Part shown: positions 1 through 64,000 of the stretch, one piece after another
Layout: the number at the start of each line of letters is the position of its first letter
How positions within the stretch are numbered: position 1 is the stretch's first letter
Assembly (NCBI RefSeq): GCF_001941975.2
Contig: NZ_CP146991.1
Span: 2,280,524-2,344,523, forward strand
Length of the DNA: 64,000 nt
Origin: Sporomusa sphaeroides DSM 2875
GTDB taxonomy: Bacteria > Bacillota > Negativicutes > Sporomusales > Sporomusaceae
Direction of reading: 5' to 3'
Notes under the pieces: model-generated
Database searches by the model: none
What the model was told of the DNA's origin: nothing
The model's input: only the letters and a program-made list of their open reading frames with translations
Program-made: the position numbers and the translations under genes

Positions 1-367
1 AATACCGGCTTTTAACTATCCAGCCTTCTACCGCCTGACGGAAAAAGTATCTGGCAAAGATAAACATAACTAAAGCGCCAATTACTTCTCCTGCCCAGGA
101 AATGATTACTCCCCAAAATAGGCCATAAACAATACCGGCTGCACCGGATAGAATCATAAATGGGAAAACAATGGTAAAAGTCATGACCACAAATAAAATA
201 ATTGTGACAAGTATAGAAGCCGGACCAAAAGATCTTAAGTATTCGGCTAAAGCGGCAATATCGCCTTTCTCGATAATCGCATAAGCATTATGAAAGAACT
301 CCGGCTGCCACATATAGGATAAACCAATAATAATAATAATAGCCAGCCAGCCCAGTAATTTATTCAT
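1..367 (-). CDS. TVP38/TMEM64 (VTT/DedA-like) membrane protein, 3' part cut by window edge
   Basis: I translated this by hand: the reading frame opens at an ATG at 367 and runs off the left edge with no stop. The first ~120 residues start MNKLLGWLAIIIIIGLSY and show an N-terminal membrane segment, then a soluble linker, then a second hydrophobic stretch (FGPASILVTIILFVVMTF) leading into the FPxMxLSGAAG-type segment and GxxxGxxxxFxxARYFFR. That pattern is typical of the VTT domain of TVP38/TMEM64 and DedA proteins, which act as lipid scramblase-like or transport membrane proteins. Another member of the family lies at 40138-40842. Physiological role is not visible from sequence. Confidence 0.8.
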   Translation of the reverse strand, partial: MNKLLGWLAIIIIIGLSYMWQPEFFHNAYAIIEKGDIAALAEYLRSFGPASILVTIILFVVMTFTIVFPFMILSGAAGIVYGLFWGVIISWAGEVIGALVMFIFARYFFRQAVEGWIVKSRY

Positions 368-387
368 GTGATACCTTCCTATTCCCT

Positions 388-416
388 CAAAAACAGCGCT
401 GTATCACAGCGCTGTT
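388..416 (-). terminator. Intrinsic terminator after the small Cys-rich gene
   Basis: Ten-bp perfect stem (392-401 with 407-416, loop of 5) followed on the minus strand by a run of five T. It lies directly after the stop of the gene at 422-625 and separates it from the membrane protein gene. Confidence 0.8.
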
Positions 417-421
417 CAAGA

Positions 422-625
422 TTATTTCCATTGAAGGATTTCCTGCTTAAAAATGCCGCAGGCACCATCTAACCAGTGAACGCAGTCAGTGCAACGCCTG
501 ACATAGTCGTCTTCCGCTACATTCAGGAGAGAATAACCATAACCCATAGCGGCAATAATATGTTCAAATTTCTGACATTCCCCAGCAATACCCTGTAGTT
601 GTTTTTCCGTATATTTTTTGTCCAT
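422..625 (-). CDS. Small cysteine-containing protein of unknown function (67 aa)
   Basis: The 67-aa product begins MDKKYTEKQLQGIAGECQKF and carries four cysteines: C17 and a C-terminal cluster CTDCVHW followed by CGIF. A CxxC-x7-C arrangement could bind zinc or an Fe-S cluster, but this is inference. A clear AAGGAG ribosome binding site lies 8-9 nt upstream of the ATG, and an intrinsic terminator follows the stop, so it looks like a real monocistronic gene. I do not recognise the family. Confidence 0.65.
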   Translation of the reverse strand: MDKKYTEKQLQGIAGECQKFEHIIAAMGYGYSLLNVAEDDYVRRCTDCVHWLDGACGIFKQEILQWK

Positions 626-806
626 GCTGCCACTCCTTGCAGTTATTTGCTAATAGTGTGCGCGCAGCAGCAAAAAAAAACAAAAAATATTTTAGAAAAA
701 TTGAACCAAGTATGTATAAAACTGGTCTGGAATGTCAATATTAGTAATGTAAATTTTCTCCTCTCCCATAATTGGCGGCCTTCGGGCCGCCGCTTTTTTT
801 GCTTTC
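626..806. other. Intergenic region between recG and the small Cys-rich gene
   Basis: No gene is supported on either strand. The region holds a possible plus-strand promoter (TTAGAA at 692-697, 17 nt, TATAAA at 715-720) and a plus-oriented intrinsic terminator at 774-799. Together they would delimit a ~75-nt untranslated RNA, described under the findings. Confidence 0.4.
774..799 (+). terminator. Rightward UUCG-tetraloop terminator with no rightward gene before it
   Basis: Seven-bp GC stem (774-780 with 785-791) closed by a C(TTCG)G tetraloop, followed by GC and seven T on the plus strand. On the minus strand, where recG is transcribed, the hairpin is preceded by A and has no U-tract after it, so by itself it is not a good recG terminator. 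Confidence 0.65.
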
Positions 807-2870
807 CTAGCGGCAAAATATCATACTGAATTTTTCGCCATACCAGTTTTGCAAGGATTGCCATACTTTGTCCAAATATTTGGGTGAACAAACTGTCTGC
901 TGGGCCGCCCGGCGAGCCTCAAGCAAAATATCGGTATCTCTGACAATATCGGCAATTTTAAAATCAGGCATACCGTGCTGATGGGTGCCGAAAAACTGAC
1001 CAGGCCCTCTTAGCAGCAAATCTTTTTCAGCAAGGATAAAGCCATCATTTACCTCAGTCATGATTTTTAGTCGTTCCATCGTCTCTTCACTGGTGCTGTC
1101 AGATAACAGAATGCAATAGGATTTATGCCGTCCCCGGCCTACACGGCCGCGCAGCTGGTGCAATTGTGCCAAACCAAAGCGTTCGGCACCCTCTATAACC
1201 ATGACCGTGGCATTAGGCACATTAACGCCAACCTCAATTACAGTGGTTGCAATTAATGCTTTAATTTCACCCTTGGCAAAAGCCTCCATAACTGCATCCT
1301 TTTCCTGTGATTTCATTTTCCCGTGCAGTAGGCCGCAAGGAATGTTGCTTAAGCAAGTGGTGGATAGTTCATTATATAATTTTACCGCCGATTGGGTTTC
1401 AATCTTTTCTGATTCTTCAACCAGCGGGCAAACTACGTAAATTTGCCTGCCGGCTCTAATTTGGTCGACGGCAAACGCATAGATCTTATTACGGCGGTCA
1501 TTACTGCGTGAAAAAGTAGCAATAGGAATACGTCCTGGCGGAAGTTCGCGTATGACGGAAACATCCAGATCGCCATAGACAGTAAGCGCCATTGTCCGGG
1601 GAATTGGCGTTGCAGTCATTATGAGTACATCGGGCTGTTTTCCCTTAGCTTCTAACCGGGCCCGCTGGCGTACGCCAAAGCGGTGCTGTTCATCGGTCAC
1701 CACCAGGCCAAGATGCTTGAACTCCACATCGTCCTGAATCAGCGCATGGGTGCCGACAACGATGTCAATGATGCCCTCTTGTATTTGCTGCAGCAGTTCG
1801 TCTCTTACTCTGCGGGTAAGCTTGCCTGTCAGCACCGCCAGGCGGATACCCTGTGGTGCCAGCAGCTTGGCCAGTGTATGATAATGCTGCTCTGCCAGTA
1901 TTTCGGTAGGTGCCATCATGGCCCCCTGATAGCCATTTTCCACGGTTTTGGCAAGAGCTATGGCAGCAATAACTGTTTTACCTGAGCCAACATCGCCTTG
2001 AACCATGCGCTGCATGGGAGTGGTATCTTCCATATCGGCCTTGATTTCGCGCAAGGTTTGCGCTTGATCGCCTGTCAGCGTAAAGGGAAGATTTTTATAT
2101 ATTTTGGCAACCAATTCACCGTCAGGTGAATGCTTAACGCCGGTAAAGTTTTGTTTTGTTTTTTGTTTTAAATAGGCCAGACCGCATTGCAATAAATATA
2201 ACTCTTCAAATACCAGTCGCCGGCGGGCGGCGGCTAAATCTTCCATAGTGGACGGAAAATGAATGCAGCTCAGCGCCTGCCGCCTATTCATTAAATTGTG
2301 GCCTGCAATAATACCGTCAGGCAGGGTCTCGGCTTGCTCGGTAGCTGCAGAATCTGCAAAGCGGTGTAATGCCTGCTGGATTAATGTCCGCAACTGCCAT
2401 TGCGGGATATCTTCGGTGGCCGGATATACCGGTACAATCTGTCCGCCGCCCTGGTTGCTTTCGGTAACAACCTCGACATCCGGTTTGTTGATTTCAATGA
2501 CGCCCTGACGTCGCTGAATTTTGCCAAATATGATAAGTTCCATGCCGGGCTGATACTTATTTTTGATATAGGATTGGTTGAACCAGGTTAGCTGGGCTAC
2601 CCCTGAGCTGTCTCTCACGGCAATCTTGATTATTTTGAATCCCCGGTGAGATTTTAGTTCACCAGTATTTATCACTATCGCCCGAAAAGCCTCATGCAGC
2701 CCGTCAGTCAATTCGGCAATAAGTTTGAGTTTGCTTCGGTCTTCGTAGCGGCGCGGATAGTGCTCAAGCAGCTGGCCAACCGTAAAAATGCCAAGTTTAG
2801 CAAGCTTCGTGGCATTGGCCGGCCCGACTCCTTTGAGGAATTGTATGTTTGCCGACAATAATTTCTGCAA
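807..2870 (-). CDS. recG: ATP-dependent DNA helicase RecG
   Basis: RecG is a superfamily 2 helicase that reverses stalled replication forks and branch-migrates Holliday junctions. The 687-aa length is standard. The N-terminal wedge/OB domain (about residues 1-250) is followed by a helicase core with Walker A GDVGSGKT near residue 295, DEQH-type motif II (VTDEQHRFG), motif III TATPIPRT, and motif VI LRGRVGRG. The start at 2870 gives the usual short N-terminus (MQKLLSANIQFLKGVGP). The DUF1858 gene lies 12 nt upstream and is probably cotranscribed. Confidence 0.97.
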   Translation of the reverse strand: MQKLLSANIQFLKGVGPANATKLAKLGIFTVGQLLEHYPRRYEDRSKLKLIAELTDGLHEAFRAIVINTGELKSHRGFKIIKIAVRDSSGVAQLTWFNQSYIKNKYQPGMELIIFGKIQRRQGVIEINKPDVEVVTESNQGGGQIVPVYPATEDIPQWQLRTLIQQALHRFADSAATEQAETLPDGIIAGHNLMNRRQALSCIHFPSTMEDLAAARRRLVFEELYLLQCGLAYLKQKTKQNFTGVKHSPDGELVAKIYKNLPFTLTGDQAQTLREIKADMEDTTPMQRMVQGDVGSGKTVIAAIALAKTVENGYQGAMMAPTEILAEQHYHTLAKLLAPQGIRLAVLTGKLTRRVRDELLQQIQEGIIDIVVGTHALIQDDVEFKHLGLVVTDEQHRFGVRQRARLEAKGKQPDVLIMTATPIPRTMALTVYGDLDVSVIRELPPGRIPIATFSRSNDRRNKIYAFAVDQIRAGRQIYVVCPLVEESEKIETQSAVKLYNELSTTCLSNIPCGLLHGKMKSQEKDAVMEAFAKGEIKALIATTVIEVGVNVPNATVMVIEGAERFGLAQLHQLRGRVGRGRHKSYCILLSDSTSEETMERLKIMTEVNDGFILAEKDLLLRGPGQFFGTHQHGMPDFKIADIVRDTDILLEARRAAQQTVCSPKYLDKVWQSLQNWYGEKFSMIFCR

Positions 2871-2881
2871 TAAAAATCACC

Positions 2882-3088
2882 TTACGATTTGTTTATTTCT
2901 TGAAAAAGAGAGTTTAATTCTGCTAACAAAGCCTCTACATCAATATCATGCATTTTGGCACAGTTCTCAATGGTTTCAGTCAGCGATCCCATGCAACCGA
3001 TACAACCCATACCATATTTGGCAAAAACCTCGCGAGCCTCTTGGTGTGAGCGGAGTGCCTCAATTATTGGAGTGCTTTTATTAATCAT
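2882..3088 (-). CDS. DUF1858 domain protein (68 aa)
   Basis: The product MINKSTPIIEALRSHQEARE continues into FAKYGMGCIGCMGSLTETIENCA, the CxxC-containing signature of DUF1858 proteins, which resemble the N-terminal part of the ScdA/RIC iron-sulfur repair proteins. Function is unproven; a redox or metal role is inferred from the Cys motif. A TTG six bases upstream (3094) also opens the frame, but the AGGGGG ribosome binding site is spaced seven nt from the ATG at 3088, so that start is preferred. It precedes recG by 11 nt. Confidence 0.85.
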   Translation of the reverse strand: MINKSTPIIEALRSHQEAREVFAKYGMGCIGCMGSLTETIENCAKMHDIDVEALLAELNSLFQEINKS

Positions 3089-3205
3089 AGTCAAGCCCCC
3101 TGTATTTACTTATTTTTTATTTTCAATATAATACGCGCAATTCCTGCTAACGGGCACTAAATGACAGGTATTTATGAAAAAAGTTAGTAAAAGCGTGATT
3201 TGGCC

Positions 3206-3235
3206 TTGCATATCATAAGCAAATTGTGCTAAAAT
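3206..3235 (+). promoter_or_regulatory. Probable sigma-A promoter of rpmB
   Basis: TTGCAT (3206-3211), an 18-nt spacer and TAAAAT (3230-3235) lie 48 nt before the rpmB start. An AGGAGG ribosome binding site precedes the ATG. Confidence 0.65.
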
Positions 3236-3282
3236 AGTCACGTTGAGTATATGAGGATGTTTCTTACAGGAGGTGGAAATAG

Positions 3283-3474
3283 ATGGCAAATCTTTGTGAA
3301 ATTTGCGGTAAAGGTGAGCGTTCCGGCTTCAATGTCAGCCATTCCAACCTTAAAACCAAGCGCACCTGGAAACCTAACATACAAAGAGTAAGAGCTTTAG
3401 TTAAAGGTGAAGTAAAACGTGTGAATGTATGCACCCGTTGTCTGCGTTCCGGTAAAATTCAACGCGCGGTCTAA
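3283..3474 (+). CDS. rpmB: Large ribosomal subunit protein bL28
   Basis: This 63-aa product is the zinc-binding form of bL28: CEIC near residue 5 and CTRC near residue 50 form the two halves of a Cys4 site. It belongs to the 50S subunit. The segment [16 protein letters not shown] is diagnostic of the family. It is one of only three plus-strand genes in the window, is monocistronic, and has its own promoter and terminator. In Bacillus rpmB sits in the same neighbourhood, near the rsgA-rpe end of this locus. Confidence 0.97.
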
Positions 3475-3494
3475 TCGCTATCTTAATGGCAAAG

Positions 3495-3530
3495 AAAGGA
3501 CTTGATTATCAAGTCCCTTTTATTTTTCCC
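3495..3530 (+). terminator. rpmB intrinsic terminator
   Basis: Eight-bp stem GGACTTGA/TCAAGTCC (3498-3505 with 3509-3516), extended by flanking A/T pairs and followed by CTTTTATTTTT on the plus strand, 21 nt after the rpmB stop. Confidence 0.85.
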
Positions 3531-3560
3531 TCCTTATATATAAATATATAGGAAGAAGAT

Positions 3561-3598
3561 ACGGCTTATGCCGAGCCTCCGGCAAAAACCGCAACCGG
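3561..3598 (+). repeat. Short intergenic repeat, ACGGCTT/GAGC family, copy 1
   Basis: A ~38-nt segment starting ACGGCTTATGCCGAGCCT and ending AACCGG. It aligns with segments at 58681-58717 (plus) and 30680-30716 (minus), sharing ACGGCTT, a G four to five bases later, GAGC and a downstream GCAA/ACAA/ACGA. This copy has a degenerate right arm. It sits between two terminator hairpins. Confidence 0.45.
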
Positions 3599-3600
3599 AT

Positions 3601-3643
3601 AATAAGGTGTCTCAATCCAAAGATTGAGACACCTTATTTTTTT
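3601..3643. terminator. Long hairpin between converging rpmB and hslO, probably bidirectional terminator
   Basis: A perfect 17-bp stem (3601-3617 with 3622-3638) and a 4-nt loop. The plus strand has seven T after it; the minus strand has a weaker TTATTATCC tail. It separates the convergent genes rpmB and hslO. Confidence 0.8.
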
Positions 3644-3646
3644 ACC

Positions 3647-4516
3647 CTATTTAGTTTCAATACCTCTTAAAATTTCTGTTAATTCCTGGTCATCAAACCG
3701 ATACTTCTCGCTGCAAAAGTGGCAGCAGACTTCGGCTTCTCCATCGGCAATCATCTGTTTGAGTTCTTCGGCACCGAGACTGACAAGCATGTTTTCTACC
3801 CTTTCCCTTGAACATTGACAGTGAAAGCTTAGGTCCGTCCCAGGGTATATCGTTGTCGGCAAGCCGGCAAATACTGTTTCCAGGATGCTTTTGGCATCTT
3901 GCCCATTATATACCATTTGTGAAACCGGTGGTATATGGCGTAAATTATTTTCAACCTTAATAAGGACTTTTTCTTCGGCTCCGGGTAAAGCCTGGATAAA
4001 AAAGCCTCCCGCCGCAGCTACTGTAGTATCGGGTGCTATCAGTACGCCAAGAGCTACGCTTGAGGGTGTTTGTTCAGAAACAGTAAGATATTGAGTAATA
4101 TCTTCGGCAATTTCGCCTGATACCAGTTCGGCGCTGCCGGTAAACGGCTGCTTTAACCCGACAAAGCGGGTGACATATATATGCCCCTTTCCTACGGCCT
4201 GGCCGACAGCCAATTTACCGTTGTTTAGCGGTAAATCAACAGATGGGTTTCTGACATAGCCGCGTACTGAGCCATCAGGGTAAGCATCGGCCACAATCTC
4301 TTTCAACGGGCCGTCGCCGGAGATTCTGACAGTCAGGCTTTCGGCAGTTTTTAGGTTGGCAGCCATTAATACCGCGCCGGTCATAGTACGGCCCAAGGCT
4401 GCGGCGGCTACCGGAAGACAATCGTGACGCCGGCGCGCCTCCTCCGTCAGGTTGGTAGTAATCGCGGCAAAACCGCGGATTCCAGGTGCTGTTGCCCGGA
4501 TAAGCTGGTCATGCAT
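3647..4516 (-). CDS. hslO: Redox-regulated holdase chaperone Hsp33
   Basis: Hsp33 is a cytoplasmic chaperone switched on by oxidation of a C-terminal zinc-binding Cys4 site. That switch is visible: CQC in FHCQCSRERVEN near residue 236, followed ~30 residues later by CHFC. The N-terminal domain starts MHDQLIRATAPGIRGFAA, the usual Hsp33 opening, and the 289-aa length is normal. It is followed upstream by the phosphodiesterase gene with 17 nt between them, so the two are probably cotranscribed. Confidence 0.95.
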   Translation of the reverse strand: MHDQLIRATAPGIRGFAAITTNLTEEARRRHDCLPVAAAALGRTMTGAVLMAANLKTAESLTVRISGDGPLKEIVADAYPDGSVRGYVRNPSVDLPLNNGKLAVGQAVGKGHIYVTRFVGLKQPFTGSAELVSGEIAEDITQYLTVSEQTPSSVALGVLIAPDTTVAAAGGFFIQALPGAEEKVLIKVENNLRHIPPVSQMVYNGQDAKSILETVFAGLPTTIYPGTDLSFHCQCSRERVENMLVSLGAEELKQMIADGEAEVCCHFCSEKYRFDDQELTEILRGIETK

Positions 4517-4533
4517 AGAACAGTAACCTCCGA

Positions 4534-5091
4534 TTAGGCCAATGCTGTCGACAGAAGGGCTTGGCCTGTTGCTATATCTAGTATTTCAACTCTGTTGTCA
4601 TTTATCCAGGCAATAGTGCCGCGCCCGTCCGGGCGCTTGCTCATACCCGGAGAGCCTGGATTCAGGTAAATAATGTCTTCGATTTTTTCCAGGGCAGCAA
4701 TATGGGTGTGACCGGTGATAAATATATTGGCCTTTAAACGTTTTGCCATAACCTGCTTGGCTTCTGTGGTTAAATTATGACCATGGGTTGCAACTATTCT
4801 TAGGTCATTTATCATTAGGTAGGTGTAAGGGGACTGAATAGGCAGGTTGAGCACCATACCGTCAACTTCTGTATCACAATTGCCGCAGACTGTCAGAATG
4901 GGTACCGGACAATTATTCAGTACTTCAGCCAATTGCTTGGGGTTATATTCGGCAGGAATACTGTTACGCGGCCCGTGATAGAGCACATCACCGGCATGAA
5001 TGATCACATCGGCATCTGTAAAGTATTGGTTAAATACTTTCTGCCAGGTTTCCAGGCAGCCGTGAGTATCGCTGATTATGCCTATTTTCAT
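4534..5091 (-). CDS. yfcE: YfcE/MJ0936-family metallophosphodiesterase
   Basis: The 185-aa calcineurin-like phosphoesterase has the metal ligands in order: ISDTHG (residues 6-11), HAGDV, GNCD, and the late GHTH and NPGS motifs. Family members hydrolyse phosphodiesters with Mn or a related metal; the natural substrate is unknown. It lies 13 nt downstream of ribH in the same direction, so it may be expressed from the riboflavin operon without having a known part in that pathway. Confidence 0.9.
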   Translation of the reverse strand: MKIGIISDTHGCLETWQKVFNQYFTDADVIIHAGDVLYHGPRNSIPAEYNPKQLAEVLNNCPVPILTVCGNCDTEVDGMVLNLPIQSPYTYLMINDLRIVATHGHNLTTEAKQVMAKRLKANIFITGHTHIAALEKIEDIIYLNPGSPGMSKRPDGRGTIAWINDNRVEILDIATGQALLSTALA

Positions 5092-5104
5092 AATACCCTC
5101 CGTG

Positions 5105-5575
5105 TTACAGTCCTTTAATCAGGTTGGCCATTTCAATAGCGGAAACCGCAGCATCAAAGCCTTTATTGCCGGCCTTGGTGCCTGCACGTTCGATAGCCTG
5201 TTCAATGGTATCTGTGGTAAGCACGCCAAAAATTGTGGGAATACCGCTGGCCAGACCGACATGGGCTACGCCTTTTGACACCTCGGCACAAACAACGTCA
5301 TAATGGCTGGTGCTGCCTCGTATTACCGTCCCCAGACAAATGACAGCATCATATTTTTTACTCATAGCCATCTTCTGGGCGATAAGTGGAATTTCAAAAG
5401 CACCCGGCACCCAGGCAACTTCAATATTTTCCATGGTTGCGCCATGACGTTTCAGTGCATCTAAAGCGCCTTCCAGCAGTTTGCTATTAATAAATTCATT
5501 AAATCTTGCGGTAATAATCCCAAATTTCAGTCCTTCTGCAACTAATTTACCTTCCAATGTTTTGATTGTTTTCAT
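5105..5575 (-). CDS. ribH: 6,7-dimethyl-8-ribityllumazine synthase
   Basis: RibH condenses 5-amino-6-ribitylaminouracil with 3,4-dihydroxybutanone 4-phosphate to give lumazine, the penultimate step of riboflavin synthesis, and forms icosahedral assemblies. The 156-aa length is typical. Diagnostic segments are [30 protein letters not shown] with the catalytic His, and FGVLTTDT. Its ATG overlaps the ribBA stop in an ATGA, implying translational coupling. It is the last biosynthetic gene of the operon. Confidence 0.97.
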
Positions 5576-6789
5576 TGATTTTGCGCCCCCTCATATTGTT
5601 TTAATAAATGTCCAAGTTTGGATTTTTTGGCAGACAAGTACCTGTTGTTAAATTTGTTGGCAGGCATTTCCAGTGGCACACGTTCGGTGATAGTTAAACC
5701 ATAGCCTTCAAGTCCCACACGTTTGCGGGGATTATTGGTAAGCAGTCTAATGCTGGTTAAACCTAAATCCGCTAAAATTTGTGCGCCAATGCCGTAGTCT
5801 CGAAGATCAGGAGGAAACCCTAGCAATTCGTTGGCTTCGACAGTATCTTTACCTTTGTCCTGCAGTGCATAGGCTCTGATTTTATTTGCCAGACCAATAC
5901 CCCTGCCTTCCTGGCGCATGTAAAGTAATACACCGCACCCTTCTTTTTCAATGCGTTTGAGGGCATGGGCCAGCTGTTCACCGCAATCGCAGCGCAGTGA
6001 GCCCAAAACGTCACCTGTCAGGCATTCTGAATGAACCCGGACTAAAACGTTCGGTTGATTGGCTACATCACCTTTTACCAAAGCAACGTGGCATTGGTTG
6101 TCAAGCTGGCTTTCGTAGGCAATAAGTTTAAATTCACCATATTGGGTTGGCAGTTTGGTTTCGGCTGCTTTGATGATAAAGCGTTCATGCTTTTTGCGAT
6201 ATTTAATCAGGTCGGCGATGGTAATAAGCTTGAGACCGTGTTTTTTAACAAAATCCATCAGTTCAGGCGTCCGGGACATGGTGCCGTCTTCATTCATAAT
6301 TTCGCAGATAACGCCGGCGGGATACATTCCGGCAAGTTTGGCTAAGTCAACCGCTGCTTCCGTATGGCCGGCCCGTCTTAGTACGCCGCCATCGCAGTAA
6401 CGCAGCGGAAAAATATGTCCGGGACGTCTAAGGTCGCTTGCCACTGTTTGCCGGTCAAGCACAGCTTGAACAGTCATGGCCCGTTCATGTGCAGATATAC
6501 CGGTAGTTGTTGTTTTGGCATCAATGGATACGGTAAAAGCAGTGCAATGATTATCGGTATTTTCGACTACCATTGGGCCGATATCCAGTTCATCCAGCCT
6601 GCTGCCGATAATTGGCATGCAGATTAGGCCGCGCCCGTAGGTAGCCATAAAGTTGATGGCCTCCGGTGTTGCTTTCTCAGCCGCCATTAGGAGATCTCCT
6701 TCGTTCTCCCGGTCTTCGTCGTCAACCACCACAACAATTTTTCCAGCCTTATAATCTTCAATAGCTTCTTCAATGGTGTTGAATTTCAT
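5572..6789 (-). CDS. ribBA: Bifunctional 3,4-DHBP synthase / GTP cyclohydrolase II
   Basis: This fused enzyme supplies both precursors of riboflavin. Residues ~1-200 are the RibB domain ([24 protein letters not shown] and RRAGHTEA motifs) that makes dihydroxybutanone phosphate from ribulose 5-phosphate. Residues ~205-400 are GTP cyclohydrolase II with the zinc ligands in [16 protein letters not shown] and the catalytic QEGRGIGL. The 405-aa length is usual. It lies between ribE (44-nt gap) and ribH (4-bp overlap). Confidence 0.97.
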
Positions 6790-6833
6790 AATAAAGGCCT
6801 CCGTTTCCTCAGTTTATGTATAATAAAACATTA

Positions 6834-7487
6834 TTATAGTGTAAAACCATGCTGCTCTAAAAATCTCAGGGTAATCTTTTCAGCCGGTTGGGCAGCCTGG
6901 CTGAAGCCCAAAAGCTTTTCAACATATTTACCGATAATATCTGCTTCCAGATTAACAGGCTGGCCTGTCGCTTTAAGGCCTACTGTGGTCATGGTGGCAG
7001 TGTGCGGGATAAGCGATACGGTGAACCAGTCAGGGCCAAAGTCCACAACTGTCAGGCTGGTACCATCGATAGCAATCGAGCCTTTTTGAATAATGTAACG
7101 CATTACTTCCGGGCCGGCGCCAATGCGAACGATTACGGCATTATCATTTTGTTCTTTGGCTAAAATAGTTCCTACCCCGTCGATATGACCGCTGACAATA
7201 TGGCCACCCAGCCTGTCTCCCACACGGAGCGTACGTTCCAGGTTGACAGTGTCACCCGGCTTGAGTCCTGCCAGAGCAGTGCGGTCGACGGTTTCTGGCA
7301 TGACATCGGCGGTAAACCAATCACGGCTGAAATCGACAACTGTCAGGCAGGTGCCGTTCACCGCAATACTGTCACCCAGCTTAACATCTTCCAGGACTTT
7401 GTGCCCGGAAACCGTCAGGCGGACTGATTTAGCACCTCTGGCAATATTTTTAACTTTCCCCAATTCTTCCACAAGTCCGGTAAACAT
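6834..7487 (-). CDS. ribE: Riboflavin synthase, alpha subunit type
   Basis: Riboflavin synthase dismutates two lumazines to riboflavin. The 217-aa chain contains the two tandem lumazine-binding repeats: MFTGLVEELG with SIAVNGTCLTV in the first, and GHIVSGHIDG with SIAIDGTSLTV in the second. The start at 7487 gives the conserved MFTGxVEE opening, so the 38-bp overlap with the end of ribD is real rather than a mis-called start. Part of the FMN-riboswitch operon. Confidence 0.97.
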   Translation of the reverse strand: MFTGLVEELGKVKNIARGAKSVRLTVSGHKVLEDVKLGDSIAVNGTCLTVVDFSRDWFTADVMPETVDRTALAGLKPGDTVNLERTLRVGDRLGGHIVSGHIDGVGTILAKEQNDNAVIVRIGAGPEVMRYIIQKGSIAIDGTSLTVVDFGPDWFTVSLIPHTATMTTVGLKATGQPVNLEADIIGKYVEKLLGFSQAAQPAEKITLRFLEQHGFTL

Positions 7488-8586
7488 CTCGTCCCTCCCG
7501 TCCGGTTATATAGCCGCTTAGTAATAAATCGGCACCTATTGACCGGGTCGCAATATCTTCAAGCATAATGCACTGGTCCACAGCGTCTGCGCCCGTACCA
7601 CCCACCGGAGTTGGCGCTGTTTTGCCGCCAATTATTTTAGGAGCGATAAAGCAGTGTACTTTATCAATAAGATTGGCAGCCAAAACCGACGCATTAATGG
7701 TTGCGCCGCCTTCCACCAGGATACTGGTAATACGGCGTTCTGCCAGCAGCTTAAAAAGCTGCTGTAAATTAACGCCCTGCGGTGTTTTTTCCAGCAGGAG
7801 CACCTCTACCCCCCGGCTGCGCAGCGCAGCTACCCGCTCTGCCGGCGCTTGGGCGCTGGCGGCAATAATGGTAGCTGCTTGTCTGTCTGTCACTACTTTA
7901 GCGGTTAGTGGCGTACATGCCATACTGTCCACAATAATCCTTACCGGATTTTTGCCGTTTTCCGGCAAGCGGGTGGTTAACTCCGGGTTATCGGCCAGCA
8001 CAGTGCCAATACCTACCAGTATTCCATCATGGGTGTCCCTGAGTGTATGAACATATTCCCTGGCTGCTGCACCGGTTATCCATTTGGAATGACCAGTGTG
8101 AGCAGCAATTTTGCCATCAAGCGACATGGCGGTTTTGAGAACACCAAAAGGCATTCCCGTAGATACCCATTTGATAAATACTTCATTAAGCCTGGCTGCT
8201 TCGGCGGCAAGTACGCCTTCAATCACTTCAATCCCGGCTGCTCTGAGGCGTTTAAGGCCGTTGCCGGCTACCAGCGGGTTTGGGTCAGTCATAGCGACGA
8301 CTACTTTCTTAACTGCCGCTTGAATTAACGCATCGGCGCAAGGACCGGTGCGTCCATGATGCGAACACGGTTCAAGTGTTACATATACTGTTGCCTCTTT
8401 GGCCAGTTCGCCAGCCTGGGACAAAGCATGAATTTCCGCATGGGGTGTACCGGCCTGACGATGCCAGCCTTGACCGACGATCCGGCCGTCTTTTACAATA
8501 ACGGCGCCTACCAGTGGATTGGGGCTGGTTCTGCCTGCCGCATACTGTGCAATAGTCAATGCTTGACGCATATAATATTGATCCAT
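7450..8586 (-). CDS. ribD: Bifunctional riboflavin deaminase/reductase
   Basis: RibD carries out two successive steps on the pyrimidine intermediate. The deaminase domain (about residues 1-145) has HAEIHAL and PCSHHGRTGPC, the zinc ligands; the reductase domain (about 146-370) has GKIAAHTGHSKWI and LVEGGATINASV. The frame is open much further upstream, but those codons lie in the riboswitch and terminator. The ATG at 8586 has a GGAGGG ribosome binding site five nt away and gives the family opening MDQYYMRQALTIAQ. First gene of the operon. Confidence 0.96.
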   Translation of the reverse strand: MDQYYMRQALTIAQYAAGRTSPNPLVGAVIVKDGRIVGQGWHRQAGTPHAEIHALSQAGELAKEATVYVTLEPCSHHGRTGPCADALIQAAVKKVVVAMTDPNPLVAGNGLKRLRAAGIEVIEGVLAAEAARLNEVFIKWVSTGMPFGVLKTAMSLDGKIAAHTGHSKWITGAAAREYVHTLRDTHDGILVGIGTVLADNPELTTRLPENGKNPVRIIVDSMACTPLTAKVVTDRQAATIIAASAQAPAERVAALRSRGVEVLLLEKTPQGVNLQQLFKLLAERRITSILVEGGATINASVLAANLIDKVHCFIAPKIIGGKTAPTPVGGTGADAVDQCIMLEDIATRSIGADLLLSGYITGREGRDVYRTCGRIGES

Positions 8587-8602
8587 AGAAGCCCTCCAGT
8601 AC

Positions 8603-8643
8603 ATAAAAAAACTGTTGATACGCTTTGGGGCTATCAACAGTTT
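8603..8643 (-). terminator. Terminator of the FMN riboswitch expression platform
   Basis: A 12-bp stem (8609-8620 with 8632-8643) ends in a run of six T on the minus strand, 18 nt before the ribD start. The aptamer lies just upstream, so FMN binding should favour this terminator. Confidence 0.88.
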
Positions 8644-8680
8644 ATATCGGCAAATTGAAAATGCCGATTGGCTTAAATTA

Positions 8681-8812
8681 CGCCTTTTACCATCCAGACT
8701 ATACTGTCGGCTCCGGAATTTCACCGAATCAGCCGTAAAACGGCTCGCGGGCTATACCGCCGGTCAGGAATTAAAAGATTTCTCTTTTTCACCTTGCCCC
8801 AAAGGCTCATTA
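8681..8812 (-). promoter_or_regulatory. FMN riboswitch (RFN element)
   Basis: On the minus strand the conserved RFN blocks appear in order: GGGGCAAGGTGAAA, CCTGACCGGCGGTATAGCCC, GCGAGCC, GTGAAATTCCGGAGCCGACAG and AGTCTGGATGG. P1 is formed by AGCCTTT near 8806 and AAAGGC near 8683. It controls ribD-ribE-ribBA-ribH by transcription termination, judging from the hairpin that follows. A TATAAT (minus strand, just before P1) would place the start site inside P1 and is probably not the functional promoter. Confidence 0.95.
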
Positions 8813-8846
8813 TACAGTTGTGACCATAATGACTCTAGTGCTGCAT

Positions 8847-8987
8847 CCGGTGATAACATGAAGTATATCACCGGCCTTTTTGCCGCCAGACTTTGTTGTC
8901 GTCGCCTTACATATGTCCGATATGTGCGGCTCCTCCGCCGCGCCTGACAACAAAAATTCTCGGAGCTATACTCCATAACATCACCGG
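8847..8987. repeat. Imperfect-hairpin intergenic repeat, copy A
   Basis: A 141-bp element whose first and last ~21 bases are inverted repeats (CCGGTGAT...AGTATA, 4-5 mismatches). Its 49-bp core (8891-8939) matches 47 of 49 bases of the copy at 39388-39436 and contains the inner hairpin CATAT-GTCCG-ATATG. Inner arms TTGTTGTC and GACAACAA also pair. It lies between the rpe stop and the FMN riboswitch, so it is either read through in the rib leader or acts as a spacer or terminator. Confidence 0.7.
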
Positions 8988-9034
8988 ATACAACACTAGC
9001 TCCTATAATATGTTACCATTAAACGACAATATAA

Positions 9035-9691
9035 TCAAGTCCCGCGAATGGCATTAATTGCTTGCGGTATGTCGGGTGCGCCGTAAACCGCAGAACCGGC
9101 AACCAGAATGTTGGCACCGGCAGCTATTACCTGGCGGGCGGTAGCGGCATTGATACCACCGTCAACTTCAATATCGACGATAAGATTTCGTTCATCAAGC
9201 ATACTTTTTAACCGGGCGATTTTATCCACTGCGCTGGGTATGAACTTTTGTCCGCCAAATCCGGGATTAACACTCATAATCAGCAGCATATCGACATCGG
9301 CAAGCACTTCTTCCACTGCCGACAAGGGTGTTGACGGATTTAGTGAAACGCCTGCCTTTTTTCCCAGTTCTTTAATGGTTTGAATCAGCCGGTGCAAATG
9401 GGGGGCTGTTTCGGCGTGAACGGTAATAATATCGGCCCCTGCTCTGGCGAATGGCTCAATCAGGTCTTGCGGATTATTAACCATTAAGTGAACATCAAAC
9501 GGTAATGGGGTAACTTTGCGAATGGCAGCAACAACTGGTGCCCCAAAAGTCAGATTGGGAACAAAATGCCCATCCATTACATCAATGTGTACCCAGTCGG
9601 CACCTGCCTGCTCAATTTTAATTATTTCATCAGCCAACCGGGAAAAATCGGCCGATAGTATGGATGGAGCAATCTTGATTGTCTTCGTCAT
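9035..9691 (-). CDS. rpe: Ribulose-phosphate 3-epimerase
   Basis: Rpe interconverts ribulose 5-phosphate and xylulose 5-phosphate in the pentose phosphate pathway; ribulose 5-phosphate is also the substrate of RibB encoded downstream. The 218-aa TIM barrel shows [38 protein letters not shown] and DGGIN, which hold the metal-binding His and Asp residues. It is the last gene of the fhaA-pknB-rsgA-rpe unit and abuts rsgA with no gap. Confidence 0.97.
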
Positions 9692-10567
9692 TTAGTATCC
9701 CTTCTTGTTTTCTCTAATTTCAGTCAGTATCTCAAGATAGGACTGATAGCGGTCTGCATGAATTCTTCCGTCTGCTGCCGCTTGCTTAACAGCACACTGC
9801 GGCTCTTTGTAATGGAGACAGGTATTGAATTTACATGCTGGAGCAACTGCTGCGATTTCAGGAAAATAATCCATGAGATGGGCTGCTTCCATGTCATTAA
9901 ACTCTGTAAAGCTAAACCCCGGAGTATCTACGACAAAACCTCCGCCTGCCAGCGGCAGCAGCTCGGCAAACCGGGTAGTATGTTTACCACGGCCGATTTT
10001 GTGACTGACTTCGCCGGTAGTTAGCTCAAGACCTGGCTGGATAGCGTTAAGCAGCGTTGATTTGCCTGCTCCTGAAGGACCGGCAAAGACGGAAATCTTA
10101 TTGTAAAGAAGTGAGCGCAGCGTATCAATACCTGTACCCGCTTTGGCAGCGGCGGTGAGTACTTTATAACCAATTTGCTCATAGCGTCCGGCAAGTTGTG
10201 ACACAGCATCAAGATCAGCTAAATCGGTCTTATTGATGCAGATAATTATGTCCAGCTCCGAATACTCGGCAACAACTAAAAATCTGTCAACTAAAGCTGG
10301 ATTAATATCAGGATTAACGGCCGCAAAAGTCAATACCACCTGATCGATATTGGCAACCAGCGGGCGTTTTAAGATACTGCGCCGGGGTAAAATTTCCTCA
10401 ATAACGCCCTTGTCCGGTCCGGTCATGGTATAGGTTACTTCATCACCTACTGTGAGCGAAAACCGTTCTTTCTTAAACCGGCCGCGCAGATTGCAACTGA
10501 CAATTTTGCTGCCTGATTGTATATAGTAGTAACTGTTATAGGCTTTTACTACAATACCGTTGAGCAC
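9692..10567 (-). CDS. rsgA: Ribosome small subunit-dependent GTPase RsgA
   Basis: RsgA is a circularly permuted GTPase that checks 30S subunit maturation. The permuted motif order is visible: G4 NKTD near residue 116, then G1 GPSGAGKST near 163, then G3 DTPG near 213. An N-terminal OB fold precedes it and a C-terminal zinc knuckle (CKFNTCLHYKEPQC) follows. The 291-aa length is normal. It directly precedes rpe, as in Bacillus. Confidence 0.96.
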   Translation of the reverse strand: MLNGIVVKAYNSYYYIQSGSKIVSCNLRGRFKKERFSLTVGDEVTYTMTGPDKGVIEEILPRRSILKRPLVANIDQVVLTFAAVNPDINPALVDRFLVVAEYSELDIIICINKTDLADLDAVSQLAGRYEQIGYKVLTAAAKAGTGIDTLRSLLYNKISVFAGPSGAGKSTLLNAIQPGLELTTGEVSHKIGRGKHTTRFAELLPLAGGGFVVDTPGFSFTEFNDMEAAHLMDYFPEIAAVAPACKFNTCLHYKEPQCAVKQAAADGRIHADRYQSYLEILTEIRENKKGY

Positions 10568-10612
10568 ATGAGGCCTCCTAATTCAGCGAATTCAGGCGTG
10601 TGCGGAAACACG

Positions 10613-12499
10613 CTATATTGTTTGCTCTTGCAGCAGCTTTTCGTTAATATACACCTGAACACGCACCTGGCCGATGCCTTCAACTGTTTTTTCCACTCGC
10701 GCACCAGGTTTGTGCGCGCCTTCATAAACAATCCGGCGTCCGTTGGTGTCGGTGACGACGATTTGCAGCTGCTGGCGGGACGGGCCGTCAGGTACGGTTA
10801 CCTGCACCACTGCCCGCTTGACTGCGCCTGGTACTCCTTTGGCAACAGAAAAATCAACGGTTGTGCCTTCCGCTACTTCGGTAGCCGGTGGCGGATTTTG
10901 GCTGACAATGGTTCCCGGCGGATATTTATCATTTGGTGTTTCGGTTACATTCCCCTGCTTGAGTTTTAGGCTCTCGAGCTGAGTGGCAACGGTGTCTAAC
11001 AATGATCCCTGGAAATCAGGCAACACTACTTTTTTCGGTTCAGCACCTTTGCTTATTACAATATCAATGGCTGTGCCTTTTTCTATTTGTGCCGGTGGCC
11101 GCGGATTCTGGCCGATAACGGTATCCTGTGCAGCATCTGGGGAAAATTGTTCGTCAATCCGGCCTAATTTAAGGCCGTAATTTTTAATTTGCAGTTCCGC
11201 ATCCCGGCGGTTAAGACCACGTAAGTCAGGGACACCAATAATTTCGCCGCCCTTACTGACAATGATCGTTATCATGCGCTGCTCTTTCACTGTTGTTCCC
11301 GCTTCAGGCTGCTGGGAAATAACATAGCCTTCCGGCACTTTGTCACTGAAAGCATCTGAAACCGAAACCCTGAGATTCTGGCTGGTGATAATATTTTTCG
11401 CCGCCTCGGCCTGTTTGCCGACGACATTGGGAACAGTAACCTCACTTAGGCTCCAAAATTTGCCAAAACCCAAAAAGGCAGCAAGTGCTGAGCCAATTAA
11501 TAAGAAGAATAATACTGCCCATAGCCAGATTTTAGGCCGTTTTTTCCCGTTTGAATGAGGCAGCCGGGAGTCTGCCTGCGCTGATCCCTGCGGCCGTTCG
11601 TGTTCTGCCGGTGATGTAATTTGCGGCAATATCTGGGTGGGAAAATCATTGCGGGATAATCTGCGGGTACGGTCATCACTTAAATAATTCTGCGCCATGG
11701 TAAAATCGGCAATCATCTCACCGATATCACTAAACCTGGCTGCCGGATCTTTATGTATTGCTTTCATTATAATAGCTTCAACCAATGGTGGTATTTCCGG
11801 ATTTAATTCACGGGGCGGCTTAGGGTCTTCCTGTATGTGTTTTAGTGCAATACTAATTGGCGATTCACCGGCAAATGGAACATGGCCTGTCAGCATTTCA
11901 TAGAGCACGATGCCCAGAGAGTAGATGTCGGATTTAGCACCAACAGCAGAACCTTTGGCTTGCTCGGGCGAAAAATAATGCACTGAGCCGATAATGGTAC
12001 CGGAGTTAGTCATAGTAGAAGAAGTAACTGCTCTGGCAATGCCAAAGTCGGTTACTTTTATCCGCCCTGACCGGGTGACTAAAATATTATGCGGTTTGAT
12101 ATCGCAGTGAACCAAATTATTCTGGTGAGCGTGCTCAAGCGCTTCTGCTATTTCGATAGCAATACGCACGGCTGTTTCTACCGGCAGCGGTGCTTCGCGC
12201 TCAATTTTATCCTTCAATGTTTCCCCGGAGATGTATTCCATGATAATGTAGTAGGCTTGTTCATCAAGACCAACATCGTAGATGTTAACGATATTAGGGT
12301 GAGAAAGCCGGGCTGCAGCCTGCGCTTCCCGCCGGAAACGGCTGACGAATTCTTCGTCATCAGTAAACTGGGAACGCAGCACTTTAACAGCTACTGAACG
12401 GTCCAGCAGTTTGTCATGGGCGCGGTATACATCGGCCATGCCGCCGCCGCCAATTCGTTCTAATATTGTATAACGATCATCAAGTGTGCGATTGAGCAT
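10613..12499 (-). CDS. pknB: Membrane Ser/Thr protein kinase with three PASTA repeats (PknB/PrkC)
   Basis: Residues 1-270 form a eukaryotic-type kinase: GGGGMADVY glycine loop, VAVKVL lysine, HCDIKPHN catalytic loop, DFGIA, and an activation loop rich in S/T (SSTMTNSGT). A single membrane segment near residue 330 (KIWLWAVLFFLLIGSALAAF) is followed by three PASTA repeats (VPNVVGK, VPDLRG, LPDFQG) that bind muropeptides or lipid II outside the cell, and a ~70-residue C-terminal tail. PrpC, encoded upstream, should be the matching phosphatase; RodA and PbpA neighbours point to control of wall synthesis. Confidence 0.97.
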   Translation of the reverse strand: MLNRTLDDRYTILERIGGGGMADVYRAHDKLLDRSVAVKVLRSQFTDDEEFVSRFRREAQAAARLSHPNIVNIYDVGLDEQAYYIIMEYISGETLKDKIEREAPLPVETAVRIAIEIAEALEHAHQNNLVHCDIKPHNILVTRSGRIKVTDFGIARAVTSSTMTNSGTIIGSVHYFSPEQAKGSAVGAKSDIYSLGIVLYEMLTGHVPFAGESPISIALKHIQEDPKPPRELNPEIPPLVEAIIMKAIHKDPAARFSDIGEMIADFTMAQNYLSDDRTRRLSRNDFPTQILPQITSPAEHERPQGSAQADSRLPHSNGKKRPKIWLWAVLFFLLIGSALAAFLGFGKFWSLSEVTVPNVVGKQAEAAKNIITSQNLRVSVSDAFSDKVPEGYVISQQPEAGTTVKEQRMITIIVSKGGEIIGVPDLRGLNRRDAELQIKNYGLKLGRIDEQFSPDAAQDTVIGQNPRPPAQIEKGTAIDIVISKGAEPKKVVLPDFQGSLLDTVATQLESLKLKQGNVTETPNDKYPPGTIVSQNPPPATEVAEGTTVDFSVAKGVPGAVKRAVVQVTVPDGPSRQQLQIVVTDTNGRRIVYEGAHKPGARVEKTVEGIGQVRVQVYINEKLLQEQTI

Positions 12500-12513
12500 C
12501 AGTTCCCTCCCCC

Positions 12514-13941
12514 CTAACGTAATGCCTGTACAAATATTTGCCGGGCCGCGGGTGCGGCAAAGGCACCGCCTGAACCGGCATTTTCAATAATCACGGCTAC
12601 CGCAATTTGCGGGTTGTCAGCCGGAGCAAAGCCAATAAACCAGGCATGTGATGCGCCATGGGGATTTTCGGCTGTACCGGTCTTGCCGGCAACCTCAATA
12701 CCGCGCAGCGCAGCTCTGCTACCTGTTCCTTTATTTACCACAGTTACCATCATAGCGGCAACCTGACCGGCAATTTTGGCATCCACCGGCGACAGCCATT
12801 TTTCCGGTGAAGTTTCTTTGAGCACAGTGCCGTCAGGAGCCGTAACTCTTTGCACTAGATATGGTTTCATTATAGTTCCCTTGTTGGCAAAGGTCGATAC
12901 CAGCATCGCCATGCTAAGCGGTGTGACTAACAGACTTCCCTGACCTATGCCGGTTTGGGCTAAATCGCCGTCACTTAACTTGGAAAAAGCAGGCAGCCTG
13001 CCGGCACTTACCGGAATATCGCCTGTAGGCGGCTGAGCCAAACCATAGCGCTCATAGTGTTTAGCCATCTTATCCCGCCCCAAATCCAGTGCTAACTGAC
13101 CAAAAGTAACGTTGCAGGATACAGCCAGCGCTTGCTCTAACGTCACTTTGCCATGCGCCTGGTGATCGACTTCCGGCAGTGTATAATCTGAACCGATTTT
13201 TAGTGAACCGGTACAAGTAAACTGCTGGTTGACATTGGCCGCCCGCTCAGCCAAGGCAGCTTCGGCTACCAGCACCTTGATGATGGAGCCTGGCGGGTAT
13301 AGCCCTTGGGTAGCCCGGTTAAGCAAGGGGCTGCCCACTGCCTGTGAAAGGGTATCCCAGTTAGCTGCAAGCGTATTGGGATCAAAACCGGGGCGGCTGA
13401 CCATAGCCAATATGGCACCAGTTTGCGGCGATATGGCAACAATTGCGCCGCGTCTGTTACCCAGTGCCTGATAAGCAGCTTGCTGCAGCCTGGCATCAAG
13501 TGTGAGGGTAATAGTGTTGCCTGCACTGCTGGTAAATAACTGGCTGACTGCACCTAACCGCCGTTCAGGATTTATTTGACCTGACAGGTAGCCGTCATAA
13601 CTGCTTTCAAGACCGGTTTTGCCATACTTGGGATGGTCATAGCCCACAATATGGGCAAATAATGTATCATATGGGTATTCCCGCTGATACTCTTTTTGTG
13701 CCGACCGTTTGCTTACAGCCAGCACGTTTCCCTGACTATCGACAATCTGGCCGCGCTCCACTTTGAGGGAGGCTTCAGCTGTGCGACGGTTAAGCGGGTG
13801 AAAGGCAAGACTGTTGCCTGCAATAACTTGCAGATATGTCACATAGCCAAACAGCAGCACCAGCAGACCGACCAAAAACAGCGCGGCTTGCCGGATACTC
13901 CGGCGGATTGCCTGATGTGGAAGCTTTTTATGATTATTCAT
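12514..13941 (-). CDS. pbpA: Class B penicillin-binding protein, PbpA type
   Basis: The chain has an N-terminal membrane anchor (residues ~17-40), a dimerisation region and a transpeptidase domain with SIIK (SxxK), SCN (SxN) and KTGTAE (KTG) motifs. It cross-links peptidoglycan with its partner RodA/FtsW. The open frame extends to 14016 inside the upstream gene, but the ATG at 13941 gives MNNHKKLPHQAIRR and overlaps the rodA stop by eight bases, a typical coupled start. Size (475 aa) matches mycobacterial PbpA. Confidence 0.92.
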   Translation of the reverse strand: MNNHKKLPHQAIRRSIRQAALFLVGLLVLLFGYVTYLQVIAGNSLAFHPLNRRTAEASLKVERGQIVDSQGNVLAVSKRSAQKEYQREYPYDTLFAHIVGYDHPKYGKTGLESSYDGYLSGQINPERRLGAVSQLFTSSAGNTITLTLDARLQQAAYQALGNRRGAIVAISPQTGAILAMVSRPGFDPNTLAANWDTLSQAVGSPLLNRATQGLYPPGSIIKVLVAEAALAERAANVNQQFTCTGSLKIGSDYTLPEVDHQAHGKVTLEQALAVSCNVTFGQLALDLGRDKMAKHYERYGLAQPPTGDIPVSAGRLPAFSKLSDGDLAQTGIGQGSLLVTPLSMAMLVSTFANKGTIMKPYLVQRVTAPDGTVLKETSPEKWLSPVDAKIAGQVAAMMVTVVNKGTGSRAALRGIEVAGKTGTAENPHGASHAWFIGFAPADNPQIAVAVIIENAGSGGAFAAPAARQIFVQALR

Positions 13942-15196
13942 TGGGTGCTGTCGCCTCCGATATGGCAAATAACATACCCAGCAGGATAAAGCTTGAGACC
14001 ATGGAGCTGCCGCCATAACTGATCAGTGGCAGGGTTATGCCGGTCAGCGGTAAAAACTTAGTGACACCACCAATAATGATAAAAACCTGCAGTGCTGTAA
14101 GGACTCCTAAACCACCGGCCAGCAGCATGGTAAATGGAGTCGGCGAGATTAACGCCGCGCGAAAAGCCCGGTAGACAATAAGCATATAAGCAAGCATTAC
14201 GGCAGTCGTACCCATTAGCCCCAACTCTTCACCAATAGCGGCAAAGATGAAATCAGTGTGTACTTCCGGTATGATAGTGGGATAACCGAATGTCAGGCCG
14301 CTGCCAAGAATACCGCCTGAGCCTAGAGCAAACAGCGACTGAACAATCTGATATGCTTGGCCGGTAGGGTCGGCCCAGGGATTGGCCCAAATATCAATTC
14401 TGGTCTGAACATGAGGAAATAGCAGATAGCACACCGTTGAACCAGCAAAAAACAAACCAAGTGCCAATACTACATAATTTAGTCTGCCGCTTGCCATATA
14501 AACCATGGTTACCGTTGTGCCAAAATACAACAAAGCTGAACCTAAGTCACGCTGGACAATAAGCATAGCCATGGTTAAACCCCACAAGGCCAATAAAGGG
14601 GCGATAAAACGCGGATGAGGCAAAGTAAACGGACCGTAGTGTCTGGTGGCAAATGTTAAAAGTTGACGTCTTTCGCTTAAGTAAGCGGCTAAAAATATAA
14701 TAATCAGCAATTTGGCAAACTCGGAAGGCTGAAATCTTACCGGACCTAGGATAATCCAGTTTTTGTTGCCACCGATGTCTACGCCAAACAGGATAGTGAT
14801 GATCAATAATGCAACACCGGTTATACCACACAGGTACTTATATTTAGCGATAGCATCGGCTTGGCGAAAACATGCCGCCGTAACGACAAAGGCCACCAGC
14901 CCTATCGCTAACCAGATAACTTGCGGAATAAATAAATCAGGACGAAGTCTTATAATAAGTGTTAGCCCGATAGATGCTAAAAATACGGCTAACGGCAATA
15001 TTAACGGATCGGCAGCAGTGCAAAAACGGCGAACAAGTAATGATGCTGTCATACACAAGCCGATTAACCCAACGATAATACTAAGTATTTGGTAAGTAAA
15101 TTGCTGGTTTGACAGGGTAACTGCAAGGTACCCGTTGATTAAAATGACACCAGTCAGTAGGAGTAGTCCAAATTCAGCTTGTTTTACCTGCTTCAT
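13934..15196 (-). CDS. rodA: SEDS-family peptidoglycan glycosyltransferase (RodA/FtsW)
   Basis: A 420-aa polytopic membrane protein with about ten hydrophobic segments. SEDS signatures include GGNKNWIILGPVRFQPSEF (residues ~150), YLMIVYRAF-type helices, and the C-terminal FLPLTGITLPLISYGGSSM. SEDS proteins polymerise lipid II and work with a class B PBP, here the next gene. It could be called ftsW; rodA is used because the order fha-phosphatase-rodA-pbpA-pknB mirrors the actinobacterial cluster. Confidence 0.92.
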   Translation of the reverse strand: MKQVKQAEFGLLLLTGVILINGYLAVTLSNQQFTYQILSIIVGLIGLCMTASLLVRRFCTAADPLILPLAVFLASIGLTLIIRLRPDLFIPQVIWLAIGLVAFVVTAACFRQADAIAKYKYLCGITGVALLIITILFGVDIGGNKNWIILGPVRFQPSEFAKLLIIIFLAAYLSERRQLLTFATRHYGPFTLPHPRFIAPLLALWGLTMAMLIVQRDLGSALLYFGTTVTMVYMASGRLNYVVLALGLFFAGSTVCYLLFPHVQTRIDIWANPWADPTGQAYQIVQSLFALGSGGILGSGLTFGYPTIIPEVHTDFIFAAIGEELGLMGTTAVMLAYMLIVYRAFRAALISPTPFTMLLAGGLGVLTALQVFIIIGGVTKFLPLTGITLPLISYGGSSMVSSFILLGMLFAISEATAPNE

Positions 15197-15201
15197 ATAA
15201 G

Positions 15202-15924
15202 CTAACCCTTATATTGCACGAGAATAGCTGTAATATTGTCATAGCCGCCGGCATCCCGTGCTTGCTCTACCAGGGTATTGACAATCGTCTGCGGCTGGTC
15301 TAGCTGTGTGCAAATCCTTAGTATAACTTCTTCGCTAAGCATATTGGTTAATCCATCAGTGCATAGCAACAAACTATCGCCAGGCTGCCAGGAAAATCTG
15401 CCTGAATCTATGCATATGGTATCACTGGTGCCCACAGCCCTTGTCAAAATATTGCGGTGCGGGTGAACCAGTGCTTCCTCACTGGTGATGTTGCCGCTTT
15501 GCACCAGTTCCCAAACAAGTGAATGGTCGCTGGTTATTTGCTGTAATATGCTGTCCCTGATTAAATACAATCTGCTATCCCCGACATGGCTCCAGCATAT
15601 CTCAGTACCGTCAGCATATATGGCAGTAACGGTAGTCCCCATACCCTGACATTCGCTTTTGTTCTGGGACATCTGGTAAACAATGCAATTGGCTTTGTCA
15701 ATTGCTTCTTTTAATACCTGTTCCCAGTTGGCAGGTTGTTCAATTTTCTGGATATGTTCCTGGATAGTACTGGCTCCAAGGCTACTGGCAATCTCCCCCG
15801 CAACATGTCCACCCATGCCGTCGGCAACTACAAACAAGTGTGGCGGCGAAAAAACATAACTATCTTCATTGATTTTGCGTACCATACCAATGTCTGACTG
15901 TGCAAATGCCAGCATGGAAATCAC
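15202..15924 (-). CDS. prpC: PP2C-family Ser/Thr phosphatase (PrpC/PstP)
   Basis: The 240-aa protein has the PPM metal-binding motifs in order: RKINEDSY, VADGMGGHVAGEIAS, MGTTVTAI, GDSRLYLI, LLLCTDGLTNML and GGYDNITAI. No membrane anchor is seen, unlike mycobacterial PstP. It should dephosphorylate PknB and its substrates. Its start overlaps the fhaB stop and it ends five nt before rodA. Confidence 0.95.
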   Translation of the reverse strand: MISMLAFAQSDIGMVRKINEDSYVFSPPHLFVVADGMGGHVAGEIASSLGASTIQEHIQKIEQPANWEQVLKEAIDKANCIVYQMSQNKSECQGMGTTVTAIYADGTEICWSHVGDSRLYLIRDSILQQITSDHSLVWELVQSGNITSEEALVHPHRNILTRAVGTSDTICIDSGRFSWQPGDSLLLCTDGLTNMLSEEVILRICTQLDQPQTIVNTLVEQARDAGGYDNITAILVQYKG

Positions 15925-16406
15925 CTCTCAAACGTAAGAGTAACCGCTCCAATCTGTATTACATCTCCATCCGCTAAAGCAATTTCTTCTTCAATCGGTT
16001 GGCCGTTAACGAGCGTGCCGTTTGTGCTGCTTAAATCAGCTAACAGATAGTTATGCTTCGATTTGGAGATGCAGGCATGCTCATGTGAAACAAAACTATC
16101 ATTAATTACTAAATCATTATGCTCACTGCGTCCTATTGTTAAACTGTCGCTTATGACAAAACTGGTTTGTGACAGCAAGGCTTGCTTGTCGGCAATAACT
16201 ACAAGCCTGGGCGGCGGTGTATCACTACCGGCTGCCGCCTGCAGTTCAGAACTGACCAAAACAGTATTCTTCACCGGATCTGACAAGCCTGTCAAATCCT
16301 TGACTGCAATTTTTATTACATGGTACAAAAAGTAATAGAGCAGTATCACCAGGCTATACTGCAAGGCTATTACAACAATATTAAACACCTGCATTTTTCC
16401 GGGCAA
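15921..16406 (-). CDS. fhaB: FhaB-like membrane-anchored FHA domain protein
   Basis: One N-terminal membrane helix (residues ~8-32, QVFNIVVIALQYSLVILLYY) is followed by a linker and a C-terminal FHA domain with the phosphothreonine-binding residues in LTIGRSEHNDLVI, FVSHEHACI and LSSTNGTLVNG. It should recognise phosphorylated targets of PknB at the membrane. In mycobacteria the equivalent FhaB (FipA) belongs to the elongation/division complex. It overlaps prpC by four bases. Confidence 0.9.
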   Translation of the reverse strand: MPGKMQVFNIVVIALQYSLVILLYYFLYHVIKIAVKDLTGLSDPVKNTVLVSSELQAAAGSDTPPPRLVVIADKQALLSQTSFVISDSLTIGRSEHNDLVINDSFVSHEHACISKSKHNYLLADLSSTNGTLVNGQPIEEEIALADGDVIQIGAVTLTFER

Positions 16407-16408
16407 TT

Positions 16409-17176
16409 CTACTTCACCTCATACAAAATCACAGTGTTCCCCACTTTTACTCTGTCACCGCTTTTCAACTGCTTGTGGGTAATACGCTGGTTGCCGACAT
16501 AAGTGCCGTTAAGACTTTTGGCATCGTGAATAACATGAGAGTTCTCTTCATACACAATATATGCGTGCAGACGTGAGGTATTCATGTCTGTCAGCGGCAG
16601 TTCATTTGTATTACGGCGACCAATGTTTATCCGGTTAACAGTGCAGTCAATTTTTAACCCGGCATCCAATCCGTCAATTACGGTCAATAAGCCATGTAAA
16701 AGCTGCTGTGGCGGGCGGGTTAGGAGCATGGGCTCCATTTTGTCGAATATCCTGGTATCGCCGGCATCAGGGATAGCGTCAAGCTGGTTGTCACTTTCTT
16801 CGGCGGGAGCTTCGGTGAAACTTGACGTAATCCTGAACTCCTGTTTGCTTAATTGTTCATCAGCAAAGAGTTCGATTTGAGGGCAGCCAGCCATAGTATA
16901 ACCTTTACTGCGGCTTTCTTGGCTCAAATACATCGATAATTCACCACACACGGCTGGCGCACAAGGCTCCAGCCGTTCGTAGTCTTCCTGGTTTATATAG
17001 ACCGCGTAGTGGTTTGGCACATAAACGCAGGATACGCCAACCGTACGCTCATCTTCCATTTTCCTGGCCAATTGCTTGGCAATTTCAGCCGGTTGCAGGC
17101 TGCTGGAAAACTGCTTATTAAAGAACCCTTCGATATATTTTTCAAAAAAATTTTCGATATTGCGAACAATTTTCAA
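16409..17176 (-). CDS. fhaA: FhaA-like protein: DUF3662 plus C-terminal FHA domain
   Basis: Residues ~1-115 match DUF3662 (FhaA N-terminal domain: IENFFEKYIEGFF, LQPAEIAKQLARKMED, VYVPNHYAVYI), then a linker, then an FHA domain (INIGRRNTNELPL, TSRLHAYIVYE, SLNGTYVGNQ). The open frame reaches an ATG at 17224, but that lacks a ribosome binding site; the TTG at 17176 has GGAG eight nt upstream and gives the family-like start. First gene of the cluster, 90 nt after a strong promoter. Confidence 0.88.
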   Translation of the reverse strand: MKIVRNIENFFEKYIEGFFNKQFSSSLQPAEIAKQLARKMEDERTVGVSCVYVPNHYAVYINQEDYERLEPCAPAVCGELSMYLSQESRSKGYTMAGCPQIELFADEQLSKQEFRITSSFTEAPAEESDNQLDAIPDAGDTRIFDKMEPMLLTRPPQQLLHGLLTVIDGLDAGLKIDCTVNRINIGRRNTNELPLTDMNTSRLHAYIVYEENSHVIHDAKSLNGTYVGNQRITHKQLKSGDRVKVGNTVILYEVK

Positions 17177-17265
17177 ATATAACACTCCTGCTAAGCACTT
17201 AAATCTTTCATTCTGCTCCGGCATCCGCTTTTGCTAAAATTTAGCGTACAGGACGCATTTCCTTT

Positions 17266-17294
17266 ATTATACGCGATATTGCTGAGCTAGTCAA
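17266..17294 (-). promoter_or_regulatory. Near-consensus sigma-A promoter of the fhaA-...-rpe unit
   Basis: On the minus strand TTGACT (17289-17294), a 17-nt spacer and TATAAT (17266-17271) lie ~90 nt before the fhaA start. It falls immediately after the rlmN stop and probably drives all eight genes down to rpe. Confidence 0.85.
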
Positions 17295-17296
17295 AA

Positions 17297-18355
17297 TTAA
17301 CCATTATCTAAAATTATTTTGTGGCGCAATTGGCCGCAAGCGGCATCAATATCTGTTCCCATCTCGCGTCTGACAGTTACATTAATATGCTGCGCCTTTA
17401 ACAGTTGCTCAAATCTAACGACCTCAGCCGGCGAAGGACGGAGTAATCCCCGTTCAGGCACCGGGTTAATGGGAATTAGATTGACGTTAGCCAACCGACC
17501 TTTTAACAGAACCGCCAATTCGGCAGCCTGTGACGGCTGGTCATTAATGCCGGCAATCAAAGTATATTCATAAGTGGCACGTCTGCCTGTGGCAGCAGAA
17601 TAGCGGTCACCTGCCGCCAGCACTTGTTCGAGCGGATAACGCTTGTTAATCGGCATAAGTCTGGTTCGCAGTTCATTAGTAGGTGCATGTAATGAGATTG
17701 ACAGCGTGAGCGGTAATGATTCCTGGGATAATCTGTCAATTTCAGGAACAAGTCCGGAAGTTGACAAGGTTATACTGCGGTAACTCAGATTCAGGCAGTA
17801 GGCTTCATGGATAAGCCGAATAAAACGCAGCACGTTATCATAATTTGCCAAAGGCTCTCCTGAACCCATAATAACAATAGAGTCTACCTTTTGTTGTTCA
17901 AGTGTTAACAGTTCCTGGATATACAGCACCTGAGCGAGTATTTCTCCGCCGGTAAGGTTTCGGGCTAACCCTCCTAAGGTGGATGCACAAAAAGTACAGC
18001 CCATAGCACAGCCAACCTGAGTGGATATGCAAACGCTATTGCCATAAGGTTGACGCATAAGAACTGTTTCGACAGCCATATCATCAGGAAAGGCCAGCAA
18101 AAACTTGCTTGTCCGTCCATCGCCCGAGTGTTGAACCGCCTTTTGCCGAAGCTGGGTAATGGTAAATTGGTCATCAAGCTTAACTCGCTGGTCTTTAGAC
18201 AAATTAGTCATGGCGCTAAAGTCACGGACATTGTGTTTATACAACCATTCGGCAATTTGCCTGGCCCGGTATGTTTCTAATCCCAAAGGCCGTATGGCCT
18301 CTGCAATCTCAGCGGCAAACAGCCCGAACAATTCTAATTTTGCTGTAGTTGTCAT
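17297..18355 (-). CDS. rlmN: Dual-specificity 23S rRNA A2503 / tRNA A37 C2-methyltransferase
   Basis: RlmN is a radical SAM enzyme that methylates C2 of an adenosine using two catalytic cysteines. The radical SAM cluster motif CAMGCTFC lies near residue 115; MGSGEPLANYDNV, SLHAPTNELR and the late catalytic Cys in DIDAACGQL are also present. The length (352 aa) is normal. It is 13 nt downstream of rsmB. Confidence 0.97.
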   Translation of the reverse strand: MTTTAKLELFGLFAAEIAEAIRPLGLETYRARQIAEWLYKHNVRDFSAMTNLSKDQRVKLDDQFTITQLRQKAVQHSGDGRTSKFLLAFPDDMAVETVLMRQPYGNSVCISTQVGCAMGCTFCASTLGGLARNLTGGEILAQVLYIQELLTLEQQKVDSIVIMGSGEPLANYDNVLRFIRLIHEAYCLNLSYRSITLSTSGLVPEIDRLSQESLPLTLSISLHAPTNELRTRLMPINKRYPLEQVLAAGDRYSAATGRRATYEYTLIAGINDQPSQAAELAVLLKGRLANVNLIPINPVPERGLLRPSPAEVVRFEQLLKAQHINVTVRREMGTDIDAACGQLRHKIILDNG

Positions 18356-18368
18356 ATTAATTACCGCC

Positions 18369-19727
18369 TTACTGTTGACGCGCTATACGAGCGATGAAAA
18401 AACCATCAATACTGTCGGTATGCGGCCAGAGCTGCAGCAGCTTGTCAGGACGCTTCTGGGCCGGCAGGTACTGACCTGTGGGCTCAAGACTAAAGTCAGG
18501 ATGTGCACGTAAAAAATCACCAACAATATCTTGATTTTCTTCAGGCTCGGTTGTGCAGGTGCTGTATACCAGAACGCCGCCGGGCTTTACACATTGAGCG
18601 GCGCTGACTAAGATAGCAGCCTGTAATTTAGGCAGGTCGCGCAGTATTTCGGGCGATTTGCGCCAGCGGGAATCAGGTTTTCGCCGGAGCACCCCCAGAC
18701 CGGAGCAAGGAGCGTCTACCAGTACTCTATCTGCCTTAAGCGGAAACATGCTGCCTAAATTTACGGCATCAAGTGCCCTGGTTTCTATATTAGTCAATGC
18801 CAGACGGGCGGCATTCTCCCGGATAAGTGCCAGTTTATGCTCATAAATATCGGTGGATAATATTTTCCCGGTATTATTCATCAGGGCAGCAATATGTGTA
18901 GTTTTGCCGCCAGGTGCGCCACAGGCATCGATGATAAATTCGCCGGGTTTTGGGTCTAAGATGTGCGCGACCAGCATGGAGCTTTCGTCCTGGACCTGGA
19001 ACAGACCTTCCTGCAAGGAGGCAAGAGTACCCAGACCCGGATGTTCCTGACAGACAATTCCTTCAGGCGTCCAGGCCGACGCCTGACAGGCTACGCCTTC
19101 GCCGGCTAAGCGCTGCAGGAGTCTGTCGCGATTGATTTTGATAGTATTGGTGCGTAAGGAAAGGGGCGGTATAGTATTGTTAGTCTGGCACAAAGCTTCA
19201 CAATCGGTTACACCCAGGCGTTCCACCCACCGTTCAACCAGCCATTCAGGGTGGAAATATTTTAATGCAAGGTATTTAACCGGTTGACTGTCCCGGTCGG
19301 GATACACAACTTTTTCCGGATTGCGGGCAGCATTGCGCAGCACGCCGTTAACAAACTTAACGGTACCGGCATGACCATACTTCTTTGCTAATTCTACCGA
19401 CTGGTTGCAAGCGGCAGAAGCCGGTACTTTTTCAAGAAAAAACAGTTGATATATACCCAGGCGCAGGATGTTTCTAATAACAGGTGCTACTTTGGTGAGT
19501 GAACGGTTCAGATAGAGGCCGAGCAGCCAGTCCAAAGTCGCGCCTGCTTTGACAGTACCATAAACCAGTTCGGTAATAAACCTCCGGTCCTGATCAGAAA
19601 GCTGTCCCTGGGCCGTACGCCGGTTTATTTCTTTAGCAAGGGCAATGTTGGCATAGGCGCCGTTAGTTTCAACTTCATTAATTATTTTCAGCGCCACTTC
19701 CCTGGCGTCAATTTTTTTTGCGGTCAT
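18369..19727 (-). CDS. rsmB: 16S rRNA m5C967 methyltransferase
   Basis: The N-terminal third is a NusB-like RNA-binding domain (DRRFITELVYGTVK) and the rest a Rossmann methyltransferase: DACGAPGGKTTHIA binds SAM, DAPCSGLGVLRR holds motif IV, and YSTCTTEPEEN carries the catalytic cysteine. The frame is open to 19739, but the ATG at 19727 has GGTGG five nt upstream and gives MTAKKIDAREVALKII. RsmB-RlmN adjacency is standard in Bacillota. Confidence 0.95.
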   Translation of the reverse strand: MTAKKIDAREVALKIINEVETNGAYANIALAKEINRRTAQGQLSDQDRRFITELVYGTVKAGATLDWLLGLYLNRSLTKVAPVIRNILRLGIYQLFFLEKVPASAACNQSVELAKKYGHAGTVKFVNGVLRNAARNPEKVVYPDRDSQPVKYLALKYFHPEWLVERWVERLGVTDCEALCQTNNTIPPLSLRTNTIKINRDRLLQRLAGEGVACQASAWTPEGIVCQEHPGLGTLASLQEGLFQVQDESSMLVAHILDPKPGEFIIDACGAPGGKTTHIAALMNNTGKILSTDIYEHKLALIRENAARLALTNIETRALDAVNLGSMFPLKADRVLVDAPCSGLGVLRRKPDSRWRKSPEILRDLPKLQAAILVSAAQCVKPGGVLVYSTCTTEPEENQDIVGDFLRAHPDFSLEPTGQYLPAQKRPDKLLQLWPHTDSIDGFFIARIARQQ

Positions 19728-19748
19728 TGCTGCCACCATCTTTATTTA

Positions 19749-20525
19749 TTATTTATGCTTCTTATTCGTAACAAAGCTTTGGAGCGCTTGTTCGACCTTT
19801 TTAAGGTCGACTTGCGTGTTGCAGCAGGGACCCTGTGGTCTGCTGTTAAGTACGCCAATGACAGGGATGGGAAAAACATCCTGAATGCCGCTTGTCAGGT
19901 CGCGTTCACAGGCAATGGCCAGTACGGCGTGCGGGCGTATTGTTTTTATTACTTTTCGCGCCAGAGTACCACCGGTTACCACTGCGATGTGAACCCCATA
20001 GTTTTCGGCAAGTGTGGTCAGGTCACCAATGGGACAAAGGCCGCAGCGGCGGCAATTGGCAACATTGCGGGTAATTTTATGCGGGCAGTCTTCATGCTGC
20101 AGGCAATGCGGGGTCATAATCAGCAGCTTACCGGACTCTACGACGATGTTCTTGTGTTTGATTAAATGGTTGCTGACCTCAATAAACGAGCGTTCAATAC
20201 GTTCTTTTTCAACGTCAAAAAGCTTGCCCACACATATGGCAAGAGGAAATAACAGATTAATGGCCGACCAGGCCACTCCCTGGAACATTCCCAGGGTATT
20301 AAACCCCAAAATAGCCAGGATGATACCGATAACACCAAAGGCAGCAGCCAAAATTACCGCAGCCAAAACTACGCCGAGAATCATGGGTAAATAGCTGCTG
20401 ATGTTAGCCAGGCCGGGCAGACTAACGATCCATAGACCATAACTTGAGATGGTTGCAATACATAAACTGATGAGAATAAGTATTAAAAACAGACGCTTGC
20501 GAGGACGATGAGCTACTTCAATCAT
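19749..20525 (-). CDS. DUF116 membrane protein with Cys-rich cytoplasmic domain
   Basis: Two or three hydrophobic segments (residues ~12-35, 40-65, 67-95) are followed by a soluble domain with HCLQHEDCPHKI and NCRRCGLCPIGDL, a Cys pattern that suggests an Fe-S or zinc site. DUF116 has no proven function; in Bacillota it commonly lies between fmt and rsmB, as here. The ATG at 20525 follows GAAGGTG and is preferred to an ATG further upstream that overlaps fmt. Confidence 0.85.
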   Translation of the reverse strand: MIEVAHRPRKRLFLILILISLCIATISSYGLWIVSLPGLANISSYLPMILGVVLAAVILAAAFGVIGIILAILGFNTLGMFQGVAWSAINLLFPLAICVGKLFDVEKERIERSFIEVSNHLIKHKNIVVESGKLLIMTPHCLQHEDCPHKITRNVANCRRCGLCPIGDLTTLAENYGVHIAVVTGGTLARKVIKTIRPHAVLAIACERDLTSGIQDVFPIPVIGVLNSRPQGPCCNTQVDLKKVEQALQSFVTNKKHK

Positions 20526-20536
20526 ACTTTCACCTT

Positions 20537-21478
20537 CTACTCCAATAGGTTGCCTACGGTAAGACAATAGCCGCAAACACAGTCGCTTGCTTTCATCCGT
20601 CGTTTGGATTCAGGCTGCACTTCCAATAGTTCGATTGTCCCTTTACCTGTTTCAACAACCAATCCTGTTTTGGTTATCTGGATAATTTGTCCCGGAATTG
20701 AACAGGAGTGTGAAGCGTCATGTACTCTAGTCTGCCAGATTTTCAATGATTTATTTTGATAGGTACAATACGCTCCCGGCCAGGGATTCAGGCCTCGTAC
20801 GAGGTTATGTATGGCTGTTGCCGGCAGATGCCAGTCAATCCGTTCTGTGGTTCGGCACAACATTCGGGCATAGGTTGCTTCAGACTCTTGTTGTACTTCG
20901 CGCGGCGCGCTGTTTGCCGCCAGTTGCCGGAGAGTATCTGATAATACGGCTGCACCAAGGTCCTGCAATTTATCATGCAGGCTGCCGGTAGTATCTGTCG
21001 GAAGGATCGGGATTTCGGCTTTGGCAATCATGTCGCCGGTATCCATGCCGACCTCCATATACATGGTGGTAATACCGGTGGTGGTTTCTCCGTTGATGAT
21101 GGCCCAGTGGATGGGCGCTGAGCCGCGATATTTGGGCAACAGTGAGGCATGTACATTAATACAGCCGTAGGCCGGCAGTTCTAACAGCTTTTTAGGCAAA
21201 AGTTGTCCAAAGGCAACGACAATAATAATATCCGGGTTAAGGGCGGCAATCTGGTTGTAGCTGTCAACAGTTTTGATGCTGGCAGGCTGCAGAACAGGCA
21301 GATTGTATGCCAGTGCAGCTTCTTTAACCGGCGAGTAGGCCAGTTTTTGACCGCGCCCTTTAGGGCGGTCAGGCTGCGTGATGACTCCGGCTACCGGATA
21401 ACCTTCTTTTACAAGCATATCCAGACAAGGTACCGCAAAGTCGGGTGTGCCCATAAATACCGTACGCAATTTTCCCAT
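20537..21478 (-). CDS. fmt: Methionyl-tRNA formyltransferase
   Basis: Fmt formylates initiator Met-tRNA with 10-formyl-THF. The 313-aa protein shows VFMGTPDFAVP at the N-terminus, the catalytic NVHASLLPKYRGSAPIHWAI block near residue 107, TTGITTMYMEVGMDTGD, and the C-terminal tRNA-binding domain from about residue 205. Five nt separate it from def upstream, the usual def-fmt pair. Confidence 0.97.
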   Translation of the reverse strand: MGKLRTVFMGTPDFAVPCLDMLVKEGYPVAGVITQPDRPKGRGQKLAYSPVKEAALAYNLPVLQPASIKTVDSYNQIAALNPDIIIVVAFGQLLPKKLLELPAYGCINVHASLLPKYRGSAPIHWAIINGETTTGITTMYMEVGMDTGDMIAKAEIPILPTDTTGSLHDKLQDLGAAVLSDTLRQLAANSAPREVQQESEATYARMLCRTTERIDWHLPATAIHNLVRGLNPWPGAYCTYQNKSLKIWQTRVHDASHSCSIPGQIIQITKTGLVVETGKGTIELLEVQPESKRRMKASDCVCGYCLTVGNLLE

Positions 21479-21483
21479 TACAA

Positions 21484-21936
21484 CTACCCCTTATGTATGG
21501 TTTTTGCCAGTTCGATAAACAAAATGCCGTTAAGATGGTCTATTTCATGTTGCAGAGCACGTGCCAGTAGGCCAGAACCGGAAATCCGGATTTTTTTGCC
21601 GCTGCGATTCAGAGCTTCCACCGTTACTGTCCCATACCTTTCTACCTCCCCATACATGCCTGGGACACTCAGACAGCCTTCTGTACCATTTTCACAGCCC
21701 TCTTTGTTAATGATTTCCGGATTAATCAGTTCGATAATGCCGTCACCAATATCGATAACTACCACTCGCATGGATACTCCCACCTGCGGAGCAGCCAGTC
21801 CGATACCATCGGCGGCATACATGGTTTCAGTCATATCGTCAAGCAATTGTTTAATTTTGCGGTCAATCTTTTCTACAGGCGCAGCAATATCTTTAAGCAC
21901 TTTGTCGCCTGCCTTTTTAATTTCCATTACTGGCAT
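21484..21936 (-). CDS. def: Peptide deformylase
   Basis: Def removes the formyl group from nascent chains. The three active-site motifs are present: GIGLAAPQVG (residues ~45), EGCLSVPG with the metal Cys (~91) and QHEIDHLNG (~130). At 150 aa it is the short type I form. A GGGAGG ribosome binding site lies nine nt before the ATG. It lies between priA and fmt. Confidence 0.97.
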   Translation of the reverse strand: MPVMEIKKAGDKVLKDIAAPVEKIDRKIKQLLDDMTETMYAADGIGLAAPQVGVSMRVVVIDIGDGIIELINPEIINKEGCENGTEGCLSVPGMYGEVERYGTVTVEALNRSGKKIRISGSGLLARALQHEIDHLNGILFIELAKTIHKG

Positions 21937-22053
21937 GGTTTTGTACCTCCCTCTTTCCTTTCAGGCCATTAGACAAATTTTATCACAGTTTAGCAGGTGA
22001 CGAAAGTGTCAAATACATGAGTCAAGCTTTGACAAAATAATTTAATGTGACGG

Positions 22054-24474
22054 TTAGATGACATTCACAGGGTCTACGTCAATAATCACATCTTTGCGGC
22101 TGCTAATGTGCAAAGCTGTGAACAGGCTGGTCACGGCAGCTGGATCCTTTGTTTTGATTAAAATATTAATGCGAAAGACGTCTTTTATTTTATGAACCGA
22201 TGCCGGAAACGGTCCAATAATGTCGGCAGCTATTCCCGCCATTGCTTGAGCCAGTTCGACTGCCAATTTGTTAGCACTCTGGTGCACCATGATTTCGTCG
22301 GCAGCCTGTACTGTTATTTTTATCAAATTAGCAAACGGTGGATAGTTCAGTTGACGGCGAAAGGCAATCTCATGTTCATAAAATGCCGGATAATTATGCT
22401 CTGCTCCGGCAGTTATCGCATAGTGCTCGGGATTATATGTCTGCATTACTACCTGCCCGCTCTTTGCGCCGCGTCCTGCTCTCCCTGCCGCTTGCGTCAA
22501 GAGCGCAAATGTCCGTTCAGCTGCCCGGAAGTCGGGCAGATTAAGCGCAGTATCTGCCGAGATAATTCCAACTGCCGTTACATTAGGAATGTCGTGACCT
22601 TTGGCTACCATTTGTGTGCCTAACAAAATATCATACGTTCCGGCAGCGAAAGCCGCTAATATTTTATCATGTGCCATTTTGCCTCGGGTGGTGTCCTGAT
22701 CCATACGCACAATTTTTGCCGCCGGAAATAATGCGGTAAGTGCCTCTTCCACCTTCTGGGTACCGGCGCCAAAATAACGGATATACCGGCTGCCGCATTC
22801 AGGACAAGTATCAGGCACAGTATGGCGTTCCTGACAGTAATGGCAGCGAAGGCTATTGCCGGGGGTGTGATATACCAGTGAAATATCACAATGTCTGCAT
22901 TTGAGCACATGGCCGCATTCGCGGCACAGGACAAAGGTAGAATAGCCGCGACGGTTAAGCAGGATAACGGCTTGCTCCTTTTTTGCCAGGGCTCTGGCTA
23001 ACATCTCCTGCAGTGGCAGTGAAATGACGCTGCGGCGTCCTTGTGCCAATTCCTGGCGCATATCAACAAGTGTAACTTCCGGCATTGGCACATCATCAAC
23101 CCGTTTATTCATAGAGATTAACGTATGGGTGCCGTTAAGTGCCTGGAAGTAAGTTTCTATCGCCGGGGTAGCGCTGCCCAGTACCAGGGCTGCACCGGCC
23201 AGTCTGGCCCGGATTAAGGCAACCTGCCGGGCATGGTAACGGGGAGATTCTTCCTGTTTGTAAGTAAACTCATGTTCTTCATCGATAATTATTATGCCCA
23301 GATCGCGGGCAGGTGCAAATAAAGCCGAACGTGCACCAATAACAATGCCAGCCTGGCCGGACTGGAGGCGGCGCCAGGCATCGTGCCGTTCGCCGACTGA
23401 TAGTTTGCTGTGGATAACAACAACATCATTGCCAAACGCTGCCCGAAAACGGGCGACAAGCTGACTGGTCAAAGCAATTTCCGGCACCAGGACAATGGCC
23501 TGGCGATTATGTCGCCGGGCTTCAGCGACAGCCTTGATATAAATAAGCGTCTTGCCGCTGCCGGTAACGCCGTGAATCAAAAAAGATTTATGCGTTCCGG
23601 CTTTAATGGCTGGAATTATTAGCTGTAAGGCGTGCTGCTGCGGTTGTGTCAATGATACCTCGGCAGCCTGCTGACAAACGCTGTCATAGCTGTTGCGGAG
23701 TACCGGTACACTGCGGCTGGTAATGAGCCCTTGTTCTGCTAATTTTTTTACAGTGGCTTGCGAAATATTAAGGTGGCGCAACTGGGGCAAGGCAAGTTCA
23801 TTATTCTGCAGGAGTGCCTGCAAAAGCCGGCGCTGGGCTGCCCTGGTTTTGGGCAGCATTTGCTCAGCTTGAGCAGCAGTTTCCTTGCTGACAGCCAAGT
23901 TAATAATCGTCGTTGTACTGGCTTTGCCGCGTGTATTGACAGTATCTGCATGAATAATTAGTTTATGTTGTAAAAAAAATTTTATCATAGCATCTATGTT
24001 ACCGGGAAGTTTGGCAAGATCTTTGAGACTAACCGGACCATGAGCATAAATATAGGTGAGTGCCTGGCGGTATTCCTCCGGCTTGTTGTCGAGCAGCATG
24101 GCTGCCGCTTCATAATCCATTGCGGCAGATGCCTGATAGGCTTTTTGCGTTTTTACTCCCGACAGGCCGGGAACGAACAGACGCATGGCTTCGGCCAGTG
24201 AACTGAGATAATACTGGCTTATCCATTTGGCTGTTTTCAACATATTGTCATCAAACCAGGGGTAATCATCAAGTATAGCAAGGATGGCTTTTAAGCCTTC
24301 CGTACATTCGGGTTCCACACCGACAACGAACCCTTCTACCTTCCTGTTGCCGAACGGAACTAATACACGCCAGCCGATAGTGATCTCAGGTAAGTGAGCT
24401 GGAATAATGTAGGAAAAAGGCTTAGTAATGCTGCGGGCAGGAATATTTACAATAATTTGAGCGGTGTTTGCCAT
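22054..24474 (-). CDS. priA: Primosomal replication-restart helicase PriA
   Basis: PriA binds stalled forks and reloads DnaB. The 806-aa chain has an N-terminal DNA-binding region, Walker A GVTGSGKT near residue 298, DEEH, and two zinc-binding clusters (CRECGHVLKCRHC, CHYCQERHTVPDTCPECG) inserted in the helicase C-terminal lobe, plus QAAGRAGRG. It precedes def by 117 nt; that gap has no gene and no clear promoter that I can defend. Confidence 0.97.
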   Translation of the reverse strand: MANTAQIIVNIPARSITKPFSYIIPAHLPEITIGWRVLVPFGNRKVEGFVVGVEPECTEGLKAILAILDDYPWFDDNMLKTAKWISQYYLSSLAEAMRLFVPGLSGVKTQKAYQASAAMDYEAAAMLLDNKPEEYRQALTYIYAHGPVSLKDLAKLPGNIDAMIKFFLQHKLIIHADTVNTRGKASTTTIINLAVSKETAAQAEQMLPKTRAAQRRLLQALLQNNELALPQLRHLNISQATVKKLAEQGLITSRSVPVLRNSYDSVCQQAAEVSLTQPQQHALQLIIPAIKAGTHKSFLIHGVTGSGKTLIYIKAVAEARRHNRQAIVLVPEIALTSQLVARFRAAFGNDVVVIHSKLSVGERHDAWRRLQSGQAGIVIGARSALFAPARDLGIIIIDEEHEFTYKQEESPRYHARQVALIRARLAGAALVLGSATPAIETYFQALNGTHTLISMNKRVDDVPMPEVTLVDMRQELAQGRRSVISLPLQEMLARALAKKEQAVILLNRRGYSTFVLCRECGHVLKCRHCDISLVYHTPGNSLRCHYCQERHTVPDTCPECGSRYIRYFGAGTQKVEEALTALFPAAKIVRMDQDTTRGKMAHDKILAAFAAGTYDILLGTQMVAKGHDIPNVTAVGIISADTALNLPDFRAAERTFALLTQAAGRAGRGAKSGQVVMQTYNPEHYAITAGAEHNYPAFYEHEIAFRRQLNYPPFANLIKITVQAADEIMVHQSANKLAVELAQAMAGIAADIIGPFPASVHKIKDVFRINILIKTKDPAAVTSLFTALHISSRKDVIIDVDPVNVI

Positions 24475-24513
24475 TTTTTCTACACCTGGCTTTCTTTTCT
24501 TAAGGATAAAGAG

Positions 24514-24535
24514 AAGGGGACTATGCAGTCCCCTT
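24514..24535 (-). terminator. Hairpin between the 42-aa gene and priA
   Basis: A perfect 9-bp stem (24514-24522 with 24527-24535) followed on the minus strand by CTCTTTATCCTT. It would terminate or attenuate transcription coming from the small gene and HMA gene before priA. Confidence 0.55.
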
Positions 24536-24573
24536 TGTTAGCTAACATATATATTTATATTCGCTTTTCAGTG

Positions 24574-24702
24574 TCAAATACCTGCTACCGGTTTTTCGGG
24601 ATCATGAGCGGCCATTTCCCAATCTAGCCCGGTGTCCATTGGCAAACGTTTAAAAAAACGCTTAATCCGGCGCTTTTTCAGCGGTGAAAAATGGAGCTTC
24701 AT
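24574..24702 (-). CDS. Hypothetical basic 42-aa protein
   Basis: Found by reading the gap before priA. The frame runs ATG at 24702 to TGA at 24574 and encodes MKLHFSPLKKRRIKRFFKRL followed by PMDTGLDWEMAAHDPEKPVAGI. A GAGGAG ribosome binding site lies seven nt upstream and overlaps the stop codon of the HMA gene, so translation is probably coupled. Residues 9-19 are strongly basic and the C-terminal half acidic. A hairpin follows. I recognise no family; RNA/ribosome or membrane-surface binding is only a guess. Confidence 0.6.
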   Translation of the reverse strand: MKLHFSPLKKRRIKRFFKRLPMDTGLDWEMAAHDPEKPVAGI

Positions 24703-24714
24703 ATGTCAGACTCC

Positions 24715-24942
24715 TCAACCTTGAATTGAATAACCGAGTGATTGTAAGGTTTCTTCAATATATCCGCTAGAAGTCACCGATGCATCATGGCTGACAGCAA
24801 TTTGCTTAGAAGCTAAGTCTACTTTTACGGACGAAACACCATGAAGGTGGGACAACGTATGCTCAATACGGTCCCGGCAATGGTCGCCTTTGAGGCCCCC
24901 AACACGGTAAACGGATTGTGTGGTATTTTTCTGTGTGGCCAA
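24715..24942 (-). CDS. Small HMA-fold protein lacking one metal-binding cysteine
   Basis: The 75-aa protein has the ferredoxin-like heavy-metal-associated pattern: YRVGGLKGDHCRDRIE, HLHGVSSVKVDLASKQIAV and the late ETLQSLGYSI. Classic copper chaperones have GMTCxxC; here the first cysteine is Gly, leaving only one Cys (GDHC). Copper transfer through a CxxC pair is therefore unlikely and the domain may bind something else or use a single thiol. It overlaps the ribosome binding site of the 42-aa gene downstream. Confidence 0.82.
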   Translation of the reverse strand: MATQKNTTQSVYRVGGLKGDHCRDRIEHTLSHLHGVSSVKVDLASKQIAVSHDASVTSSGYIEETLQSLGYSIQG

Positions 24943-25085
24943 TGGAATACCTCCCCTTTTTACTGAATTGAGTCTCCAGCAATATTAGTATTACCATTGG
25001 CCACTAATTAATTAATATTTATCCGCTGACTACCCTGTCTAAGATTCTTACCCTTTTTTACTTGAAACCAAAGAACGGTTAACTC

Positions 25086-26273
25086 TTATATATTGGCTTC
25101 TTTGCGAAGCATATCGGCTTTATCGGTACGCTCCCAGGGCAAATCTATGTCAGTGCGGCCAAAGTGACCGTATGCCGCTGTTTGACGGTAAATGGGGCGT
25201 CTCAGATCCAGGGACTTGATAATGCCGGCAGGTCTTAAATCAAAGTGCTTGTTGATCAGTTCGACAATTTTGCTCTCGTCAATTTTCGCGGTACCAAAGG
25301 TTTCTACCATGACCGATACCGGCCGGGCAATACCGATGGCATATGCTAATTGTATTTCGCACTTATCGGCCAAGCCTGCTGCGACGACATTTTTGGCTAC
25401 ATAGCGGGCAGCATAGGCAGCAGAACGGTCCACTTTTGTGGGATCTTTACCGGAGAAAGCGCCACCGCCGTGGCGAGCCATGCCACCGTATGTATCGACG
25501 ATAATTTTGCGTCCTGTCAGTCCGGAGTCACCTTGCGGGCCGCCTACAACAAACCGGCCGGTAGGATTGATATAGTATTTGGTTTGCGCATCTAACAGTT
25601 CGCCGGGAACCATCGGAATGATAACTTTGGCGATAAGATCTTTTTCAATGGTTTCTCTGTCGACTTCCGGGCTATGCTGGGTTGAAATTACGATAGTATC
25701 AATGCGTAACGGTTTACCATCCTCATATTCAACAGTTACCTGGGTTTTTCCGTCCGGACGGAGATATGGCAGCTCGCCGTTCTTACGAATCTCAGAGAGG
25801 CGGCGGGCTGTTTTATGAGCCAGGGCGATGGGCAATGGCATATATTCCGGAGTCTCGTTGGTAGCATAACCGAACATCATACCCTGGTCACCGGCACCAA
25901 TCGCTTCAATGGCATCCATATTGCCTAACTTGGCTTCGAGCGCTTTATCAACACCTAAAGCAATATCGGCAGACTGTTCGTCAATAGAAATTAACACACC
26001 GCAGGTTTCACCGTCAAAACCATATTTAGCACGGGTATAACCAATACTTTTAATGGTCTCACGAACAATTTTGGGAATATCTACATAGCAGTTGGTCGTG
26101 ATTTCACCTACCACATGCACAATACCGGTGGTAACCAATGTTTCACAAGCTACCCGGGCATTGGGGTCATGAGCCAGAATTGCGTCAAGTACACTGTCGG
26201 AAATTTGATCGGCAATCTTATCTGGATGGCCTTCGGTTACAGATTCAGATGTAAAAAGTACACGTTTTACCAT
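25086..26273 (-). CDS. metK: S-adenosylmethionine synthetase
   Basis: MetK makes SAM from methionine and ATP. The 395-aa chain begins [19 protein letters not shown] and contains [12 protein letters not shown] and [19 protein letters not shown], the ATP and phosphate-binding loops. The open frame continues into the leader, but the ATG at 26273 has GGAGGG nine nt upstream and gives the conserved N-terminus. Controlled by the SAM-I riboswitch and terminator just upstream, a direct product feedback. Confidence 0.97.
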
Positions 26274-26299
26274 AGTGCTGTCCCTCCTAAATTCTATAT

Positions 26300-26334
26300 T
26301 GCAAAAAAGAAAAGCCTCCGCAAGCAAGGGAGGC
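26300..26334 (-). terminator. Terminator of the SAM-I riboswitch
   Basis: Stem GCCTCC/GGAGGC (26314-26319 with 26329-26334) followed on the minus strand by TTTTCTTTTTT, 27-40 nt before the metK start. Confidence 0.88.
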
Positions 26335-26344
26335 GTGATTGTTC

Positions 26345-26456
26345 TCACTCCCATCTTGCGGTTTATCCGCCGGAATTGGCACCGTTTTTAGTAAAACTAC
26401 TAAATGGTTGCCGCGGTTTCATCGGGCCAGTCCCTCCACCAACTCTTGATGAGTAT
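26345..26456 (-). promoter_or_regulatory. SAM-I (S-box) riboswitch
   Basis: The minus strand carries the S-box core: ATCAAGAG, GGTGGAGGGACTGGCCC, GATGAAACCGCGGCAACC, GGTGCCAATTCC and the closing GATGGGAG that pairs with ACTCATC to form P1. A terminator follows, so SAM should shut off metK. A likely promoter (TATACT at about 26450-26455 on the minus strand, with T-rich -35 candidates) lies directly before P1. Confidence 0.95.
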
Positions 26457-26507
26457 AGCATATGCAATTTAACAACAAAAAGATTTTAATCCAAATACAA
26501 AAAAAAA

Positions 26508-27710
26508 TCAAGTATAATTTGTCAACATTACACAAATTTTGTCAATCAGAATTTCAGCCACCTGGCGTTTAGTAAGCTGCGGCAGTTCTTCAATCTGGCC
26601 ATTTTTATGTATGACTCTGACAATATTTGTGTCTGTATTAAAGCCGGCTCCCGGTAAAGTAACATCATTGGCAACAATCATATCAAGATTCTTCTTAATT
26701 AGTTTCTCTTGTGCATGACTTAAAAGCTCTTGCGTTTCGGCTGCAAAACCGATTAAGAGCTGATGCTTTTTACGCTCGCCTAATTCGCGCAAAATATCAG
26801 GATTTTTGATCATGGATAAGGTTAGGGTATTGCCGGTTTTTTTTATTTTTTGGTCTGCTGCCGTCTCAGGCCGATAATCAGCCACGGCGGCGGCTTTGAT
26901 TACAACATCGACAGTATCAAACTCCGCAAGCACAGCTTCACGCATTTGCGCGGCAGTTTCCACTTTTGTGACAGTTATCCCCGCCGGACAGGCAAGACTT
27001 GACGGACCGGAAACAAGAATAACTTCTGCGCCGCGTGCTGCGGCGGCTTCGGCAAGAGCATATCCCATTTTGCCACTCGAATGGTTGCCAATATATCTCA
27101 CCGGATCAATGGGTTCACGCGTACCGGCAGCCGTAACCAGTACCCGCTTTCCGGCTAAATCCCGGTTGCCTTGCAGCAGGGATTTAACTTTTTTTACAAT
27201 ATCTGCCGGTTCAGGCAAGCGGCCGGGGCCATCCACACCACAGGCTAACATGCCGGAGGCCGGTTCTACTATATGATAGCCAAGTCCTGCCAGTTTGTTT
27301 AAGTTTTGCTGGGTAATTGGGTTTAGATACATATTGGTATTCATGGCTGGAGCCAAAATTACCGGTGCTTTGGTAGCCATGACGGTGGTTGTAAGCATGT
27401 CATCGGCTATGCCGTTTGCTATTTTGCCGATAATATTGGCTGTTGCCGGCGCAATGAGGAATAGGTCAGCGCGGCTGGCCAGTGCAATATGCTGCACATT
27501 CCAGGTCTTGGGCTCTTCCCACATGTCGGCAACCACCGGGTTGCCGCTAATTTCGCGAAAGGTGAGCGGTGTGACAAATTCTGTAGCCGCTTTGGTCATG
27601 ATAACATAGACCGTATACCCGGCTTTCTTTAACCGGCTGACAATTTCAACTGCTTTATAGGCGGCAATGCCGCCGGCAACTCCGATAACGATAGTTTGGC
27701 CTGATGACAT
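26508..27710 (-). CDS. coaBC: Bifunctional phosphopantothenoylcysteine decarboxylase / synthetase
   Basis: CoaBC catalyses two coenzyme A steps: ligation of cysteine to 4'-phosphopantothenate and its decarboxylation. The N-terminal flavoprotein CoaC domain has GVAGGIAAYK, the catalytic His in NVQHIALASRAD and PAMNTNMY; the CoaB domain starts near residue 185 (KRVLVTAAGTREPIDPVRYIGN). Length is 400 aa, as usual. It lies nine nt downstream of rpoZ. Confidence 0.96.
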   Translation of the reverse strand: MSSGQTIVIGVAGGIAAYKAVEIVSRLKKAGYTVYVIMTKAATEFVTPLTFREISGNPVVADMWEEPKTWNVQHIALASRADLFLIAPATANIIGKIANGIADDMLTTTVMATKAPVILAPAMNTNMYLNPITQQNLNKLAGLGYHIVEPASGMLACGVDGPGRLPEPADIVKKVKSLLQGNRDLAGKRVLVTAAGTREPIDPVRYIGNHSSGKMGYALAEAAAARGAEVILVSGPSSLACPAGITVTKVETAAQMREAVLAEFDTVDVVIKAAAVADYRPETAADQKIKKTGNTLTLSMIKNPDILRELGERKKHQLLIGFAAETQELLSHAQEKLIKKNLDMIVANDVTLPGAGFNTDTNIVRVIHKNGQIEELPQLTKRQVAEILIDKICVMLTNYT

Positions 27711-27719
27711 TGCTGACTC

Positions 27720-27926
27720 CTATTTAATGCCGGTTTTGGTGCGTTCGTAGGTAATTTTACCTTGAGCCACCTCTTCCAGGGCAATTGTCACCGGCTTATT
27801 CGATTTAGACTCCACCAGTGGCTGCTGGGCATCCATAATTTCCCGAGCCCGTTTGGCAGCTAAGACAACCAGTGTATATTTGCTGTCAACCTTTTTCACT
27901 AATGTATCTAAAGACGGATTAATCAT
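27720..27926 (-). CDS. rpoZ: RNA polymerase omega subunit
   Basis: The 68-aa product contains SLDTLVKKVDSKYTLVVLAA and AKRAREI, the conserved omega core that wraps the beta' C-terminus. It sits between gmk and coaBC as in most Bacillota. Confidence 0.95.
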   Translation of the reverse strand: MINPSLDTLVKKVDSKYTLVVLAAKRAREIMDAQQPLVESKSNKPVTIALEEVAQGKITYERTKTGIK

Positions 27927-27968
27927 AGCATATCCCCTTGCCTAATTTATTTACTGTGCCAAGTTTCG

Positions 27969-28586
27969 TTAGTTACAACGTGCCTGGCAAAGACTATCAA
28001 TTAAATCGGTATTGCGTTCTGCCCGATGCTTTTCAGCGGCAATGATTGTTTCCACTTTTTGCACAGCTGCCGCCACTTGATCATTTACTACAATATAATG
28101 ATAGTTATGCGCCTGAGCAAGTTCGGCGCTGGCACAATGCAGGCGTTTTTTGATGACTTCCAGGCTGTCAGTACCGCGTTTATGAATTCTGTCAGCAAGC
28201 TCATCCAATGAGGGCGGGATGATATATATATATACACCTTCCGGAAATTTTTCTTTTATTTTCATAGCTCCCTGGGTATCTATTTCCAGTACGACATCAT
28301 ATCCGTTTTTTAACTGTTCAAGCACATAGTGGCGTGGCGTCCCGTAAAAATTGCCGTAGACTTCGGCCCACTCCAGCAGGTCGTCGTTTTCAATCATGGT
28401 TTGAAAATGATTTTTGGCAACAAAAAGATAATTTACTCCGTCAGCTTCTCCCGTCCTGGGTTGGCGGGTAGTAGCCGATATAGAGTATTTTAACTGGGGA
28501 TTGCTACGCAGCAACTCGCGGCAAATGGTGCCTTTGCCGGTACCCGAAGGACCGGATACAACTAGTAGTATTCCTTGCTGCGGCAT
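27969..28586 (-). CDS. gmk: Guanylate kinase
   Basis: Gmk phosphorylates GMP to GDP and is needed for GTP, dGTP and (p)ppGpp balance. Walker A GPSGTGKGT lies at residues 10-18, with the GMP-binding SATTRQPRTGE and GVNYLF segments, LLEWAEVYGNFYGTP, and RIHKRGTDS. 205 aa. It follows remA with 18 nt between. Confidence 0.97.
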   Translation of the reverse strand: MPQQGILLVVSGPSGTGKGTICRELLRSNPQLKYSISATTRQPRTGEADGVNYLFVAKNHFQTMIENDDLLEWAEVYGNFYGTPRHYVLEQLKNGYDVVLEIDTQGAMKIKEKFPEGVYIYIIPPSLDELADRIHKRGTDSLEVIKKRLHCASAELAQAHNYHYIVVNDQVAAAVQKVETIIAAEKHRAERNTDLIDSLCQARCN

Positions 28587-28604
28587 GGCTTTAACTCCTT
28601 TCCC

Positions 28605-28871
28605 TTATTCGGCAGTGTCATCGCTGGTGTCTTTGCTTGTTAACCGGTGAGCTACTGTTTCCGGCTGTACTGCCGATAAAATAACATGATCACTGTCGGT
28701 AATGATTACAGCGCGGGTCCGGCGTCCATATGTAGCGTCGATAAGCATACCCCGGTCGCGCGCTTCCTGAATAATGCGTTTGATGGGAGCTGATTCAGGG
28801 CTAACTATGGATATGATCCGGTTAGCCGACACAATATTGCCAAAACCGATATTAATTAATTTTATGTCCAT
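28605..28871 (-). CDS. remA: RemA-family (DUF370) DNA-binding regulator
   Basis: The 88-aa product ([20 protein letters not shown]) matches DUF370/RemA, which in Bacillus subtilis is a DNA-binding activator of biofilm matrix genes that assembles into rings. The frame is open to 28901, but the ATG at 28871 with GGAGGAG seven nt upstream is the usual start. It lies between yicC and gmk, a position conserved across Bacillota. Targets here are unknown. Confidence 0.92.
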
Positions 28872-28921
28872 TAAGACTCCTCCTATAAATTTATAGGCCA
28901 CTTAGACGTAATTCTCCTATA

Positions 28922-29806
28922 TTACTCTATGTTTTGGATTTGCTCTCTGACCTTCTCAATTTCACTTTTAATTTCAACAACAATATTGGCGATGGCAGAG
29001 TCATTTGCTTTGGAAGCAATTGTGTTGGTTTCCCGGTTTATTTCCTGAACAATAAAATCCAGCTTGCGCCCCACGGCGTCAGGCGAGTTTACAGTTGCCC
29101 GGAACTGGGATAAATGGCTTTTGAGCCTGACAATTTCTTCAGTGAAATTAGTTCTGTCAGCAAATATAGCCGATTCTTGCAGCAGTCTGGTTTCGTCAGG
29201 TTCTGCCCCTACTGCGGCCAGCAACTCCCGCATACGGTTTAATAGCTTTTCCCGGTAATCTACAAGAATCTGCGGTGCTCTCTCCTCTACAGCCGCAATA
29301 TAGCTGCTGAGCTTGTCTACCCGCTCCAGGAGGTCGCGCTCAATATTTGCGCCCTCAGCTTCACGCATTTTCATCAGATTGGCCACTGCCGCCTCAATAG
29401 CCGCCGCCAGCTTGGGCCATAGCTGTTCTACATCTTCGGTGATTTCTTCCACTTTGAAAACTTCAGGATATTTGGATAAATGGTAGATGTTATCAGTTGC
29501 CGGTATTTCCAACAGGCCGGCTAATTCTCTCATTGCATTATGGTAAGCCATTGCCAATTCTTTGTCAACCCTTACCGTACGTTTCTTTTCGCCATATTCA
29601 TCAACCGTAATAAAAGCGTCCACCCGGCCGCGCAAAATGGTATTGGCAATGCTGCGGCGGATCTTATCTTCCAGACTGCCCAGGCTTTTCGGCATACGGA
29701 TAACAATTTCGTTGTAGCGGTGATTTACTGCTTTAATCTCAACTATAATGCGATGGCTTGAATCAATGTATTCCCCCCGGCCAAAACCGGTCATGCTTTT
29801 GAGCAC
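28922..29806 (-). CDS. yicC: YicC/YloC-family endoribonuclease
   Basis: A 294-aa protein with the YicC N-terminal opening LKSMTGFGRGE and the C-terminal DUF1732 block (RLKSHLSQF, GRKLDFIVQEINRETNTI, KSEIEKVREQIQNIE). The Escherichia and Bacillus homologues are endoribonucleases that act on small or structured RNAs. The start is a GTG at 29806, placed ten nt after GGAAGG. It is followed by remA-gmk-rpoZ. Confidence 0.93.
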   Translation of the reverse strand: MLKSMTGFGRGEYIDSSHRIIVEIKAVNHRYNEIVIRMPKSLGSLEDKIRRSIANTILRGRVDAFITVDEYGEKKRTVRVDKELAMAYHNAMRELAGLLEIPATDNIYHLSKYPEVFKVEEITEDVEQLWPKLAAAIEAAVANLMKMREAEGANIERDLLERVDKLSSYIAAVEERAPQILVDYREKLLNRMRELLAAVGAEPDETRLLQESAIFADRTNFTEEIVRLKSHLSQFRATVNSPDAVGRKLDFIVQEINRETNTIASKANDSAIANIVVEIKSEIEKVREQIQNIE

Positions 29807-29911
29807 GGAAACTGCACCTTCCTTTGCGTATGTTATTATTCACTGTTCATGCGATTTTAACCGTAGATTTTTACAGTTCCTCCTGCTTTGTTGGTTGTCC
29901 ATCGCAATGAG

Positions 29912-30514
29912 TTATTTGAAATTAGACAAATCAAAATAAAAGCGGCGTTCCTTTTTGTCTTTAGTGGTTAACACCACTGTCACAGGCTTGTTTAACTGTA
30001 CTTCTCTGTTATTGAAGTAAAAATATGTATGGGTTGTGAACTTTGGTTCGTCTGGGAACCAAGGGGTTTTTACCGGAGAATTAATAACAGCATGATATGG
30101 CTTGAGCGTCTTCTTGTCTTGTTTAATCGTGGCTTGAATACCGTTACTGAAATTCTCGGTGCTGCCATTAATTGTTATACTGAAGACAAGACATCCGGCA
30201 TAATCGGCCAGAATCTTTTCACTGTCGGCAAGCTGAACCGTTTTTTTGCTTCTTGCTTTGTCACGGGCATCATTTGCCAACAACAAAAATGGGGTATACA
30301 AATAAGCCCGTTCGGTTGTTTCATTAAGGATAGCTGCTTGTTCCTCGTAGACAATCCAGGGATGAAGAAACTCAGTAAGCGGCAGCTGTTTGCGTTTTAT
30401 ACCATACTCTTGCGCTTCCAGGATGACATCCCGATTGACCAAAGCTATGGCACTGGCAGCAAGCGGCATAGATAGCAAAAAGAACAAGCTGAAAATAGCG
30501 GCAACAAGCTTCAC
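29912..30514 (-). CDS. Secreted or envelope protein of unknown function (200 aa)
   Basis: A GTG at 30514 preceded by GGAGGTG gives an N-terminus KLVAAIFSLFFLLSMPLAAS, a Sec signal peptide with a likely cut after ASA near residue 22. The mature part has no motif I recognise; it has an alternating beta-rich C-terminal half ending in HTYFYFNNREVQL and KERRFYFDLSNF. No cysteine pairs or metal motifs stand out. It stands alone between yicC and dapF. Envelope location is inferred from the signal peptide only. Confidence 0.75.
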   Translation of the reverse strand: MKLVAAIFSLFFLLSMPLAASAIALVNRDVILEAQEYGIKRKQLPLTEFLHPWIVYEEQAAILNETTERAYLYTPFLLLANDARDKARSKKTVQLADSEKILADYAGCLVFSITINGSTENFSNGIQATIKQDKKTLKPYHAVINSPVKTPWFPDEPKFTTHTYFYFNNREVQLNKPVTVVLTTKDKKERRFYFDLSNFK

Positions 30515-30602
30515 CTTAACACCTCCGATGGCAAATTGTCCTGCTATACATATTATACTTACGACCAAAAAAAACCTTTTTTTCAGAATTTAAAAAATAA
30601 TT

Positions 30603-30635
30603 AAAGTAGCCGGCTCAGCCAGAGCCGACTACTTT
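30603..30635 (-). terminator. dapF intrinsic terminator
   Basis: AAAGTAG-C-CGGCTC (30603-30616) pairs with GAGCCG-A-CTACTTT (30622-30635), with one mismatch. The minus strand continues AATTATTTTTT. Confidence 0.7.
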
Positions 30636-30670
30636 ATCCTAACAGAAAGTATAACTTTCTGTTAGGATAA
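30634..30670. repeat. Perfect 17-bp palindrome with 3-nt loop
   Basis: TTATCCTAACAGAAAGT at 30634-30650 is exactly repeated in inverse at 30654-30670 with ATA between. It overlaps the edge of the dapF terminator and has no U-tract on either side. Confidence 0.6.
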
Positions 30671-30679
30671 GGGCAACAT

Positions 30680-30716
30680 CGGCTTCCGCCGTCGTCACAG
30701 GCTCGACCCAAGCCGT
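30680..30716 (-). repeat. Short intergenic repeat, ACGGCTT/GAGC family, copy 3
   Basis: On the minus strand it reads ACGGCTTGGGTCGAGCCTG and ends GGAAGCCG; CGGCTT and AAGCCG pair as outer stem. It aligns with 58681-58717 and 3561-3598. It lies seven nt after the dapF stop. Confidence 0.5.
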
Positions 30717-30723
30717 GTTTTCT

Positions 30724-31557
30724 TTACAGCAGATATTCTCCACGAAATACTTCCACGGCCGGTCCTGATTTATAAATGTGGTTATTGTTGGCCCATTCAA
30801 GCCAGAGGTTACCGCCATCCAGTCGGACGGTAGCCTGGCGATCTGTATAGCCGTTTAACACCGCAGCAACCAACGCAGCGCTGGCACCTGTGCCACAGGC
30901 TTGCGTTATCCCGGCACCACGCTCCCAGACACGCATTCTTACGGTTTGCCTGTCAATTATCTGGATAAATTCAACATTAGTCTTTTTGGGAAATTGAGGG
31001 TGGTTTTCAATTTTGGGGCCAATAGCTGATAAATTGACTTTAGCCACATCATCGACAAAGATGACACAATGAGGGTTTCCCATGGAAACACAGGTAATGT
31101 GATACAGTTCGCCGTCTACTTCCAGCGGTGCATGGATTACCTGTTCTTGTGCATCGCCGACAAGTGGGATTTCACTGCGCTTGAGCCTGGGTTCACCCAT
31201 ATCGACTTTGACAGTTGCCAGTACCCCGTCTTGAAAAATGAGTTCCGGTGTAATAATCCCGGCTAATGTGTCAAGGGTGATGACTGTTTTACTTGTTATT
31301 TTATTTTCATAAAGATAGCGGGCTACACAGCGGGTGGCGTTGCCGCACATATCGGCCTCACTGCCATCTGAATTAAATATCCGCATCCTAAAGTCGGCAA
31401 TATCTGACTGAAGCAGCACAACAAGGCCATCGGCACCAATACCAAAATTACGGTCACAAACAGCAACCGCCTGCTTGTGGTAATCAGCGATGTGCTCTTT
31501 CATGCCATTGACAATTACAAAATCATTGCCCAATCCATGCCATTTAGTAAATTGCAT
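30724..31557 (-). CDS. dapF: Diaminopimelate epimerase
   Basis: DapF converts LL- to meso-diaminopimelate for lysine and peptidoglycan. Both catalytic cysteines are visible: DMCGNATRC near residue 73 and QACGTGASAA near 220. MQFTKWHGLGNDFVIV is the standard N-terminus and 277 aa the standard size. Followed by a terminator; the Ca ATPase gene is 62 nt upstream in the same direction. Confidence 0.97.
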   Translation of the reverse strand: MQFTKWHGLGNDFVIVNGMKEHIADYHKQAVAVCDRNFGIGADGLVVLLQSDIADFRMRIFNSDGSEADMCGNATRCVARYLYENKITSKTVITLDTLAGIITPELIFQDGVLATVKVDMGEPRLKRSEIPLVGDAQEQVIHAPLEVDGELYHITCVSMGNPHCVIFVDDVAKVNLSAIGPKIENHPQFPKKTNVEFIQIIDRQTVRMRVWERGAGITQACGTGASAALVAAVLNGYTDRQATVRLDGGNLWLEWANNNHIYKSGPAVEVFRGEYLL

Positions 31558-31619
31558 ACTATTCCTCCTAAATTATTATGAATAAAAAATAAAGATTTCT
31601 TTTTTTGATTTGTGCAGGT

Positions 31620-34379
31620 TTAGCGGTTGTGTGGTACCGCCGCGCGGCGTGCCGGCCGCCGTCCGAATAATACATGCTTGAAAGCGTTAAGTATCAGTGT
31701 CCAGCCGGAAACTGTCAGGACAAGCGCCCATTCACTTAAAGACAGTGGTACTGTGGAAAAGATGGAACTTAACAAAGGTATGTACATAACCGCCAACTGC
31801 ATGCTGGTCGAGAAGGCAACGGCTGCCAGCAAGTACTTGTTGCTGGTAAACCCGAGTTCGAAAATAGTATAGGTTTCAGACCGGCAATCAAACACATGAA
31901 ACATCTGGCAGTATACCAGTGTGGCAAAGGCTGCTGTCCGGGCCAGCGCTAAATCATTCTGGGAATAGTATACCACACTAAAGACGAAAAGTGTGCTTAA
32001 ACCAATCTGAATGCCGCGGCCAACAATTTTTTTAATTAAACCGCGGGAAAATACGCTTTCTTTCGGATGCCGGGGCGGACGGCGCATACTGTTAGGATCA
32101 TTAGGATCAATGCCCAGCGCCATAGCCGGCAGACCATCGGTAACAAGGTTTACCCACAATATCTGTACCGGTAAGAGGGGAATGGGTAATCCCAGCAATG
32201 CGGCCAGAAACATGGTAAGAACTTCGCCAATATTGCAGGACAACAGGTACCGGATGAACTTTCTGATATTATCATAAATCCCCCGCCCTTCTTCGACGGC
32301 TGCGACAATAGTAGCAAAGTTATCATCAGCTAAAACCATGGCAGAAGCCTCTTTGGTGACGTCAGTGCCGGTAAGCCCCATAGCCACGCCAATATCGGCT
32401 TCCTTTATTGCTGGTGCATCATTAACACCATCCCCTGTCATGGCTACAATATGTCCTTTACGTTTGAGCGACTGGACGATTCTCAGCTTATGGGCAGGTG
32501 AAACCCGGGCATAGACCGAGACAGTATTTACGATAGAATCAAGTTCAGCTTCCCCCATGGCGTCAAGCTCTTTACCTGTGAGCGCCTTATGCTGGCTTTC
32601 TTTATAAATATTTAATTCCTGAGCAATGGCTACCGCCGTACTTTTATGGTCACCGGTAATCATGACTGTTTTAATTCCGGCTTCCCGGCATAAAGCAATA
32701 GATGCTTTGACTTCTTCCCGCGGCGGGTCAATCATACCCACCAGCCCGGCGAATACTAAATTTGTTTCCAGGGATTCGTCCGGATTTTGCGCCTGAGCCG
32801 GTGTCAGACGGCGATAGGCGACAGCCAGCACTCTGAGAGCCCGGGAGGACATTTGTTCATTTATGCTGTTAATTTTATCAATATGTTCCTGGGTAAGCGA
32901 GGTCGGCCCTGCCGCGGTGTGGTAATACCGGCACAATTCTAAAATCGTGTCAGGCGCGCCTTTGCTATATAAGCTGCTATTGCCGTCGGTCTCCCGGTAT
33001 ACCACTGACATGCGGCGGCGTTCTGATTCAAAGGGAATCTCAGCGATTCTCTTTTTGGTTTTTTCCAGCTTAGCCTGCCAAATGTCGGCTTTGGCGGCCG
33101 CGACGACGATAGCGCCTTCTGTAGGATCGCCTTCAATGGACCAGCCCGTTTCGTTCTTGTTGCGCCAGATGCCGGTAATGGTAACATTGTTTTGTTTCAG
33201 CGAACTATTGTTACAAAGTGCTCCGATGACAAGGCATTGCTCAAGCGCTTTATCTTTGGCATAGTCAAACTCTTGGTGGTTAAGTAAAATACTGCCTTTA
33301 ATATCATACCCTGAGCCGGTAATTTCATAAATTTGACTGCCGGCAAATATCTGCCGTACGGTCATGGCATTTTGCGTCAGGGTACCGGTTTTGTCCGAGC
33401 AAATGACGGTTGTGCAGCCAAGCGTTTCCACCGCCGGCAGTTTCCTGATAATTGCCCGTTGTTTAATCATGCGCTGCACACCAAGGGCCAGGGCTACGGT
33501 CACAATAGCCGGCAATCCTTCGGGAATGGCAGCTACTGCCAGGCTGATGCCAGCCATACACATAAGAAACAGTGACTCCCCTTTGATTATACCGGTAACT
33601 ACAACAATGCAGCAAATAACCAGGCAACCCCAGACAAGCCACTTCCCGAGAGTTTCAAGCCGTCTTTCCAGCGGAGTGGCTTCTTCCGCTGATGCTTGAA
33701 TCATGCCGGCGATATGTCCGACTTCTGTGGCCATGCCTGAAGCACAAACTACGGCCCGGCCACGCCCGCGGACAATGCTGGTGCCGGCATATACCATATT
33801 TTTTCTATCACCTAAGGGTGCATCCTCACTGTACTGGCGGTCAGCTACTTTCCGTACAGGCAAAGATTCACCGGTTAATGCAGCTTCTTCCACTTCCATA
33901 TTATAAACTTCGATAAGTCGGCCGTCGGCAGCCAGCTTGTCACCGGCTTCCAGTGCCAGGATATCGCCTGGTACAAGTTCTTTGGCCGGAACTTGCTGTA
34001 CCATACTGTTTCTTACGACCCTGGCGGTTGGTGACGCCAGTTGTTTTAAGGCCGCCAGCGATCGTTCGGCCCGGTATTCCTGAATAAAACCTAATATCGC
34101 ATTCATCAGGACAATGAGTAAAATTGTTATGGCATCGGTATATTCACCTAAAAAGGCCGATATGAGCGTAGCTCCCAGTAATACTAATACCATAAAATCT
34201 TGAAACTGGACTAAAAACCGTTTCCACCAAGCCGTTTTTTCTTTTTCGGTCAGTTGGTTAAATCCGAATTTATCCAGCCTGGCCTTCGCTTCAGCAGAAG
34301 TTAAGCCGTCCGTAAAATTTGTTTGCCAGAACTTAACTACTTCATCTGGCGTACGTGCATACCATTTTTCTCTGTCCAT
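31620..34379 (-). CDS. yloB: P-type Ca2+-transporting ATPase (type IIA, YloB-like)
   Basis: A 919-aa cation ATPase with N-terminal cation_ATPase_N domain, TGES actuator motif near residue 180, the phosphorylation site CSDKTGTLTQ near 330, MTGDGVNDAP near 610 and about ten membrane helices. Calcium-type ligands are seen in AAIPEGLPAIVTVALALG and LWVNLVTDGLPA, as in SERCA pumps. It should export Ca2+ (or Mn2+). In Bacillus yloB also neighbours rqcH (yloA), here divergently transcribed. Confidence 0.94.
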   Translation of the reverse strand: MDREKWYARTPDEVVKFWQTNFTDGLTSAEAKARLDKFGFNQLTEKEKTAWWKRFLVQFQDFMVLVLLGATLISAFLGEYTDAITILLIVLMNAILGFIQEYRAERSLAALKQLASPTARVVRNSMVQQVPAKELVPGDILALEAGDKLAADGRLIEVYNMEVEEAALTGESLPVRKVADRQYSEDAPLGDRKNMVYAGTSIVRGRGRAVVCASGMATEVGHIAGMIQASAEEATPLERRLETLGKWLVWGCLVICCIVVVTGIIKGESLFLMCMAGISLAVAAIPEGLPAIVTVALALGVQRMIKQRAIIRKLPAVETLGCTTVICSDKTGTLTQNAMTVRQIFAGSQIYEITGSGYDIKGSILLNHQEFDYAKDKALEQCLVIGALCNNSSLKQNNVTITGIWRNKNETGWSIEGDPTEGAIVVAAAKADIWQAKLEKTKKRIAEIPFESERRRMSVVYRETDGNSSLYSKGAPDTILELCRYYHTAAGPTSLTQEHIDKINSINEQMSSRALRVLAVAYRRLTPAQAQNPDESLETNLVFAGLVGMIDPPREEVKASIALCREAGIKTVMITGDHKSTAVAIAQELNIYKESQHKALTGKELDAMGEAELDSIVNTVSVYARVSPAHKLRIVQSLKRKGHIVAMTGDGVNDAPAIKEADIGVAMGLTGTDVTKEASAMVLADDNFATIVAAVEEGRGIYDNIRKFIRYLLSCNIGEVLTMFLAALLGLPIPLLPVQILWVNLVTDGLPAMALGIDPNDPNSMRRPPRHPKESVFSRGLIKKIVGRGIQIGLSTLFVFSVVYYSQNDLALARTAAFATLVYCQMFHVFDCRSETYTIFELGFTSNKYLLAAVAFSTSMQLAVMYIPLLSSIFSTVPLSLSEWALVLTVSGWTLILNAFKHVLFGRRPARRAAVPHNR

Positions 34380-34446
34380 GCAGCCACCTCGCTAACATGT
34401 GTTTTACTAACCATGTTATTCTGGCAGCCGCTTAATTAGACCGGGT

Positions 34447-34487
34447 TTGACCGTTAATTGCCAAGGGTGTTATACTATTGGCAAATT
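34447..34487 (+). promoter_or_regulatory. rqcH promoter overlapped by an inverted repeat
   Basis: TTGACC (34447-34452), 18 nt, TATACT (34471-34476). The inverted repeat TTGCCAA/TTGGCAA (34458-34464 and 34478-34484, centres ~20 nt apart) spans the spacer and -10, a typical operator placement. No candidate repressor is encoded next to it. Confidence 0.6.
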
Positions 34488-34520
34488 GTCTCAAGCTTTG
34501 TAACTGACGGAGGGTATGCC

Positions 34521-36880
<2,360 letters not shown>

Positions 36881-36889
36881 TGCTACACT

Positions 36890-37072
36890 GTAAAGGATGC
36901 TGTGGATTGGTTTTATCTCCTACCACCAGATGGTTCAAGAGAGGCTCCAACCGCAGCCCTTTGCAGGTTTGTTAATCAGTTAGATACCGCCAGACGGTTG
37001 ATGTAGAACAAGGTTACAAGAGCAAAGTGTTCTGTGGGTACAGCATCAAATAATACCGTTGGAGGTCTTGCT
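36890..37072 (+). ncRNA. Candidate IS110 bridge RNA
   Basis: The noncoding 5' end folds by eye into two bulged hairpins. Loop 1 (36899-36957): stem GCTGTGGATTGG/CCAACCGCAGC, then an internal loop and apical hairpin ACCA-CCAGA-TGGT. Loop 2 (36959-37027): stems CTTTGC/GCAAAG and TTGTT/AACAA, internal loop, and apical hairpin ACCG-CCAGA-CGGT. The two apical hairpins are nearly the same sequence. The 3' arm of loop 1 contains AAGAGAG, complementary to CTCTCTT at the right junction; the 5' arm of loop 2 contains AGTTAG, as at the right end. Confidence 0.6.
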
Positions 37073-38248
37073 ATGATTTGTGTCGGGATTGATGTCGCTA
37101 AGGATAAACACGACTGCTTCATCATCAGTTCGGAGGGTAAAGTCCTTGCAAATGTGTTCACCATCCAAAACAGCATGGAAGGATTTGGCTACCTGTTGGA
37201 AAAAATCCGTGCCTGTTCTTTGCCCCTGGACAAAATAAAGGTAGGGCTTGAGGCTACCGGACACTACAGCTACAACATTCTCGGGTTTCTCCTTGACAAT
37301 GGTCTGGACACCTATGTCATTAACCCCTTGCACACCAATCTTTACCGGAAAAGCCTCACCCTGCGAAAGACGAAGACTGACCGTGTCGATGCGCGAACAA
37401 TTGCGGCTATGCTCATGTCTGATGTGGGCCTCAAGCCCTACACAGACACAGCTTACCACAATGAGGAGCTAAAGTCACTCACCAGATACCGGTTCGACAA
37501 GGTGAAGGTACGCGCTAAGCTGAAGTCCTCAATTGCCAGGCTGGTATGCATCCTGTTCCCGGAGCTGGAAAAGCTGGTATCGTCACTCCATATGGCCTCT
37601 GTTTACGCCTTGCTCGATGAGTTCCCGGGGGCTAAGCAGATTGCAGCGGCACATCTGACGCGGCTCACCCATTTGCTTGCCGAATCCTCCAAAGGCCGTT
37701 ACGGACGGGACAAAGCCATAGAGATACGTGAAGCCGCCAGGCAATCGATTGGCTCTGTGACGACCGCGAAATCACTGGAACTGCGGCATACCATCCGGCT
37801 CATCCGTGAACTCGATGCCGAGATTGCGGAAATTGAACAGGTCATCCAACGCATCATGGACAAGATGCTTTCGCCTATTACCACGATTCCCGGCATTGGC
37901 TACAGGATGGGGGCTATGATTCTGTCTGAGGTGGGTGACTTTTCACGCTTTGATTCCCCTGACAAGATTTTGGCCTATGCCGGCCTGTCGCCCTCTACCT
38001 ACCAATCCGGGCAGCTTAAAAATTGCTATGCCCATATGGAGAAGCGCGGCTCCAGATACCTACGCTATGCCATCTTCAATGCCACAAAATTTGTTTGCCT
38101 TTGGGACCCTGTCTTTGCCGCTTACCTCGCCAGGAAACGCGCCGAGGGAAAGCATTACAATGTGGCCATCTCTCATGCTGCCAAGAAGCTGGTCCGGCTC
38201 ATTTATGCTCTGGAGAAATCCGGCGAGCCTTATCGTCTGGCAGCCTGA
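37073..38248 (+). CDS. IS110-family DEDD transposase/recombinase
   Basis: The 391-aa protein has the N-terminal RuvC-like DEDD domain (CVGIDVAKDKHDC, VGLEATGHYSYN, KTDRVDARTIA) and the C-terminal Tnp IS116/IS110/IS902 domain with IPGIGYRMGAMILSEVGD and the catalytic-serine region AGLSPSTYQSGQ near residue 310. The frame is open to 37034, but the ATG at 37073 with GGAGG eight nt upstream gives MICVGIDVAKDK. The gene appears intact, so the element may be active. IS110 enzymes recombine DNA guided by an RNA from the element. Confidence 0.95.
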   Translation: MICVGIDVAKDKHDCFIISSEGKVLANVFTIQNSMEGFGYLLEKIRACSLPLDKIKVGLEATGHYSYNILGFLLDNGLDTYVINPLHTNLYRKSLTLRKTKTDRVDARTIAAMLMSDVGLKPYTDTAYHNEELKSLTRYRFDKVKVRAKLKSSIARLVCILFPELEKLVSSLHMASVYALLDEFPGAKQIAAAHLTRLTHLLAESSKGRYGRDKAIEIREAARQSIGSVTTAKSLELRHTIRLIRELDAEIAEIEQVIQRIMDKMLSPITTIPGIGYRMGAMILSEVGDFSRFDSPDKILAYAGLSPSTYQSGQLKNCYAHMEKRGSRYLRYAIFNATKFVCLWDPVFAAYLARKRAEGKHYNVAISHAAKKLVRLIYALEKSGEPYRLAA

Positions 38249-38305
38249 TTCTCTCTCGATAGCCCGCATGGCGTCCTGTGGACGTCTGTTTTGCTATACC
38301 CTTTT

Positions 38306-38317
38306 TTGAACCATCTG
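38306..38317. repeat. Subterminal inverted repeat of the IS110 element (right copy)
   Basis: TTGAACCATCTG here is the exact reverse complement of 36927-36938, which lies in the apical part of hairpin 1 of the candidate bridge RNA. Twelve of twelve bases match. Confidence 0.55.
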
Positions 38318-38353
38318 TTTTTTGTCCTCCATCCTCAAATTCGGGCTTGACTT

Positions 38354-39310
38354 TTAATAGTTAGTCTCTCTTTTTAACGCCTTCAGTTTGGTTAATATAT
38401 CAGCCATGTCTGGCGGTACCGGTGCGGTAAACAGCAATTCTTCGCCAGAAATAGGATGTTTGAGGGAAAGTTCGGCCGAATGCAGTGCCTGACCGGAAAT
38501 GGCAAACCTTTTTTTCTCAGGCCCGTATTTCGGGTCCCCTACTACCGGGTGGCCAATATACTGCATGTGTACTCTGATTTGGTGAGTTCTGCCTGTTTGC
38601 AATTTACATTCGACCAGAGTGTAATTAATAAACCGCTCAATGACGCGAAACCGGGTTATAGCTTCCTTGCTGTTACTAAACGTAACAGCCATTTTTTTGC
38701 GGTCAGACGGATGTCTGCCAATCGGAGCATTGATTATCCCCTGCTCTTCAGCAATGGTGCCATGCACAATAGCTACATATTTGCGGCTGGCGGTACGGTT
38801 TTTGATTTGTTCGGCAAGAGCTATGTGCGCACGGTCATTTTTTGCGGCTACCATAACACCGGAGGTATCTTTGTCCAAACGATGGACAATACCGGGGCGG
38901 ATTTCGCCGTTAATGCCTGATAGGTCCTGACAGTGTTCTAACAGGGCGTTTACCAGCGTACCGGCATAATTGCCGGCAGCCGGATGGACCACCATCCCCC
39001 GTGATTTATTGATAACAATAATATCGGCATCTTCGTAAAGTATATCAAGGGGAATGGCTTCAGCGGCAATTTCAACAGGTTTGGCTTCAGGAAAGATGAT
39101 CCTGATACTATCTTCAGCCTGGACTTTGTAGTTTGCTTTAATTAGCTTTCCGTTTACTGTCACCAAATCATCGGCAATAAGCTTTTGTAAATGGGAACGG
39201 GATAGTTCCGGAAACCGTTTAGCTAAGAGTACATCTATTCTGAGCCCCTGCTCATCGGATATTGTTTCAATTCGTGTTTCAGCTCCGCCTGTTGTGGGAA
39301 TCTGTTCCAT
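38354..39310 (-). CDS. rluD: RluD-family 23S rRNA pseudouridine synthase
   Basis: The 318-aa protein has an N-terminal S4 domain (LRIDVLLAKRFPELSRSHLQKLI) and a pseudouridine synthase domain with the catalytic Asp in HRLDKDTSGVMV near residue 140 and LQTGRTHQIRVH. It follows lspA as in most Bacillota. The last three codons and stop seem to come from the IS110 right end; before insertion the protein would have ended one or two residues differently, which should not matter for activity. Confidence 0.94.
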   Translation of the reverse strand: MEQIPTTGGAETRIETISDEQGLRIDVLLAKRFPELSRSHLQKLIADDLVTVNGKLIKANYKVQAEDSIRIIFPEAKPVEIAAEAIPLDILYEDADIIVINKSRGMVVHPAAGNYAGTLVNALLEHCQDLSGINGEIRPGIVHRLDKDTSGVMVAAKNDRAHIALAEQIKNRTASRKYVAIVHGTIAEEQGIINAPIGRHPSDRKKMAVTFSNSKEAITRFRVIERFINYTLVECKLQTGRTHQIRVHMQYIGHPVVGDPKYGPEKKRFAISGQALHSAELSLKHPISGEELLFTAPVPPDMADILTKLKALKRETNY

Positions 39311-39330
39311 ACTATACTATCATCCTATCT

Positions 39331-39495
39331 TAGTAGTCTACCAAGCCTAAATCCATAGTTGTTCTTGTAGCGATATTTTCCGCCCAACTTCGTTGTCGTC
39401 ACCTTACATATGTCCGATATGTGCGGCTCCTCCGCCTTGCTGGACGAAAAATCTCGCGCAATTCATCCTATAGCTTTAAACTTGGCAGACTACTA
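39331..39495. repeat. Imperfect-hairpin intergenic repeat, copy B
   Basis: A 165-bp element bounded by TAGTAGTCTACCAAG (39331-39345) and CTTGGCAGACTACTA (39481-39495), inverted repeats with one mismatch. The core 39388-39436 matches copy A at 47 of 49 bases, including the CATAT-GTCCG-ATATG hairpin. Arms TTCGT/ACGAA pair here, where copy A has TTTGTTGTC/GACAACAAA. Its outer end supplies the lspA stop codon (CTA, 39493-39495). It separates lspA from rluD. Confidence 0.72.
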
Positions 39496-39960
39496 GTTTT
39501 CTTGGTATTCTGCCGGAAAGGGTATAAATACAAGGGTATATATAACACAGCCAACCCCTGTGACAATGGCAATATCGGCCACATTAAACACCGGCCATAT
39601 GCGAAAATCAAAAAAATCCACCACATACCCGGTCTGTACCCGATCAATTACATTGCCGAGAGCGCCACTTGCCAAGAGACTGACTCCCAGCCGCATAAGA
39701 CGGAAGTTATCCGGGATATGGGAAAAAAAGTAGGTAATCAGTCCTAACATAACCAGCGCAATTACAATAAAAAACAACCGCTGGTTTTCCAAAATCCCAA
39801 ATGCGGCACCTGGATTCAGGACATAGGTAATGTGAAACATATTTTCAATTACCGGTATGGACATTCCCGGCAACATCTGGGACTGAATATAATGCTTTGA
39901 CCACTGGTCAATTATGACTACTGCCACAGCAATGGCTGCAAGTAATACTCTAGGCACCAA
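39493..39960 (-). CDS. lspA: Prolipoprotein signal peptidase II
   Basis: LspA cleaves lipoprotein signal peptides after diacylglyceryl transfer. The 155-aa polytopic protein shows IDQWSKHYI, the catalytic Asp motifs GALGNVIDRV near residue 103 and FNVADIAIVTG near 128, and four membrane segments. The start is TTG at 39960 or GTG three bases later; both follow GGAGAG. A 10-bp GC-rich hairpin lies in the leader (40025-40053). The TAG stop is part of the terminal repeat of element B. Confidence 0.94.
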   Translation of the reverse strand: MVPRVLLAAIAVAVVIIDQWSKHYIQSQMLPGMSIPVIENMFHITYVLNPGAAFGILENQRLFFIVIALVMLGLITYFFSHIPDNFRLMRLGVSLLASGALGNVIDRVQTGYVVDFFDFRIWPVFNVADIAIVTGVGCVIYTLVFIPFPAEYQEN

Positions 39961-40024
39961 TTCTCTCTCCTATCTTTTACCCAATTATCAATACTATATA
40001 TTCCACAGCAAAGAATTTGCAGTC

Positions 40025-40053
40025 GCCGGCCGATGGTGTATTCATCCGCCGGC
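40025..40053. other. GC-rich hairpin in the lspA leader region
   Basis: GCCGGC-C-GATG (40025-40035) pairs with CATC-C-GCCGGC (40043-40053), with one mismatch and a 7-nt loop. No U-tract follows on either strand. The rest of 39961-40107 has no gene that I can support. Confidence 0.45.
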
Positions 40054-40107
40054 AAAGCTTTAACTCGCTGTATATGATAACATGATACCGGAATTTTTCC
40101 CAAACGT

Positions 40108-40139
40108 AAAGAAGCACGGTGATAATACCGTACTTCTTT
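40108..40139 (-). terminator. Terminator after the VTT membrane protein gene
   Basis: AAAGAAGCACGGT pairs with ACCGTACTTCTTT (one mismatch), and the minus strand continues ACGTTTGGGAAAAATT. The hairpin overlaps the stop codon of the gene at 40138-40842. Confidence 0.65.
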
Positions 40140-40842
40140 ACTTATTTTTCGGGGGAATTATATACCGGTCGATAGTATCGCGGAAATAGTAAACGATAAG
40201 TCCGGCAACTACCAGTACTGTAGTAATAGCTGCTACTAATGTAAGATTATGTGAGAGATTCTGACCAAGTATGGAATAAAGCACAATGGCCGGCGTTTGC
40301 CCGATTGCTGTAGCGGCAATAAACTTCCATACTGTTAGTTTGGTCAGGCCTGCTCCATAACTGATTACCTTAAAGGGAATGATTGGGATAAGCCTGGTAA
40401 TAAGTACAGCTATTATGCCATGGCGTTTAAAAAATTTGTCTGTTAGCGTGAGGTATTTAATACCGATAAAGCGTTCTACCACCGGACGTCCATACCAGCG
40501 GGCAATCCCAAAGTCCAGGGCTGCGCCCAGCAGTGCGCCGGTCCAGGAGTATAGCGCTCCGGCCTGCCAGCCGAATATCCACGCATTCGTAATGGTAATG
40601 ATTATCCCCGGCACCAGGGGGACCATGGACTGCAAGGTCATAAGGGCAATACTGGTTACAGGTGCCCATATACCATAGGATAAAATAAACTGGCGCAGAC
40701 CTTCGAAGTTGTGGGAGCGCAGATAAGAAATTCCTTCACCGGTAAATTGCTGTACTCCGGGCAAATAAAAATAGATGGCTACAACCAGTCCTAAAACGCC
40801 AGTTTTGGCCAAGGATATGAGCTTGACTTTCGGACAAATCAT
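40138..40842 (-). CDS. TVP38/TMEM64 (VTT-domain) membrane protein
   Basis: A 234-aa integral membrane protein with an N-terminal helix, then the VTT domain: VPGIIITITNAWIFGWQAGALYSWTGA, FGIARWYGRPVVERFIG and the late LITRLIPIIPFKVISYGAGLT with the RxxPxxPF motif. Related proteins scramble phospholipids or affect undecaprenyl phosphate recycling; no substrate can be assigned. Second member of the family in the window, after 1-367. A GGTGATGG ribosome binding site precedes the start. Confidence 0.88.
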   Translation of the reverse strand: MICPKVKLISLAKTGVLGLVVAIYFYLPGVQQFTGEGISYLRSHNFEGLRQFILSYGIWAPVTSIALMTLQSMVPLVPGIIITITNAWIFGWQAGALYSWTGALLGAALDFGIARWYGRPVVERFIGIKYLTLTDKFFKRHGIIAVLITRLIPIIPFKVISYGAGLTKLTVWKFIAATAIGQTPAIVLYSILGQNLSHNLTLVAAITTVLVVAGLIVYYFRDTIDRYIIPPKNK

Positions 40843-40950
40843 TACACCATCACCTGCAAATCGTTAACATCATGTATTTTAGCAACCTAAATAGTATGTC
40901 CTGACAATGATTATATGATTACACACTTCCCAATAAAATCCTGCAAAGAA

Positions 40951-40983
40951 AAACAAACCGGGCGTTTACTGCCTGGTTTGTTT
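40951..40983 (-). terminator. Terminator of the TraR/DksA-like gene
   Basis: AAACAAACCGGGC pairs with GCCTGGTTTGTTT (one mismatch) and the minus strand continues TTC after five T. The stop codon of the gene (40966-40968) lies in the loop. Confidence 0.8.
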
Positions 40984-41640
40984 TTCGTATTTCTGCTGCT
41001 TGATTGCATGTCTGCCGGTACTTCCCGGTTCAGTGGGAATGGCATCCGTCAGCTCAACAATACCATGGTGCTCGTCACTATTGAGGAATACGGATTCATA
41101 GTCTTTTGCACCGGGAACATCCTGGGGGGTGTCAGAGCTGCCATAGCGCATAACGTCTTGCAGGGCATCTTCACCGTCATAGCTGACACATTCACAACTG
41201 GACGAACCCAGGAAATTTTTTTTGAATGGCGGGGTGAGGATTACTTCTTCTAAGGGGCGGGGGGTAACGGCATTCTGATCTACCTTCTGTTGGCACTCAA
41301 TACATTGGGTGGCCCAAGGCAGCGCCTCCATTCTTTCCTCTGATATCTGAGAGCCGCAACGATCACAACGGCCATAAGTACTCTGGTGAATTTTTTCTAA
41401 GGCATGTTCGACATTGCTTAGTAATACACGCTCATTGTCCCGCAGCCCGACGTCTTTACTCCGCTCAAAGGTTTCACTGCCTAAGTCGGCCGGATGATTG
41501 TCATAGCTGCTCAATTCGCCTGTAGTATTAGCTAAGGCTGAGCGCAGACCATTATCCTCAAGCTGCAAAATAGTCTCAATCAGCTCCTGCTTTTTTGCTA
41601 GTAACCGGGCTTTGGATTTTGCCAGTCGTTTTGAGTGCAA
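40966..41640 (-). CDS. yteA: TraR/DksA-type zinc-finger protein (YteA-like)
   Basis: The 224-aa chain has an N-terminal coiled-coil (MHSKRLAKSKARLLAKKQEL) and a DksA/TraR C4 zinc finger CDRCGSQISEERMEALPWAT ending in QCIEC near residue 120, followed by a ~90-residue acidic tail. Similar Bacillota proteins (YteA) are of unknown role; RNA polymerase secondary-channel binding is known for DksA but not shown here. It stands between the VTT protein and a nitroreductase. Confidence 0.88.
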   Translation of the reverse strand: MHSKRLAKSKARLLAKKQELIETILQLEDNGLRSALANTTGELSSYDNHPADLGSETFERSKDVGLRDNERVLLSNVEHALEKIHQSTYGRCDRCGSQISEERMEALPWATQCIECQQKVDQNAVTPRPLEEVILTPPFKKNFLGSSSCECVSYDGEDALQDVMRYGSSDTPQDVPGAKDYESVFLNSDEHHGIVELTDAIPTEPGSTGRHAIKQQKYEKQTRQ

Positions 41641-41655
41641 GCTAAAGCCCCCTTC

Positions 41656-42183
41656 TTAGTGAATAAATTTAGCGACTTCAGCCAGACGCAGGCGTTCCTT
41701 ATATTCTTTTGGCTGCTCGTTGCTGTATCCCAGACAAATTATGGCTACCGCTCTGAGACGTGGCGGGGCTTTGATTGCTTCCTCAACTTTTGTTTCATTA
41801 AAAGCGCCAACCCAGCAAGCGGCAACACCAAGTCCTTCGGCAGCCAGCAGGATATTTTGTGCCGCTGCTGCTGTGTCTTGAATACAATACAATTGTGCTC
41901 CGCGTTCGCCATAGAGTTCATTCGAACGGGCCGGGTCGGCAGTAATTACAATTACCGTGGGAGCCTCGTTAATTTGCTCCTGATCAAAAGCCGCTGCCGC
42001 AATTTTTTCCTTTACCGAAACATCCTGTACCACATAAAAGTACCAAGGTTGCAAATTACCGGCACTTGGTGCCATATTACCGGCTTCAAGAATCCGGGTT
42101 AAGGTAGCATCAGGGATTTGCTCAGACCTAAAGTTGCGAATACTATGGCTTTGGCGGATGCAATCAAAAATATCCTTTGTCAT
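41656..42183 (-). CDS. Nitroreductase-family flavoprotein
   Basis: The 175-aa protein is a short FMN-dependent nitroreductase: HSIRNFRSEQIPDATL binds FMN phosphate, NMAPSAGNLQPWYFYVV is the diagnostic PSxxNxQP block, and GVAACWVGAFNE closes the flavin site. Substrate cannot be inferred. It ends 16 nt before the TraR-like gene. Confidence 0.92.
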   Translation of the reverse strand: MTKDIFDCIRQSHSIRNFRSEQIPDATLTRILEAGNMAPSAGNLQPWYFYVVQDVSVKEKIAAAAFDQEQINEAPTVIVITADPARSNELYGERGAQLYCIQDTAAAAQNILLAAEGLGVAACWVGAFNETKVEEAIKAPPRLRAVAIICLGYSNEQPKEYKERLRLAEVAKFIH

Positions 42184-42208
42184 GTGTCAGCCTCCCTGTA
42201 ATGATGAT

Positions 42209-42535
42209 CTAGAAAGTACCGTTCTTGGCTTCGACAAACCGTACGATATCGGCAATAAAGCCGCCGATACCCGGAATGTTGAGCACTATCAGCTGCTTGA
42301 GGAATGCGAGCAATAAAGCAAACACCAAGCTGGCACCGATGGCAATACCTAATCCACGGGCAATGCCGGCCACAAAGTTAGTGAGAATCAGCCTGACAGG
42401 GCGTTCTAATGTCTCCATATAATCGGCAATCCGCATGGATTCCAACCGGTTGACCAGCCGTTCCAGCTGTCTGGCAATAAATTCAGGCTGCTGATCATCA
42501 CTCTTATTAGTATTGACTGGATTTTTATTGTCCAT
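42209..42535 (-). CDS. DUF5665 small membrane protein
   Basis: A 108-aa protein with a polar N-terminal third (FIARQLERLVNRLESMRIADYMETL), a glycine-rich hydrophobic stretch NFVAGIARGLGIAIGAS leading into VFALLLAFL, and a C-terminal LNIPGIGGFIADIV segment. This arrangement is typical of DUF5665, of unknown function, found in many clostridia and Negativicutes. Upstream is the ileS terminator. Confidence 0.8.
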   Translation of the reverse strand: MDNKNPVNTNKSDDQQPEFIARQLERLVNRLESMRIADYMETLERPVRLILTNFVAGIARGLGIAIGASLVFALLLAFLKQLIVLNIPGIGGFIADIVRFVEAKNGTF

Positions 42536-42571
42536 ACAAACAGACCCCCATTGGTATTATTCCCTGCTTAA

Positions 42572-42601
42572 TAAAAATAAACCGGGATTAGCTCCCGGTT
42601 T
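42572..42601 (-). terminator. ileS intrinsic terminator
   Basis: AAACCGGGA (42579-42587) pairs with TCCCGGTTT (42593-42601), followed on the minus strand by ATTTTTATT. Confidence 0.85.
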
Positions 42602-42608
42602 ATCCTGC

Positions 42609-45401
42609 TTACATATTTTTTACTACAGTAGCGCACCGTTGACAAAGAGCCGGATGCTCATTATCCTGGTCCACCGTTGGGCTGTAAATCCAGCAGCGTT
42701 CGCATTTGCCTCCTTGCGCCGGAGCTATAGCAACTGCCATTTGCATGTTTTCAGCGCGGTAGGCTTCACCTGGAGCCTGGTCAAGCTGATCAGATAAAGT
42801 TACATCAGATACAATAAGCAATGTGGCTAAATCATCCTTAATGGCTGAGAGTGCCGTCAATTCTTCACCGGCAGCATAAAGACTAACCGCAGCATCTAAC
42901 GAGTGGCCGATTACTTTGTTACGCCGGGCGGTTTCCAACGCTTTGGTAATTTCGCTGCGCATGGCAAGAATTTTATCCCATTTGGTCTCTAAGGCTGCAT
43001 CAAGGTACTCAGGCCGGGCAGTTGGCCAGGAAGCTAATTGCACACTTTCAGGCCGGCCCTGTTGTTTAGGCATATACTGCCATACTTCTTCCGAGGTAAA
43101 GGTTAGTACCGGAGCAACCATCACTACCAGGGTATTGAGGATTTCGTACATAGCCGTTTGCGCGGCGCGACGTTCGATGGAACCGGGAAGTGCAGTGTAA
43201 ACGCGGTCCTTGAGGATATCAAGATAAAAGGCGCTTAGTTCAACGGCACAAAAATTATGAACCGTGTGGTAGAGCAGATGGAACTCATACTCTTCATAGG
43301 CTTCGGTAACTTTATCCCGCACTTGCTCCAACCGCATCAGCGCCCAGCGGTCAATCTCCATGAGCTGGTTATAATTCACTTTGTCGGTATCTGGGTTAAA
43401 GTCCTGCAGGTTGCCCAGAATGTAACGGAAAGTATTGCGGATTTTGCGGTATACTTCGGCTAATTGCTTCAAAATAGGATTGGAAATGCGGATATCGGCT
43501 TTGTAATCGGCCGATGCTACCCAGAGGCGAAGAATATCGGCACCGTATTGTTTAATGACTTCCTGCGGGTAAATGGTATTGCCAACAGATTTGGACATTT
43601 TACGCCCTTCACCGTCGACAACAAAGCCATGGGTCAATACTCCCTTATAAGGTGCTGCACCGCGAGTAGCTACCGAGGTTAACAGCGAGGACTGGAACCA
43701 GCCGCGATGCTGGTCGCTGCCTTCCAGATAAAGGTCGGCAGGCCACTGCAATTCTTCGCGTTGTTCTAATACTGCAGCATGGCTGGAACCACTGTCAAAC
43801 CATACATCCATAATATCGGTTTCTTTGCGGAATTCATTATGCCCGCAGTGAGGGCAGGCAAAATCGTCAGGCAGTATTTTTTTCGCTGTTCTTGCCCACC
43901 AGGCATCAGAGCCTTCCTTACGGAAGATTTCTTTAACCGCGTCAATGGTTGTATCATTAATGATATGTTCATTACATTTGGTACAATAAAAAATCGGAAT
44001 AGGCACACCCCATACACGCTGCCGCGAAATGCACCAGTCGTTGCGGTCGGCTACCATGTTACGAATCCGGTCTTCACCCCAAGCCGGGATCCACTGAACA
44101 TCATTCTCGATGGTCTTGAGCGTTTCGGCGCGAAAGCCGTCAATAGAAGCAAACCATTGCTCGGTAGCACGGTAAATAATAGGATTTTTGCAGCGCCAGC
44201 AATGTGCATACTGATGTTTTATGGAGCTTTTGCCAAGCAGCAGGCTCCGGGCAGCCAATTCTTTAATAACAGGCACATTGGCATCATTCACCAGCAGACC
44301 TTCAAACTGACCTGCTTCAGCAGTAAATTTACCGGCAGGATCAACTGGGTTGATAACCGGCAATTCGTATTTCATGCCAACCTCAAAGTCTTCCTGACCA
44401 TGGCCGGGAGCTGTATGCACACATCCGGTACCTGCCTCAAGTGTAACATGCTCTCCCAGGATGATGGGTGCTTCACGGTCAAAGAACGGATGGCTAAAGA
44501 CCATGCCTTCAATGGCGGCACCTTTCATTGTTGATAAAACAGTATATTCACCAAGATTGTTAGACTTGACAACTGTTTCGATCAAATCACTGGCCAGCAG
44601 ATATATTTCATCACCGATTTGCACCCAGGCATATTCAATCTCCGGATGAACACAAACAGCCACATTGGCAGGTATGGTCCATGGAGTAGTTGTCCAGATA
44701 ACAGCATAGACCTGCTCACTGCTGACTCCTACCGGCAAATTGCCTTTGTCATCGATAAGCGGGAATTTAACATAAATCGAATGAGATTTTTTCTCCGCAT
44801 ATTCAATCTCGGCCTCAGCCAGAGCCGTTTCACAGGAAATGCACCAGTAAACGGATTTTAAGCCTTTGTAGATATGTCCCTTTTTCGCCATTTCGCCGAA
44901 GACTTCAATTTGTTTGGCTTCATATTCAGGGTACAGGGTCACATAAGGATTTTCCCAGTCACCCGCAACACCCAGGCGTTTGAAATCTTCCCGTTGGAGA
45001 TCCAGGCATTTAAAGGCATATTGCTTGCACTCCCGGCGCAGCTCCAGTGGATCGAGTTCGTGACGGTTTAACCCCAGGATTTTGATGGCCGCATGTTCAA
45101 TTGGCAGGCCATGGGTATCCCAGCCTGGAACATAGGGAGCATCGAAACCGCGCAATGACCTGTATTTGACAATAATATCCTTCAGTATCTTGTTTAATGC
45201 GGTGCCGATATGAATATTGCCATTGGCATATGGCGGGCCATCATGCAGGATAAATTTAGTTTTACCCTTACTTTGGGTAACCTTTTTTTCATAAATTTGC
45301 TCTTTGCGCCAGTACTCCAGCATTTCCGGCTCCCGTTCAGGGAGATTGGCGCGCATGGGGAAATCTGTTTGCGGTAAATTAAGCGTTTTGCTGTAATCCA
45401 A
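42609..45401 (-). CDS. ileS: Isoleucyl-tRNA synthetase
   Basis: A 930-aa class I synthetase with HIGH-type motif [19 protein letters not shown] near residue 57, an editing (CP1) domain, KMSKSVGN near 603, and a C-terminal zinc finger (CERCWIY and CQRC near 890-915). It charges tRNA-Ile and edits valine. The start is a TTG at 45401 with GGAGG eight nt upstream; no ATG in frame fits better. Expression is controlled by the T-box leader upstream. Confidence 0.97.
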
Positions 45402-45437
45402 AAGTGAACACCTCCATAAGATAAAGACCTGAGAAAT

Positions 45438-45469
45438 AAAAAAACTCTCATCCCGTAAAGGGACGAGAG
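45438..45469 (-). terminator. Terminator of the ileS T-box
   Basis: Ten-bp stem CTCTCATCCC/GGGACGAGAG with one mismatch (45445-45454 with 45460-45469) and seven T on the minus strand, just after the T-box sequence. It would compete with the antiterminator. Confidence 0.92.
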
Positions 45470-45706
45470 CGTTAATTCCCGTGGTACCACCCTAATTGGC
45501 TTAGTTCAGCCACTTACAACGCGATAACGGGCGTTAAACGGCGAAGCTTACTGAGTACCTTGACGCAAGGTACTGTCTGTTCAGTCCGCAGTTCAGGAGT
45601 GATAGTGAGCCATGACTTTGGTTACCAGGCTTACACCATATCCTGGTTCGCTGCAAACCGCCACCTAGGCGAATCTCCGTCATTACTGATAAAATATACT
45701 ATATAC
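45470..45706 (-). promoter_or_regulatory. T-box leader of ileS
   Basis: The T-box core AGGGTGGTACCACGGG lies at about 45478-45493 (minus strand). Upstream are a long Stem I and the apical loop region with GGATATGGTGTAAGCC. A plausible specifier ATC followed by A lies near 45600 in the sequence CACTATCACTCC, matching the Ile codon of the downstream gene. Uncharged tRNA-Ile should promote readthrough. Confidence 0.92.
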
Positions 45707-45712
45707 GCATAT

Positions 45713-45740
45713 ATTATACATGATTGACGAACAAAGTCAA
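45713..45740 (-). promoter_or_regulatory. Sigma-A promoter of the ileS T-box transcript
   Basis: TTGACT (45735-45740), 16 nt, TATAAT (45713-45718) on the minus strand. It overlaps the stop codon of the upstream DUF167 gene. Confidence 0.8.
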
Positions 45741-46072
45741 ATACCGGCAGATAGCTTGTTCAAAAAAATATTTTTATCAACACCGGTAATTTTAATAATT
45801 TTTGCACGGTTTTTATGTCCGCCAATAATACTGACAGTGCTTTTAGGCAAACCCATATACGTTGCCAAAAAAGCCAGACAGGCAGCATTGGCTTCACCGT
45901 CCACCGGTGGCGAAGTCAGGTTGATTTTTAAACTATCGCCCATCATGCCGGTAATGGCATTTTTGCTGGAACGCGGCTGGACACGCACCTTAAAGGCGAT
46001 GCCGTCCGGTAGTTCCTTAATATCAAGCTCACCCACATTGAGTGTGCGACTAGTTTTCATCTTCTTCAGCAC
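45737..46072 (-). CDS. yggU: DUF167/YggU-family protein
   Basis: The product of up to 111 aa has the YggU signature: VRVQPRSSKNAITG, PPVDGEANAACLAFLA and GHKNRAKIIKI. Function is unknown, though in Bacillota it commonly sits beside the ylm division genes. The frame overlaps the divIVA stop. Starts are GTG at 46072 or ATG at 46060; neither has a clear ribosome binding site, so translational coupling to divIVA is likely. Confidence 0.85.
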   Translation of the reverse strand: MLKKMKTSRTLNVGELDIKELPDGIAFKVRVQPRSSKNAITGMMGDSLKINLTSPPVDGEANAACLAFLATYMGLPKSTVSIIGGHKNRAKIIKITGVDKNIFLNKLSAGI

Positions 46073-46502
46073 TATTGAGCATTTCCATCTGGGCCTGCAG
46101 CAGGGTACGCAGCCTGGTACGGAAAATCTGCGATTGTTTTTGCAGTTCTTCCGATTCGCCAGTTAGTTTGCGAACTTTGCTAATGGCCTCATCAACCAGT
46201 TTTTGTGCACGAATCTCAGCTTCTTTAATTATAAGTTCAGTTTCTTTTTTAGCATTGAGCTTGACTTCTTCAGCAGTTTCCTGGGCAATGACCAGGGTGC
46301 TGTGAAGAGTGTTCTCCATATGCTGATAATGTTCAAGTTTGCTGTTAAGGCGATCAATGGTTTCTTTCAAATCCATGTTATCACGGTACAATGTTTCGTA
46401 ATCTTTTATTACCCTGTCAAGAAACTCATCTACTTCTTCTTCATTATAGCCGCGAAAGCCGCGTTTAAACTCTTTGTTATGGATTTCCAACGGTGTAAGC
46501 AT
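46050..46502 (-). CDS. divIVA: DivIVA-domain cell-division protein
   Basis: DivIVA binds curved membranes and organises poles and septa. The 150-aa protein has the membrane-binding N-terminus MLTPLEIHNKEFKRGFRGYN with the conserved NxxFxxxxRGY, then long coiled-coil heptads to residue ~140 and an acidic end. It lies between ylmH and yggU in the usual order. Confidence 0.94.
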   Translation of the reverse strand: MLTPLEIHNKEFKRGFRGYNEEEVDEFLDRVIKDYETLYRDNMDLKETIDRLNSKLEHYQHMENTLHSTLVIAQETAEEVKLNAKKETELIIKEAEIRAQKLVDEAISKVRKLTGESEELQKQSQIFRTRLRTLLQAQMEMLNSAEEDEN

Positions 46503-46520
46503 AGACTCCCCACCCTCATT

Positions 46521-47315
46521 TTAAATAAATCGTCTAAGTAAAATGCTGTAACGTCCTTTTTTGGTCTGACCGGGAATTTCGACGACCTCAACGCGGCCAC
46601 GGCCACGCATGGAGATAACATCGCCCACTTTTACGGCTTGAGAAGGACTTTTGGCTTCCTGCCAGTTAATTTTCACTTTTGCTGCGACAATATCATCTGC
46701 CATACGCGTTCGCGACATGCCATAGCCTGCAGCCGCTATGGCATCCAGCCGCAAAGAGGCCACTGTTGCCCGAATTTCTTTTACTTTTTCCTCTTTTGCA
46801 GGAATATCATCAAACGAAGCAAAGGCTGCAGATACGGAGGCCTGTCCAATCTCTGCCAGATTTTGCACAATATAGGCGGCCATTGAATCGTCAGCCACTA
46901 CATAACACTCTTCGCCGGCCATAATAATATCGCCCAGCACTTCCCGCTTGATTCCCAGCCCTGTTAATGCCCCTAGTACATCGCGATGCGTCAGGCGGCT
47001 GTAACGGCTATCCCACTTTATTACAATTACGGCCAGCGCAAAATCCAGTGAACTGGCATAATCGAGAAAATCGGAATCGACAAAAGCCACTTTCACCCGT
47101 TCAGCGCCTGCATATCCGCCCCAGGCTTCCAGTGTCAGCCGCTCATAGTGGGCAGTTATTGTTTCAGCAATACTTTGCCCATAAGGATCAAGGATTTCGC
47201 TTACTTTATATTTGCGGTTTTTGAGCGTTGCCTCAGCTAAGTCCAGGAGTTTTGCCGCCAGCTCGGCATCGCCTGACGACCGGTAATACCGTAAAATTTT
47301 GTCCCGTTCGCTCAT
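46521..47315 (-). CDS. ylmH: S4-domain RNA-binding protein YlmH
   Basis: The 264-aa protein has a long N-terminal region and a C-terminal S4 RNA-binding domain (RTRMADDIVAAKVKINWQEA and VKVGDVISMRGRGRVEV). Bacillus YlmH acts on peptidyl-tRNA-obstructed 50S subunits in ribosome quality control, interesting because rqcH is also in this window. Its start overlaps the proC stop in a TAATG. Confidence 0.92.
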   Translation of the reverse strand: MSERDKILRYYRSSGDAELAAKLLDLAEATLKNRKYKVSEILDPYGQSIAETITAHYERLTLEAWGGYAGAERVKVAFVDSDFLDYASSLDFALAVIVIKWDSRYSRLTHRDVLGALTGLGIKREVLGDIIMAGEECYVVADDSMAAYIVQNLAEIGQASVSAAFASFDDIPAKEEKVKEIRATVASLRLDAIAAAGYGMSRTRMADDIVAAKVKINWQEAKSPSQAVKVGDVISMRGRGRVEVVEIPGQTKKGRYSILLRRFI

Positions 47316-48127
47316 TACCGTCTCCCCATCTCACGGGAACGGTTAGTGGCAGCCACCACTGCATCAATGAGCGCGGCACGCACACCATTTTGTTCTAATA
47401 CATGAACCCCGGTAATGGCAGTACCTCCGGGAGAAGTCACCATATCACGCAGTTTAGCCGGATGTTCGCCGGTTTCCAGCACCATCTTGGCAGCGCCCAT
47501 AAGTGTCTGGGCAGCAAGCAGCACTGCCGTTTGACGGGAAAAACCGACACGAACCCCGGCATCTGTCAGTGCATCAATCAGAACAAACGCGTAAGCCGGA
47601 CCGCTGCCGGACAGGCCGGTAACAGCATCCATAGTATCTTCAGTGACAGTGACCACTTTACCCACAGCGCCAAATATTTGAGCAACAGGCTCACTTACTG
47701 TGGTTGTTACATATTTCCCCAGCGCCATAGCAGACATGCCTGCCCCTACGGCAACCGGGGTATTGGGCATAACACGGATTATTGGCACACCGGGCATTTT
47801 CCCCTGAAAGGCGGCAATCGTTATTCCAGCCGCTACAGATACTACCACAGTGCTTTTGGCTACCACCGGTGCGATACTTTCAATAACACTGCTGATTACT
47901 TGCGGTTTAACTGTTAAAAATAATATATCTGACTGTTTAGCTATTTCCTGGCTATCATGAGTAGTTGACACCATAAAAGTGCTACGCAGATAATCCAGAC
48001 GTTCCTTGGAAACATCACTTACTGTTAATTGGGACGGTGTTACTAACCGGGCCTCTAATATGCCGCGAATAAGCGCTTCCGCCATTGCACCGCCGCCAAT
48101 AAAACCGACTTGTTTATTTGTTAGCAT
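47315..48127 (-). CDS. proC: Pyrroline-5-carboxylate reductase
   Basis: ProC reduces P5C to proline with NAD(P)H. The 270-aa protein opens with GFIGGGAMAEALIRG (Rossmann), then VIRVMPNTPVAVGAG and the C-terminal LRDMVTSPGGTAITGVHVLE near residue 230. It sits between sepF and ylmH, a common place in Bacillota. Together with the proline/P5C oxidation genes at 50.8-55.7 kb the window encodes both directions of the proline-P5C step. Confidence 0.96.
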   Translation of the reverse strand: MLTNKQVGFIGGGAMAEALIRGILEARLVTPSQLTVSDVSKERLDYLRSTFMVSTTHDSQEIAKQSDILFLTVKPQVISSVIESIAPVVAKSTVVVSVAAGITIAAFQGKMPGVPIIRVMPNTPVAVGAGMSAMALGKYVTTTVSEPVAQIFGAVGKVVTVTEDTMDAVTGLSGSGPAYAFVLIDALTDAGVRVGFSRQTAVLLAAQTLMGAAKMVLETGEHPAKLRDMVTSPGGTAITGVHVLEQNGVRAALIDAVVAATNRSREMGRR

Positions 48128-48150
48128 AATTCCTCCGTCTGGTAATCGAC

Positions 48151-48600
48151 TTATTTGTTAACCCATGGCATAAGTGTCCGGTCACCGGCATCTTCCCGCG
48201 GGCTGTAAGCTACATCAACATTAGTGGGCGCACAAAGAAATATATTATTGCCGACTCTTTGGATCTGCCCATTGAGGGCGTAGGTTGTGCCGCTGATGAA
48301 ATCAATCATCCGTTTGGAAATTTCAGGGTCTGTATTCTCGAGATTGACAACCACCGGCTTGCGGCCTTTGAGATAATCGGCAATATGCTGCGCGTCATCG
48401 AAAGAAAAGGGCTCAACCACCATAACCTTGACTTGTTTGCTTTGCTGCTGATTCTGTGAAGTCATTGGCAGTGATACCACATTGCTGCTATTTTTTTGTT
48501 TGGTTTTAACATCTGTCTCTTCTAATTTTGGGCGTTCGTCTTCTTGGTCGGCTGTTTCAAACAGACCCAAGCTTCCCCAAACTTTTTCCATGAACTTCAT
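48151..48600 (-). CDS. sepF: Cell-division protein SepF
   Basis: SepF bundles FtsZ and tethers it to the membrane. The 149-aa product has an amphipathic N-terminal helix (MKFMEKVWGSLGLFE), an acidic linker, and the SepF core VMVVEPFSFDDAQHIADYLK, VVNLENTDPEISKRMIDFIS and GTTYALNGQIQRVG. The frame continues to 48720 inside ylmE, but the ATG at 48600 follows GGAGGAG and gives the canonical start. Confidence 0.94.
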   Translation of the reverse strand: MKFMEKVWGSLGLFETADQEDERPKLEETDVKTKQKNSSNVVSLPMTSQNQQQSKQVKVMVVEPFSFDDAQHIADYLKGRKPVVVNLENTDPEISKRMIDFISGTTYALNGQIQRVGNNIFLCAPTNVDVAYSPREDAGDRTLMPWVNK

Positions 48601-48617
48601 AACTTTCTCTCTCCTCC

Positions 48618-49289
48618 TTAATATTGACGAGAACCAAATATTCCAGTGCCGATACGTACCAAGTTTGCTCCTTCTTCGACAGCTACCATATAGTCGTTTG
48701 TCATACCCATAGATAACCATTTAATGTCGGTATTGGTCAGGTTTAATGCCTTTAATTCACTGAATAGCTGATAAAATTCTTTAAATACCGGACGTACTGT
48801 TTCGGCGTTTTCAGTGTAAGGCGCGATGGTCATAAGTCCGCACAATCTCACATGTTCAAGCTGGCTGATTTGTTTGGCCAGTACCAGGGCTTGTCCCAAC
48901 TCTATGCCAAACTTACTTTCCTCATCAGCAACATTGACTTGTAACAGCACATCCTGGCGCTTACCCAGTTTGCCGGCAGTTTTATCAATCTCAATGGCCA
49001 GACGCTGGCTGTCAACTGAGTGAATAAGAGCTGCCAGTGGCACAGCCTGGCGCACCTTGTTTGTTTGCAAATGCCCGATGAGATGCCACTCGACCTGCTT
49101 GCCTGCGGCCTGAATATCAGGATGTTTGGCTAGCATTTCCTGAACCCGGTTTTCCCCCACTGCCGTTATGCCGGCGGCAATTGCTTCCAGCATGGCCGAG
49201 ACGCTATGATTTTTGGTAACAGCTACGAGTTTTACTTTGGTTGTATCAATATTCCGTTTTATTTCAGCAATATTCTGCGCTATAGACAT
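48618..49289 (-). CDS. ylmE: YggS/YlmE PLP-homeostasis protein
   Basis: A 223-aa fold-type III PLP-binding TIM-barrel protein: VKLVAVTKNHSVSAM holds the PLP lysine near residue 27, followed by GENRVQE, WHLIGHLQTNKVR and SMGMTNDY. It has no enzymatic activity in known homologues and balances B6 vitamers. It is the first gene of the ylmE-sepF-proC-ylmH-divIVA block. Confidence 0.95.
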   Translation of the reverse strand: MSIAQNIAEIKRNIDTTKVKLVAVTKNHSVSAMLEAIAAGITAVGENRVQEMLAKHPDIQAAGKQVEWHLIGHLQTNKVRQAVPLAALIHSVDSQRLAIEIDKTAGKLGKRQDVLLQVNVADEESKFGIELGQALVLAKQISQLEHVRLCGLMTIAPYTENAETVRPVFKEFYQLFSELKALNLTNTDIKWLSMGMTNDYMVAVEEGANLVRIGTGIFGSRQY

Positions 49290-49372
49290 GGCAAATCCTC
49301 CATTCTAATAATTTATTCGCCCACGAACAAAATTTTCCTTTAAATATTACTTATATTATTCTATATTTCTCA

Positions 49373-49412
49373 TAAAAAAAATCGCCGTCAGGCAAAGCCG
49401 AACGGCGATTTT
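49373..49412 (-). terminator. Terminator of the binding-protein gene
   Basis: AAAATCGCCGT...ACGGCGATTTT hairpin (about 49378-49388 with 49402-49412) followed on the minus strand by a run of T. It ends transcription of the gene at 49419-50585 before ylmE. Confidence 0.85.
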
Positions 49413-49418
49413 CCGCTA

Positions 49419-50585
49419 CTAAGGTTTTACGGTTTCTTTATACACCTGTTTACCGTCTTTTAACTCAATGATTACTGCACTTCTGATTGCGTCATGGGTA
49501 GAAGTAAAATTCATGTCACCGCTCACACTCTTAAAGCCTTGTGTTGCAGCCAGTGCCTCACGAATTTTTGCTCCTTCGGTACTGTTGGCGCGCTTGATGG
49601 CATCAACCAGCAAATACGCGGCATCATAGCCCATTGCGGCCATGGAATCAGGTACCTGGTTATATTCCTTTTTGTAAGCTTCAACAAAAGCTTTGGAGGC
49701 AGGGCTGGTATCTTCGTTGGAATAAAAATTAGTAAAATGAGTATTATTCAAAGGTGCAGGACCGGCGATTTCCGCTAATTTAGGTGAATCCCAGGCATCA
49801 CCGCCCAGAAACGGTACCGTGATACCCATTTCCCTGGCTTGCTTTATAATCTTGCCTACCTCCTCGTAGTATCCGGGAAGATATATAAGTTCAGGATTGA
49901 GGGCTTTAATTTTGGTAAGAATTGCTTTGAAATCCTGGTCTTTCTGCAAGTAGGCCTCTTCGGCCAGAACCTGTCCGCCGCCTTGTGTATAGGAAGCTTT
50001 AAAGAACTGGGACAAGCCTTTGCTATAGTCACTGGAGTTATCAATTAAGATAACGGCTTTTTTTACCTGTAAGCTATTGAGAGCAAAGTTGGCTGCCACT
50101 GTCCCTTGAAAGGGATCAATAAAACAAGCCCTGAATACATAATCTTTGGCTTTACCGCTCTTTTCGTCAAGAGTCACCTTAGGATTAGTGGTTGCAGCAG
50201 CTACAAAAGGGGTTTTATTAACCTCGGCAACCGTCGATCCCGCAATACCGCAAGAACTGACAGTAAACCCGGTTACTGCCACTACTTTATCCTGGGTAAT
50301 GACTTTGGTCATGGCATTGGTTGATTCGGCCGGTTCGCCCTTGTTATCGGCTATAACCGGCTGGATTTGTTTGCCTAGAACACCTCCCTTGGCATTAATT
50401 TCTTTAAACGCCAGTTTAGCACCGTTAGCTGCAGCCGTACCAAAAGTTGCGGTGTTGCCGGTTAGTTCGTAAACTACCCCGATTTTAATGTCTTTGCTGG
50501 CGGTGTCACCACACCCGGTTATCAGCCCTGACAACATGATAAGTATTGTTAATAAGCCAGCCATTTTCAATCTGAATTTACTCAT
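49419..50585 (-). CDS. Branched-chain amino acid-type ABC substrate-binding lipoprotein
   Basis: The 388-aa protein starts with a lipoprotein signal peptide ending in the lipobox LITGC (Cys near residue 25) and continues as a type 1 periplasmic-binding (LivK-like) protein: IGVVYELTGNTATFG, FKEINAKGGVLGKQI, YGYDAAYLLVDAI-type segments. No permease or ATPase gene accompanies it here. Being next to the amine/proline oxidation operon it might bind an amino acid substrate, but a terminator lies between, so the link is inferred from position only. Confidence 0.88.
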   Translation of the reverse strand: MSKFRLKMAGLLTILIMLSGLITGCGDTASKDIKIGVVYELTGNTATFGTAAANGAKLAFKEINAKGGVLGKQIQPVIADNKGEPAESTNAMTKVITQDKVVAVTGFTVSSCGIAGSTVAEVNKTPFVAAATTNPKVTLDEKSGKAKDYVFRACFIDPFQGTVAANFALNSLQVKKAVILIDNSSDYSKGLSQFFKASYTQGGGQVLAEEAYLQKDQDFKAILTKIKALNPELIYLPGYYEEVGKIIKQAREMGITVPFLGGDAWDSPKLAEIAGPAPLNNTHFTNFYSNEDTSPASKAFVEAYKKEYNQVPDSMAAMGYDAAYLLVDAIKRANSTEGAKIREALAATQGFKSVSGDMNFTSTHDAIRSAVIIELKDGKQVYKETVKP

Positions 50586-50850
50586 AGTTCCATCTCCTAT
50601 TCCTATAAAATTTATAAGGTTGTCCCCTAAATATGTTTTTCATCCCTCCTTAAACGCCAGCCTTTGCTAAAATCGAGTTTAGATAAAAAAAGCTTTTTGG
50701 AAAGAAAAGTTAAATATATCTCTCCAAAAAGCATCTTTGCTTACAAAATATATATATATTGAATAGAACTACACTTTTGTATTGTATGATTATACATTGT
50801 ATTACGTTTTCGTGAAATTTACAATACTAATTTTGTAAAACTTAAATAAG
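50586..50850. other. Intergenic region before the binding-protein gene
   Basis: Contains the terminator at 50684-50732 and, next to the P5C dehydrogenase stop, an AT-rich stretch with the inverted repeat GTAT-GATT-ATAC near 50784. The promoter of the binding protein must lie between 50590 and 50684; TATAAA near 50605 (minus) is a candidate -10 but no good -35 accompanies it. Confidence 0.35.
50684..50732 (-). terminator. Terminator of the amine dehydrogenase / P5CDH operon
   Basis: Ten-bp stem GCTTTTTGGA (50692-50701) with TCCAAAAAGC (50723-50732) and a 21-nt loop, followed by seven T on the minus strand. Confidence 0.75.
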
Positions 50851-52398
50851 TTACAGTTTTTCCGCTACCGACTTAGCTTGCAGGAAAAGAAGCAGATAAT
50901 CGCTTCCGCCAGCCTTTGAATCAGTACCAGACATATTGAAACCACCAAAAGGGTGAACACCAACCAGTGCGCCGGTGCATTTCCGGTTAAGATATAGGTT
51001 GCCGACATGGAATTCGCGGCGAGCTTTTTCGAGTTTGGCACGGTTCTGAGAATATACAGCCCCGGTTAAGCCATACTCAGTGTCATTGGCAATGGCAATG
51101 GCCTGCTCAAAATCCTCGGCCTTGATAAGGGCAACAACCGGACCGAAGATCTCTTCCTGAGCAATGCGAGCATTGGGCACGACATCGGCAATGACTGTGG
51201 GTTCAATAAAATAGCCCGTCTCGGCCCCTTTAGCACCACCGGCCACTATGCGGCCTTCCTTTCTGCCGATTTCTATGTATTCAAGAATTTTATCATAGGC
51301 ATTCTTGTCAATGACTGGTCCCAGGTTAACGGCGGGATCACTGGCTGGGCCTAATGTCAAAGCTTTGGTTTTGGCAGTGACTTTAGCGACAATTTCCTCA
51401 TACACATCTTTGACAATGATGGCCCGGGAGCATGCCGAACATTTTTGTCCCTGAAAGCCAAAGGCTGAGTTCACAATACCGTTGGCAGCGTCTTCGAGTT
51501 CTGCCTCGTTGTCAACAATGATAGCATCTTTGCCGCCCATTTCGGCCACGACACGTTTAATCCATTTCTGTCCCGGTGAAACACCGGCGGCTAATTTATT
51601 AATCCGGAGCCCAACCTCTTTCGATCCAGTGAAGTTGATAAAGCGAATTTTAGGATGGCTGACAAGATAATCACCGATAGCACCGCCACTGCCAGGCAGA
51701 AAATTGACAACACCAGGCGGCAGGCTTACTTCTTCCCATAACTCCATGAGTTTGGCGGCAATAACCGGCGTAGTGCTGGCCGGCTTCATGATTACAGTAT
51801 TGCCGGTAACAATGGCGGCTGCCGTCATTCCAGTCAAAATGGCCAATGGAAAATTCCAGGGTGGTACAATAAGTCCGACACCTAACGGAATGTAAAAGCA
51901 TTCATTTTGCTCGCCGGCACTGGGTACTACCGTCATGCCAGCAGCGAATTTGGGCATTTGCTGTGCGTAGTATTCTAAAAAATCGATGGCTTCGGCGGTA
52001 TCAGCATCTGCCTCGGCCCAATTTTTCCCTGCTTCTTCTACCAGCCAAGCTGAAAACTCAAATTTCTTGCGGCGCATGATAGCGGCGGCTTTAAATAAAT
52101 AACGGGCGCGTTCTTCGGGACTGACATACTGCCAATCGGCAAAGGCAGCAAGGGCGGCTTGGACGGCCTTTTCGGCCAGATCTACATTGGCGCTGGCGGT
52201 AGTACCGATGATTTCTTTAAAATCCGAGGGGTTGGCTGAGGTAATAAAGGACTGGGTATTAATTTTTTCGCCGCCAATGACCAAGGGATAGTGTCCGCCT
52301 TTCTGTGAGGCAATACGGGCTAGCGCCGTTTCCATTGCTTTTGTGTTTTCAGGCAAGGAAAAGTTAATAAACGCTTCGTTTTTAAATTCTGCTGGCAT
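50851..52398 (-). CDS. 1-pyrroline-5-carboxylate dehydrogenase
   Basis: A 515-aa aldehyde dehydrogenase of the P5CDH (RocA/PutA C-terminal) type that oxidises glutamate semialdehyde to glutamate with NAD. The catalytic Glu lies in VAEMGGKDAIIVDNE near residue 287 and the catalytic Cys in FGFQGQKCSACSRAI near 322; VIMKPASTTPVIAAKL binds NAD. Specificity rests on overall resemblance, including GxHPFGGFNMSGTDSKAGG near the C-terminus. Last gene of the sigma54 operon; its upstream partners should deliver P5C. Confidence 0.92.
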   Translation of the reverse strand: MPAEFKNEAFINFSLPENTKAMETALARIASQKGGHYPLVIGGEKINTQSFITSANPSDFKEIIGTTASANVDLAEKAVQAALAAFADWQYVSPEERARYLFKAAAIMRRKKFEFSAWLVEEAGKNWAEADADTAEAIDFLEYYAQQMPKFAAGMTVVPSAGEQNECFYIPLGVGLIVPPWNFPLAILTGMTAAAIVTGNTVIMKPASTTPVIAAKLMELWEEVSLPPGVVNFLPGSGGAIGDYLVSHPKIRFINFTGSKEVGLRINKLAAGVSPGQKWIKRVVAEMGGKDAIIVDNEAELEDAANGIVNSAFGFQGQKCSACSRAIIVKDVYEEIVAKVTAKTKALTLGPASDPAVNLGPVIDKNAYDKILEYIEIGRKEGRIVAGGAKGAETGYFIEPTVIADVVPNARIAQEEIFGPVVALIKAEDFEQAIAIANDTEYGLTGAVYSQNRAKLEKARREFHVGNLYLNRKCTGALVGVHPFGGFNMSGTDSKAGGSDYLLLFLQAKSVAEKL

Positions 52399-52430
52399 AG
52401 ATATAACCCCCTAATATAATATTGGGATAA

Positions 52431-53579
52431 TCAGACAACGGAAGGTTCGACATATAGTTGACCACGAACAAATCGGTCGGCACTGAAGGCATTAATGGGA
52501 ATATCGGTAGGCAAACCCATAATAGTTTGGGCTATCAGCTTACCTACCATCGGAGCGATCATGAAACCGTGACCACTAAAACCGGCGGCAGTATAGAACC
52601 CCTGCACATTTGAATCCTCTCCCAGGATAGGCGTTCGGTCCGGACACATATCATAAAGACCTGCCCATTGCCTGATGACATTGAGCTTAGCCAGCGGCGG
52701 CAGAATGGTAGTGATGCGCTCCGCCATTTCGGTCAAAAAGCGCCAGCTTGCCTGAGTATTAAAGCTTTCCGGTTCATCCGGATGCCCAATACCCATAATG
52801 AAACTGCCATGAGGTGTTTGCTGACAGTAGAGGTTGTGATAAAAGGACATTACCATGGGTATTTGCAGAGGAGCAACCGGCTCGGTAACCAGTATTTCAT
52901 GGCGCTCCGGAAAAATAGGCAGCTCGATCCCGGCCATGCGACCTATGGTTTTGGCATAACCACCGGCTGCATTAATCACCGTATTGGTAGCAATATCACC
53001 TTTGTCGGTATGGACGGTACTCACTTTACCGGCTTTGACCGTTAGTCCGGTGACTTCGGTATAGGTATAAAATTTAACCCCCAGTCGCGCGGCAGCCTTG
53101 GCGTACAGACTGGTAACCTTGAACGGGTTGGCATGCCCGTCCTTGGGACAGAAAGTAGCGCCAAGCAGTCCTTGAATATTTAGATAGGGCACAATCTCTT
53201 TGGCTTGTTCCGGCGATACCCAGCAGGCCGGAATAGCAAGAGAAGCTTGTAGCTGAAGATTTTTTTTGAATTGTTCTACCATTTTGCTGGTATAAGCAAG
53301 CAAAAGATAGCCGCCCTGTTTAAATTCAATATCATCTTCTATTTCCAGCATCGCCGGCAGGTTTTCCAGGATTTTGACACTTTCGCGTGCCAGCAGGCAA
53401 TTGGTTTCAGTACCCCACTGCATCCGGACGCCGGCGCCGCAGCGCCCGGTAGCACCGCTGGCAAGGTAGCCGCGCTCAAGCACAACAACCTGCCCGGCTC
53501 CGGCTTTAGCCAGATTATAGGCTATGGAACAGCCAACAACGCCACCGCCGATAATGATGATATCTGCGTGTTTAATCAT
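52431..53579 (-). CDS. DAO-family FAD oxidoreductase, catalytic subunit of an amine/proline dehydrogenase
   Basis: The 382-aa protein has the FAD dinucleotide-binding motif IIIIGGGVVGCSIAYN at the N-terminus and the C-terminal GLYDMCPDRTPILG...GFYTAAGFSGHGF of D-amino acid oxidase/glycine oxidase-like flavoproteins. With the four small and medium partners upstream it resembles the beta subunit of archaeal heterotetrameric proline dehydrogenase, opine oxidase or HcnC. The adjoining P5CDH favours L-proline as substrate (inference). An ATG at 53585 is also possible but is only one nt from the SD-like GGGTG. Confidence 0.85.
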   Translation of the reverse strand: MIKHADIIIIGGGVVGCSIAYNLAKAGAGQVVVLERGYLASGATGRCGAGVRMQWGTETNCLLARESVKILENLPAMLEIEDDIEFKQGGYLLLAYTSKMVEQFKKNLQLQASLAIPACWVSPEQAKEIVPYLNIQGLLGATFCPKDGHANPFKVTSLYAKAAARLGVKFYTYTEVTGLTVKAGKVSTVHTDKGDIATNTVINAAGGYAKTIGRMAGIELPIFPERHEILVTEPVAPLQIPMVMSFYHNLYCQQTPHGSFIMGIGHPDEPESFNTQASWRFLTEMAERITTILPPLAKLNVIRQWAGLYDMCPDRTPILGEDSNVQGFYTAAGFSGHGFMIAPMVGKLIAQTIMGLPTDIPINAFSADRFVRGQLYVEPSVV

Positions 53580-53847
53580 GGTCATCACCCAATGCCAGCG
53601 CACCTAAGGATATGGGGGCTGTCGGCGGGCGGCAAACCGGCACTGCGATATCGGCAATGCTTGTTTTTAAGGTTGCGGCAAGTTCTCGGGCAATGAGGGG
53701 CATACACGTCCGGCCCTGGCAGGGCCCCATGCCGCAACGGCATTCCCGTTTGAGTTCTTCCAGTGTATGGGCTCCTTGTGTAATAAGTTCTTGTATTTCT
53801 TTAAGAGTGATATCTTCACAGCGACAAATGATAACAGGTTCACTCAT
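53572..53847 (-). CDS. BFD-type [2Fe-2S] subunit
   Basis: The 91-aa protein has the bacterioferritin-associated-ferredoxin cluster motif ICRCEDI near residue 8 and RCGMGPCQGRTCM near 37-49, four cysteines for a [2Fe-2S] cluster. In HcnABC- and proline-dehydrogenase-type complexes this module is fused to or associated with the NAD(FAD) subunit; here it is separate. Overlaps its neighbours on both sides by 8 bp, so the complex is tightly coupled at translation. Confidence 0.88.
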   Translation of the reverse strand: MSEPVIICRCEDITLKEIQELITQGAHTLEELKRECRCGMGPCQGRTCMPLIARELAATLKTSIADIAVPVCRPPTAPISLGALALGDDHD

Positions 53848-54340
53848 ACTGGCAATCCTCCTTCGCGATAGCTATGCCCCGGATAACCATGGCAAGTGCT
53901 TTGGGAACAGCCAGCCACACGACTGCGGTTTTATTTTTGTTTAGCTGTACCCGCTGTACCTGGACGTCAGCAACGGTTTCCCCCTGGCGGTTAAGAGCAT
54001 TAACTATCTGCCCTTTTTCCGGTAAAGGCGAATACTCATAAGGAACTTTGACCATAGCATGACTTTCGCTAAAGGCGTAATCAATTACAAAAATGGCTAT
54101 TCCCGGGCAAGCAGTCAAACAGACGCCGCAACCGTTACATTTAGTTTCATCAAGTACAGGACGCTGGTTGATGTCGCTGCCGATAGCAATGGCACCCTGA
54201 GGACAGGCATCGGCGCAAGGATTGCAAGGAATGTTTTGGAAACATTCAAGAATTGCTATCGGTCCCTGGGTCAGACGCGCAGGCGAAGGAAGTACATCGT
54301 TCACATCACTCATAGCAGGAATTCCGGTTTGTTCAAGCAT
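53840..54340 (-). CDS. 4Fe-4S dicluster electron-transfer subunit
   Basis: The 166-aa protein has two ferredoxin-type clusters: CNPCADACPQGAI near residues 36-46 and CNGCGVCLTACPGIAIF near 70-84. It should carry electrons out of the flavoprotein complex, probably towards a quinone, ferredoxin or Etf. A two-cluster subunit of this kind fits an anaerobic electron sink better than a direct oxidase. Gene order places it between the two flavin subunits. Confidence 0.88.
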   Translation of the reverse strand: MLEQTGIPAMSDVNDVLPSPARLTQGPIAILECFQNIPCNPCADACPQGAIAIGSDINQRPVLDETKCNGCGVCLTACPGIAIFVIDYAFSESHAMVKVPYEYSPLPEKGQIVNALNRQGETVADVQVQRVQLNKNKTAVVWLAVPKALAMVIRGIAIAKEDCQYE

Positions 54341-55447
54341 CTATATCACCTCACAATACCCGGTCTGCTCACTCATGGTTACTTTGGCCAGACCGGAACG
54401 AATTTTGGCGCTGATATTGCCGGCTCTAAGTGCGGCAAGCTGGTCATATGCAGCATTGTAGCTTTCTTCCCCATTACCGGCTGTTAGTCCCAGGCTGGCG
54501 ACGGCTGCCAAAGCAGCCAGCTTCCCTTCAACCATAGCGACTGAGGCTTCTTCCACTCCGGCTGCATCACCGGCGACATAGATATTGTGCTGCGTGGTCC
54601 GCATGGTACTGCTGCGGTGCGGTACATAGCCTCCCAGTTCTGATATATATTCCATCCGGCAGCCAGCCTGCCGCAACAATTCTGTTAACGGGGTAAGGCC
54701 GACAGCCAGACAAAGGCCGTCTGCCTGAATATCAAACTCGGTGCCGGTAATTGCCTGCCAGTTATTATCAACCCGGCAGACGGTTACACCGGTTAATCCG
54801 GGTGAACCATAGGCGGCTTTGACAGTATGCGAAGTGTAGATAGGGATACCGGCCCGACGGATTTTGGCAGCATGCACCAGGTAGCCACCGATTTTGGGAG
54901 CTGCTTCGACAATTCCGGCAACCGCAACACCGGCTTGCAGCAGTTGGTAGGCTACAATGAGGCCGATGTTGCCAGAACCCAGTATTAGCAGGCGTTTACC
55001 TGGCAGAACACCATGAACATTCATGAGGGTTTGTACTGCACCGGCGCCGCTAACTCCCGGCAGGTCGTTGCCGGGAAAGGCTAATGTTTTTTCCGCCGCA
55101 CCGGTAGCAACTATGATTTTTTTTGCTTTAACAGTGACGAATTTTCCCCAATGCTTAGCTGTCAGCATACCGTCTTCCGGATAATAACCAAGCACAGTGG
55201 TATTATTCCAAGCCGTTACAGCAGGCAGTGCAAGCGCCTCGTTGATCAGAAGCTCAGCTATGTCTATGCCGCGTTCACCGGCGTACTCACTTTTGGAACC
55301 GAAAAACTTATGGGTTTGCTTAATAAGCTGGCCGCCAAACTGTCCGGCGCGTTCCATAAGCAGCACACGGGCACCTGCTTTCCCGGCATGAATGGCCGCC
55401 ATGAGACCAGCCGGTCCGCCGCCGAGGATGGCAATATCTATAGGCAT
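54341..55447 (-). CDS. Pyridine nucleotide-disulfide-type FAD oxidoreductase subunit
   Basis: The 368-aa protein has an N-terminal FAD site IAILGGGPAGLMAAIHAGKAG, a second nucleotide-binding site LLILGSGNIGLIVAYQLLQAG near residue 150, and the GD motif IYVAGDAAGVEEASVAM near 290. It corresponds to the alpha (HcnB/OoxA-like) subunit that shuttles electrons. The stop codon directly abuts the 4Fe-4S gene, and its start overlaps the upstream 2Fe-2S gene by ten bases. Confidence 0.88.
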   Translation of the reverse strand: MPIDIAILGGGPAGLMAAIHAGKAGARVLLMERAGQFGGQLIKQTHKFFGSKSEYAGERGIDIAELLINEALALPAVTAWNNTTVLGYYPEDGMLTAKHWGKFVTVKAKKIIVATGAAEKTLAFPGNDLPGVSGAGAVQTLMNVHGVLPGKRLLILGSGNIGLIVAYQLLQAGVAVAGIVEAAPKIGGYLVHAAKIRRAGIPIYTSHTVKAAYGSPGLTGVTVCRVDNNWQAITGTEFDIQADGLCLAVGLTPLTELLRQAGCRMEYISELGGYVPHRSSTMRTTQHNIYVAGDAAGVEEASVAMVEGKLAALAAVASLGLTAGNGEESYNAAYDQLAALRAGNISAKIRSGLAKVTMSEQTGYCEVI

Positions 55448-55749
55448 GGCAGCTTCCCTCTCCCTTGTTGTGTTTCAACCCTCAGCCCTTGTCGCAGCGG
55501 TTCAATACATATCCGCACATTGGGAACCCCGTCAACTACCATTAAACAGGATGAACAGTTGCCAATGGCACAGAACAACCCACGCGGCCGATGAAGCTTG
55601 TGGCTGTGTCCAAGTACGGTAATACCGGCGGCATGCAGAGCAGCGGCAATCGGTTCACCGGCATAACCTTCCAGCAGTTGCTTGTTAAAACTGAAAGTTA
55701 CTTTAGTTTTTTCAGGGAATTGTAAAATTGGATGATTAGTAATCCTCAT
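55438..55749 (-). CDS. [2Fe-2S] HcnA-like subunit (Fer2_4)
   Basis: The 103-aa protein has the plant-type/Fer2_4 cluster ligands in RGLFCAIGNCSSCLMVVDG near residues 58-66, with a further Cys in VRICIEPLRQG near 80. It is the first gene of the operon and resembles HcnA and the N-terminal domain of sarcosine oxidase alpha. A GGAGG ribosome binding site lies six nt before the ATG; the sigma54 promoter is ~30 nt upstream. Confidence 0.88.
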   Translation of the reverse strand: MRITNHPILQFPEKTKVTFSFNKQLLEGYAGEPIAAALHAAGITVLGHSHKLHRPRGLFCAIGNCSSCLMVVDGVPNVRICIEPLRQGLRVETQQGRGKLPCL

Positions 55750-55776
55750 ACCTGCACCTCCTTGCAGCTTATTATT

Positions 55777-55791
55777 GCAAGTATCGTGCCA
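55777..55791 (-). promoter_or_regulatory. Sigma54 (-24/-12) promoter of the dehydrogenase operon
   Basis: On the minus strand TGGCAC-GATAC-TTGC, a full match to the TGGCAC-N5-TTGC consensus, lies 28 nt before the first gene. A sigma54 activator gene is encoded immediately upstream, so it is the likely regulator. Confidence 0.92.
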
Positions 55792-55805
55792 ACGGTCAGA
55801 GGCAT

Positions 55806-55853
55806 AAAAAAAGACTGCCGTGTACAGTGTATCGCACTCGTAATGACTGGCAG
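55806..55853 (-). terminator. Terminator of the sigma54 activator gene
   Basis: CTGCC/GGCAG stem with imperfect inner arms and a run of seven T on the minus strand, between the regulator stop and the sigma54 promoter. Confidence 0.7.
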
Positions 55854-55866
55854 GTTTAGCCTTTCA

Positions 55867-55895
55867 GCCTTGTGAACGCAACAACAGTGCAAGGC
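55867..55895. promoter_or_regulatory. Candidate upstream activator site
   Basis: Inverted repeat GCCTTG (55867-55872) / CAAGGC (55890-55895), with further partial symmetry inside. Its centre is ~97 bp upstream of the -24/-12 element, a usual distance for a sigma54 enhancer. Confidence 0.5.
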
Positions 55896-55914
55896 AATCT
55901 TATTCTTCGTTATG

Positions 55915-57675
55915 TCATTTTTTTGACGTTGCCGTCAGATTGCTGACACCTCCTGGTTCCAGGTTCAGCTGCTGCATTTTATAGTACAGCGTACTTCTGG
56001 GAATACCGAGTTTTTTGGCGGCAGCAGCCTTGTTAAAGTTAGTTTCCTGTAAAGCTTGCGTAATTAGCGCCCGCTCAAATGTCATCAGTTCCGAAAGTGT
56101 TGTCACGGTAAGCGGCGGAGTTGAGCCAATTGTTTTATTTTGTGTATTTCCTGCCTTAACATTAGCAGGCAAACAGGCTGTTGTCAGCATATCGCCGTCA
56201 GCGAGAATAACCAGTCTCTCTAAAATATTATTAAGTTCCCTGACATTACCCGGCCAATCGTATTCTAGCAACGCTGCCATGAGGGCCGGTTCCACTTTGC
56301 TGTTGTTAGCACCGGCTTTGTGAATGCTGCAAAAATGTTTTAATCCCCGGTATACCAATTCAGGAATATCCTCGCGTCTGTTCCGCAGTGGCGGCAGGTG
56401 CAAGGTTACGACGTTGAGCCGGTAATATAAATCCTCACGAAACTCGCCATTGTCAATCATCTTCTCCAGTTCGCGGTGGGTAGCGGCGATAATCCGTACA
56501 TCGACCTGAACCGGGACATTACCGCCCACCCGGTAAAATTTTTTTTCCTGCAATACTCGCAGTAATTTTACTTGCATCTCCCGGGGCATTTCTCCAATTT
56601 CATCAAGAAAAAGCGTGCCGCCGTCGGCAAGCTCAAAAAGGCCGGCTTTGCCTTTGTGGTCAGCTCCGGTAAAGGCGCCTGATTGATAACCAAATAATTC
56701 ACTTTCAATTAAATTCGCGGAAAGGGCACCGCAATTAATCTCAATAAACCGGCCTTTGCGGTTACTGGCAGTATGTACAGCCCGGGCGAAAACCTCTTTC
56801 CCAGTACCGCTTTCGCCTCTGAGCAGCAGTGGTGCAGTGGTAGCCGCCACCCGTCTGGCCATACTGACAGCAGCGATAATACCGGGACTGTGGCCGCAGA
56901 CAGCAGCAAACGCATCGGCTTTGGCGCTGATTTTATCAATTTCCTTTTCCAGCGATTGTACCTTGCGGCTGGTACGCGTAAGCTCCTGATTGAGATTTAC
57001 GACTTCGGTAATATCACGTTCAGCACACACGCCGCCAACAACCTGAGAATGCATTAGAATCGGTGCAGCATTAATAAGTACATGTGTTTGCGAACAGGGA
57101 TTATGGTACTGGTCTTTGACGGTAATGCGCTCAGCCGCAGCCTTTTTTACCAATAAGTTTGTAAAAAAACTGTCAATCGACTTTCCTAAAATGCTCCCGG
57201 CGGCAATGCCATATAGCCTTTCGGCGCTTTTATTCCAGCTAACCACCTTATTGGCTTGATCAATCACGCAGACTGACTCGCCGACTGTATCTAAAATAGC
57301 TTCCATCTGCAACTGCTGCAATTTGTACCGGGAAAACAGGGCAGCAAACAGTAATTCAGGGGTACTGAAAGCAATAATTTTACCATCAGCTTCGAAGAAT
57401 ACAGCACCTTTCATAAGCTCTGCCGGCAAATTCTCGATTGCGGCTGACAGTAAACCGGCTGGTTGTATAACAGCGTCAAAACAGGCGATTTCTCTGGCCC
57501 ATGTCCCGGAAAGGGTTAGCTGGTTTGCCGTAATATACCCCCATTTTCCATCAATTTGCAGGATGGCTGCCGTTTCATTATTACAGACACTGGTGGCAGC
57601 AACTGCTGTTGACGCCAAGGGGCTAAGGGTTACCAAACTGGTTATTACAAGCTCTTCCAAACGCAGCTGCTGCAT
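55915..57675 (-). CDS. Sigma54-dependent PAS/AAA+/Fis transcriptional activator
   Basis: The 586-aa regulator has an N-terminal sensor (~1-115) I do not recognise, a PAS domain (~125-225, [28 protein letters not shown]), a central AAA+ domain with Walker A GESGTGKE, the sigma54-contact loop [15 protein letters not shown] and [10 protein letters not shown], and a C-terminal Fis-type HTH ([20 protein letters not shown]). The frame is open to 57684, but the ATG at 57675 sits eight nt after GGAGGG. It should activate the dehydrogenase operon, likely on amino acid binding (inference). Confidence 0.94.
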
Positions 57676-57694
57676 AAAACACACCCTCCTTATT

Positions 57695-57735
57695 GAAAAA
57701 AACGCTCTGTCTCCCGTGGGGGAAACAACAGCGTC
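57695..57735 (-). terminator. Intrinsic terminator in the leader of the activator gene
   Basis: AACGCT (57701-57706) pairs with AGCGTC region (57730-57735), with an inner CTCCC/GGGGG stem, followed by seven T on the minus strand. It ends ten nt before the GGAGGG of the activator gene, leaving no room for a promoter after it. Confidence 0.7.
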
Positions 57736-57743
57736 TTTGCTGG

Positions 57744-57759
57744 TGTCAATTATTTGACA
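57744..57759. promoter_or_regulatory. Inverted repeat TGTCAA-N4-TTGACA in the activator leader
   Basis: A perfect 6-bp inverted repeat just downstream of the expected transcription start. It could be an operator or part of a leader hairpin. Confidence 0.45.
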
Positions 57760-57767
57760 TTTATTCT

Positions 57768-57796
57768 ATTATACCCGGCTGGCATGACATTTTCAA
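57768..57796 (-). promoter_or_regulatory. Sigma-A promoter of the sigma54 activator gene
   Basis: TTGAAA (57791-57796), exactly 17 nt, TATAAT (57768-57773) on the minus strand, ~95 nt before the activator start and after the pgeF stop. Confidence 0.78.
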
Positions 57797-57838
57797 GAAC
57801 AAATATTCTCCAGACACATACTGAATCGTTACATATCC

Positions 57839-58651
57839 TTATAGCGTAATTGCGGCACCAATACGCCCGGTTTTCCCGTTTTCAGCGCGGTGCGAGAAAA
57901 AAACGGGAGTATTTTCGGCTGTACAGATACCGCTGACTGTAATATTTCTGTCCTTCACCCCTATTTCCAGCAACTGCTGGCGGTTGGCTTCCCACAGGTT
58001 GAGCTGCCAGCGGCCGGCGCACGGTATTGCCAGCTCCTCCCATTTGCTGAAGTCACTCCTAAGTTTGCTGATTACCATCTCATCCACCTCATAACAGCAG
58101 GGACCAATGGACGGGCCAATACCCACAAGGCAGTCTGCCGGTTTGGTATTGTAGCTTTGCTGCATAGCCATCACTGTTTTTTGCGCAATTTTGGCAACCG
58201 TTCCCTTCCACCCGGCATGGCTTATGCCAATGGCCTTGGCAACAGGATCAACGATAAGCACAGGCACACAGTCGGCGAAAAACAACATGAGCGGCAAATC
58301 CGGCACATTGGTTATTAACGCGTCGGTACCGTCGATAGCTTCCTGATAGTGCCGGGCACCACGTCCGGCGTCTGTTTCGGTAACCAATCGCACGACATCG
58401 CCATGCACTTGTTCGGCGGTAACTGCTTTATCGGCCGTCAAGCCTAGCGCCTGGCAGAAGGCCTGCCGGTTATGCCACACGGTGTCGGCATCATCGCCGG
58501 TATGCAGCCCCAGATTAAGACTGGTAAACGGTTGAACACTCCTGCCGCCCAGCCGTGTGGAGACACCGTGCTTAATGCCTCTGATGGCAAATTCGGTAAA
58601 CAGTCCGTACCAAACGCCATTTTGGCTGTGTTTCAAAACAAATTCACCCAT
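57839..58651 (-). CDS. pgeF: PgeF/YfiH-family peptidoglycan-editing or purine nucleoside enzyme
   Basis: The 270-aa protein belongs to the DUF152/laccase-domain family: AEQVHGDVVRLV, DCVPVLIVDPVAKAIGISHAGWKGTV with the zinc Cys and His residues, and GPSIGPCCYEV. Members process purine nucleosides and remove misincorporated L-Ser from muropeptides. The frame extends to 58666, but the ATG at 58651 follows GGGAGG and gives MGEFVLKHSQNGVW. Confidence 0.92.
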   Translation of the reverse strand: MGEFVLKHSQNGVWYGLFTEFAIRGIKHGVSTRLGGRSVQPFTSLNLGLHTGDDADTVWHNRQAFCQALGLTADKAVTAEQVHGDVVRLVTETDAGRGARHYQEAIDGTDALITNVPDLPLMLFFADCVPVLIVDPVAKAIGISHAGWKGTVAKIAQKTVMAMQQSYNTKPADCLVGIGPSIGPCCYEVDEMVISKLRSDFSKWEELAIPCAGRWQLNLWEANRQQLLEIGVKDRNITVSGICTAENTPVFFSHRAENGKTGRIGAAITL

Positions 58652-58680
58652 TGTTAAACCTCCCATGAATTAAAGAAAAT

Positions 58681-58717
58681 ACGGCTTACGCTGAGCTTTT
58701 GACAAAAGCATAAGCCG
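58681..58717 (+). repeat. Short intergenic repeat, ACGGCTT/GAGC family, copy 2
   Basis: Reads ACGGCTTACGCTGAGCTTTT then GACAAAAGCATAAGCCG; the outer arms CGGCTTA/TAAGCCG and inner arms GCTTTT/AAAAGC pair. It aligns with 3561-3598 and, inverted, with 30680-30716. It lies between pgeF and the EF-G paralogue terminator. The rest of 58718-58863 holds no gene that I can support. Confidence 0.5.
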
Positions 58718-58863
58718 CTGCTGCTTTTATCCTGTTTGTAAGCAAGGTATGCTTTTTGTCAAGCAAGGAAAGCTGCAGGCTTTTATTATAATAATACTCG
58801 CATTCCGCCTTAAATATCTATAACAAACTTTAAATTCATTCTTTCAACCTGTTAGAATGAAAA

Positions 58864-58903
58864 AAGCCTAGACAGGCTACGCCAAGCAGCCTGTCTAGGC
58901 TTC
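58864..58903 (-). terminator. Terminator of the EF-G-like gene
   Basis: A 15-bp perfect stem (58864-58878 with 58888-58902) followed by TTTTTTC on the minus strand, six nt after the gene's stop codon. Confidence 0.92.
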
Positions 58904-58909
58904 TATTTA

Positions 58910-60991
58910 CTATGCTTCTTCCATCTTGTCTTTCTTGGCGCTGGCAATTATATTCTCGGCAATGCGTGCAGGTACGTCTTCATAATGAGAGAAACTCATA
59001 TCAAAGTTTCCGCGTCCCTGGGTAATCGAACGTAAGTCAATACTATAACGGAACATTTCTGCCATCGGCACCTGGGCTTTAATTTTTCCCAGACCGCCGC
59101 CAATGGGTTCCATCCCCTGAATCCGTCCCCGCTTGGTATTAAGATCGCCGATTACATCACCCATATATGATTCAGGCACAATGACTTCGACGGCATAGAT
59201 AGGTTCAAGCAGTACTGGTTTAGCTTGCAGCGCGCCTTTCCTGAGGGCCATAGTGCTGGCAATTTTAAAAGCCATTTCCGATGAGTCAACCGTGTGATAG
59301 GAGCCGTCGGTTAAGGTTACTTTGACATCAACCATCGGATAACCGGCTAAAACACCACCGTTTAAAGCATCACGCACCCCTTTTTCAACTGCCGGAATAT
59401 ATTGCCGCGGTACCGAACCGCCAAAAATGGAATCGACAAATTCAAATTGCGCGCCCGGCGCCAACGGGTCCAGTTGCAGCCACACATGTCCATACTGCCC
59501 ATGTCCGCCGCTTTGTTTTTTATGTTTGCCTTCAACCTTAGCCGAGCCACGGATAGTTTCACGATAGGGAATCCTGGGGTTAGTCAGCAGCGTTTCAACG
59601 CCAAATTTACGTTTCATGCGTTCGGTCATAATATCAAGATGCAATTCGCCCATACCATAAACGAGTAACTGATGGGTTTCCACATCTTTGCGAACCTTAA
59701 AGGTCGGGTCCTCATCCATCAGTCTGGCTAGTGCCTGGCCTATTTTGTCTTCATCACCTTTGTTCTTAGCTTCAATGGCCCGTACGAACATTGGTTTTGG
59801 ATAGGATATAGTTTCAAATAATATGGGTTTATCTTTGTCTGAGAGCGAATCTCCCGTACCGGTTTCCTGCAGCTTGGCGACTACTACAATATCACCGGCA
59901 TGAACAGCGGTGACCGGATCTTGCTGTTTACCGCGCAGCGTAAAGAGGGTACCAATCCGTTCGGCTTTATCCTTGGTAGCGTTATAAAGCGTGCTGTCCG
60001 GCTTTATCGAACCGGAGTATAAGCGAATATAGCTGAGCCGGCCAACAAAGGGGTCGGCTGTAGTTTTGAATACAATGCCGGAAAATGGGTCACCAATACT
60101 TCTTTCCACAGGCTCTTTGGTAACCGGGTGGTAACCGATGACCGGACTAATACCAGGAGCGGGCAGATATTTAACAATAGAATCCAGCGCCTGTTGGATT
60201 CCGATATTTTTGACGGCCGAGCCGCACAGCACCGGAAATACCTTGGCCTGAGAAATACCGGTTAACAGGCCTGATACCACTTCGTCATCTGTTAATTCTT
60301 CCCCTTCCAGGTATTTTGTCAGCAGCTCGTCATTACCTTCGGCAGCTGCTTCGATCAGAACCATGCGCGCTGCTTCAGCCTGCTCAAGAATATCGGCCGG
60401 AATATCGGATTCAATGTATTCTTTACCATTCTTTTCAGCCAGATAGGCTTTCATTGTAATCAAATCAACGATACCTTTAAATGTATCTTGAGCGCCTATC
60501 GGCAATTGAACCGGGACAACGCCATTGCCGAATTTTTCTTTCATACTGTCGACAACACTGTAAAAGTCAGCGTTTTCCCGGTCCATTTTATTAATAAAAC
60601 CAATTCGCGGCAAACCTAATTCGCTTGCATAGTTCCATACTTTTTCAGTTTCCACCTCAACACCGGAGGCGGCACACAACACAATAAGCGTGCTGTCAAC
60701 AGCCCGTAGAGCACTTTTAACTTCAGCTACAAAATCAGCGTAACCAGGTGTATCAATAAAGTTTATTTTATGATCGCGCCACTCGCAAGGAGCCAAAGCT
60801 GTATTAATGGTAACTTTCCGTTTTACCTCTTCAGGTTCAAAATCAGTTGTTGCCGAACCATCATCAACACGCCCTAAACGGTTAACCGCGCCAGAATTAA
60901 ATAACATGGCTTCGGTCAAGGATGTCTTACCAGATCCTCCGTGGGCTACAATTCCAACATTTCTTAACTTGTCGCTCTTGTACTCTTTCAT
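58910..60991 (-). CDS. fusA2: EF-G paralogue (elongation factor G-like GTPase)
   Basis: A 693-aa translation GTPase with all five EF-G domains. The G1 loop is AHGGSGKTSL rather than the usual AHIDAGKTT, and the switch I part is VDDGSATTDFEPEE followed by KRKVTINTAL; G3 is DTPGYADF and G4 NKMD. These changes mark the EF-G-like/FusA2 group, distinct from main EF-G, which is not in the window. Known paralogues act in ribosome recycling or under stress; its job here is not known. Promoter at 61131-61160. Confidence 0.9.
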   Translation of the reverse strand: MKEYKSDKLRNVGIVAHGGSGKTSLTEAMLFNSGAVNRLGRVDDGSATTDFEPEEVKRKVTINTALAPCEWRDHKINFIDTPGYADFVAEVKSALRAVDSTLIVLCAASGVEVETEKVWNYASELGLPRIGFINKMDRENADFYSVVDSMKEKFGNGVVPVQLPIGAQDTFKGIVDLITMKAYLAEKNGKEYIESDIPADILEQAEAARMVLIEAAAEGNDELLTKYLEGEELTDDEVVSGLLTGISQAKVFPVLCGSAVKNIGIQQALDSIVKYLPAPGISPVIGYHPVTKEPVERSIGDPFSGIVFKTTADPFVGRLSYIRLYSGSIKPDSTLYNATKDKAERIGTLFTLRGKQQDPVTAVHAGDIVVVAKLQETGTGDSLSDKDKPILFETISYPKPMFVRAIEAKNKGDEDKIGQALARLMDEDPTFKVRKDVETHQLLVYGMGELHLDIMTERMKRKFGVETLLTNPRIPYRETIRGSAKVEGKHKKQSGGHGQYGHVWLQLDPLAPGAQFEFVDSIFGGSVPRQYIPAVEKGVRDALNGGVLAGYPMVDVKVTLTDGSYHTVDSSEMAFKIASTMALRKGALQAKPVLLEPIYAVEVIVPESYMGDVIGDLNTKRGRIQGMEPIGGGLGKIKAQVPMAEMFRYSIDLRSITQGRGNFDMSFSHYEDVPARIAENIIASAKKDKMEEA

Positions 60992-61130
60992 GGCTAGTTC
61001 CCTCCTGTTGTGGTATGGTTAATTTCAGACACATTAAATTTTTTTATTCTCTGCTTACTGCAAATATTCCTGCTTTTCTGTCTACTTTGCTTAAGTTAAA
61101 TTAAACAGTTTTATCACTATTTATTCCATA

Positions 61131-61160
61131 CTTATAATTTTTTTCCAGTTTTTTAAGCAA
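61131..61160 (-). promoter_or_regulatory. Probable promoter of the EF-G-like gene
   Basis: TTGCTT (61155-61160), 18 nt, TATAAG (61131-61136) on the minus strand, ~140 nt before the start. Between it and the gene I see no other element. Confidence 0.5.
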
Positions 61161-61183
61161 GTTATCTATTTTATTGGAATAAC

Positions 61184-61217
61184 AAAACGAGCTATTGTGC
61201 CAGCAATAGCTCGTTTT
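61184..61217 (-). terminator. Terminator after the 25-aa ORF
   Basis: A perfect 14-bp stem AAAACGAGCTATTG/CAATAGCTCGTTTT (61184-61197 with 61204-61217), starting 21 nt after the stop of the small ORF, with four T in the stem foot followed by GTTATT. Confidence 0.75.
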
Positions 61218-61238
61218 GGGTGGAGGGAATCATGTTTT

Positions 61239-61316
61239 TTATCCTTTCAAGAACATACGCATCAATTTACGCAGCGGTCCTGGCAGTAACATTACATAAC
61301 AACGGAAATTCACCAT
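61239..61316 (-). CDS. Very small ORF (25 aa) with ribosome binding site and terminator
   Basis: Read from the 475-nt gap between the EF-G-like and cobalamin adenosyltransferase genes. ATG at 61316, TAA at 61239; product MVNFRCYVMLLPGPLRKLMR then MFLKG. AGGGGG lies six nt before the ATG, TTGCAC-N18-TAAACT further upstream is a possible promoter, and an intrinsic terminator follows. Basic and amphipathic, with a PGP turn. It could be a small membrane-active protein or a leader peptide; I recognise no family. Confidence 0.45.
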   Translation of the reverse strand: MVNFRCYVMLLPGPLRKLMRMFLKG

Positions 61317-61466
61317 ACTCGCCCCCTTGTTTAAACTATTATCTATTACTAAACCATCCTTAGCTATCGATATAGTTTATGCGGGTCGAATAAAGGTGTG
61401 CAACATCTGCCGGTTTCAGTAAAATTATTTAGAGATATTGCAGCTTTGGCTGTGTATTGCCGGCCA

Positions 61467-61982
61467 CTACTTGCTAGTCTCGGATTCTAAACGGGACAAT
61501 ACAAAACACAAATCTGACAGACGGTTTAAGCCAATAAGCAGTTGTTCATTAACAGCATCTGCTTCCTCCGCCTGGAGCCGTAATGTCTGACGCTCGGCTC
61601 GTCTGGTGACAGTCCGAGCCAGGTCAAGAGCAGCCGCTCCCGGGGTAGCGCCAGGCACGATAAAGCTTTTCAGTGGTGGCAGCTTAGCGTCAAACTCATC
61701 AATCATTTGTTCCAGTGCTGCCACATGTTCGGCTGTAATATAGCGTTCCTGGTTACCGGCGCTGGCTAAATCAGCCATAACCAGCATTAACAATTTTTGC
61801 AGTTTAAATACGGCTTCTTTAACTTCCGGCTTGGTACAAGTCGCTCTTGCCAAACCTAGCGCTGAGGTAACTTCATCAACAGTACCATAGGCCTCTACTC
61901 TGGCGCTTGTTTTTTTGATTCGCTCACCGGTTAACAGCCCGGTAGTGCCTTTATCCCCTGTTTTGGTATAAACTTTACTCAT
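61467..61982 (-). CDS. Cob(I)alamin adenosyltransferase, PduO type
   Basis: The 171-aa protein starts MSKVYTKTGDKGTTGLLTGE, the ATP-binding signature of PduO/MMAB-type adenosyltransferases, and continues with AYGTVDEVTSALG, then DLARTVTRRAERQT and LNRLSDLCFVLSR. It makes adenosylcobalamin from cob(I)alamin and ATP, so the organism uses B12-dependent enzymes. It is 16 nt downstream of ndk. Confidence 0.94.
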   Translation of the reverse strand: MSKVYTKTGDKGTTGLLTGERIKKTSARVEAYGTVDEVTSALGLARATCTKPEVKEAVFKLQKLLMLVMADLASAGNQERYITAEHVAALEQMIDEFDAKLPPLKSFIVPGATPGAAALDLARTVTRRAERQTLRLQAEEADAVNEQLLIGLNRLSDLCFVLSRLESETSK

Positions 61983-61998
61983 TATCTTCCTCCAATGG

Positions 61999-62427
61999 CT
62001 ACTGAACTAATTCTTGTTCAGTAAAATATATGGCAATTTCCCGTTGTGCGCTGGCTATGCTATCTGATCCATGCACAATATTACTGGACATAACTGTGGC
62101 ATAATCGCCACGGATGGTTCCGGGCATTGCATCAACAGGATTCGTCGTACCCATCATGGCTCTGACTACTTTTACGGCATTGGGGCCTGAGAGCACCATT
62201 GCCACAATAGGACCGGATGTTATAAACTCAATAAGCGCCGGATAAAAGGATTTACCCAGATGTTCTTCATAATGTTTGGCAGCAGTTTCCGGCGGTAATG
62301 CCAATAATTTAAGGGCAGTTAGTGCAAGGCCTTTTCGTTCAAAACGGCTGATGATTTCGCCGCAAATTTTTCTTTGAACTGCGTCAGGTTTTAATAGCAC
62401 CAGCGTGCGTTCAATTGTGTCCCCCAT
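61999..62427 (-). CDS. ndk: Nucleoside diphosphate kinase
   Basis: Ndk balances NTP pools by phosphotransfer through a histidine. The 142-aa protein has [23 protein letters not shown] and the active-site His in [10 protein letters not shown] near residue 118. It sits between a gamma carbonic anhydrase and an adenosyltransferase, an arrangement I cannot tie to one pathway. Confidence 0.96.
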
Positions 62428-62439
62428 AGCTACACCGCC

Positions 62440-62955
62440 TTATACCATATAATTCTTTGCATCTTGAACATAGACTAACGCCGATTGGCGAATAGTTTCA
62501 ATTTCTTCCATACTGACCTGACGGATAACTTTGCCGGGTGAGCCCATAACCAGGGAATTGGGCGGGATTTTTTTTCGTTCAGGGATGAGTGCTCCTGCAC
62601 CAATAATGCAGTTCTCACCAATTTCAGCATAGTTTAGAATGATGGCCCCCATGCCGATCAGACAGTTGCTGGCAATAGTACAACCATGGAGAATGGCTCC
62701 ATGGCCCACCGTGACATAGTTGCCAATTACGGTGGGGAATTCGTACCAGACATGTATGGTACAATTATCTTGTATGTTGGTATACCGGCCAATCCGAATC
62801 GGCTGTACGTCACCGCGCAGCACAGTGTTAAACCAGATGCTTGCGTGGGCTTCAATGGAAACATCGCCAATAACTCTGGCTCCTTCGGCAATAAATACGT
62901 TATTATCAATTGTAGGCTGCAAACCTTTGAAAGGAATTACCGAACCCAATAGCAT
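62440..62955 (-). CDS. Gamma-class carbonic anhydrase-like hexapeptide-repeat protein
   Basis: The 171-aa left-handed beta-helix protein shows hexapeptide repeats and the gamma carbonic anhydrase pattern: NVFIAEGARVIGDV, SIWFNTVLRGD, the zinc-His regions CTIHVWYE and TVGHGAILHGC, and GMGAIILNYAEIGENC. Whether it hydrates CO2 is not certain; many YrdA/PaaY-like proteins are weak or inactive. The frame extends upstream into the FAH gene, but the ATG at 62955 with GGAG is preferred. Confidence 0.9.
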   Translation of the reverse strand: MLLGSVIPFKGLQPTIDNNVFIAEGARVIGDVSIEAHASIWFNTVLRGDVQPIRIGRYTNIQDNCTIHVWYEFPTVIGNYVTVGHGAILHGCTIASNCLIGMGAIILNYAEIGENCIIGAGALIPERKKIPPNSLVMGSPGKVIRQVSMEEIETIRQSALVYVQDAKNYMV

Positions 62956-62971
62956 CTTCTCCTTTTTTGTG

Positions 62972-63736
62972 TCAACCGCGCACAACCGTATTGGTAAGGC
63001 GCCCAATTCCCTCTATTTCAACAGTCACTGTATCGCCTACCTGCATGGCCCCTACTCCGGCAGGTGTGCCTGTCAGGATTACGTCACCAGGATATAAAGT
63101 CATAACCTGACTGATGAAAGCCACCATTTCCGGTACTTTAAATATTAGGTTAGTCGTGTTTGATATCTGCTTTACTTCGCCATTTAATAAAAGTTTAATG
63201 CCAACATCATGAGGGTTTAATTGGGTTTCAATCCAGGGACCAAGTGGTAAAAACGTGTCAAAGGATTTACCGCGCGTCCATTGGCCGTCATGCATTTGAA
63301 TATCCCGCGCCGTTACGTCGTTGGCGCAAGTGTAGCCCAAAACATATTCCCCCGCCTGTTCTACCGGTATCTTATGTGCTGTTTTTTTGATAACGATAGC
63401 CAATTCGCCTTCATAATGCAAGTTTTTGGAGATGGAGGGAAACTCAATCTCTCCATCAGGTTTATTTAAGGCTGACGATGGCTTAATAAAAATTAATGGT
63501 TCTTCCGGCAGCTTAAGGTTCATTTCCCTTGCATGATCATGATAATTAAGGCCAATACAAACGGCTTTCGTTGGTTGGCATGGCGCAAGCAGCGAAACCT
63601 GGTCTAACGCTACTTTTTTATTGCTTTCCTGGTAGGGGCCGCAAAAAATATCACCATCAATAACCGTGATTTGGTTGTCTGTTGCTAACAGGCCATAAGC
63701 AATTTTGCCTTCAAACTCGAATCGGACTATTTTCAT
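62972..63736 (-). CDS. Fumarylacetoacetate hydrolase-family protein
   Basis: The 254-aa protein has the FAH C-terminal domain: VCIGLNYHDHAREM, PLIFIKPSSALNKP, NLHYEGELAIVIKK with metal-binding Glu residues, YTCANDVTARDIQ and LTGTPAGVG. Family members hydrolyse or decarboxylate diketo acids, and some act as oxaloacetate tautomerase/decarboxylase; the substrate cannot be told. A gamma carbonic anhydrase-like gene follows 16 nt downstream. Confidence 0.9.
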   Translation of the reverse strand: MKIVRFEFEGKIAYGLLATDNQITVIDGDIFCGPYQESNKKVALDQVSLLAPCQPTKAVCIGLNYHDHAREMNLKLPEEPLIFIKPSSALNKPDGEIEFPSISKNLHYEGELAIVIKKTAHKIPVEQAGEYVLGYTCANDVTARDIQMHDGQWTRGKSFDTFLPLGPWIETQLNPHDVGIKLLLNGEVKQISNTTNLIFKVPEMVAFISQVMTLYPGDVILTGTPAGVGAMQVGDTVTVEIEGIGRLTNTVVRG

Positions 63737-63800
63737 GGTATCCTCCTATTATGGCTGACTATTGGTATATTTTTTCCATACTTACCGGCTCATATCCTGC

Positions 63801-63840
63801 AAAAAAATCCCTCTGAAAGTAATTTTCAGAGGGATTTTTA
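63801..63840. terminator. Bidirectional-looking terminator before the FAH gene
   Basis: Stem ATCCCTCTGAAA/TTTTCAGAGGGAT (63807-63818 with 63823-63835), with A/T runs on both sides. It follows the stop of the HtpX-like gene on the minus strand, which has seven T after the stem. Confidence 0.85.
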
Positions 63841-63852
63841 CCAAAAATGATA

Positions 63853-64000
63853 TTAACGCATTTTTTTTGCCTGCGCTTCCAGTTTAGCCACCCGATCGGT
63901 TGTGGACGGATGGGTGCTGAACAGGCTGACAAGCATACCGCCTGCGCCGCTGAGGGGATTGATGATAAACAGATGCGAGGTTGCCGGGGTAGCTGAAGGC
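63853..64000 (-). CDS. htpX: HtpX-like M48 membrane protease, C-terminal end only
   Basis: The last ~48 residues are inside the window; the rest lies past the right edge. The frame reads [17 protein letters not shown]..., with [19 protein letters not shown] near the end, which is the conserved C-terminus of HtpX (M48B) proteases that degrade damaged membrane proteins. The active-site HEXXH is not in this window. Stop at 63853-63855. Confidence 0.85.

Follow-up and report, generated by a model that had tools for sequence, protein, structure and literature searches.

Two hairpin repeats in the window

The window analysed here, a stretch of 64,000 nucleotides from a genome of the genus Sporomusa (G000, 5.0 Mb), holds two copies of one hairpin repeat. 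Copy A lies at 8836–8998, between rpe, encoding ribulose-phosphate 3-epimerase (9035–9691, minus strand; Pfam PF00834, E 5.9e-86), and the FMN riboswitch preceding ribD (8678–8810, minus strand; Rfam RF00050, 105.9 bits), which is outside the element. From TA to TA the whole element measures 163 bp. Its limits, with TAGTGCTGCATCC at 8836 on one side and ACACTA up to 8998 on the other, were placed by end-finding over 128 copies together with the hairpin fold, the flanks and the TAGTRSY start at 8836. The minus strand is the better-folding one and is called R here, the other strand being F. The conserved apex of copy A occupies 8895–8939 (minus strand) and reads on R GGCGGAGGAG, inner hairpin, CGACGACAAC, as supported by two alignments (A1 and A2), by pair counts and by a match of the covariance model R1 (G000:C1:2289401-2289482).

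Copy B spans 39331–39495 (165 bp, minus strand) between the signal peptidase II gene lspA (39493–39960, minus strand; Pfam PF01252) and a pseudouridine synthase gene with an S4 domain. Its arms belong to a different subfamily from those of copy A, and its apex is the same (39392–39436, minus strand; model R1 match G000:C1:2319898-2319979; alignment A1). The lspA reading frame ends at 39493, and the end of copy B supplies its stop codon within the last three bases of the element (39493–39495); the frame encodes 158 aa here compared with 160–162 aa in eight congeners. On a rough map, several further copies in this genome start no more than 2–3 bases from the end of the upstream gene. The window also contains a SAM riboswitch (26348–26455, minus strand; RF00162, 78.5 bits), which is unrelated to the hairpin repeat.

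An earlier note on this DNA had described an imperfect palindrome with a core recurring at 39388–39436, and both are present. The core match is non-random, as a 15-base piece with two mismatches allowed gave two matches in the window where 0.14 were expected. The palindrome is real, but the 141 bp assigned to it form only the inner part of a 163-bp hairpin (8836–8998). The proposed inner arms, TTTGTTGTC/GACAACAAA, turned out to be a register peculiar to copy A: the family-wide fold puts GTTGTCGTC in the conserved apex and pairs GACAACAAA with TTTTGCCGCC, some of these pairs being minus-strand wobbles according to a hand reading of alignment rows. The outer repeats of the two copies are indeed unrelated, the arms coming, by eye, from different subfamilies.

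Copy number, anatomy and mobility of the family

Further copies, which the earlier note had named as a point to check, exist in the genome. A search with the 141-bp palindrome locates the core 27 times (E≤2e-4), and model R1, which covers the inner 82 positions, gives 29 matches at the cut-off used for genome counts (E≤1e-3). The same model finds 45 and 32 matches in two relatives (G006 and G009), as well as 109 in G035 and 136 in G052, both of which belong to a different family; the best matches alone were listed individually, and weak ones may represent a related repeat also found by R1. A sequence match to the element is present in 16 of 60 genomes, the source genome included. The copy set comprises 128 copies (47 of 57 plus 81 of 91 model matches), 22 of them from G000, with weak, opposite-strand, inserted-tip and related-repeat matches left out. 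The end, cluster and flank analyses each keep 119 of these copies by slightly different end filters, and the flank analysis then uses 109 non-tandem copies, or 97 by the strict choice. A predicted open reading frame spans just one of the 128 copies, so that placement is almost wholly intergenic.

The copies fold into one long hairpin, which the flanks join in some predicted folds. Length is nearly constant, with 163 bp in 69 and 164 bp in 16 of the 119 end-filtered copies. Nine copies scored as 158 bp belong to one subfamily that was anchored five or six bases short at TAGTAGTC ends, and these were re-anchored for the flank count alone. At 80% identity the 119 copies form 23 clusters, and the mean identity between cluster representatives is 0.79 in the apex versus 0.56 in the outer arms. 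The consensuses of the seven largest clusters (at least six copies each) are 163 or 164 nt long, carry the apex at 57–105 or 58–106, and have very similar predicted structures. The ends are TAGTR..YACTA, and the sequence beyond TAGTR varies between subfamilies.

On R, the apex consists of GGCGGAGGA, a variable inner hairpin and GACGACAAC. GGAGGA stands opposite GACGAC, an arrangement in which two tandem pairs of G.A and A.G could stack on either side of a G-C; the F strand has T.C mismatches at the tandem G.A positions. Among 41 aligned sequences, A.G occurs in 41 and 40 at two positions and G.A in 34 and 35 at two others, and several of the remaining cells hold A.A. The tandem pairs would be of the sheared type.

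Some copies depart from this plan. Five in G000 (L028–L032, near 1041, 593, 220, 607 and 4592 kb) carry a similar extra 65–75 bases within one side of the apex, and L091 in G006 has a different enlargement. One copy (L108, near 7904–7985) is chimeric by eye, with the left arm as in L114 and the right arm like another subfamily, as if two elements had recombined via the common apex. A second short repeat with GGGAACCGCTGATTTA ends (L114, near 17205–17529; L108, 7736–8057; L109, 3725–3886 and 5028–5250) has an inner helix resembling that of the element and is weakly matched by model R1; it is possibly a distant relation of the element, with a tip and ends of its own. A further distant relative (L072 in G001, about 1479–1560), just upstream of a sulfatase-domain gene, has an inner hairpin that pairs perfectly but lacks recognised TAGT ends.

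In all eight other Sporomusa genomes the genes flanking copies A and B are the same and the element is missing at both sites, which argues that the element family is mobile. We consider this conclusion well supported. In a comparison by hand, rejoining the flanks of copy A or copy B gives a site whose length is off from that of the empty sites by roughly one base or more. A different short repeat carries the element at one and the same position in G035 and G052, and two uninterrupted copies of that host repeat (L109) have the length of the interrupted one after removal of both the element and one TA(G), with junctions placed by hand. In a stretch syntenic between G052 and G035 (pieces 87–96% identical), two full copies in one species face a short palindromic remnant in the other; one such remnant is CTAGTAAAGCACTAG. 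A tandem array in G006 contains two copies with one CTAG in common, and four further loci show tandem spacing of about 162 bp.

TA flanks 79 of the 109 non-tandem copies on the left and 83 on the right. On the F strand, C precedes in 66 copies and G follows in 87; written on this strand, the preferred target is YTAG, near CTAG. A TA duplication, a TAG duplication and no duplication with a target-like end are indistinguishable from the junctions compared, and both window sites misfit to the base. Mini-palindromes of 40–71 bp have the element ends without the apex (L102 at G000:C1:1477899-1477945 and 1479039-1479077, L034, L103, and L057 at 2139-2209) and are probably deletion remnants. We had taken tip-less short copies (L034, L036, L102, L103) as a sign that the ends suffice, and withdrew this reading because direct repeats in the arms could recreate the same deletion.

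Compensatory change and strand preference

Alignment A1 was made without structure, the tested structure itself being drawn from the same sequences; A2 is its R-strand counterpart. Each holds 41 of 56 tip matches, with identical or near-identical sequences (L010, L016, L019, L021, L024, L050, L052), the inserted-tip copies L028–L032, and L059, L070 and L072 omitted. Arm pairing, whose retention across copies had been a stated concern of the earlier note, proved to be kept through compensatory change: both partners have changed in 13 of 26 pairs on A1 and in 12 on A2, values reached by none of 500 shuffles in either case. When pair partners are slid along A1, the number falls to 3–5. The inner stem shows the pair variants GCC/GGC, GGC/GCC, AGC/GCT and GGT/ACC. 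Counts of further pair types are unexceptional on A1 (34 of 500 shuffles as high), whereas none of 500 shuffles is as high on the R strand.

The pairing is better on R than on F. Paired cells amount to 92.6% on R versus 88.8% on F. One pair reads GU in 29 rows, AU in 10 and GC in 2 on R, which leaves 29 unpaired cells on F; in the reverse case, one tested pair is unpaired on R in 40 of 41 rows. Over 49 copies (counted without L028–L032, L059, L072 and exact repeats) the arms contain 253 wobbles of R type versus 78 of F type. Cluster weighting gives 118:30; R leads in 22 of the 23 clusters, and the remaining one is tied. The excess persists at the far ends of the arms, where the ratio is 51.8:14.2. 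The predicted folding energy, calculated with RNA parameters, is lower for R than for F in 117 of 119 copies.

The wobbles differ between shared and private changes. In the seven clusters with at least six copies, which include 100 of the 119 copies, the cluster consensuses have R- and F-type wobbles in a ratio of 34:3, whereas single-copy private mutations at paired sites give 48:39 (Fisher p 5e-5). The clusters share ancestry, and the 34 consensus wobbles fall on 18 distinct positions, one of them common to all seven. A host function of the folded strand in inserted copies, or a mutational bias behind the wobbles, would be expected to leave an equal asymmetry among private mutations. Private mutations that are nearly symmetric beside biased consensuses suggest that the strand preference belongs to the multiplying lineages; for the same reason, a mutational strand bias is insufficient as the source of the wobbles. 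Strand-specific folding thus seems to be selected during multiplication of the element and not after insertion. The private-mutation rate is 0.0163 in the apex versus 0.0234 in the arms (p 0.0035), a difference that carries no reading of selection either way because copies were picked by apex score. The strand asymmetry fits single-stranded DNA and RNA alike and does not separate them.

Taken together, the many copies, the empty sites in congeners, the pairing kept despite sequence change and the strand-specific folding bear out the earlier view of a structured mobile or RNA element instead of a simple duplication. The repeat is genuine, a strand-specific hairpin of the general MITE/REPIN type whose conservation pattern is unusual. 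We found no description of this hairpin family in the open-licence literature of PubMed Central, which does not by itself prove novelty.

Possible routes of multiplication

We slightly favour the reading of the element as an "inside-out REPIN", a non-autonomous repeat of about 163 bp that is almost wholly one hairpin and is mobilised as a folded single strand. Single-strand mobilisation as such is moderately supported. What is recognised and moved would be a self-folded R strand, most likely in the form of single-stranded DNA exposed during replication or repair. A transposase acting in trans would bind the apex, with its tandem G.A pairs around the variable inner hairpin, and would cleave at the base of the hairpin, at TA, a nearly fixed distance from the apex. 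Arm sequence would be free to drift provided that pairing and length were kept. Inserted copies would have no particular host role and would decay, sometimes losing their interior. A folded R strand as the substrate would explain why the arms drift yet stay paired and constant in length, why pairing is selected on one strand and why no direction is fixed. The kept apex and free ends, together with the contrast between consensus and private changes, point to one-strand folding as a requirement for multiplication.

As mobilising enzymes, Y1 transposases come to mind first, although no finding connects them with the element. Genes with PF01797 occur in all 16 element-bearing genomes versus 30 of 44 genomes without the element (Fisher p 0.013, uncorrected for genome size and kinship). 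Inspection of five Y1 genes, namely two of three in G000, two of 11 in G006 and one of three in G009, showed none with the element at its flanks; at L130, some 3 kb and other open reading frames separate the copy from the Y1 gene of that locus. IS200/IS605 elements are expected to show a replication-strand bias, and we considered such a bias as a mark of single-stranded DNA transposition. There was none in G009 (P 0.98), in G006 (P 0.40; 16 listed of 45 matches) or in G000 (P 0.07). The count in G000 depends on where the terminus is placed: 20 of 27 copies share one replication strand for a terminus at 2.1–2.25 Mb, and 17 of 27 for one opposite dnaA. The bias was therefore dropped as support.

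The comparison closest at hand is with REPINs, which are described in PMC3116915 as short, non-autonomous intergenic inverted repeats predicted to form a hairpin in single-stranded DNA or mRNA, with compensatory changes and with length and hairpin capacity kept. Like REP sequences and REPINs with their RAYT, our element folds as a single-stranded hairpin with compensatory changes. The conservation is turned around, however: the REPIN ends are conserved 16-mers around a varying inside (PMC3116915), whereas our element keeps its apex and varies its ends. It is also about twice as long, the first residues of the 16-mers in GI REPINs being 71 bp apart in the same source (PMC3116915), and it does not flank the five Y1 genes inspected. 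We have not filed it as a REPIN because we looked for conserved REP ends and, at the five Y1 genes inspected, for a flanked RAYT, and found neither. CGTC-tagged REPs, according to PMC3733652, have 8–9 bp stems starting with A/T pairs and CCA-like tails and come from five phyla, among which Firmicutes are absent. They resemble our element in the unpaired CGTC directly before a small hairpin (in the apex, on the F strand) and in having no repeat-flanked transposase (PMC3733652); the inner stem of our element mostly starts with G/C pairs instead, and its tail is TCC (TCCTCC).

Further parallels are looser. Bcr1 of the Bacillus cereus group is 147 or 167 bp long, with 11 to 130 copies per strain, a predicted common structure and mobile features (PMC6542083; PMC2267715). 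Compared by description, it differs from our element in that its mobility is tied to TTTAT motifs and the B. cereus group is its sole range (PMC6542083; PMC2267715). Efa-1 of Enterococcus faecalis, with 163 bp and a predicted pair of adjacent stem-loops (PMC2267715), resembles our element in length alone. Integron attC sites provide another case in which one strand folds as the substrate and structure is kept over sequence, with conserved ends, a variable tip and an integrase that inserts them. Our element has the opposite arrangement, a kept apex with variable ends and TA at the ends, and its TAGTR..YACTA ends are unlike the attC boxes.

The main competing reading would be a simple TA-target MITE, in which a duplex is moved by a DDE transposase via its terminal inverted repeats, the hairpin being a by-product and the apex a passenger. 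TA-target MITEs such as RUP with IS630-Spn1 and Correia/NEMIS are of a similar size class, with TA ends, terminal inverted repeats, intergenic positions and no genes; our element differs from RUP and Correia/NEMIS in its arm subfamilies with unrelated ends, its conserved apex, its strand-specific pairing and its near-fixed length. RUP is named in a table of PMC2267715. The TA on both sides of our element, at a target near CTAG, is what a DDE double-strand transposase leaves. The terminal 12-mers are nearly perfectly inverted in many copies, the sites are intergenic and include another repeat, and short tip-less derivatives keep the same ends, which recurrent deletion between short arm repeats could also yield. 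Against these points, conservation is reversed, with ends varying beyond TAGTR and an interior apex kept, the consensuses show strand-specific wobble, and the target flanks are asymmetric about the element (28 versus 10 of 97 copies, p 0.005, the copies not being independent). Moreover, in a search limited to this DDE family, PF13358 (IS630-type, DDE_3) was found in three of six element-bearing genomes and not in G035, G052 and G045. Solo element ends in the examined loci gave nine matches, none paired at an IS-like distance, and three genes between or beside copies, considered as an autonomous partner, were ordinary ones (2-hydroxyacid dehydrogenase, M29 peptidase and sulfatase). On this evidence we regard the MITE reading as unlikely, at somewhat more than one chance in four.

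Less probable still, and improbable by our estimate, is a structured host RNA, regulating mRNA processing, stability or termination, that spread by duplication or transposition. The R-strand structure with its wobbles and an internal-loop motif of a kind known from RNA would suit it, as would the flanking genes in G000, which run mostly along R (34 sides versus 9 over 22 copies). The ratio of gene sides along and against R is 8:24 in G035 and 28:34 in G052, however, and there is no overall orientation rule. A fixed orientation relative to genes, raised in the earlier note, was not found among the 128 copies, where both flanking genes, taken as longest-ORF guesses, run along R in 50 cases and against it in 40, with 23 divergent, 7 convergent and 8 incomplete. 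A smaller count of 56 copies is mixed likewise (27 same/same, 13 opposite/opposite). This mixture speaks against a cis-acting RNA, as do the empty sites in congeners and private mutations almost without strand preference against the host RNA reading at large. Comparison with Rfam 15 gave no match at or above a family's gathering score for the element, either in the window or at 14 further loci; a MAT2A_B match at the edge of the L062 element scores 22.6 bits, below the cut-off of 45.

For the FMN operon in particular, a cis-regulatory RNA was ruled out by the empty site in all eight congeners and the unfixed orientation, and a host RNA function at this site is unlikely. The special weight that had been given to the place before the riboswitch operon is not borne out, as intergenic contexts are varied, and the position appears to be without special meaning. 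A bidirectional terminator was ruled out by inspection: T precedes and A follows the P1 helix on either strand, so no U-run comes after the stem.

Mobility via an RNA copy of the R strand, with reverse transcription of the structured RNA into TA sites, would share the strand-specific pairing, in which RNA tolerates G.U wobbles well, and the lack of replichore bias, but we consider it very improbable since single-stranded DNA accounts for the same facts using known kinds of enzyme.

Bacterial genomes often carry small palindromic repeats, most of which move by routes that are not yet known, and the present family offers a way into that question. The apex also occurs beyond the genus. In even phylum samples, model R1 at E≤1e-6, with filters that lose weak matches, matched 9 of 299 genomes, our own included, and the exact two-strand apex motif occurred in 7 of 398 genomes, again with our own, compared with none for a reversed control pattern. 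At five distant loci found by the model in the phylum or class, GTTGTCGTC and TCCTCCGCCT (F strand) are intact in all five, and the inner hairpin is different. Distant members found via the motif letters keep these letters by construction; their inner hairpins differ yet pair. The ends of some distant members are very unlike TAGTR (GTGGGGCGGCTCATCG, CTTAGGACTTGTAC, GGAACTGT), so what the members have in common is the apex and not the ends. The apex thus occurs sporadically across the phylum, in other families too, in hairpins with unrelated ends, and repeats that would otherwise pass as separate may depend on a single recognition module. A wider proposal would be that of phylum-wide "inside-out" hairpin transposons, with the G.A apex recognised, the ends set by distance from it and one machinery moving hairpins with unrelated ends; the enzyme would be a single-strand transposase, or there would be an RNA-dependent route, undescribed for such elements. 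We put this forward tentatively, as possible yet rather doubtful. Similarity searches of a plasmid collection gave no match to the element, and a search of phages gave just short weak matches. Among seven motif stretches in viral contigs, three (L220–L222) lack such a hairpin and look coding by eye, and they were set aside, whereas the other four carry a hairpin with inverted ends of 160–167 bp.
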